Source of the DNA: Candidatus Baldrarchaeum yapensis
GTDB taxonomy: Archaea; Asgardarchaeota; Baldrarchaeia; Baldrarchaeales; Baldrarchaeaceae
Assembly (NCBI GenBank): GCA_016840465.1
Contig: JAEOSH010000021.1
Span: 1 to 29,909, forward strand
Length of the DNA stretch: 29,909 bases
Reading direction: 5' to 3'
Part shown: in pieces, positions 1 to 29,909 of the stretch
Position numbering within the stretch: the stretch's first letter is position 1
How the letters are laid out: every line of letters begins with the position of its first letter
Made by a program: the position numbers and the translations under genes
Notes under the pieces: generated by a model
Databases searched by the model: none
What the model saw: the letters and a program-made list of their open reading frames with translations, nothing else
Told to the model about the DNA's origin: nothing

Positions 1-144
1 AACCGGCGGAAAAATAGTCACGAGCCTCGACGACCTCAGCGAGGACGCCCTCGGATACGCAGAACTCGTCGAGGAGCGCAAAGTCGCAGACGACAAGATG
101 GTATTCGTCGAGGGCTGTAAGAACCCGAGAGCCGTAAGCATACT
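1..144. repeat. Left copy of 144-bp terminal inverted repeat
   Basis: Bases 1-144 equal the reverse complement of 29766-29909 without mismatch; the first difference is at base 145. Both copies code for the same thermosome stretch, ending at the PRAVSIL motif. The repeat probably continues outward beyond the window. Likely explanations are gene conversion between chaperonin paralogues and a contig ended by the assembler at this repeat. Confidence 0.97.
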
Positions 145-664
145 CGTTCGCGGAGGTAGCGAGCATGTAGTTGACGAGGCGGAGAGGTCATTACATGACG
201 CCTTATGCGTTGTAAGAAACTTAATCGAGGAGCCGAAGATCTTACCTGGTGGAGGTGCGGTCGAGTTAGAGGTGTCTAGAAAGCTTAAGGAGTTTGCAGA
301 GACGCTCGGTGGTCGCGAACAATTGGCAGTAAAGGCGTTTGCCGAGGCGTTAGAAGTAATTCCGAGAACACTCGCCGAGAACGGAGGACTTGATCCGATT
401 GACATGATGGCGGAACTAAGGTCAAGGCATGAGAAGGGCGAATGGTGGGTCGGTGTAGATCTAGAAGAGGGCAAGGTCGGTGACATGAGAGAGAAGGGAG
501 TATGGGAGCCGCTAAGTGTTAAGAGGCAGGCAATAGCTGCCGCCAGCGAAGTTGCGCAAATGATATTAAGGATAGACGATGTGATAGCGGCGGCAGAGTT
601 CGGAAAGGAGAAGGAAAAGGGCAAGGGAGAGGAGAAGGAAGAGGAGACAGGTTCTGAATTTTAA
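2..664 (+). CDS. Thermosome (group II chaperonin) subunit, 3' part
   Basis: C-terminal 220 residues of a group II chaperonin subunit. The 5' part lies outside the window and the reading frame is open from base 2. Family landmarks are [28 protein letters not shown] (the conserved intermediate-domain GGGA), the [19 protein letters not shown] helix, and the closing [20 protein letters not shown] segment. The tail is a charged Lys/Glu/Gly run ending in GSEF, without the common Gly-Met tail. It assembles into a cytosolic double ring that folds proteins with ATP. A paralogue sits at the other end of the window in the opposite orientation. The two are identical over the outermost 144 bases and clearly diverged afterwards, so they are distinct subunits. 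Identification is secure; subunit letter is not determinable. Confidence 0.96.
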   Translation, partial: TGGKIVTSLDDLSEDALGYAELVEERKVADDKMVFVEGCKNPRAVSILVRGGSEHVVDEAERSLHDALCVVRNLIEEPKILPGGGAVELEVSRKLKEFAETLGGREQLAVKAFAEALEVIPRTLAENGGLDPIDMMAELRSRHEKGEWWVGVDLEEGKVGDMREKGVWEPLSVKRQAIAAASEVAQMILRIDDVIAAAEFGKEKEKGKGEEKEEETGSEF

Positions 665-718
665 TCGGCAAAAATAACAAAATGTCGAAACCTATCGGTT
701 AATCTTCAATCGTTTAAT

Positions 719-726
719 TTTTATAT
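719..726 (+). promoter_or_regulatory. Probable TATA box for rpoK
   Basis: The element tttatatc lies in an AT-rich stretch after the thermosome gene. A start site about 25 nt downstream would fall near 748, shortly before the candidate rpoK starts at 768-798. A T-run at 731-736 may also help end thermosome transcription. Confidence 0.5.
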
Positions 727-767
727 CCCATTTTTTCTAATGCAACTACCACTCCGCCCGCTTATTC

Positions 768-1085
768 TTGGGGGTGCGTAGGAGATTGAGTAGTTCTTTG
801 AGCGGGGAAGCCCATTTTAATACCATAGTGCGTAGTAAAGACGAAATAAAGATTGGTCCGCGGTTTCTTACGCGTTACGAAAAGGCAAGGATCATAGGTG
901 CGCGTGCATTGCAACTATCGATGGGCGCTCCTATCCTTATAGACATCCCGCCTACAATTACGGATTCTATAAGAATAGCGCAAATAGAACTCGAGAGAGG
1001 AGTTCTCCCAATAATCATAAGAAGAAGAGATCCCTCAGGAAGATGGCAGGATATTCCGATTAAGATACTCATACAGGATCCATGA
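768..1085 (+). CDS. rpoK: DNA-directed RNA polymerase subunit K (Rpb6/omega homologue)
   Basis: Small subunit that stabilises assembly of the archaeal RNA polymerase, homologous to eukaryotic Rpb6 and bacterial omega. The signature [20 protein letters not shown] (residues about 34-53) followed by GAPILIDIP and a C-terminal [14 protein letters not shown] is diagnostic. The frame opens with TTG at 768. In-frame GTG at 774 and TTG at 786 or 798 are alternatives, and a purine-rich ggggg/aggag stretch at 770-784 could serve the later ones, so the N-terminus is uncertain by about 10 residues. At 105 residues it is slightly long for RpoK. It is likely transcribed from the TATA element at 719-726. 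Its last 17 bases overlap the convergent SPOUT methyltransferase gene. Confidence 0.93.
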
Positions 1086-1761
1086 GGTCTTCTAAATACT
1101 TTTCCTCTCCTGTTGCTGTTCTAACTTTGCCTGTCCGCAACAAATACTCTTCATCCAGCATTTCTTTACTTTTAAGGTATTCTATAAGTTCGTCGGAAAT
1201 GAACGGTCTTCCGTTGACAAGAGGATAAGCAAAGGGCAACTCTATGCTTGTAATATCGTCCAACTGTATTTCAACACCCACTTTCACAGGTATATCCAAT
1301 AACCTCATTCCCTTAGAAACCATTAATGCCATATATGTCGCACCGTCTATCGAAAACTGGTGTTTTCCGAGGTTTCTCTTTGCGGCTCTGGGAAAAAATT
1401 TTGAAAGGAGTTGTTGTGTACGTCCACGTGGTGGGTGATCTCCGAGTATTCCACCTATAACGATAAACGCGGCTTTATCGAAGTCCTCGGGGCATAATTC
1501 CTTATCTGCAGCGGGGTCCAGAATTATCATAGCGTTTTGATCTAGAGGTAGGGTCTTAATACTAAACCTCAACACGCTTCCTATCTCGGCGAGTTTTCTT
1601 GCCTCATTTGCGTCTCTCACATTTGTGAAAATTATTTTATCGTATCCCACGATCTCGGCCGCGTGTTTATACTCATACCACAACCATTTGCTGAGAACGG
1701 GCTCTAAGTGTTCTATTATGAAAAATATTTGTTTTTGGGATTTGAAGTTTCGAACTTTCAT
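1069..1761 (-). CDS. SPOUT methyltransferase of the Sfm1/DUF431 family
   Basis: A 230-residue protein matching the SPOUT family typified by yeast Sfm1, a SAM-dependent methyltransferase that modifies an arginine of ribosomal protein uS3. Visible markers are [17 protein letters not shown] near the N-terminus, the cofactor-knot region [15 protein letters not shown] (about residues 101-115) and a C-terminal [13 protein letters not shown] segment. It starts with ATG at 1761, four bases after the stop of the gelsolin-like gene, so the two are almost certainly co-transcribed. The family assignment comes from the HPPRGRT motif and overall order. The substrate in this archaeon is inferred, and rRNA or another ribosomal protein is possible. 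Confidence 0.8.
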
Positions 1762-1765
1762 GAAG

Positions 1766-2404
1766 TCATGCCCTTTTCAGCAACTCTATCGCGAGAATTC
1801 TTCCATTCTTTACAAGTAATCTTGGAACACGATCCTCAATCGTATGGACACCATCAGAGAAAGATGCAGTTCCCTTAACTCTCAACTCGGTGATTATTCT
1901 TCCCTTCATTTCGGATTTCTCTTCTCCGACAAGAAATGCTTGATCTCTTAGAATCACAATATCATGTTTATAATGAGACGGAAGAGTAGCGCCCATCAAT
2001 TCTTCAAGTATCATCTTTAACTCATCTGTTCTGGTGGTTGGCGTCTTTTCCACCGGTTGAGATGTAACTGTGGTAGATGGCCGTGCAACTTCCCGCTCTA
2101 CGGCCTTTCCGGGAATGATCGCAGGAGCCCCAACTTTTTTTAACGCCTCTTTAAAATCATCGGTTTCAGAACCCTCATCCATAACAACGATTTTATAAGA
2201 TGGTCCGTATTTAACCTTTAGATTTCTTGCCGATTGCGCGCTAATGAATTTCCTCCTTACCGAGGAGTTAGAACCTTTCCATACGTATATTGTACGGCCA
2301 TCTTCATCCACAACTATGAAAACGTCGCTTGACGAAAATTCCAGTTGGTGCGGTAACAACTCACTCAACGTGCCGTCATCATTCACCCGGTAGATTAGTA
2401 CCAC
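1766..2404 (-). CDS. Gelsolin-like domain protein
   Basis: A 212-residue cytosolic protein with no signal peptide or membrane segment. Residues about 25-90 resemble a gelsolin/villin-type repeat: SSDVFIVVDEDGRTIYVWKG, then a basic helix SVRRKFISAQSARNLK, then YKIVVMDEGSET. A Pro/Thr-rich linker (about 93-127) leads to a C-terminal domain of about 80 residues that I do not recognise. The start is GTG at 2404, preceded by a gggtgg ribosome-binding stretch. It is first in a two-gene operon with the Sfm1-type methyltransferase. Actin-severing function should not be assumed, since single gelsolin-like domains occur in archaea without a demonstrated partner. The domain call is fairly sure and the role unknown. 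Confidence 0.68.
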   Translation of the reverse strand: MVLIYRVNDDGTLSELLPHQLEFSSSDVFIVVDEDGRTIYVWKGSNSSVRRKFISAQSARNLKVKYGPSYKIVVMDEGSETDDFKEALKKVGAPAIIPGKAVEREVARPSTTVTSQPVEKTPTTRTDELKMILEELMGATLPSHYKHDIVILRDQAFLVGEEKSEMKGRIITELRVKGTASFSDGVHTIEDRVPRLLVKNGRILAIELLKRA

Positions 2405-2801
2405 TGCCCACCCGCCCCTTCGGCTTTAGGGTGACACACCTGTGCACAAAGTTATTGTGGGTAGCAATTAATATTCCTTTCGACTTTATTTTAATCAGTT
2501 CGGCACTTTGGTTGATATGGAAATTGCAAGCGTACGGACATTTTTGGGCAGAAGAAATAAGTACCTTTTTCCCTCGGAAAAGTCTGCAATTTGAAGGTGG
2601 TTTATCGGAATTTTTCCTTACTTGTGGGCATATAGGTTATAGGCGTGAAAGAACCTCCAATCAAAGATCTCAAGCACAAGATATTGGGATCGAACAGTAC
2701 AGTGCTTAAAATATCAAAGAAGAGGCTAAAAGAGCTTTTTTAGGCATTAACAGAATGTTTAAAAAAGTTTTTTTCAAACTGTCCAGAAAGGAGGGTAAAG
2801 G
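2405..2801. other. About 400-bp non-coding spacer between divergent genes
   Basis: It separates the leftward gelsolin-like gene from the rightward small membrane protein gene. The only reading frame of any length crosses the start of the gelsolin gene on the opposite strand and has a composition unlike a real protein. A weak hairpin (ctaaaa against ttttag) lies near 2726-2743. Apart from the promoter of the downstream gene I find no recognisable RNA or regulatory element. Confidence 0.5.
2759..2768 (+). promoter_or_regulatory. Probable TATA box for the small membrane protein gene
   Basis: The element tttaaaaaag is followed by a T-run. Its spacing puts the transcript start near 2789, leaving a leader of about 13 nt that contains the strong ribosome-binding site ggaggg just before the ATG at 2802. 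Confidence 0.5.
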
Positions 2802-3065
2802 ATGACAAACCCCATACTTGATTATCTTAAGAGGGTGAACTGGTGGGAAGGTATAAAGTGGATTATCGAAAGTCTGGCAGATTTCATTACAAAAAATAGC
2901 GGTGGACTTATTAGTGGCTGGACTGCACAACTTCTAGCTGCGACAATTCTAGTAACGATCTTCTTAGGAATAGTCGCAGCAGTGAAACAAATAATAAAGG
3001 TAATCGTAGTGTTAATGTGGCTTTTCGTAATAATCGCAATAATAGCATCATTAATTCCGCTTTGA
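2802..3065 (+). CDS. Small membrane protein, unknown function
   Basis: An 87-residue protein that I do not recognise. The N-terminal half is amphipathic and Trp-rich (VNWWEGIKWI). It is followed by two hydrophobic segments, about residues 43-62 (LLAATILVTIFLGIVAAV) and 66-87 (IIKVIVVLMWLFVIIAII), separated by a short basic KQIIK turn, predicting a two-helix hairpin in the membrane. A consensus ribosome-binding site (ggaggg) and a TATA element immediately upstream support a real gene despite its size. It stands alone, with several hundred non-coding bases on each side. The neighbouring gelsolin-like and roadblock genes make a membrane-anchoring role imaginable, but that is speculation. Confidence 0.72.
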   Translation: MTNPILDYLKRVNWWEGIKWIIESLADFITKNSGGLISGWTAQLLAATILVTIFLGIVAAVKQIIKVIVVLMWLFVIIAIIASLIPL

Positions 3066-3489
3066 TCTCTGTAATCGAGGGATACTACGCAATGCAGTAG
3101 ATGATATAGATGCGTTAAGGAACGGCCGGAATAGGGCTTATAGAGGGATCAACAAAAACCAAAAATTGCGACGAAGATTACGGACATTATATTTAATTTT
3201 CAACCACATTTCGAGAAGGCGAATATATTGTGGCATATTTCGCCGTAGCCTGTGATAGCATCATTAGGTGCACAATCTTTTTATCTTAAATTTAGCAACG
3301 AAGCCGCAGAGCCGCGTTGCCTCTCTTTTCAATAACCGTTACGGTTGTCTCTGAGGTTGTGAACAAAATTTATATTTATGGTATCTATTTGAATAGATGT
3401 TGAGCTTCGGAAAGCTATTCGTTGAGATTTTATTTATAGTGAACTAATGTAAGATTTTGGTGAAATTAAAGTGCGCGGTGATTTGATAT
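3066..3489. other. 424-bp non-coding region with a short inverted repeat
   Basis: No open reading frame or tRNA fold is apparent. It holds several AT-rich TATA-like tracts (around 3366-3378 and 3427-3436) upstream of the roadblock gene, an imperfect palindrome at 3383-3398, and a small possible hairpin agctt/aagct at 3403-3416. A structured RNA cannot be excluded by eye. Confidence 0.45.
3383..3398. repeat. Imperfect palindrome upstream of roadblock gene (possible operator)
   Basis: Arms atctatt and aatagat pair perfectly around a 2-base centre. It lies about 90 bp before the roadblock start and just after a TATA-like tract (tttatattta), a position compatible with a regulator site. Only the symmetry supports it. 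Confidence 0.3.
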
Positions 3490-3927
3490 ATGGAGCAGGT
3501 GGGTAGTGTAAAGGGGAGAATAGAGGAAGAGATCGAGAAAGTGATGAAGAAATTTGCTTTTCTCGAAGGAGTTGCAGTAATTTCGATGGAAGGGTTTTTG
3601 ATAGCGTGCAAATTACCGCAAAATGTAGATGGCGACCTGATAGCGGCATCCACAGCGGCGGTTCAAAACATATGTGAGAAGATAGGAATCGATGTGGGTA
3701 AGGGCGGTACAAGGGCGGCAATCTTGGAGTATGAGGGTGGTTACGTCATAACATCAAGCCTAGGAGAAAATTTCCTACTGACAACAATCGTTGGAAACGT
3801 CGCTGGGCTGAAACTCGGCATGGTCTTCCTAGCACTTGACCAGTTGAAAAAGGCAATAGGTCCCCTACTTGGAAAGATAGAGGAATTCGTAATACCGATG
3901 GGAACTGGCGAAATAGTTACGGAGTAA
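3490..3927 (+). CDS. Roadblock/LC7 domain protein
   Basis: A 145-residue cytosolic protein of the roadblock/LC7 (MglB-like) fold, which typically acts as a dimeric scaffold or regulator of small GTPases. Recognisable parts are the N-terminal helix, the strand FLEGVAVISMEGFLIACKLP (about 27-46), an ASTAAVQNICEKIG helix, the strand pair around AAILEYEGGYVITSSLG, and a closing helix LKLGMVFLALDQLKKAIGPL. The ATG start is supported by ggtgat 7 nt upstream. It is monocistronic, and its last 11 bases overlap the convergent alpha/beta hydrolase gene. No small Ras-like GTPase is encoded in the window, so a partner cannot be named. Confidence 0.8.
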   Translation: MEQVGSVKGRIEEEIEKVMKKFAFLEGVAVISMEGFLIACKLPQNVDGDLIAASTAAVQNICEKIGIDVGKGGTRAAILEYEGGYVITSSLGENFLLTTIVGNVAGLKLGMVFLALDQLKKAIGPLLGKIEEFVIPMGTGEIVTE

Positions 3928-4612
3928 GAGATTGCAACTCCTTAAGGAAATCCCTTACAGCGAACGCCACATCAAATGCTTGATCGAAGTAGAAGTGATC
4001 GGCGCCATCTATTTCGATGTACCTTTTCGTGGCAGATCCCACACTTTCTAGTAGTTCTTTTACGGTATCTTTCGACACGAAGGTATCATTTGAGCCTCTT
4101 ATTATTAGCAGAGGAGATCTTATATTGGGCAATTGACTTTTCACATCAACTCTAAAGTCTGGTAAAACCAGCGGCGGCGAGATGAGGATGAGTGACTTCA
4201 GCTGAACTCTTGGAGCTAGTGCAATTGCCACCATGGCTCCAAAACTGTAGCCGCAGAGCGATATTTGGGAAAAACCTAGGGTTCTTATTTTATTATACGC
4301 TGCCTCTGCGTCCTTTAGTTCCCCAATCCCATGCGCATACGAACCCTTCGACGGAGGGACTCCGCGGAAGTTGAATCTAAAAACGCAAAATCCTTCATCA
4401 ACCAATACGTCTGCAATTGTTGATATCACGATGTTTTCCATGCTCCCACCGAACAGTGGATGGGGGTGAAGTAATAGTACCAAATCGCCTTTATTTTCGT
4501 CCATTTCTTCCGGGAGCCAAAGTTCCCCGTACAATTTTACATCTGATTTGAATGTCAGTGGAATTTTTCGTATCTTTCGAGGCTCTTCTTCCAGCCCGAA
4601 GAATCTCTCCAT
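3917..4612 (-). CDS. Alpha/beta hydrolase
   Basis: A 231-residue single-domain alpha/beta hydrolase. It shows the oxyanion-region HPHPLFGG (about 49-56), the RFNFRGVPPSKG strand/turn, the nucleophile elbow GYSFGA with Ser123, the acid GSNDTFVS with Asp176, and GADHFYF with His206, so the Ser-Asp-His triad is intact. No signal peptide is visible, so it is cytosolic. The short HPHP...FRGVGxSxG type without a large cap resembles the dienelactone hydrolase-like/COG2945 group. Substrate is unknown, most likely an ester or thioester. It sits 13 nt downstream of the TsaC-type gene on the same strand with its own ribosome-binding site (gaggga), so it is probably co-transcribed with it. Confidence 0.88.
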   Translation of the reverse strand: MERFFGLEEEPRKIRKIPLTFKSDVKLYGELWLPEEMDENKGDLVLLLHPHPLFGGSMENIVISTIADVLVDEGFCVFRFNFRGVPPSKGSYAHGIGELKDAEAAYNKIRTLGFSQISLCGYSFGAMVAIALAPRVQLKSLILISPPLVLPDFRVDVKSQLPNIRSPLLIIRGSNDTFVSKDTVKELLESVGSATKRYIEIDGADHFYFDQAFDVAFAVRDFLKELQSLTP

Positions 4613-4625
4613 GCTGATCCCTCAG

Positions 4626-5306
4626 CTACGGCATTATATGCTTATCCCATTCCTCCTCTGGTATTCCGAGGACTCTTAATATTTCCTTCGGGTCTATCGG
4701 GCCCTTCCTTGTTATAAGGGGGGAGGGCTCCTTTGTGAAATCAACGATGGTCGAGGGCTTGAGAGCACGAAGTCTTCCTACGTCTATTGCGAGGTCGTAT
4801 CTTTCTTTAAGTGAAGTAATTGCCTTCCTCACGGAGTAAGGTGGAGGCTCTCCGCTCTTATTCGCACTCGTTGCCGTTATTGGTCTTCCAAATTCGCGTA
4901 TTATTGCAAGCGCGACAGGATGATCGGGTATTCGAATAGCAATTGCATTTGGATTTACAATATCCGGTACGATCTTCCTCTTAGGAAGGGCTATGGTTAA
5001 CGGCCCGGGCAGAAAGCGCTTTGCCAAGATCTCGGCTTCGGGCGTGAATATTGCATATTTCTTTGCCATCTCTATATCGGACACCGCTATGGATATCGGT
5101 TTTGAGAATGGCCTCTCTTTTGCAATATACACCTTTTTTACGGCATCTTCGTTCAAGGCATCGACCCCCAGCCCGTAGCACGTCTCAGTGGGGTAGATCA
5201 ATATGCCTCCCTCTTCTAATATCTCGACGGCCATCTTTATTACTTTGAAATCAGGTGACCGCGGATCCGTCTTTACTACGATCTTCTTATACAAGGTAAC
5301 ATCCAT
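4626..5306 (-). CDS. L-threonylcarbamoyladenylate synthase (TsaC/Sua5/YrdC family)
   Basis: Makes threonylcarbamoyl-AMP from threonine, bicarbonate and ATP, the first step of tRNA t6A37 formation. YrdC-domain motifs are present in order: GGILIYPTETCYGLG (about 33-47), the KERPFSKPIS loop (about 63-72), RFLPGPLTIALPKR, NAIAIRIPDHPVA, and the TATSANKSGEPP substrate-pocket segment. At 226 residues it is the YrdC domain plus a short extension and lacks the separate C-terminal Sua5 domain. It is divergent from kae1, which performs the last step of the same pathway, and the two share a spacer of less than 100 bp, implying coordinated expression. Naming it TsaC or short Sua5 is a matter of convention. 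Confidence 0.93.
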   Translation of the reverse strand: MDVTLYKKIVVKTDPRSPDFKVIKMAVEILEEGGILIYPTETCYGLGVDALNEDAVKKVYIAKERPFSKPISIAVSDIEMAKKYAIFTPEAEILAKRFLPGPLTIALPKRKIVPDIVNPNAIAIRIPDHPVALAIIREFGRPITATSANKSGEPPPYSVRKAITSLKERYDLAIDVGRLRALKPSTIVDFTKEPSPLITRKGPIDPKEILRVLGIPEEEWDKHIMP

Positions 5307-5364
5307 CCATCACATTTTTAGTTACGCGTCAAAGTAATTATGTCAGGAACGGTGAATTCTAGGG

Positions 5365-5375
5365 AAAATATATTA
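5365..5375 (+). promoter_or_regulatory. Probable TATA box of kae1
   Basis: The element aaaatatatta is centred about 30 nt before the ATG at 5400. A start site at the usual archaeal distance falls near 5396. This leaves almost no leader and excludes the upstream in-frame ATG at 5388. Confidence 0.45.
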
Positions 5376-5399
5376 GTCTTTTGATTAATGGTGAAGGAA

Positions 5400-6428
5400 A
5401 TGAGGAGCAATGTCAAGGTCTGTATAGGCATCGAGGGTACGGCTCACACACTAGGAGTGGGCATTGCAACCTCGGATGGAAAAATCCTAGCAAACGTGGC
5501 GGACTCCTACATACCTCCTCCTGGGGGAGGAATACACCCCGCAGAGGCGGCACGTCATCACACCAGACTTATGGCTGAGGTCATAAAGAGGGCTTTAGAC
5601 GTCGCAGGAATTTCCATTGACGATGTGGACATGGTTGCCTTTTCAAGAGGACCGGGAATGGGGCCATGTTTGAGAACAGTCGCGATAGCTGCAAGGACAT
5701 TGTCAATGGGATTAGGAGTTCCCCTTATCGGGGTAAATCACATAGTTGCCCATATAGAAATAGGGAGGCTCGTCACGGGCGCAAAGGATCCGGTTACTTT
5801 AATAGTAAGCGGTGGAACTACCGCCATTGTTGCTCACGCCAAGGATCGGTACAGGGTCTTCGGAGAAACACTAGATATCGCCATTGGAAATTGCTTTGAT
5901 AGATTTGCACGCGAGGTCGGAATACATGACCCTAATAGTCCTTGGCCCGGCCCAATGTTTGACAAATATGCGGAAAGAGGAGAAAAGTACATAGAATTGC
6001 CGTATACTGTTAAGGGGATGGATCTTTCCTTCTCAGGATTGTTAACGGCCGCCATTAGGGCTGTCAAGGAGGGACATCGTATAGAGGATGTTGCTTATAG
6101 TCTTCAAGAGACAGCATTGGCAATGATAACTGAGGTTACGGAGCGTGCCCTTGCACACACCGGGAAGGAGGAGTTGCTCCTCACAGGGGGATTTGCTAGG
6201 AATAAGAGGCTACAAGAAATGTTAAGAGCAATGACCGAGGATAGAGACGCGAAGTTTTATGTGACGCCACGTGAATACGCCACAGACAATGGTGCCATGA
6301 TTGCGTGGACTGGGATACTTGCATATAGGCAAGGTTATGAACTCAAGGTTGAGGATAGCTTTGTGATCCAACGCTGGAGAGTTGATGAGGTCGAGTGGAA
6401 ACTCTTAGATCCCGAGGCGATTGAGTGA
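5400..6428 (+). CDS. kae1: tRNA N6-threonylcarbamoyladenosine synthase Kae1
   Basis: Catalytic ASKHA-fold subunit of the archaeal KEOPS complex, which transfers the threonylcarbamoyl group to A37 of ANN-decoding tRNAs. It begins with the diagnostic [15 protein letters not shown] and continues with [13 protein letters not shown]. Metal-ligand histidines are in [11 protein letters not shown] (His114, His118), and [21 protein letters not shown] and [11 protein letters not shown] (third metal ligand) follow. At 342 residues it is a stand-alone Kae1; the Bud32 kinase fused to it in some archaea is absent here. I start at ATG 5400 (TATA spacing, ggtgaa upstream); ATG 5388 would add four residues. 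It is translationally coupled to the Clp1-like gene by a one-base stop/start overlap. Confidence 0.97.
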
Positions 6429-7723
6429 TGGCGATTGTCGTCAAAAGAGGCAATAGCATTTTCGTTGAGGGACCCGCGAGAATAGAAATAAAGGAAGGGA
6501 CCGGGATTGTGTTCGGTAGGGAGGTATATCCCGGAGACACAATTGTTGTCAAACGTGCAAAGGCAGTTGGAATTGCCGCGTTAGATCGCGATCTAACCGT
6601 GGACATAGTATCGGGGGTAGAGCCGAGGTACGAAATAATTGAAGGGTCCTTATTCCCAGATGACTGGTTTCACGCCGCAGATGTAATATCAGAACTTGAA
6701 AAGCCCGCAATAGTTGCAGTACTTGGTGATGTTGACACAGGTAAGAGCACTCTTGTCACGTTTCTTGCAAATATCCTCTTCAAGAGGGGATTTAAGGTTG
6801 CAATAGTTGATGAAGATGTGGGCCAGAGTGATATAGGTCCCCCTTGCGTGATAGGACTATCCTTCATGGACAGGCAGATATTCTTTCTCGAAGAGTTGGA
6901 GTTTTACGATGGCTATTTTGTCGGATCTATCACCCCATCGGGTCTGTTACAAAGATCAATAGTAGGTGTAAGATTACTGTTAGATCGCGCCTTAGAGGAA
7001 GGTGCAGAGGTAATATTGATTAATACGACAGGATGGGTTTACGGAAGAGGGGCACGTGAACTAAAAACTCTGATTTTAAGGGTTCTAAGAGTGAACTGCA
7101 TAATTGCGATCGAAAAGTCTCGGGAATTGGAGCATCTCATAGCACCGTTCAGAAGGAGTGGCACCTTAAGAATACTAAGGGTGACAAGTCCGCCTAGGAT
7201 AAGGGAACGCGATAGGGTAGATAGAAAGTTTTTGAGGGAGACTTCCTTTGAAAAGTATTTGAGAGATGCAAAGGAAGTGAAGCTGAAGTTAGATGATGTA
7301 GGAATTGTGTACGGATTTCTCGGAACGGGAAGGCCGGCAACACCCGAGGAACTTTCTCTCATAGAGAAAATAGTCGGTGTAAAGGTAGAATACGCCGAAA
7401 TTTCAAGGGATGCCGTTGTAGTGATAACCGCTGAGAGGGTGAAAGTTGACGCGTTGATGGTGAGTGCATTAAAATTGCATTTTAACTGCCAAGATGTGAG
7501 AGTGGTTCACTACGGGGACTTTAAGGGTACTCTTGTCGGCCTATCATCGTCCGATGGTAGGTTTTTGGGATTAGGTATCATCAGCCAATTCAATCCCAAA
7601 AGCAGAGAGCTGACAATACTCACACCGGTAAAAGCGGAGGATATTGCGATAATAGAGTATGGATGTGTGAAAGTATCCCCAGAGGGCAAGGAGGAGAGAA
7701 TCTTCCATCCGTGGTCCGTTTGA
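6428..7723 (+). CDS. Clp1/Grc3-type polynucleotide 5'-hydroxyl kinase
   Basis: Archaeal member of the Clp1/Grc3/Nol9 family, RNA kinases that phosphorylate 5'-OH ends during RNA processing. Residues about 1-75 form the N-terminal beta-rich domain. The P-loop GDVDTGKST is at about 100-108, followed by the family marker DEDVGQSDIGPP where bacterial P-loop proteins differ. After INTTGWVYGRGA comes the lid region and a C-terminal beta domain. 431 residues is within the family range. ATG at 6428 shares its A with the kae1 stop; GTG 6425 is possible but less natural. Coupling to kae1 suggests a common RNA-modification context. RNA 5'-kinase activity is known for an archaeal homologue; here it is inferred. 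Confidence 0.88.
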   Translation: MAIVVKRGNSIFVEGPARIEIKEGTGIVFGREVYPGDTIVVKRAKAVGIAALDRDLTVDIVSGVEPRYEIIEGSLFPDDWFHAADVISELEKPAIVAVLGDVDTGKSTLVTFLANILFKRGFKVAIVDEDVGQSDIGPPCVIGLSFMDRQIFFLEELEFYDGYFVGSITPSGLLQRSIVGVRLLLDRALEEGAEVILINTTGWVYGRGARELKTLILRVLRVNCIIAIEKSRELEHLIAPFRRSGTLRILRVTSPPRIRERDRVDRKFLRETSFEKYLRDAKEVKLKLDDVGIVYGFLGTGRPATPEELSLIEKIVGVKVEYAEISRDAVVVITAERVKVDALMVSALKLHFNCQDVRVVHYGDFKGTLVGLSSSDGRFLGLGIISQFNPKSRELTILTPVKAEDIAIIEYGCVKVSPEGKEERIFHPWSV

Positions 7724-7724
7724 G

Positions 7725-8246
7725 TTATCTTATTTGTACAACTATCGCTATCGAGCATCCACACCTTTCAACAACATGCTCCGTTGATTTTATCAAGATC
7801 TCCTTAAGTTTTAAGCCGCGCATTCTTGCCATTTCCTCAAGCATGTCCCTTACAGAGTTTTCTGCCTCTTCCTTCGTCATATTCCTTCCCGCAACCTCGG
7901 CAACAAGTGTGGGTCCGCCTTCTGTCCTGCCCATGATTATTGCGGCTGCTATCCTTTCTCCAGGTACTGTTGACACGATATAATTGTAGATTGCGGGAAC
8001 GGTCGATCCGGGGTAGAATTTCGGTGGATTTTCCACAACTTTTACGTCGGGTGGCAGTATGCTTGTCAATCGAACGAGTGAAACATCGCCAACTCCGAGT
8101 TTTATGAGGCAATTATCAAACGCGTTCAGCGGCGTCTTTCCCTCTGCAGAAACGGCTCCTATCATTACCTCCTTTGGTGCTCCGAACATTCCCATTATCA
8201 TCATCGGCACCAGCCACTCGGAACTTTTAACTTTGTGATCTGCCAT
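7725..8246 (-). CDS. pdaD: Pyruvoyl-dependent arginine decarboxylase
   Basis: Self-cleaving enzyme producing agmatine from arginine, the entry to archaeal polyamine synthesis. Family features are EGKTPLNAFDNCLIKLGVG, DVSLVRLTSILPP and EHVVERCGCSIAIVV at the C-terminus. Self-processing should occur between Thr61 and Ser62, leaving a pyruvoyl group on the alpha chain. The better-known family members have Ser-Ser at this place, so Thr in the residue before the cleaved serine is a variation. I start at ATG 8246 (173 residues, close to the roughly 165 of Methanocaldococcus). An upstream in-frame start near 8324 would add about 26 unconserved residues. It converges with the Clp1-like gene one base away and is divergent from the HypE-like gene. 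Confidence 0.88.
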   Translation of the reverse strand: MADHKVKSSEWLVPMMIMGMFGAPKEVMIGAVSAEGKTPLNAFDNCLIKLGVGDVSLVRLTSILPPDVKVVENPPKFYPGSTVPAIYNYIVSTVPGERIAAAIIMGRTEGGPTLVAEVAGRNMTKEEAENSVRDMLEEMARMRGLKLKEILIKSTEHVVERCGCSIAIVVQIR

Positions 8247-8342
8247 TGAATTTAAAACTAACGAATGTAAGAGCCGGAAGGTCTTTAGAGAATTGTGAGG
8301 CGAAATATAGAAAGAGGTTGTCATCCGAAACGGTGGTGTAAA

Positions 8343-9383
8343 TTGCCGAATGAAGGAAAAAGAACTTCTAAATTACCAGCAGGAAAGGTATCCGATGAAC
8401 TACTTAGGAGGATAGTGTTTAAGCACTTGGGTGCGCCATCCAGTAGATTACTAGTTCCACCGGGTGTTGGCGTCGATGCTGCGGTCATCGATCGAAACAG
8501 TAACATAATTGTTGTAAGTACCGATCCGATAACAGGCGCCGTGGAAGACATAGGATGGCTCGCAGTACATATAAATGCGAACGATGTTGCCTGCCATGGT
8601 GGAGTTCCACGGTGGTTCTTTGCCACCATTCTCCTACCTGAGTGGGCGGATGAGGAATTACTTGAGAGGATAATGAAGCAGATGGACAGCGCTGCAAAAG
8701 AGTTAGGAGTGACGATTGCAGGGGGGCACACCGAGGTCACGCCAGGGCTTGATAGACCCATAGTTGTGGGGGTAATGATAGGTGAGGTGGAGAGAGGAAC
8801 TGAATATGTTTCTACAACAAATGCAGAGCCTGGAGACATGATAATAATGACTAAAGGAGCGGGAGTGGAGGGCACAGCAATACTTGCGACAGAAAGAGAA
8901 AGAGACTTGAGAAAATATTTAGATAAGAGCCTTATTGAGCGAGCAAAGTCTTTTAAGAACATGATAAGTGTTGTCAGGGAGGCATTAACTGCTATTAGAT
9001 GTGGTGGCGTTAAGGCGATGCATGATCCAACGGAGGGAGGAGTTCTAGGAGGTTTGCATGAGGTCTGCGATGCTTCAGGAACGGGCTTCATTGTCGAATC
9101 GGAGAAAATAAAAATTTATGATGAAACAATGAAAATCTGTCGGATATTTGAAATAGATCCTCTTCGGTTGATCAGCAGTGGGACCCTGCTTATAATTGCT
9201 AAGAAGAAGTCGGCCGGGAAAATAGTTGAGTCTTTAAGGAGTATTGGTGTTGATGCCGAGATAATAGGCTACATTGTGGATGATAAGAGACGGAGGTTCT
9301 TAGTACGTCGTGATGGGAAATGTAAAAAAGCCCCACGGCCTGTTCAAGACCATTTATGGATAGCTCTAGAGAAAAAATTATAA
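8343..9383 (+). CDS. HypE-like AIR synthase-related protein
   Basis: A 346-residue member of the PurM/HypE/ThiL ATP-binding superfamily, closest in layout to archaeal HypE homologues. KLPAGKVSDELLRRIVF opens the protein, then VSTDPITGAVEDIGWLAVHI, NANDVACHGGVPRWFFATILLP, AGGHTEVTPG, and MHDPTEGGVLGGLHEVCDAS near the end of the first C-terminal-domain strand. True HypE ends in a Pro-Arg-x-Cys tail that carries the carbamoyl/cyano group. This protein ends in DHLWIALEKKL with no terminal cysteine, so it probably is not a hydrogenase cyanide-ligand enzyme. No other hyp gene is nearby. The start is uncertain: TTG 8343 follows ggtggt and precedes the conserved region, whereas GTG 8295 would add 16 residues. 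Confidence 0.8.
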   Translation: MPNEGKRTSKLPAGKVSDELLRRIVFKHLGAPSSRLLVPPGVGVDAAVIDRNSNIIVVSTDPITGAVEDIGWLAVHINANDVACHGGVPRWFFATILLPEWADEELLERIMKQMDSAAKELGVTIAGGHTEVTPGLDRPIVVGVMIGEVERGTEYVSTTNAEPGDMIIMTKGAGVEGTAILATERERDLRKYLDKSLIERAKSFKNMISVVREALTAIRCGGVKAMHDPTEGGVLGGLHEVCDASGTGFIVESEKIKIYDETMKICRIFEIDPLRLISSGTLLIIAKKKSAGKIVESLRSIGVDAEIIGYIVDDKRRRFLVRRDGKCKKAPRPVQDHLWIALEKKL

Positions 9384-9390
9384 ATGACAA

Positions 9391-10665
9391 TTATTTTGCC
9401 TTTGTAAGCATTTCAACTATTTCTTTAGCCCTGTCGAAGCGTATTTTCCCTTCTCTTATCATTATTTCAACAACCTTATCCACAAGTTCTCCTCTTGCAC
9501 CTGCCATCATCGCTAGATTTCGGGCATGTAATTTCATGTGCCCTCGTTGTATGCCCTCAGTAACTAGGGCCCTGAGTGCAGCAAGGTTTTGTACAAGTCC
9601 GACTGCGCCCATGACCTCTGCTAGTTCTCTAGCAGACCTCACCCCCAATATCTTTAAAGCAATTCTGGCAATAGGATGCACGCGTGTTGCTCCTCCGACT
9701 ATTCCAACCGCTAGTGGCATCTCCAGAGTTCCAACCAAGTTCCCATCAGCATCTTTCTCCCATCTACTTAGGGAGGTATATTTACCATTGCGCGCCGCGT
9801 ATGCATGTGCACCAGCTTCTATAGCTCTATGATCTTGTCCTGTGGCGAGGGCAACCGCTATTACTCCATTCAATATGCCCTTATTTGAAGTTGCGGCTCT
9901 GTAGGGATCCGCCTCTGCCAGCGCTGATGCCAATACGATTCTATCGACTACTTCCTCTCCGCCGATCTCTTCTTTATCAACCTTACACCACGCTCTTACA
10001 ATTCTCCTATCGGCAAGGTTCGAAACGATTCTCAGCAGGACTTTACCGCCCGTTATTTCCTCTATGTACGGCGCGACAGCCTCCGCCATTGTGTTCACAG
10101 CGTTTGCTCCCATCGCGTCTTTAACGTCCACGAGAAGATGGACTACTATCATTTCTCCCTTTCTTGTCTGCACAACTCTCACTTCCATGTCTTTGGCGCC
10201 ACCACCAAGTTTTACCAGTACGGGATCCTGCTCATTTGCAATCCTAAGGATCTCCTCCTTGTGCATCAGCAGTTCCATCTTTTTCCCATAAGGATCCGGT
10301 ACACCGACGACCTGTATCTGTCCTATCATTATCGAATCAGAGGCATGCGCCCACACGCCGCCCGTTTTTCTAGTCCACCTCGCTGCGTTGCTTGCGGCTG
10401 CAACGACTGAGGGCTCCTCGAGCACCATTGGAACCATGTAGTCTTTTCCGTTTATTAAGAAGTTGACCGCAACGGCAAAGGGATACGCCATAGTTCCAAT
10501 TACGTTTTCTATCATTCTATCCGCGACTTCAAGATCCAGATTACCCTCTTTGATAAGCAAATTTCGTTCGTCTTCCGAAAGCCCCGAAAACTCTGCCACG
10601 ATGTCCAACCGCTTATGGAGAGGTAGCCTATAAAAGCCTTGGATTCTGGAAGTTTTTGCCAATAA
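9391..10665 (-). CDS. HMG-CoA reductase, class II
   Basis: Interconverts HMG-CoA and mevalonate plus CoA, the key step for isoprenoid (archaeal lipid) synthesis. The sequence follows the class II (Pseudomonas mevalonii/Archaeoglobus) type: SRIQGFYRLPL N-terminus, EEPSVVAAAS (catalytic Glu about 83), DAMGANAVNT, ATSNKGILNG (Lys about 262), TGQDHRAIEAGAHAYA (Asp about 278), GGATRVHP and TEGIQRGHMKLHARN (His about 376). The C-terminal flap is present, so all catalytic residues are intact. I place the start at TTG 10665 because ggtgat lies five bases upstream; GTG 10674 is the outer alternative. Length is 424 residues. As the only reductase seen here it may be biosynthetic; class I in most other archaea is a different type. 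Confidence 0.93.
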   Translation of the reverse strand, partial: LLAKTSRIQGFYRLPLHKRLDIVAEFSGLSEDERNLLIKEGNLDLEVADRMIENVIGTMAYPFAVAVNFLINGKDYMVPMVLEEPSVVAAASNAARWTRKTGGVWAHASDSIMIGQIQVVGVPDPYGKKMELLMHKEEILRIANEQDPVLVKLGGGAKDMEVRVVQTRKGEMIVVHLLVDVKDAMGANAVNTMAEAVAPYIEEITGGKVLLRIVSNLADRRIVRAWCKVDKEEIGGEEVVDRIVLASALAEADPYRAATSNKGILNGVIAVALATGQDHRAIEAGAHAYAARNGKYTSLSRWEKDADGNLVGTLEMPLAVGIVGGATRVHPIARIALKILGVRSARELAEVMGAVGLVQNLAALRALVTEGIQRGHMKLHARNLAMMAGARGELVDKVVEIMIREGKIRFDRAKEIVEMLTKAK

Positions 10666-10963
10666 TATCACCACATTTCGAAAAGTTGGCTGTTGACAAT
10701 GATGACTTTAATGAATATCGGAATTTAAACGTATCTCGCTCCGCGTAATAGCTAATTGTCGAAAGGGGAATGACGCAGGCAGGAAATCGTATGAGAGGAA
10801 TAGAAACCGTCGCTCCCATCCCACAATTTTGAAGTGAACGGATATATGTCGACGTACTAAGTTCCGAATTTTTCGCTCGGAGTATGTATTGTGAAGATCT
10901 TCATCTTTTTCCGATCCTTGTAGAAGTTTTTATACCTAACTTCGTGACAATAAAAGGGTACAC
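10666..10963. other. Divergent intergenic region with both promoters
   Basis: About 300 bp between the leftward HMG-CoA reductase and the rightward surface-protein gene. The reductase side carries the ribosome-binding site ggtgat and an AT-rich gaatttaaac stretch near 10721-10730 that could be its TATA box. The other side ends in the surface-protein promoter. No ORF or structured RNA is evident between them. Confidence 0.5.
10927..10936 (+). promoter_or_regulatory. Probable TATA box for surface-protein gene
   Basis: The element tttttatacc lies about 30 nt before GTG 10964, so the message would begin only a few bases before the start codon (nearly leaderless). No clear ribosome-binding site is present, which agrees. 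Confidence 0.5.
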
Positions 10964-13345
10964 GTGGATAAGAAAGCAATTATAATCTCGATTGCAACGG
11001 GGACAATTTTCGCTCTCATCCTAGCAGTTAATACTATTAGTGCAGTAAAATTTGCAAGATGCTCCACAAATCCCATAAATGTTTCCATAAACCCGCAAAT
11101 CGCTGAACTGGGTTGCACAATCAATATAACGGTCGAGTATTATGTACCTCCCGAAGAGGAACCGGCGGACGTGACAATAAAAGTTGTGAATACTAGTAAC
11201 GATATCATTCTTCTTCGCGAATACGACTCTCAAGCAGCAGGATACTACATTAGGCAGATTTTCCTCACATTAGACCCCTCAGAATGGGAGCCTGGCGATC
11301 AACAACAAGAAGGTTATGTCGTAGTAACTTTAACTACACGGGTAGGAATATACACGGAAAATTCTAGTTTTTACGTAACGCGCGCGGATCAGAAAATAAT
11401 TATGGAAAGCATGAGTCCCGAAAACCCAGTTACAGGCTCTGAAATAAGTCTCCAACTATCAATAGTAAATGAGAATAACGAGACATTTGTTGTATCCAAC
11501 AATCCCGTAAACGTATCTGTCTTCAGAAACGATACTCTCGTAGAAACGAGAATTGTTTACACCGATATTTATGGAAACGCGTATTTTTCGATAGGACCTT
11601 TCAATACGAGCGGAAATTACATAATGAATGTGACAAGTTTCGAAAATGGAGATTATAAAGAATCTTGTGCAAGTTACATAATCACGGTTTCAGAGGGAAC
11701 CATATCAAGTAAAACGCCAACGGAGCTAAACATATTCTATGAATATCTTGGTGCTATTGATCCAGATAGTAAGTTGACATTCGCGTATGAACCTATTAAC
11801 GTGAGCATTAGACTTGTAAATGTATCCTCAGGCCAGGGGATATCGAATGCCTGCATATCTTTGCGCATATATGATGCGTCCACGAACGAAAAACTATTCG
11901 AAAAGATCCTGGTAACGGGGACTAATGGAATTGCACACACGATATGGAAAGCGCCATACAGCGGGAACTTCTCCATTTATGTCTATTACCCCGGTGACGA
12001 ACTAACGGAACCTTCGAACGTCACCCTTGAACTTCCCAAGATACTAAAAAGACCGATGTATGCAGCACTTACAAAGGTCCCAACAACAATTTACGTCGGG
12101 GATAGCGCTGAAATGGAGGTGAGCGTCTATGACGAGATCAACAACTCGGTAGTTCCCAACATTACAGTGGAAGTACATTGTGCAGCGACAGGGCAAATGA
12201 TACTTGCGAAGAATTTCACAGATCAGAACGGTATCGCCCATCTGAGCATATTAATACCGGAAGAGTTCTCCATAAACGCTGTTGGGAATCAAACATTTGA
12301 AGTTAAATGCTATGACTCGAATGCGCACCCAGTTTACGCGAGTACATCGATACGTACTACGGTATCCGTTCGCGATCGATCTAAAGTAGAGGTGCTAAGA
12401 TGCAACGCCTCAGAAATCATCCGGGGAGAATCGGTGGAAATTTTCGTTAATGTGACGACAGATCTTGGCGGAAAAGTTTTGGGAGAATTATTCGTGTTTG
12501 TAAATGGTACTTTCTCAAGTAAAATTAATGTCTCAGGAACCCCCATTAGGATATTGATAGGTTCGCCTATAACAAATAACATCGGGAGCCTTCTGCTAAA
12601 TATCACCTTCCGGAACTCAACATACTATGACGAATCCTACGATCTATTCACGCTATCAGTGGTGTCAAAAATCGGTATATACCATGATGTTAAACCGGAG
12701 TATCCCTTAAGGGGAACCGATATAACGATACATATAACAGCATTTGATGAATTAACAGGGGAGCCCCTGAATGACGCGACCCTTCGTGTGCTTCTAGATG
12801 ATATACTGATATTCAATGCCACGGTCACAAACGACACGTACATCACATGGCACGTACCAGAGAATATCAAAGTGGGAATACACAAGCTGACGATAATAGC
12901 AAGTAGAGAGTACTACATAGTATTCAACCAAACGTATGATCTTAGAATATGGATGAGATCGAGATTGTCACTTGAGGTTTCTATCGTGGGCGGCTATAGC
13001 ATATTAAGTGGCAGAAGCACAACTAAGTCATTGCAGAAGTCAATGTATCGGATTGCACAAAGATTGCCTGCTGAGAACGTAAATGAAACGAAATATGTCG
13101 ATATCGTAAAAAGAGAATTCTCGAATGATCCCGATCGCATAGCAAATGAAGTTAAAACAACTAACGGAAAAGACTCACCAATGATTGTCATCAGCGTGAA
13201 AGAGGTGAGATCCATCGCAGGAAGGTGCTGTATTCAGATCTCTGAAGCCCTCTCTACAGACCGCAAACGTGAGGCCAAATTCTTCACATACATCTTTCAC
13301 CATCTTAAGGATGTTGTATCTCATTTCTCTCGGAAGATAATATGA
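10964..13345 (+). CDS. Large secreted surface protein with Ig-like repeats
   Basis: A 793-residue predicted extracellular protein. Residues 1-30 form a signal peptide or anchor: a DKK start, then a hydrophobic core ALILAVNTISAV. The remainder to about residue 670 is beta-rich and reads as a string of Ig-like/invasin-like domains, with recurring clauses such as TDIYGNAYFSIGPF, TGTNGIAHTIWKAPYSG, TDQNGIAHLSILIP and NDATLRVLLDD. More than twenty N-x-S/T sequons occur, the last near residue 706. There is no C-terminal membrane helix, so attachment must be N-terminal or by another protein. The last 57 codons lie antisense to the radical-SAM gene. That tail is rich in Arg, His and Cys, unlike the rest, and may result from loss of an original stop or a sequencing frameshift. 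Confidence 0.75.
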   Translation: MDKKAIIISIATGTIFALILAVNTISAVKFARCSTNPINVSINPQIAELGCTINITVEYYVPPEEEPADVTIKVVNTSNDIILLREYDSQAAGYYIRQIFLTLDPSEWEPGDQQQEGYVVVTLTTRVGIYTENSSFYVTRADQKIIMESMSPENPVTGSEISLQLSIVNENNETFVVSNNPVNVSVFRNDTLVETRIVYTDIYGNAYFSIGPFNTSGNYIMNVTSFENGDYKESCASYIITVSEGTISSKTPTELNIFYEYLGAIDPDSKLTFAYEPINVSIRLVNVSSGQGISNACISLRIYDASTNEKLFEKILVTGTNGIAHTIWKAPYSGNFSIYVYYPGDELTEPSNVTLELPKILKRPMYAALTKVPTTIYVGDSAEMEVSVYDEINNSVVPNITVEVHCAATGQMILAKNFTDQNGIAHLSILIPEEFSINAVGNQTFEVKCYDSNAHPVYASTSIRTTVSVRDRSKVEVLRCNASEIIRGESVEIFVNVTTDLGGKVLGELFVFVNGTFSSKINVSGTPIRILIGSPITNNIGSLLLNITFRNSTYYDESYDLFTLSVVSKIGIYHDVKPEYPLRGTDITIHITAFDELTGEPLNDATLRVLLDDILIFNATVTNDTYITWHVPENIKVGIHKLTIIASREYYIVFNQTYDLRIWMRSRLSLEVSIVGGYSILSGRSTTKSLQKSMYRIAQRLPAENVNETKYVDIVKREFSNDPDRIANEVKTTNGKDSPMIVISVKEVRSIAGRCCIQISEALSTDRKREAKFFTYIFHHLKDVVSHFSRKII

Positions 13346-14056
13346 TCCCCCGATCTTCTGCCCATCACGGAAATATAAGTCCCTAAACCTATTTGCCACG
13401 ATATCGAGTTTTATGCGAAATCTGTTGAAAATATCCGGCTTTAGTTTTAATGTCGAACTAACTACGTGCTTTACACCAGCGCCCGCTGCCCCTTCTATCA
13501 CCTCGCGGAGAATCCTCTCGTCGTCATTCACGTAAGGAATTATGGGATCAAGCCTGAGTACCGTCGGAATACCGTGATCGTGCAAAAACTTCATTGCTTT
13601 TAATCTGCTTTCAGGTGAGGGTGCATATGGTTCTAAAACCCTCACAAAACCCTCCATCCCGGTTATGGTAATGCTAACGACAGACTTCATTCTCGAAAGT
13701 ATGTCGACATCTCTCGTAACGAGATCGCTTTTCGTTAATATCAAAACCTTCATGCCATATGCCTTAAGAACTTGTAATGCTCTTCTCGTCAGATTATGGC
13801 TCTTCTCAATCGGAGGGTAAGGATCAGAGCTGTTCGACATGGAAACATGAAAGTCTCTGCGGGCTTTTACGATATCCGCTTTCAACTGCGCTATGAAACC
13901 GCGCTTCGGGCGACATTTATACGCATTTGGAATGTAGGAAGTGGTATAGCAGTATACGCACTTGTGGGCACAACCAGTGTAAGGGTTCAATGAGTACTTC
14001 GGTGGACATGTGCATAACGGGTTTTTCCAAGGATCGAATTTTCGTAAAACTCTCAT
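13175..14056 (-). CDS. Radical SAM protein, SPL-like (SplB/COG1533 group)
   Basis: A 293-residue radical-SAM enzyme. The cluster motif CAHKCVYCY supplies Cys29, Cys33 and Cys36 within NPYTGCAHKCVYCYTTSYIP. Downstream are SNSSDPYPPIEKSHNLTRRALQ, the ILTKSDLVTRD strand, SITITGMEGFVRVLEPYAPSPESR and the closing REGFRDLNTAPSCDGSH, all typical of the archaeal/bacterial spore-photoproduct-lyase-like family often annotated as SplB. The archaeal members are not shown to repair spore photoproduct, and their substrate is unclear, so only the family is claimed. It is divergent from the FrhB-like gene with a very short shared promoter region and overlaps the surface-protein ORF antisense by 171 bases. 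Confidence 0.85.
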   Translation of the reverse strand: MRVLRKFDPWKNPLCTCPPKYSLNPYTGCAHKCVYCYTTSYIPNAYKCRPKRGFIAQLKADIVKARRDFHVSMSNSSDPYPPIEKSHNLTRRALQVLKAYGMKVLILTKSDLVTRDVDILSRMKSVVSITITGMEGFVRVLEPYAPSPESRLKAMKFLHDHGIPTVLRLDPIIPYVNDDERILREVIEGAAGAGVKHVVSSTLKLKPDIFNRFRIKLDIVANRFRDLYFRDGQKIGGSYYLPREMRYNILKMVKDVCEEFGLTFAVCREGFRDLNTAPSCDGSHLFHADDNHW

Positions 14057-14082
14057 ACGAAATATTGATTGTGCGATGGAAT

Positions 14083-14090
14083 ACTTAAAA
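14083..14090 (+). promoter_or_regulatory. Probable TATA box of the FrhB-like operon
   Basis: The element acttaaaa is about 40 nt before GTG 14126. Its expected transcript start near 14113 falls after the ORF's first ATG (14069), arguing for the downstream start codon. Confidence 0.4.
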
Positions 14091-14125
14091 GGTCACCGTT
14101 TCTACACCTTATAGCACCGGCGGGG

Positions 14126-15187
14126 GTGATAGGCATTAGCAGCATCCCCGTATTCGGACATCTCAATCGCGAGGTCATAAAAAAGAACATATGCACTCTC
14201 TGTGGTGCCTGTGTCGCCTCATGCCCCGTGGACTCCGTAGAGATAACAGATGAAACACCGAAACTCACGGGAATATGTGTTAGATGCGGAATGTGTTACT
14301 CAGCTTGCCCCAGAACTGAGGATTACGTGGGCAACGTAGAAAAGACCCTTTTCGGAAGGGAAAGAGAAGAGGGGGAAGCAATAGGAATCTTCAAGGAAAT
14401 TTATACTGCGAGAACGTTGCTTGACGACGTGAGAAAGAAGTGTCAGGACGGCGGAATTGTCACAACCCTTCTCGTTTATGCTCTCGAAAACGGACTCATA
14501 GATGCCGCTGTGGTCTCCGGAAGAGATCCCAAAGAACCCTGGAAGCCCGTTCCAATGGTCGCCTTAACAAGGGAGGAAATCATAAACGCGGCAGGAACCA
14601 GATACTCAGTATCACCAAACGTCAGCGCACTGGGTATGGCCGTAAAGGAATACTTTAAGTCGAAAGTGGGCTTTGTCGGAACTCCATGTCAAGTACTGGC
14701 CGTCAGAAAGTTGCAATATCATCCAGCCGCGGCAACGAAGATCGGAGAACGTGTTGCATACGTCATAGGGCTCTTCTGCATGGAGAACTTCTCATATGCT
14801 CCGTTCATAAAGAAGTTCATTGGGGAGGAAAAAGGGATCCCATTAAGCGAGGTGACAAAGTTTTCCATAGAGAAGGGCAAATTCTACGTCTATAAAGGGG
14901 ATACAATTGCGCTCGAAATGAAAGTTTCCGAACTCAAAAACTACGCGCGACCCGCCTGCCACGTATGCCCGGATCTGACCGCAGAACTTGCGGACATCTC
15001 TGTAGGATCGATAGGATCTGATAGAGGATGGTCAACTGTCGTCATAAGAACTGATAAGGGTAAGGAATTATTCGAGGCTGCCGTGGAGGCAAAGTTCATA
15101 GAGGCGAAGAAGTTATCTCTAGAAGATAAGGGCGTATCATTGCTTATGAAGATAGCGAGCGAAAAGAGAAAACGGGCCAAAAAGTAG
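14126..15187 (+). CDS. FrhB/FpoF-type iron-sulfur flavoprotein (F420-dependent oxidoreductase family)
   Basis: A 353-residue member of the family that includes F420-reducing hydrogenase beta subunit FrhB and FpoF, which move electrons between F420, FAD and Fe-S clusters. Two four-cysteine ferredoxin motifs sit at the N-terminus: CTLCGACVASCP (Cys23, 26, 29, 33) and CVRCGMCYSACP (Cys51, 54, 57, 61). They are followed by the FrhB core with KCQDGGIVTTLLVYALENG, VGTPCQVLAVRKLQ, GLFCMENFSY and ARPACHVCPDLTAELADISVG. The start is GTG 14126; an ATG at 14069 would add 19 residues overlapping the promoter. It leads a four-gene operon. No hydrogenase large subunit or Fpo gene is nearby, so the electron partner is unknown (perhaps ferredoxin). 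Confidence 0.85.
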   Translation: MIGISSIPVFGHLNREVIKKNICTLCGACVASCPVDSVEITDETPKLTGICVRCGMCYSACPRTEDYVGNVEKTLFGREREEGEAIGIFKEIYTARTLLDDVRKKCQDGGIVTTLLVYALENGLIDAAVVSGRDPKEPWKPVPMVALTREEIINAAGTRYSVSPNVSALGMAVKEYFKSKVGFVGTPCQVLAVRKLQYHPAAATKIGERVAYVIGLFCMENFSYAPFIKKFIGEEKGIPLSEVTKFSIEKGKFYVYKGDTIALEMKVSELKNYARPACHVCPDLTAELADISVGSIGSDRGWSTVVIRTDKGKELFEAAVEAKFIEAKKLSLEDKGVSLLMKIASEKRKRAKK

Positions 15188-15196
15188 GTGCATTCC

Positions 15197-15841
15197 ATGA
15201 AACCTTGGTTGCTCAACATCCTTGCATGCCCGATTTGTAAGCACCATCCCCTTATGGCGTTTTTCTTCTCTTGGGAGAAAAGTGATGACGAAATATCCCA
15301 GATATATAGAGCAATGCGAGAACCCCCTAAGGACGTAAACATAAAGGACCTTGTAGGAATAGTCATCGACATCCTCGTCGATAGGATTAGACTCTCAGCA
15401 ATGGAAAACATAAGAGACCTCACCGAGAACACCCTTTCCCAAGATATGTACACCGACTTCCTAGGAACAATGAGAAAGTTAATGAAAGAGAAGGAAATAG
15501 AGGATGCAAAGAACATCTGTATGGAATTGGAAAAAACGGGAAAATCATTGAAAGAGATAAGGAAAAAGCAAGAAGAGATCGCAGAAAACTTAACGAAAAA
15601 GTTTCTAACGGAGATAAATAAACTCTACAACTACATGATCCTTATGGAAGTCGCAGAGGGGCTTCTATATTGCGAAAAGTGTCAAAGGTGGTATCCGGTT
15701 GGGAATCGCGTCAAGGGAGTCCCCGAACTTCTGCCAGACGAACTAAGAGATAAAGATGTTGATCTCTGTTTCCTCGAAAAGTGGAAAGAAAAAATACCAA
15801 AGAAGATACTGATCGAAGGCAAGCCGTTCTCCCTTCAATGA
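15197..15841 (+). CDS. Trm112-like zinc-binding protein with long central insert
   Basis: A 214-residue protein whose two ends together make a Trm112/UPF0434 zinc knuckle. N-terminal NILACPICKHHPL supplies Cys11 and Cys14, and C-terminal GLLYCEKCQRWYPV supplies Cys159 and Cys162, followed by GVPELLPDELRDKD. Trm112 is a small activator that binds and stabilises several RNA and protein methyltransferases. Between the halves is an insert of about 120 residues, mostly helical and highly charged in its second part (KSLKEIRKKQEEIAENLTKK). Yeast Trm112 also has a helical insert at this point, but a shorter one, while many archaeal members have almost none. ATG 15197 is preceded by aggtg. The frame is coupled to the next gene by an ATGA overlap. 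Confidence 0.8.
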   Translation: MKPWLLNILACPICKHHPLMAFFFSWEKSDDEISQIYRAMREPPKDVNIKDLVGIVIDILVDRIRLSAMENIRDLTENTLSQDMYTDFLGTMRKLMKEKEIEDAKNICMELEKTGKSLKEIRKKQEEIAENLTKKFLTEINKLYNYMILMEVAEGLLYCEKCQRWYPVGNRVKGVPELLPDELRDKDVDLCFLEKWKEKIPKKILIEGKPFSLQ

Positions 15842-16407
15842 TCTCTCCAATGGACTTTTTAAACCATCAACAGCAACGTCGGGCATTGAAATACCCATAC
15901 ATCAAGTTTTTTAACAAGACATGCACGAAATCTTATTGTGGAAGTACGGAGATGGTACTTTTGAGTAGTAATAATCCTGCCACTGACAAAATGTATCATG
16001 TCAGATGCAAAGTATGCGGATGGGAAGGATACACATGGTTACGTGGTTACATCAATGGCGGGTTGCTCTACATAGAGTGTCAAAAGTGCGGCTCAAGAAG
16101 TCTCTTCGTCTCCCCGCCCGTGCCCTCTCACGAAATAGTAATAGGGACATCCGTATTCGACGAACTGATGAAAACGTTTACAGCAGTCTTCACAACCATT
16201 ATGGGAGGATTAACTACTATCACAAGACACATCCGTTTAGGAACGCTCACCACATCCCGCCTCATAAGAACATTAGCAATCGGTGCAACCAGTTTTGCGA
16301 TATTTTTCGTGTTAAGCATGCTTTTCCTGCAAAATGATGTTTTCATGCAGATAATAATCGGAACTCTGGGAGGTGTGGCTGCATCCATCTTCTCTCAAAA
16401 TAGATGA
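15838..16407 (+). CDS. Zinc-ribbon membrane protein, unknown function
   Basis: A 189-residue protein that I do not recognise as a named family. The cytosolic N-terminal part has three cysteine pairs: CTKSYC (about 30-35), CKVCGWEG (about 58-65) and CQKCGSRSLF (about 82-91), consistent with one or two zinc ribbons. The C-terminal part has two hydrophobic segments, about residues 140-162 (RTLAIGATSFAIFFVLSMLF) and 169-184 (MQIIIGTLGGVAASIF), preceded by a basic stretch that suggests the N-terminus stays inside. Its ATG overlaps the Trm112-like stop (ATGA), so the two are translationally coupled, which makes a functional link likely. Confidence 0.72.
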   Translation: MISPMDFLNHQQQRRALKYPYIKFFNKTCTKSYCGSTEMVLLSSNNPATDKMYHVRCKVCGWEGYTWLRGYINGGLLYIECQKCGSRSLFVSPPVPSHEIVIGTSVFDELMKTFTAVFTTIMGGLTTITRHIRLGTLTTSRLIRTLAIGATSFAIFFVLSMLFLQNDVFMQIIIGTLGGVAASIFSQNR

Positions 16408-16432
16408 CACGTCACTAATGGATGGATGCAAA

Positions 16433-16819
16433 ATGGCGGATGAATTCTCAAAATATCGGGTAAAATTTGAATTCGAAAGTGGATACTCCGTCGAGGGCAT
16501 CCTCGATAGACTGAAATCTCCAATTACCGTCAACAATCTCGTAAATAAGTTGCCAATAATCGAGAGAATCGCGCCATGGCCCCCCTCAGACCCTGTTGGA
16601 ATATGCTTTAAAGCAAACCTCGGCCTAGGACGTGAAAAGGTGGTACGCAACGTTCAGTCTGGGGACATAGGATATTGGCCCTTAGGAGATTCTATATGCC
16701 TATTTTTCAAGGACTCCCAGTTAAGATATGACATAAACCCGCTCGGAAGGATAACAAAGGGCATAGAATATTTAACCCAACTTAAGAGAGGAGAAAAGGT
16801 AGTATTCTCACTTATATGA
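16433..16819 (+). CDS. Cyclophilin-like fold protein
   Basis: A 128-residue protein resembling the small bacterial/archaeal cyclophilin-like family (TM1367-type, PF04126). Support comes from the closing segment GYWPLGDSICLFF, then NPLGRITKGIEYLTQL and GEKVVFSLI, and from the VGICFKANLGLG strand pair. The classical proline-isomerase catalytic set of eukaryotic cyclophilins is not evident, so isomerase activity is not claimed. ATG 16433 gives the natural start MADEFSKYRVKF; ATG 16418 would add five residues. It is the last gene of the FrhB-like operon, 25 nt after the zinc-ribbon membrane protein, and converges with the winged-helix gene. Confidence 0.65.
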   Translation: MADEFSKYRVKFEFESGYSVEGILDRLKSPITVNNLVNKLPIIERIAPWPPSDPVGICFKANLGLGREKVVRNVQSGDIGYWPLGDSICLFFKDSQLRYDINPLGRITKGIEYLTQLKRGEKVVFSLI

Positions 16820-16833
16820 TACCTACTCGGGAA

Positions 16834-17349
16834 TTATCGTTTCTTGTTTACATTAACCGGAATCTCAATAGCGGGGAGCACAATCAGAGCATCCCCTGAT
16901 GCTTCTATTATTAATCCGTCGCCACTCGAATTTATCCGTGTTATTCTCCCATTTATAGGCACGACCTTAATCTTATTGGAGTACTTCAATCCCCTAATGG
17001 CGCTTTCTGCGCTTGAAAGTACTCGCTCTCTAAGAACATCCTCTAACATCCTCTGGACCTTAACGTACTCCCTCTCCAGAACCTCCCTGCGCCTGCGCTC
17101 CTCCTCTAGCTCTTTCCGCATTTCTAAAACTTCCTTTGAACTCTTAATATCGGTCGACCAGAAAACCCGCCATCCCTTCTTCTCTCTTCTCACCCTTATT
17201 AGGCCCGCCACCCTTAAAACAGTCACAACATCGTATATTCTCCTTCTCGGGATGTTTAACCTCTCAACTAATTCGTTTATTAGGAAGCCTTTACCAGAAT
17301 TGCTCGAAAGGAAGTTTATAACCTTTTCTGCAACCTGATCTAGCCGCAA
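16834..17349 (-). CDS. E2F/DP-like winged-helix transcription factor
   Basis: A 171-residue predicted DNA-binding regulator. Residues 1-65 form a winged helix whose recognition helix RRRIYDVVTVLRVAGLI (35-51) matches the eukaryotic E2F/DP signature, where the RR-x-YD residues contact the TTSSCGC-type site. The wing follows as REKKGWRVFW. Residues about 68-115 are a strongly charged coiled coil (KELEEERRRREVLEREY), suggesting dimerisation. Residues about 122-168 are beta-rich (IKVVPINGRITRI, GLIIEASGDALIVLP). The order winged helix, coiled coil, beta domain mirrors E2F (DNA-binding, coiled coil, marked box). The start is TTG 17349, six bases after ggaggag; GTG 17364 is the outer option. Targets are unknown. 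Confidence 0.72.
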   Translation of the reverse strand: MRLDQVAEKVINFLSSNSGKGFLINELVERLNIPRRRIYDVVTVLRVAGLIRVRREKKGWRVFWSTDIKSSKEVLEMRKELEEERRRREVLEREYVKVQRMLEDVLRERVLSSAESAIRGLKYSNKIKVVPINGRITRINSSGDGLIIEASGDALIVLPAIEIPVNVNKKR

Positions 17350-17465
17350 GAGTTTCTCCTCCACTCGGTAATACCAAATATGACCCTGATACCCTCAACA
17401 TCTAAATTGACCGCTGTTGGAATAATAAACTCGATATTACCCTTATTAATGTTTGCGTTCTTCAT
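17340..17465 (-). CDS. Possible small protein upstream of the E2F-like gene
   Basis: A 41-residue ORF starting ATG 17465 (MKNANINKGNIEFIIP) and ending at TAG 17340, overlapping the first ten bases of the winged-helix gene in another frame. A TATA-like ttaaataaa lies at about 17505-17513, which would give a leader of roughly 18 nt containing gaaggg, so the ORF is the first thing in the predicted transcript. It reads as a short beta-rich peptide with no known family. It could be a small protein, a leader peptide coupling translation of the regulator, or chance. Confidence 0.35.
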   Translation of the reverse strand: MKNANINKGNIEFIIPTAVNLDVEGIRVIFGITEWRRNSCG

Positions 17466-17504
17466 TTCTCGGAAAACCCTTCAATAACAGGATAAATCTT
17501 GGAC

Positions 17505-17513
17505 AGTTTATTT
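17505..17513 (-). promoter_or_regulatory. Probable TATA box for the E2F-like gene/small ORF
   Basis: Read on the minus strand this is ttaaataaa. The nearest downstream start is the 41-residue ORF at 17465 and then the winged-helix gene. It also lies just beyond the YkgJ-family gene's 3' end. Confidence 0.35.
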
Positions 17514-17530
17514 AACACTCCAAGCTAAAA

Positions 17531-18148
17531 TTAGGGAGACTCCTTCAAACAGTTACTAATCTTCGATTCGTTCACTAGTACCTCCACCTCATGCGCCGAT
17601 TCCAGCAAATACCTCAAGAACGCTAGAGGAGTAGGCTTAAAAAGTCCTCGTTTTGCAAACCTGTTCCAAATACGAACTATATGTACGTACTCCCTCAATT
17701 CTCGCAACATCTGCAATCCGAGTTGTACAAACTCCTCCTCCGAAATCTCCCTACCCACGCCCAAACCTCCGCAATATTCGCGAGCCCTTGCTGCAACCCC
17801 CTGCCATAACCAGCCATCTTTAAGTTCGAAGGTAAATGGAAAAACACGACACGCCATTGGACGAGCATTATATATCAGGCATTTATTATCTTCCGATAAG
17901 AAGATGCACTCACCACCCTTAAGCTTAAGAATTCCAAGATAATAAAGTCCACCAGTAGTTACCACCGGTGGGGTTCTCATCCGCCGCATGTACTTCTTTT
18001 CGATCTTGTAAAATGCGACTAGATCGAGCAACTCCTCTGGGCCATATCCAAGATAATCGGCAATTCTCTTAAGATCACGGTGCGTGATCGTCACTATTAA
18101 ATTTCTGTCGCGGCAACACTTCCCACACATGAGACAAGTAAATCTCAT
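17531..18148 (-). CDS. YkgJ-family cysteine-cluster protein
   Basis: A 205-residue protein of the YkgJ (CxxCxxCC, PF03692) family, thought to bind zinc or an iron-sulfur cluster. The N-terminal FTCLMCGKCCRD has the CxxCxxCC arrangement. Further conserved blocks are GECIFLSEDNKCLIYNARPMACRVFPF (about 79-105) and a late AREYCGG cysteine. No catalytic function is established for the family. A C-terminal helical extension (about 145-205) is unrecognised. It lies 22 nt downstream of the TBP gene on the same strand with gagaggac before its ATG, so it is probably transcribed from the TBP promoter. Confidence 0.82.
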   Translation of the reverse strand: MRFTCLMCGKCCRDRNLIVTITHRDLKRIADYLGYGPEELLDLVAFYKIEKKYMRRMRTPPVVTTGGLYYLGILKLKGGECIFLSEDNKCLIYNARPMACRVFPFTFELKDGWLWQGVAARAREYCGGLGVGREISEEEFVQLGLQMLRELREYVHIVRIWNRFAKRGLFKPTPLAFLRYLLESAHEVEVLVNESKISNCLKESP

Positions 18149-18170
18149 CCATTTACGTCCTCTCTATATT

Positions 18171-18746
18171 TTAAGTCTCCGCAGAGGAGGGTTTCCCGAC
18201 TAGCCCGAGTTCGACCAGTTGCTTTGCTAACTTCTCAACAGCAGATTTCACGTCTTCCTCTCTTTTCGCTCCTGTGCACACGATTTTTCCACTACTGAAT
18301 AGAAGAAAGACAACATTTGGGTCCTTCATCCTGTATATCAGCCCAGGGAACTGCTCGGGCTCGTAAAGAGCATCCTCCAGGGTCATAGCCGCCATTTCGA
18401 GATCTATCTCAGCACCTATACTCCCGGAAGAAACAATGTTCTGTATCTGTATCTTGGGCTCGCCTTCTATCTGTATCCCGGCTTTGCGCAACTTCTCTAT
18501 AACCTTGTTAACGACGATCTTCGCATGCTCCTCCCGCTTCAGTCCTGTGACAACCATCTTCCCGGTATTAAACACCAAAACTGCAGCCTTTGGATTCTGC
18601 AAACGTATTACGAGGCCCGGAAACTGCTCCGGGTCGTACTCAACATTTGGAAGTACACTCGCAACCCTCTCAAGGTCTATTCTGCAATCCAGCACCACGC
18701 TCGCGACTATGTTCTCCACACGATATGTCGGCTTCAGTTCGATCAC
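18171..18746 (-). CDS. tbp: TATA-box-binding protein (TBP)
   Basis: General transcription factor that binds TATA boxes and recruits TFB and RNA polymerase. Its 191 residues show the two direct repeats of the saddle: NIVASVVLDCRIDLERVASVL with YDPEQFPGLVIRLQNPKAAVLVF and KMVVTGLKREE, then NIVSSGSIGAEIDLEMAAMTL with YEPEQFPGLIYRMKDPNVVFLLF and KIVCTGAKREED. There is no acidic C-terminal tail. I start at GTG 18746, seven bases after a perfect ggagg. An ORF start at 18809 would run through the gene's own TATA box. It is divergent from mfnD across a spacer with two palindromic TATA elements, and the YkgJ-family gene follows. Confidence 0.96.
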   Translation of the reverse strand: MIELKPTYRVENIVASVVLDCRIDLERVASVLPNVEYDPEQFPGLVIRLQNPKAAVLVFNTGKMVVTGLKREEHAKIVVNKVIEKLRKAGIQIEGEPKIQIQNIVSSGSIGAEIDLEMAAMTLEDALYEPEQFPGLIYRMKDPNVVFLLFSSGKIVCTGAKREEDVKSAVEKLAKQLVELGLVGKPSSAET

Positions 18747-18780
18747 GGTAACGCCTCCCTCTTTGGACCTTACACAAAGA

Positions 18781-18790
18781 TATTTAAATA
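18781..18790. promoter_or_regulatory. Palindromic TATA element, probably for tbp (minus strand)
   Basis: The decamer tatttaaata is a perfect palindrome centred about 40 nt before GTG 18746. A start site near 18760 leaves a short leader beginning just ahead of ggagg. It abuts a second palindromic TATA element on the mfnD side. Confidence 0.6.
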
Positions 18791-18802
18791 CCTTTATAAA
18801 GG
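18791..18802. promoter_or_regulatory. Palindromic TATA element, probably for mfnD operon (plus strand)
   Basis: The dodecamer cctttataaagg is a perfect palindrome centred about 40 nt before ATG 18837. Because it is symmetric and touches the other element, TBP could bind either in both orientations, so the assignment of each box to one gene is inferred from spacing. Confidence 0.6.
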
Positions 18803-18836
18803 TTCTCACAGGTGATCACGCGTCGCGAGAGTCGGG

Positions 18837-20087
18837 ATGAACATGACAGAAGTACTAATATGCGAATATTTCGTTGCAGGAGGCGAAGATGATTTCAATG
18901 CCCAAATAGCATGCGAAGGTCTCGCCGTACTCACGACATTGATAGATTCATTCAATAAAGCCGGATATGATGTTGTCACGATTCTTAGAAAGGATCTATC
19001 ATGGATCAAGGAAGTAATACCGGCAAGAACAATAGCAATCGTCAACAACAGCAGAGACTTCTGGGGCAAATTCAAAGAGATGGTAGAGAAATGCGAACTC
19101 GTTGCTGTCATGGCGCCGGAATCAAACAATATTCTGCCAACTCTCGCACAAATAGCGAAAAGTTGCGGTGCGAAGTTCCTAGGACCTGATATAAGAGCGA
19201 TATACGTAGGAGCTGATAAATTGGAAACCTTACTTCTTGCAAAGAAACTGGGACTGCCAGTTCCCCAGACCGTGCCAATTTCCAAGGATGAAGGGGAACG
19301 TATCAGAAATATTATCAAGGACATTGGCCTCCCGGTCGTCGTGAAGCCAAAGTTCGGAGTCGGGTGTGAAGACACGTACTTGGTAAAGAACGAAAGGGAC
19401 ATAGACGCCTGTATCAGGTTAATGAAAAAATCCCGTCACGAGGAATTCCTAGTACAGGAATACGTATTAGGTGCGGACGCAAGCGTGAGTCTTATCTCGA
19501 ATGGGTCCACATGTATGCCCCTCACTCTTAATAAACAGATAATAAATCTGTCATCTCCCACTTCAGAGGAAGAATCCACTTATGGCGGTGGTTTTTCACC
19601 TTTCCTTCATGAAAAAATGACCGAGGCGCTAAATGCATCGAAGAAAATAGTAGAGAGGGTCCCTGGGTTCTACGGTTACATCGGAATAGACTTCGTTCTC
19701 ACAAGTGAAAGCGCCTACTTAATGGAGATAAATCCTAGGTTTACAACAAGCATCGTTGGAATCTCGCGCATTCTGCTTAGAAATATATCAACATTGCTGA
19801 TAGAGTCGGTGATCGAAAGAAAATTGCCGAAAGTCATAGAGGTAAGAGGAGTAGCGAGGTATCTGAAAACACGCATAAAAATCCCTCGATCAACATATCA
19901 TTGCCTTTGCAACCTAGCATTCAGGGAAGATCTCCCATGTCCCCCCATGCCAACCTCCTTGCAGTGTAACGCTACAATGCGACAAGAAATGTATACGTTC
20001 GTACTGGCAGTCGGTGCTAGCCTTGAGACGGCCTCCCAAAGGCTTGAAGCCTCACGCAGAGAATTAGAAAGAGGTGTGATTGAATGA
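18837..20087 (+). CDS. mfnD: ATP-grasp ligase, probable tyramine-L-glutamate ligase MfnD
   Basis: A 416-residue ATP-grasp enzyme matching MfnD, which joins glutamate to tyramine in methanofuran biosynthesis. ATP-grasp landmarks are GLPVVVKPKFGVGCEDTYLV (about 162-181), EEFLVQEYVLGADASVSLIS, and the metal-binding IDFVLTSESAYLMEINPRFT near residue 290. The N-terminal LICEYFVAGG motif is typical of this group. Its stop overlaps the start of the MfnF gene (ATGA), and mfnD-mfnF adjacency is also seen in Methanocaldococcus. This context raises MfnD above a generic carbamoyl-phosphate-type ligase. A C-terminal segment of about 60 residues with three cysteines is not recognised. ATG 18843 is an alternative start two codons in. 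Confidence 0.82.
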   Translation: MNMTEVLICEYFVAGGEDDFNAQIACEGLAVLTTLIDSFNKAGYDVVTILRKDLSWIKEVIPARTIAIVNNSRDFWGKFKEMVEKCELVAVMAPESNNILPTLAQIAKSCGAKFLGPDIRAIYVGADKLETLLLAKKLGLPVPQTVPISKDEGERIRNIIKDIGLPVVVKPKFGVGCEDTYLVKNERDIDACIRLMKKSRHEEFLVQEYVLGADASVSLISNGSTCMPLTLNKQIINLSSPTSEEESTYGGGFSPFLHEKMTEALNASKKIVERVPGFYGYIGIDFVLTSESAYLMEINPRFTTSIVGISRILLRNISTLLIESVIERKLPKVIEVRGVARYLKTRIKIPRSTYHCLCNLAFREDLPCPPMPTSLQCNATMRQEMYTFVLAVGASLETASQRLEASRRELERGVIE

Positions 20088-21151
20088 AAACAGACGTTCT
20101 AGGCCTAGACATTGGAGGCGCAAATATAAAGTATTGCCTTATTAGGATCTCTGAAGACGGGTACAGAGTTCATAAAATAGGATCTATACACTTTCCAATA
20201 TGGATCCGCGGAAAGGAGTCCCTTCCTAAAACATTGCTAAAAATGAAGAATGAAATACTAATGCGTAAAGATCCAAATTTCGTGGCATTGACGATGACAG
20301 CAGAATTGTCGGATGTGTATTTCACTAAAAGGGAAGGTGTGGAGCACGTCATAAAAAGCGTCATGGAGATATTTGACGCCTCCGATGTATACATAATGAC
20401 GGTAAATGCAAAATTTACAGACCCCGAGGGAGGAATTAGAAACCCTATGCTAGTTGCGGCCGCAAACTGGCCTGCAACGGCACGTCTCATAGGTAGGAAG
20501 CTATCAACATCACTGATGATAGATGTCGGGAGTACAACGACGGATATAATACCAATCAAGGATGGATATCCATGTACTAGGGGGAAAACTGACACGGAGA
20601 GATTAATGTATGGAGAATTGGTGTATACAGGGATACTAAGGACTCCGATAACCGCTATAACACATACTGTTCCATTAAGTGGGACTATGTGCAGAATTTC
20701 TGCAGAAAAATTTGCATTGAGTGGCGACGTTCATCTAATTCTCGGGAATATAACCGAGGACGAGTATACCACCGAAACGGCGGACAATCGGGGGAAAAGT
20801 AGAAAGGAATGCCTTGCACGGCTTGCACGTGTGATATGCGCCGACATAGAGACAATATCAGAGGACGAATTAATCAATATTGCAAAGTACATCTATGCGA
20901 AGCAAATGTCACAAATAACGGAAGCGTTGCTCCAAGTGCTAGGGACTCATAAGTTCTTAAACCCTAAAACAACACCAGTTGTCGTGCTTGGTATAGGTAA
21001 GAACATTCTCGCGAGACCAGCGGCAACATATGCCGGATTTGCCAAAATTTTCGACTTTTACGACTTATGGAAATGTCCATCCGCCGAAACGGCATTTGCG
21101 GTTGCGCTTTTGCTGGCAGATGATATGAGAATATTGAAAAAGCTGGAATAA
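20084..21151 (+). CDS. mfnF: Methanofuran biosynthesis protein MfnF (ASKHA/hydantoinase-like fold)
   Basis: A 355-residue protein of the family that condenses the aminomethylfuran unit with gamma-glutamyltyramine, releasing pyrophosphate, to form the furan-phenol core of methanofuran. ASKHA-type phosphate loops are visible: GLDIGGANIKYCLI at the N-terminus, SLMIDVGSTTTDIIPIKDG (about 146-164) and VVVLGIGKNILARPAA (about 302-317). FTDPEGGIRNPMLVAAANWPAT is characteristic of the group formerly called H4MPT-linked C1 transfer proteins. It is translationally coupled to mfnD and one base before the mfnE frame, forming a clear operon. The assignment rests on motif order and neighbours together. Confidence 0.85.
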   Translation: MKTDVLGLDIGGANIKYCLIRISEDGYRVHKIGSIHFPIWIRGKESLPKTLLKMKNEILMRKDPNFVALTMTAELSDVYFTKREGVEHVIKSVMEIFDASDVYIMTVNAKFTDPEGGIRNPMLVAAANWPATARLIGRKLSTSLMIDVGSTTTDIIPIKDGYPCTRGKTDTERLMYGELVYTGILRTPITAITHTVPLSGTMCRISAEKFALSGDVHLILGNITEDEYTTETADNRGKSRKECLARLARVICADIETISEDELINIAKYIYAKQMSQITEALLQVLGTHKFLNPKTTPVVVLGIGKNILARPAATYAGFAKIFDFYDLWKCPSAETAFAVALLLADDMRILKKLE

Positions 21152-21155
21152 GGTG

Positions 21156-21830
21156 ATGGAAATTCTCGAATACGTAATAAAGATTGGGGGAAGTCTGTTA
21201 AAGTATCCCTTGGAGCTAAGGTCTCTGTGTGAAATCATCCCACACGCATTCGAAAAATCCAGACTCTGCGTGATACCGGGAGGAGGAATATTTTCCGACT
21301 GTGTGAGGAATGTTTACAGAACATATGGGCTTTCAGACGATATCGCTCATTGGATGGCAATAATGGGAATGGATCAGTACGGAATGCTGCTAAATTTCCT
21401 GATCCCGAGATCCAAGACAGTAAGCGAATTAAGAGAAATAGAACGAGTGATATCGGAGGGAAAAATCCCAATACTCTTGCCATATAGGTATTTGCGAAAT
21501 AACGATGTGCTTCCTCACTCATGGGATGTTACAAGTGACTCAATAGCGCTACTAATAGCGGGTGAATTGAATGTGAAGAGAGTAATCCTGGTGAAGGATG
21601 TGGATGGAATTTTTGATAAGAACCCAAGAACTTCGGAATCCGCCGCCCTCATACCAAGGTTAACGGCACGTGAAGTCGCCAAACTTGAAAGCTCCTGCAT
21701 CGACAAGTACTCACATAACCTGATAAGAAAATACAAAATCACGTGCATAATATTGAACGGAAGATATCCGGAACGATTGATTGCTGCACTTAACAAGGAA
21801 AACGTACCGTCTACGGTGATCCTTCCATGA
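21156..21830 (+). CDS. mfnE: Amino-acid-kinase-fold protein, probable MfnE
   Basis: A 224-residue amino-acid-kinase-fold enzyme. MfnE phosphorylates the aminomethylfuran monophosphate to the diphosphate that MfnF uses. Landmarks are VIKIGGSLLKYP, CVIPGGGIFSDCVRN, DIAHWMAIMGMDQYG, and the ATP-binding DVTSDSIALLIAGELNVKRV followed by LVKDVDGIFDKNP. The short length and DIAHWMAI segment fit MfnE better than aspartokinase or UMP kinase. ATG 21156 is taken as the start (ggaataagg ahead); GTG 21153 adds one residue. It is the last gene of the mfnD-F-E operon and converges with the TPR gene. Confidence 0.83.
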   Translation: MEILEYVIKIGGSLLKYPLELRSLCEIIPHAFEKSRLCVIPGGGIFSDCVRNVYRTYGLSDDIAHWMAIMGMDQYGMLLNFLIPRSKTVSELREIERVISEGKIPILLPYRYLRNNDVLPHSWDVTSDSIALLIAGELNVKRVILVKDVDGIFDKNPRTSESAALIPRLTAREVAKLESSCIDKYSHNLIRKYKITCIILNGRYPERLIAALNKENVPSTVILP

Positions 21831-21842
21831 ATGCCGTGAAGT

Positions 21843-22655
21843 TCATCCCCCTGGCGGTAACTGCTTTTCTAATTCCTCGATTTTCTGCCTTAATGTCTTA
21901 CGCGCAGACCTCCCGAGTTCATTCATCAAGTCCTTAAGCCTATCAAGTACATCTCGGACGAGTTCATGTTCCCCAACTTTGAGATAAGACTCGGCGGCCT
22001 TCAGGTAGTTGTTTATCGCCTTCTTTATATTGCCCTGTGCCTCCCATGCATCCCCAATTGTCATATATGTGTCCGCAATCTGCAAATCGTCCTGGCTCTT
22101 CACAGCGTTATCTATAGCTTTTTTAAAATAGGATTCTGCCTTTTTTGCATCGTTCAGGAACATATAACATCTCCCAAGATCAATATAAGCGCTTATTAGC
22201 CCCTCCAAATTATCGACTTTCTTATACAACTTTATTGCGTTTTCGAAATGCATAATGGCCTCCTCGTACCTCTCCTGCTCCAAAAGTATGATTCCTAGGC
22301 AATATTGACAATCGGCAACACCACCCATGTCTTGCAACTTCTCATAGATCTCTAATGCTCTCTTGCAATATTCAAGCGCTCTTTCATAGTCCCCTAAATT
22401 CATAAGTGCAACCGAAATGTTGTAAGACGTGTCTGCGATGCCTTGTTCATTTGCGGAATTTTCAAAATGTTTCAACGCTTTTTCATAGTTCTTAACCGCC
22501 AACTCATATATGCCATTCTCTAACGCGACCATCCCCGCCTGCGCATATAGGCTGGCGGCATTCATAGTATCGCCTTTCTTCTCAGCCTCTTCCGCTCGCT
22601 TCTTTAGTTCTTCTACCGCTCGCTCCACCTCTTCGAATGTCAGGTCATCACTCAT
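21843..22655 (-). CDS. TPR-repeat protein
   Basis: A 270-residue all-helical protein with about five consecutive tetratricopeptide repeats of roughly 40-residue spacing, for example ALMNLGDYERALEYCKRALE, ILLEQERYEEAIMHFENAIK, CYMFLNDAKKAESYFKKAID and AWEAQGNIKKAINNYLKAAE. The N-terminal 30 residues are a charged helix and the C-terminus ends in a short coiled helix and LPPGG. No signal peptide or enzyme domain. ATG 22655 overlaps the last eight bases of mfnB, so translation is coupled. It is probably a protein-interaction scaffold; a role in methanofuran synthesis is only suggested by position. Confidence 0.82.
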   Translation of the reverse strand: MSDDLTFEEVERAVEELKKRAEEAEKKGDTMNAASLYAQAGMVALENGIYELAVKNYEKALKHFENSANEQGIADTSYNISVALMNLGDYERALEYCKRALEIYEKLQDMGGVADCQYCLGIILLEQERYEEAIMHFENAIKLYKKVDNLEGLISAYIDLGRCYMFLNDAKKAESYFKKAIDNAVKSQDDLQIADTYMTIGDAWEAQGNIKKAINNYLKAAESYLKVGEHELVRDVLDRLKDLMNELGRSARKTLRQKIEELEKQLPPGG

Positions 22656-23448
22656 CTTTATAACTTCCTGCAACTATTGAGGAGAAAATCTCTTTAATAC
22701 GCGAAACGGGGGTTTCTCTCCTACTGTCCGTCTCTACACCCTTTATTACTTTTGCTAGCAATCGCACCCTCTCCTTGGAGATCCTACCCCGCAGTCTGTC
22801 TCCATTGGTGCACGCGGCCGACCTCACGCCAATAACATCGGCTCCAAGCTTAACGCAAAGCGGAACATCCTCGATCCTCAGCGAACCAGCAAGTGCTACA
22901 TAAAGTCCGTAGCCATGCGCCATTTGCACAAATTTCTCCACCTCTTCCACGGTGAGAAAATCAAATAGCCTCTTTCCGTCCTTTATTGCAGTGTCTACCA
23001 TTGCAATGTCTGCACCACTCTTATATGCAACTATCGGTACTTCCATCGGGTCTAGTGCATTAACCCTCCACGCATCAGCATACCCCGCCGCAACAACTAA
23101 GATCCTACTATTGTACTCCTTCACCGCCCTCACTACGGACTTCATGAGAAATATCGCATCATCGACATTTTTCACACCGAAGAGCCCCACCTTTATGATA
23201 TCCGCGCCGCTAACCGCAGCGCCCAAAGCGGCTAAGGATACCGTGCCGGGAAGATTCGGGACATCTCCTACCGTCGCACTTACCGGAATATGTCGTGGAA
23301 TATTCTCTCTTATCATCCTTATTATCCATGGAAAATTTGCCCCGAGACTCCCCTCCCTCGGATTCTTAACATCAATTATATCTGCTCCTCCTTCCACGGC
23401 CTCTCTTGCTTCCTCCAAATCCATGGGGCTGACCAATAATAGTGCCAC
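22648..23448 (-). CDS. mfnB: (5-formylfuran-3-yl)methyl phosphate synthase MfnB
   Basis: TIM-barrel enzyme that condenses two glyceraldehyde 3-phosphates into the furan phosphate that starts the furan half of methanofuran. The sequence follows MfnB closely: LLLVSPMDLEEAREA, GGADIIDVKNPREGSLGANF (Schiff-base-type Lys28), PVSATVGDVPNLPGTVSLAA, VVAAGYADA, MVDTAIKDGKRLFDFL (second active lysine) and ALAGSLRIEDVP. At 266 residues it is about 30 longer than the Methanocaldococcus enzyme, and the extra is a C-terminal tail (RRETPVSRIKEIFSSIV). GTG 23448 is preceded by gggtga, which overlaps the stop of the upstream gene. It lies third in an nfeD-unknown-mfnB-TPR operon. Confidence 0.92.
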   Translation of the reverse strand: MALLLVSPMDLEEAREAVEGGADIIDVKNPREGSLGANFPWIIRMIRENIPRHIPVSATVGDVPNLPGTVSLAALGAAVSGADIIKVGLFGVKNVDDAIFLMKSVVRAVKEYNSRILVVAAGYADAWRVNALDPMEVPIVAYKSGADIAMVDTAIKDGKRLFDFLTVEEVEKFVQMAHGYGLYVALAGSLRIEDVPLCVKLGADVIGVRSAACTNGDRLRGRISKERVRLLAKVIKGVETDSRRETPVSRIKEIFSSIVAGSYKDE

Positions 23449-23454
23449 ACCAGT

Positions 23455-24693
23455 TCACCCTCGATCTTCTTTTTCCTGAGCGGATTCTTCTCCTAATATA
23501 TTCATTATTCTCTCCGAAATTTTTGGTATTTTTAATTCCGCCAAAGGCTTCAATAACTCCTGCAAGTCCTCTTTTGATATCGGAAGACTATCAAACGCAT
23601 AAAACACCTCATCAACCTTCTCATCGTACTCGCTATCTAAATGTATCTTGTTGACCGTGTACTTGTAGTACTTTCTCCACGAAACTCTCGGAAGGAGCTT
23701 CATGGGCGTAAAGTATGGGTTCAACGTGATGGAAAATGTCCGCACCATATCGGGCATATGTCTTCCCTCTTTCAGCTTTATGGTCTTAAGTCTCTGCTTA
23801 ACTATTCTCAAAGACTCCAGTTGCGCCTGAGCCACCTCTATGGAGTTTATAACAGCCTCACGGAAAGTCCTCCTTGGCTTAGAACCTTTAAGAGCTGGAG
23901 TGTAGGTGAATGCTCCGTGTTCGCCGATCACAACGATATCATTTGGAGTCTTACCAAGGGACTGACCTATACTTGCATCTATTTTCTCATCCTCCGCGTT
24001 CTCCCAATCGGGATCCATCGTCACCAGCGCGTAAATTTCACGCTTATACTCATCAAGCTTTATCGTATTAGACGACTTTATGACATGAATCATGTGTCTT
24101 AAAGGACCCATGTTGACTTTTGCCTCTTCCTGATACTCGTACTCATAAAGGCTATAAATCACCGCGTCCTGCGCCCTCTCAAAGAACTCCTCCAGCGTCA
24201 CCACACCAAACGGAGAGTAACGTATCTTGTAATCCTCTCCCCTCAGAAGATGAAGCATCTCCTCCGTGGTCATCTTCCCCTGAAGCGTGATCCTCATATG
24301 AATGGAACATGCACCAAATGGGAAAATCTTGACCTCCGGGTGTATCACAACCGAGTGGACAGACGCACCCCTTAGGGTTGCAGACCTCTGCGCCTTTGCC
24401 TCCATCGGAACCATGTGCCTTATTGGCATCCTTATTCTGCGTGTAAGCTTAACTATCGTCTTGTGCGTCGGGTTCCAAGCGGCATGCACGTTTATCCTAA
24501 GTGCGCCAAATGACTCTATATAGTCTATCACCCTCTTCTCGCTGGATTTCTCGGCCGCATTGTACTTCCTCAAAAGCCTCTCCGAGTCTCCTAGAAACTT
24601 AAACCTGCTCTTTAACTTCTCCGGACTCTCTATAATGTACATCAGTGGGAAGACCCTATAAAGCTCGACATACGCAGCCTCTATCTGCATCAT
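23455..24693 (-). CDS. Unknown 412-residue protein in nfeD-mfnB operon
   Basis: I do not recognise this protein. It is soluble, mixed alpha/beta, with no signal peptide, membrane helix or cysteine cluster. Visible features are YVELYRVFPLMYIIESP near the N-terminus, a central strand-rich section (IHPEVKIFPFGACSIHMRIT), an acidic segment DPDWENAEDEKIDASIGQ, HGAFTYTPALKGSKPRRT, a long helix AVINSIEVAQAQLESLRIVK and a basic RVSWRKYYKYTVNKI near residue 345. No nucleotide-binding motif is obvious. Spacing to its neighbours is 6-10 bases and base use looks normal, so it is a genuine operon member between the membrane protease and mfnB. Confidence 0.75.
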   Translation of the reverse strand: MMQIEAAYVELYRVFPLMYIIESPEKLKSRFKFLGDSERLLRKYNAAEKSSEKRVIDYIESFGALRINVHAAWNPTHKTIVKLTRRIRMPIRHMVPMEAKAQRSATLRGASVHSVVIHPEVKIFPFGACSIHMRITLQGKMTTEEMLHLLRGEDYKIRYSPFGVVTLEEFFERAQDAVIYSLYEYEYQEEAKVNMGPLRHMIHVIKSSNTIKLDEYKREIYALVTMDPDWENAEDEKIDASIGQSLGKTPNDIVVIGEHGAFTYTPALKGSKPRRTFREAVINSIEVAQAQLESLRIVKQRLKTIKLKEGRHMPDMVRTFSITLNPYFTPMKLLPRVSWRKYYKYTVNKIHLDSEYDEKVDEVFYAFDSLPISKEDLQELLKPLAELKIPKISERIMNILGEESAQEKEDRG

Positions 24694-24703
24694 CGGTCAT
24701 CCC

Positions 24704-26140
24704 TCACTCCTTTACCCTTTCCACCACCAGTATCAGCCCTTCAACTCCCACTACCTTTACTTTATCACCCTTGGCTATGAAAGCATCCCGCGTCGTCGCG
24801 GTCCATTCCTCTCCCCTCACGTAAACAATTCCTCGAACATCAGGTGTAATATCTGTTTTTGCAACCCCAATTTCTCCAATTATGCTCTCAACACCAAACT
24901 CTCTCCGTATCCTACTGGCCTGTATAACTTTATACAGTATGAACGCAAAGAGTCCAGCGAAGCACCCAACAATTGTTGCTGCAACCAGCAAAAACGTCCT
25001 GTAAAACTCACTTGAAATCATCCATCCCCCTTCCGTAATTCCGAAGGAGCCAACAGGCGGAACCATAAGCAACAATCCGAAGAACAAACAGATAGCCCCT
25101 CCTATCAAGAGAGCACCCATCTGTGTCTTTATTTCTGCAAGCATCAACAAAAATCCTAGTATTAACAGTATGACGGCCCCTATACTTATTCCTAAAACCC
25201 CCAACCCTATCAGTGCCAGAATTATACAAATTATTCCAGCGAGTTCCGCCCCGACCCCTGGAGTCATTATGCCGAAGATGAAAGCATATATGCCTATGAT
25301 CAATAGTATCTCGACTACTATCGGATTGCTTAACATCTTAACAAACTGGTAGCTCACGCCGGGATCATAGCCTACAACCTCAGCATCAGACAACCCAGTA
25401 AACCTTACAACTCTCAAAACATGGCCCGAAGGTGCAGCATCTGCATCAAATACACCAGTAGTACCATTATCAAATACGACTAAAACTATATCTTCCAGCT
25501 TCTCGAGAAGATCGAAAATACCATCAGCAACTATCTCTATAACATGATTTCTGAGAGCATCAAACGGTCCTAAATTTAAGTTTTTCCTAACAAATAACTC
25601 CGCGGCAGTTGTGTTCCTCATACGAGCCTCAGCACATGCAACAAGCCTTTTCGAAACGTATTCTATATACTTGGATTCGTTAATTGGGTTACCAAATTGA
25701 TCAACTGGCTGGCAAGAACCTATGACCGTACCCCTACTTGCCATCGCAGCTATATGGCTCGCCATTAATATGTAGGTTCCACCACTGACCGCGCGCCCTC
25801 CCTCTCCCACATAAATGATCACAGCAGGTCTTTCTGGGGGATCAGGATCTAACTCGAGTAATAATTTTATTATCCTGTCCACGGCTGAAAGCGAACCGCC
25901 AGGCGTGTTTATTTCGAAAATTACAACATAGAATTTGTTGGTAGCGGCATAATTAATCGCGTCCTCGAAGAGTGAGGCGGTAGCATCATTAATCTCTCCT
26001 TCGAATCTCACATGCAAAACTTTGAACTGCTGGCCATGAACGCCGTACTGGGCGGCATAAGCTACTTCTACTTCCCCGTACGAAAGCATCAACAACAATG
26101 TAGCGAAGATTGCACCCCAGATAAGTTTCATTACTTTCAA
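24704..26140 (-). CDS. NfeD-family membrane serine protease (long form)
   Basis: A 478-residue membrane protein of the NfeD1b type, in which a ClpP-like serine protease domain, several membrane helices and a C-terminal OB domain are fused; it typically works with stomatin/prohibitin-like proteins. Residues 1-30 are a signal peptide. The protease domain has INTPGGSLSAVDRI and the nucleophile GRAVSGGTYI (Ser119), with Lys164 in YVSKRL as the likely base, so the Ser-Lys dyad is present. Four to five helices span about 275-415, and the OB domain is about 425-478 (GEIGVAKTDITPDVRG). TTG 26140 is preceded by gggggt, fully pairing with the anti-SD if one wobble is allowed. No stomatin gene is adjacent. 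Confidence 0.9.
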   Translation of the reverse strand: MKVMKLIWGAIFATLLLMLSYGEVEVAYAAQYGVHGQQFKVLHVRFEGEINDATASLFEDAINYAATNKFYVVIFEINTPGGSLSAVDRIIKLLLELDPDPPERPAVIIYVGEGGRAVSGGTYILMASHIAAMASRGTVIGSCQPVDQFGNPINESKYIEYVSKRLVACAEARMRNTTAAELFVRKNLNLGPFDALRNHVIEIVADGIFDLLEKLEDIVLVVFDNGTTGVFDADAAPSGHVLRVVRFTGLSDAEVVGYDPGVSYQFVKMLSNPIVVEILLIIGIYAFIFGIMTPGVGAELAGIICIILALIGLGVLGISIGAVILLILGFLLMLAEIKTQMGALLIGGAICLFFGLLLMVPPVGSFGITEGGWMISSEFYRTFLLVAATIVGCFAGLFAFILYKVIQASRIRREFGVESIIGEIGVAKTDITPDVRGIVYVRGEEWTATTRDAFIAKGDKVKVVGVEGLILVVERVKE

Positions 26141-26239
26141 TTGCTACCCCCCGTTACGAAATTCTTGCAAACCCATTAGGAACACGATACTAACGGAACA
26201 ATCCCTCAATTATTCGGTAATCCCTCTTAAAATTAGAAG

Positions 26240-26252
26240 TTTAGTAACTAAA
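26240..26252. repeat. 13-base inverted repeat upstream of nfeD-type gene
   Basis: tttagt and actaaa pair perfectly around one base. It lies about 100 bases before the nfeD start, upstream of an AT-rich stretch that could be its TATA box, so an operator role is possible but unsupported beyond symmetry. Confidence 0.3.
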
Positions 26253-26310
26253 ATTATGTGGTGACGGTAAAAGGCGAAGAAGAAAGTAGTGAGAATCCAG
26301 CACTTTGTTA

Positions 26311-26601
26311 TTACTGTACCCTCTGTAGCACTATGTCTATTGTCGATACCGTCCTTCGCTGAGTTCCCTCGCCTACCTCTTCACTTCCTATTTTTATTTC
26401 CGCTATATCGACAGTGCCCTTGAGGAAGCGTTGCCTTACAATTTCGGCGACATCAACAGCCTTGCTTATTGCTCTACCACGCGCCTTCAAAACCACTCTA
26501 TCCGCTCCCGACGTTATCAACATTATAACCGCAAGCACGTAGTTCATGGGTTTTTTCTTACCTATGAATACAACATTCTCGGTGGTCTGCTGAGTTGCCA
26601 T
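26311..26601 (-). CDS. albA: Alba DNA/RNA-binding chromatin protein
   Basis: A 96-residue Alba (Sac10b) protein, a dimeric archaeal chromatin and RNA-binding protein. The N-terminal [14 protein letters not shown] has the paired lysines (about 15-17) used for nucleic-acid contact. [20 protein letters not shown] and the C-terminal beta-hairpin with [14 protein letters not shown] complete the fold. I start at ATG 26601, seven bases after ggaggt; GTG 26610 would overlap that site. It is divergent from the HisA-like gene. Confidence 0.95.
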
Positions 26602-26726
26602 CAGCGACACCTCCGGAGTTTTCTTTTTTGCAAGACAGCACTTGGAATGCAGAGAGAGGATAGAGAGATTTGACAGATTCCAGCCCCTATTTTATGAAAG
26701 ACTTACTGTGATCAGGAAACCTGAAA

Positions 26727-26740
26727 TGTTTAAAAATATT
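26727..26740 (+). promoter_or_regulatory. Possible TATA box for the HisA-like gene
   Basis: The AT-rich tract tgtttaaaaatatt would put transcript start near 26764 and a leader of about 50 nt before ATG 26817. The gene has a clear ribosome-binding site (gggtga), consistent with a leadered message. Confidence 0.35.
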
Positions 26741-26816
26741 GCTCTCCATCAACACTTCACCACCGCGCGTCGATTGCATCAGTGGTACTCACTTCCCCCG
26801 GATTAGGGTGAGCCCC

Positions 26817-27548
26817 ATGGGCTTCGAGGTCATTCCGGTTATGGACCTCAAAAACGGGGTTGTTGTGCATGCAAAATACGGAATTAGGGAAAAATACACC
26901 CCCGTGAAGAGCAAAATATCCCCCACGGCAAAACCTCTAGATATCGCCCTCTCCTTCGTGAGAAAATTCGGCTTCAATAAAATCTACATAGCCGATCTGA
27001 ATGCCATTTCCCAGTGCGGCAACAATTTCCACGTCGTCAGAGAAATCATAACCCGTTTGAACGTAAAAGTCATGCTCGATGCCGGTATTTGTGACGTGCA
27101 GTCCTTAAAAGACGCCCTAGATTTGGGAATATGGAAGGCAATCGTGGCAACTGAAACCCTCCCATCCATTGAATTCATAGAGCAAGCCATCGAAGTGGCG
27201 GGAGCAGAGAACATAATCTTTAGTTTGGACATGTTCGAGGGGAAACTACTAACAAAATGTCCACAACTTAAGAACTTATCACCGATTAAAGTTGCGGAAC
27301 TCCTTAGTAACTTCAATACCTACGGAATTATAGTCCTAGAACTGAGCAGAGTTGGCTCCAAGAGAGGAGTGGACGTCGCCCTAGTAAGAAAGATAGTTGA
27401 AGTATTCGAGGGAAGAGTATTCGTAGGAGGGGGAGTTAGAGACATAAACGACCTGAAGCTTCTAAAATCCATAGGCGCAAGCGGGGCCCTCGTTGCTACC
27501 GCTCTACATGACGGAACCTTAAAGCCCTCGGAATTGAAGCAATTGTAA
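26817..27548 (+). CDS. HisA/HisF-like TIM-barrel protein
   Basis: A 243-residue TIM barrel of the HisA/HisF family: EVIPVMDLKNGVVVHA at strand 1 with Asp10, IYIADLNAIS at strand 2, VMLDAGICDVQSL, IFSLDMFEGKLLT with a second acidic residue, VLELSRVGSKRGVD, and phosphate-binding FVGGGVRDINDLKLL and GALVATALHDG. It departs from true HisA at several positions and no other histidine gene is present. HisA-like paralogues accompany methanofuran/H4MPT genes in some methanogens and methylotrophs, so a step in that pathway is plausible but inferred. ATG 26817 is preceded by gggtga, and the upstream frame extension is unlikely. Confidence 0.78.
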   Translation: MGFEVIPVMDLKNGVVVHAKYGIREKYTPVKSKISPTAKPLDIALSFVRKFGFNKIYIADLNAISQCGNNFHVVREIITRLNVKVMLDAGICDVQSLKDALDLGIWKAIVATETLPSIEFIEQAIEVAGAENIIFSLDMFEGKLLTKCPQLKNLSPIKVAELLSNFNTYGIIVLELSRVGSKRGVDVALVRKIVEVFEGRVFVGGGVRDINDLKLLKSIGASGALVATALHDGTLKPSELKQL

Positions 27549-27549
27549 C

Positions 27550-28515
27550 TTATGAAATGCCCCATATAGCCCTCTTTCCGTTCTCCTTCCTTATAACCTT
27601 CCCATCTTCCTCCAACTCCGAAAGAAACACGCTTGTTGTCAAAACCCCGAGAAACTCCAACGCCCCCGTCCATAATCCTTCAATTCGGATCTTGACATGT
27701 TCGTATACATCCTTCGCTGAACCCTCGCCTATCTCCGAAACGACATCTAATATCGTGCTTTTCCAAATCTTATGCGCCTCCAATGCCTGCTCTATCGCAA
27801 TTTGCGCCTCCATACCCATACGTGGCTCGTCGTGAAGCGATAATAGACACTTGGGCTTCAACTCCATAAATACTTTAAGCGCCCTCTCCCTCATTTTAGA
27901 ATTTCCGGTCTTGTCCATGAAGAACTTAAACGGACTGCTGGGATGACACAGAACCTCATCACCGGATAATAGTAACTCTAAACTCCTCTCGTAGAGAGCC
28001 ATGTGCCCTCTGCAATGCCCTCCGGTGTGATATGTCCTAAATTTATAGTCCCCGACCTCTATGCTCTCAAAATTCTTCAACTCATGGTCTACATCAACTC
28101 CTGAAATCTCCTGGTCGTTAAATATGGGCTCAGTTGCCCTCAATTTCAACCTAGAAGCAAAACCCAGCGAAAAGTTCTCCTTAAAAATCCGCACGGGAGA
28201 TTTTAAAACCTCACCCACGCCCTCATAACAAAAAACCTCAGCACGACTTTTTCTTTTGATCCAAGCAAGTGTCCCTATGTGGTCCGGATGGGGGTGTGTC
28301 ACCACTATATACCGAATCCTTACATCGGTCCCTCCCACCCTCTTTAAAACCTTAAAAACATCTTTCCCCGAATCCAAAAGCGTACCCGCATCTATGAGCG
28401 CGGCTTCCTTGTCTCTCACCACAAGATACACGGAGGAATACCCTATCGAATCCCGGTATTCATACCTGATTCTGAAAATTCCAGGCAACACCTCAAAGAC
28501 TTCCACCAACGCCAA
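27550..28515 (-). CDS. Metallo-beta-lactamase-fold hydrolase with C-terminal winged helix
   Basis: A 321-residue hydrolase. The zinc site is complete: THPHPDHIG (His74, His76, Asp78, His79), TGGHCRGH, and LLSGDEVLCHP, followed by a later LSLHDEPRM histidine. Residues about 235-321 look like a small helical/winged-helix appendage (STILDVVSEIGEGSAKDVYEHV, EFLGVLTTSVFLSELEEDGK), as in the LACTB2/hydroxyacylglutathione-like group. The substrate is unknown; thioesters or RNA are possible in this superfamily. It sits nine bases downstream of nadM in the same direction, with TTG 28515 behind ggag as the likely start; a GTG two codons later is possible. It converges with the HisA-like gene one base away. 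Confidence 0.85.
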   Translation of the reverse strand: MALVEVFEVLPGIFRIRYEYRDSIGYSSVYLVVRDKEAALIDAGTLLDSGKDVFKVLKRVGGTDVRIRYIVVTHPHPDHIGTLAWIKRKSRAEVFCYEGVGEVLKSPVRIFKENFSLGFASRLKLRATEPIFNDQEISGVDVDHELKNFESIEVGDYKFRTYHTGGHCRGHMALYERSLELLLSGDEVLCHPSSPFKFFMDKTGNSKMRERALKVFMELKPKCLLSLHDEPRMGMEAQIAIEQALEAHKIWKSTILDVVSEIGEGSAKDVYEHVKIRIEGLWTGALEFLGVLTTSVFLSELEEDGKVIRKENGKRAIWGIS

Positions 28516-28524
28516 CAGCTCCGG

Positions 28525-29067
28525 TCACGCTTTCTTGAGTTTCTTATCAATTTCATATGCCTCCGCAAGTATTTTAAGTCTCCTGACACCGTCAATCCTC
28601 CTGATGAATTCGGCAACCGCCGGCGGAACAAGATCTTCCCACGGCTCGTCGTTTATTATTCTCCTCCTTATCTCGGTCCCTGAGTACAACTCCGACTTGT
28701 ACAACTGCACGCGCCTAACCTCGTACCCCATATCCTCAAATAGCAACAAGGTATGAGGGTTTCCACCATAAACAATCGAAAATTTCGGGCACAAGGAGAC
28801 CACGTGGGTCACCCAAACAATGTTGTTATGAATGTCGGGAATCGGAATCAACCAGTAGCGCTTATGCTCAATCCCCGCCTCTTCAAGCGCTGCCCTTATC
28901 ATCTCCATTCTTTCGCCACACGTGAAGGGATTGTCGATATCATAATTCGCCTGCGTGCTTCCGATCCCGATTATGACCTCGCTGACCTCCTCCAAGGCCC
29001 TCTTTACAACATAAAGGTGTCCCTTGTGAAAAGGCTGGAATCTACCTATATAAAGGCCTCTCTTCAA
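28525..29067 (-). CDS. nadM: Nicotinamide-nucleotide adenylyltransferase NadM
   Basis: Archaeal NMN adenylyltransferase making NAD from NMN and ATP. The 180-residue protein has the nucleotidyltransferase signature YIGRFQPFHKGH (HxGH at His14-His17), IIGIGSTQANYDIDNPFTCGERM, YGGNPHTLLLFEDMGYEV and the ATP-phosphate motif SGTEIRRRI. The length fits archaeal NadM (about 165-185) and excludes fused bacterial forms. TTG 29067 is preferred since ggtgag is five bases upstream; GTG 29070 is only two bases from that site. It is followed by the MBL-fold gene in a probable operon. Confidence 0.95.
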   Translation of the reverse strand: MKRGLYIGRFQPFHKGHLYVVKRALEEVSEVIIGIGSTQANYDIDNPFTCGERMEMIRAALEEAGIEHKRYWLIPIPDIHNNIVWVTHVVSLCPKFSIVYGGNPHTLLLFEDMGYEVRRVQLYKSELYSGTEIRRRIINDEPWEDLVPPAVAEFIRRIDGVRRLKILAEAYEIDKKLKKA

Positions 29068-29162
29068 CACTTCTCACCTAATCCCCAGAGTGCAGCGCCC
29101 CATAAGGGGGACGGTCTAAGACCTAAAAATAACTTCCTGATTCAAAAATACGATGAGACTCT

Positions 29163-29185
29163 CCAAAGAAAAAACCAAAAAATTG
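29163..29185 (-). terminator. T-rich transcription terminator after thermosome gene
   Basis: On the minus strand, just past the thermosome stop at 29225, two T-runs (tttttt, twice) separated by gg follow one another. Archaeal termination commonly uses such oligo-T tracts. The region also separates nadM's promoter. Confidence 0.5.
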
Positions 29186-29224
29186 AGATAAATAAGTATT
29201 GCCAAAAAATGGGCGTTCCAATAA

Positions 29225-29908
29225 TTAGTCGAATGAGGTGCTACTCTTCGACTCAAACTCCTCTTCTTCGAATCCTCCTTCTTTGCCTTTGCCCTTCTCC
29301 TCAGTTGCTGGCTTCGATGCAATTACGTCGTCGATCCTGAGTATCATCTCTGCCACTTCGCTCGCCGACTTGATTGCTTGCTTCTTAACCCTTGCCGGCT
29401 CCAGAACACCTGCTTCTATCATGTTACACACTTTGCCTTCAAACACGTCGACTCCATACCAGAGCCCATCGGTTTGCTCATGCTTGGCTCTAAGCTCGAC
29501 TAGTATGTCAATAGCGTCGAGCCCGGCATTCTCTGCAAGGGTTCTCGGAATCACCTCCAACGCCTCAGCAAACGCCTCAACAGCCAACTGCTCTCTTCCT
29601 CCAAGCTGCTGTGCGTACTGTCTCAATCTCTTTGCTAATTCTATTTCTACCGCACCACCACCTGCTACGTAGCGCGCCTCTTCAAGCACATCACGCACTA
29701 CGCAGAGAGCGTCGTGCATTGCTCTTTCTGCCTCGTCAACTACGTGCTCACTACCTCCGCGTATCAGTATGCTTACGGCTCTCGGGTTCTTACAGCCCTC
29801 GACGAATACCATCTTGTCGTCTGCGACTTTGCGCTCCTCGACGAGTTCTGCGTATCCGAGGGCGTCCTCGCTGAGGTCGTCGAGGCTCGTGACTATTTTT
29901 CCGCCGGT
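29225..29908 (-). CDS. Thermosome (group II chaperonin) subunit, 3' part
   Basis: Second chaperonin subunit, entering from the right edge; its 5' part lies outside. 227 residues are visible, in frame from base 29908. It has the same landmarks as the left copy ([48 protein letters not shown]) but differs through [20 protein letters not shown] and ends in an acidic tail with KSSTSFD. The two proteins are identical over their first 47 visible residues and clearly less alike thereafter. Subunit identity is undetermined. Confidence 0.96.
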
Positions 29909-29909
29909 T
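29766..29909. repeat. Right copy of 144-bp terminal inverted repeat
   Basis: Reverse complement of bases 1-144, no mismatches. Identity stops abruptly at 29765 within codons for the same residue family, so divergence beyond the tract is at synonymous and replacement sites alike. Confidence 0.97.

Follow-up and report, generated by a model that had tools for sequence, protein, structure and literature searches.

E2F/DP controls S-phase entry in animals and plants, and Asgard archaea are the microbes closest to eukaryotes. The locus described here, in Candidatus Baldrarchaeum yapensis, raises the question of whether a small archaeal protein can be a genuine relative of these regulators, how much of their build it shares and which promoters it might act on. 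Throughout, the window is the whole stretch of 29,909 nucleotides that was analysed. The gene and its parts lie as follows.

16834 to 17349, minus strand: E2F/DP-like transcription factor gene (translation; PF02319 at 32.9 bits; start aligned with homologues)
17158 to 17343, minus strand: winged-helix DNA-binding domain, residues 8-69 of the 176-aa frame (PF02319 over residues 8-59; AlphaFold2)
17230 to 17244, minus strand: RRxYD motif (R41 R42 I43 Y44 D45) at the start of the recognition helix (39 of 39 homologues)
16993 to 17148, minus strand: single long helix, residues 73-124, a likely dimerising coiled coil (AlphaFold2)
16873 to 16971, minus strand: C-terminal four-strand beta domain, residues 132-164 (AlphaFold2; conservation in the family)
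17365 to 17530, minus strand: intergenic promoter region of the E2F-like gene

The open frame begins with a GTG at 17364, 15 nt before a TTG at 17349, and the product has 176 aa from the former and 171 aa from the latter. Nearly all homologues have their M-K/R-L start at the position of this TTG, which is also the limit of 17349 given in the earlier note; the strand, left out there, is minus. The frame described in that note, the peptide RRRIYDVVTVLRVAGLI, the long charged helix and the beta-rich tail are all present. An opposite-strand ORF (16844-17338, plus strand) was considered as a gene and dropped, as it merely overlaps the conserved E2F-like gene.

We found that E2F_TDP (PF02319) is the best family match of the protein and the only one over its cut-off (32.9 bits, E 5.5e-8, cut-off 25.7), and that it matches all 39 aligned family members. 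With this score, a single match in its own genome (2.27 Mb) and none in 14 control genomes, the match stands far above chance. Furthermore, R41, R42, Y44 and D45 of the RRxYD motif are invariant in all 39 homologues, very divergent members included, which upholds the close resemblance to the E2F/DP signature first noticed in the recognition helix. In the E2F4-DP2 structure, this motif contacts the GC core of the site.

Searches against the PDB lead to the same family. The profile of the 39 homologues retrieved E2F8 (2.8e-9), E2F4 (2.5e-5) and, weakly, DP2 (0.064) and no other winged helix, the remaining match being one designed protein (E 0.15), while E2F8 was also the best chain in a single-sequence search. 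When the family winged helix was compared by hhalign with the single sequences of E2F4 and E2F8, the probabilities were 95 and 97%. Fold searches returned generic winged helices without preference for E2F, the matches listed included neither an E2F nor a DP chain, and the C-terminal part was barely covered; since all winged helices look alike, the fold comparison has no discriminating value. Judged by its sequence, the core of the protein is a true relative of the E2F/DP regulators, and the kinship that had been proposed for the winged helix holds.

The rest of the protein is known to us through structure prediction. The AlphaFold2 predictions for the window protein and a Baldr homologue (mean pLDDT 87.4 and 82.5, respectively) both place one long helix after the winged helix, 52 residues long in the window protein, followed by four beta strands. 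In the window protein, the winged helix (H8-21, H29-36, H40-52, E56-61, E64-69) has a pLDDT mostly of 94-97, the helix 73-124 reaches about 93-98 over most of its length, and the strands (132-137, 141-147, 150-155 and 159-164) lie at about 73-91. The pTM is low in both cases (0.48 and 0.45), and the models leave the relative placement of the domains undefined. The E2F domain order claimed for this protein is real in the two predicted models. The "strong coiled coil" of the earlier note survives as a long helix predicted with high confidence, a wording that we have softened since the heptad periodicity of the window sequence alone was not above that of shuffles (fraction 0.26).

The sequence of the four-strand domain is conserved across the family and across Asgard classes, even in members without the helix, such as the Heimdall proteins of about 120 aa, which keep the beta domain and have no long helix. 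Families f5 and f10 share the winged helix and carry a different C-terminal region; together with the Heimdall members, they identify the winged helix as the constant part. In a second class, seen in the Asgard PF02319 proteins L009, L013, L014, L019-L022 and L027, three residues are inserted before KRRxYD, and the conserved C-terminal region is unrelated and has no Pfam match.

A tentative extension of the E2F/DP assignment, and one compatible with it, is that the helix and the beta domain are homologous to the coiled-coil and marked-box module of E2F/DP, the whole architecture being ancestral and archaeal. The same domain order, the similar size and the four short strands after the long helix in both models point in this direction, as does the broad conservation of the beta domain. 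On the other hand, the C-terminal region differs in some class-2 Asgard members, the Heimdall members do without the helix, and sequence comparisons gave no signal: Pfam E2F_CC-MB (PF16421) had no match in 29 genomes (a set without a positive control), the C-terminal profile found no E2F/DP chain in the PDB, and hhalign of the C-terminal domain against E2F1/4/5 and DP1 remained at shuffle level. For this comparison, human E2F1 and DP1 sequences served as queries to retrieve PDB chains, and the chains compared are those retrieved. However, the marked boxes of E2F and DP fail to find each other in a control hhalign (likewise no match, 0.15%), so the sequence test is without power. The reading of the beta domain as a marked box is neither supported nor refuted by these sequence comparisons, and we regard the homology as possible, although doubtful.

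The winged helix could also belong to an ordinary regulator of the TrmB, MarR or Rrf2 kind, with a recognition helix convergent with the E2F motif or like it by chance. TrmB comes close to being accepted, at 25.2 bits against a cut-off of 25.6 (0.4 under it), weak TrmB matches occur in 31 of the 39 members, and structure searches return generic winged helices. Nevertheless, E2F_TDP alone exceeds its cut-off and does so in company with a match in every member, the PDB profile search leads to E2F/DP winged helices only, RRxYD is retained across very divergent members, and the protein contains no effector domain of the TrmB or MarR type. Best matches to unrelated winged helices, which the earlier note had named as a refuting outcome, were not obtained, all three competitors being under their cut-offs, MarR (16.9 bits) and Rrf2 (18.2 bits) far below; we consider this reading unlikely. 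A divergent paralogue of TFE (TFIIE-alpha), in which an extended winged helix plus a helix would work with the basal machinery, is highly improbable: TFE-alpha ranks second in the single-sequence PDB search (E 0.0024), the TBP gene lies two genes upstream and 6 of the 39 members have weak TFIIE_alpha matches, but the window protein has neither such a match nor a zinc ribbon, the genome encodes a separate, clear TFE (87.3 bits), and the TBP linkage is confined to the window's order.

We then return to the E2F/DP-type assignment and to its distribution. The survey of archaeal homologues and their genomic context suggested in the earlier note found that 75 of the phylum's 227 genomes have PF02319 over the cut-off, almost always as a single copy, and that the 14 controls have none; the neighbours are constant across families. 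All the named relatives among 84,980 species genomes are Asgard (Baldr-, Hel-, Thor-, Heimdall- and Sifarchaeota and one labelled Odinarchaeota), besides two Thor-like records labelled no further than 'archaeon', the nearest to the window protein being in Baldrarchaeota-type genomes of the same order; viral contigs had no relative. One Baldr bin (G003, contamination 9%) has two copies, L031 and L036, of which one has the TBP, CxxCxxCC and cyclophilin-like neighbours described below and the other does not. As for the bearing on the origin of E2F/DP, a winged-helix tree that included E2F4, E2F8 and DP2 (70 columns) joined the eukaryotic proteins only at 77/74 and cannot place them.

That some Asgard genomes have E2F homologues has already been stated in a recent review, which notes their existence only (PMC7617429) and cites Spang 2015 and Zaremba-Niedzwiedzka 2017. 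The window protein is very probably one of these homologues, and mere presence in Asgard archaea is therefore not new. A literature search found no paper on the architecture of these homologues; what is new here is the conserved full-length build, the neighbourhood and the promoter sites, so that the findings are partly new overall.

Three genes surround the E2F-like gene in the window.

16373 to 16819, plus strand: cyclophilin-like gene (PF04126, 55.9 bits), tail-to-tail with the E2F-like gene, gap of 14 nt
17531 to 18148, minus strand: gene for a CxxCxxCC zinc- or iron-chelating protein (PF03692, 49.8 bits), directly upstream of the E2F-like gene
18171 to 18809, minus strand: TATA-binding protein (TBP) gene (PF00352, 210.8 bits), 22 nt before the CxxCxxCC gene

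The cyclophilin-like gene, whose start is probably internal, at MADEFSKY, as its homologues suggest, ends on the opposite strand, next to the E2F-like gene's own end, in the window, in Baldr, Hel (L033) and Sif genomes and in family f12. The same tail-to-tail arrangement is seen in nearly all Thor loci, with PF04126 homologues across L002-L075. The CxxCxxCC gene is directly upstream in the window, in Baldr genomes, in families f2 and f12 and in some Helarchaeota, while the full series of TBP, CxxCxxCC and E2F-like genes is found in the window and at L034, L035 and L036, all in the window's order. The persistence of neighbours across classes hints at a functional link, and as a lead it suggests a connection with general transcription or with a ligand- or protein-binding cyclophilin-like partner.

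Elsewhere in the window, we observed genes for a gelsolin-domain protein (1766-2404, minus strand) and a Roadblock/LC7 protein (3490-3927, plus strand), both typical eukaryote-like proteins of Asgard archaea. The two contig ends (1-270 and 29640-29909) are inverted copies, 86% identical over 270 nt, and fall in two paralogous thermosome subunit genes, which probably marks a point where the assembly stopped.

Sites of the E2F type are present in promoters of Heimdall and Baldr relatives. Of 12 non-Thor loci, 3 contain the eukaryotic E2F consensus core TTSSCGSSAA in the 230 bp preceding the gene, against a background of 1 in 783 windows taken from these loci, a count made after the sites had been spotted by eye and one in which the three loci represent two independent cases, since L047 and L055 (Heimdall) belong to one genus. 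The site reads TTGGCGCCAA at L031 and, at both Heimdall loci, TTGGCGGGAA inside TTTGGCGGGAAA; genome G022 has a single copy of the latter and G087 has two, and in each genome one copy is upstream of the E2F-like gene. The promoters of L034-L036 carry TTGGCGCC. In the window's own promoter we found no E2F consensus site; TTTTCCGA is present at 17469-17476 (minus strand) and is not significant in the window. Three Heimdall promoters (L042, L047 and L055) also have in common a palindrome of the GCGCGACA-TGTCGCGC type, about 270-290 bp upstream of the E2F-like gene and near the divergent neighbour gene.

Thorarchaeota have an element of their own, TCGNAAAATCG. Of 31 promoters, 19 contain it, compared with 1 of 1893 background windows, a contrast that is overstated because the element was defined from these promoters, which are related to one another and also serve a divergent CobW-type gene. 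The element usually lies 25-40 bp ahead of the TATA box and is sometimes doubled. A scan of six Thor genomes gave 40 matches to TCGNAAAATCG against 9 for the reversed pattern. These matches, like those of TTTSSCGSSAAA in a scan of 22 genomes, fall mostly inside genes and outline no replication or cell-cycle gene set and no clear regulon; the TTTSSCGSSAAA counts were not clearly different between genomes with and without an E2F-like gene. In a single case, L099 (Thor genome G197), one intergenic TCGNAAAATCG is located 85 bp upstream of an actin-like gene.

Considering all the above results, we believe that the gene probably encodes an archaeal E2F/DP-type transcription factor, putatively homodimeric and self-regulating. 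Such a homodimer would form through the long helix and the beta domain; consequently, two RRxYD helices could recognise a GC-centred and roughly palindromic site in the way that E2F and DP do jointly. The protein would bind just upstream of the TATA box and may regulate its own promoter, along with what is probably a small set of others. Its most likely role is that of a homodimeric, sequence-specific regulator acting near the TATA box on its own gene. Going further, a complete one-gene, homodimeric and autoregulating E2F system, with a DNA-binding domain, a coiled coil and a dimer domain like the marked box and with E2F-type sites as its targets, may have existed in Asgard archaea before there were eukaryotes, eukaryotic E2F and DP arising from it by duplication, a scenario that we regard as rather improbable. 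Should the archaeal homologues, as homodimers, bind the DNA sites that E2F/DP binds, the half of the switch that recognises DNA would be older than eukaryotes, and a protein of only some 175 residues would allow its ancestral job to be studied. Conserved neighbours and promoter elements offer direct experimental handles and make the function testable.

Among known systems, the canonical E2F-DP heterodimer, which binds TTTSSCGC-type DNA, comprises two different PF02319 subunits, whereas the window's genome has one PF02319 match. A search for an Rb-type pocket protein (PF01857) gave no match in this genome, but is uninformative, as it gave none in any control either. Because the search found no gene for a second subunit and sequence comparison does not identify the beta domain as a marked box, we do not class the protein as a canonical E2F-DP system. 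TrmB/MarR regulators have the same winged-helix fold, but the archaeal protein stays under their cut-offs and has no matching effector domain. Archaeal TFE-alpha likewise has a winged helix followed by a helix, and a TBP gene lies near the window gene, but the window protein has neither the family match nor the zinc ribbon, and TFE has its own gene. With DP1/DP2 the protein shares RRxYD, and the family profile detects DP2 weakly; it is, however, much shorter, without the long DP-type loop before the recognition helix, and its C-terminal part has no sequence match to DP1. Compared with E2F (E2F4, 1CF7; E2F8, 4YO2; PF02319), the archaeal protein, at about 175 aa, is too small to include a long transactivation or Rb-binding tail, is the product of the only PF02319 gene of its genome, and has a C-terminal domain that is not recognisable as a marked box. 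What it does share with E2F is the RRxYD winged helix, followed by a helix and a beta domain in the same order, and the family match makes it one of the PF02319 winged-helix proteins.
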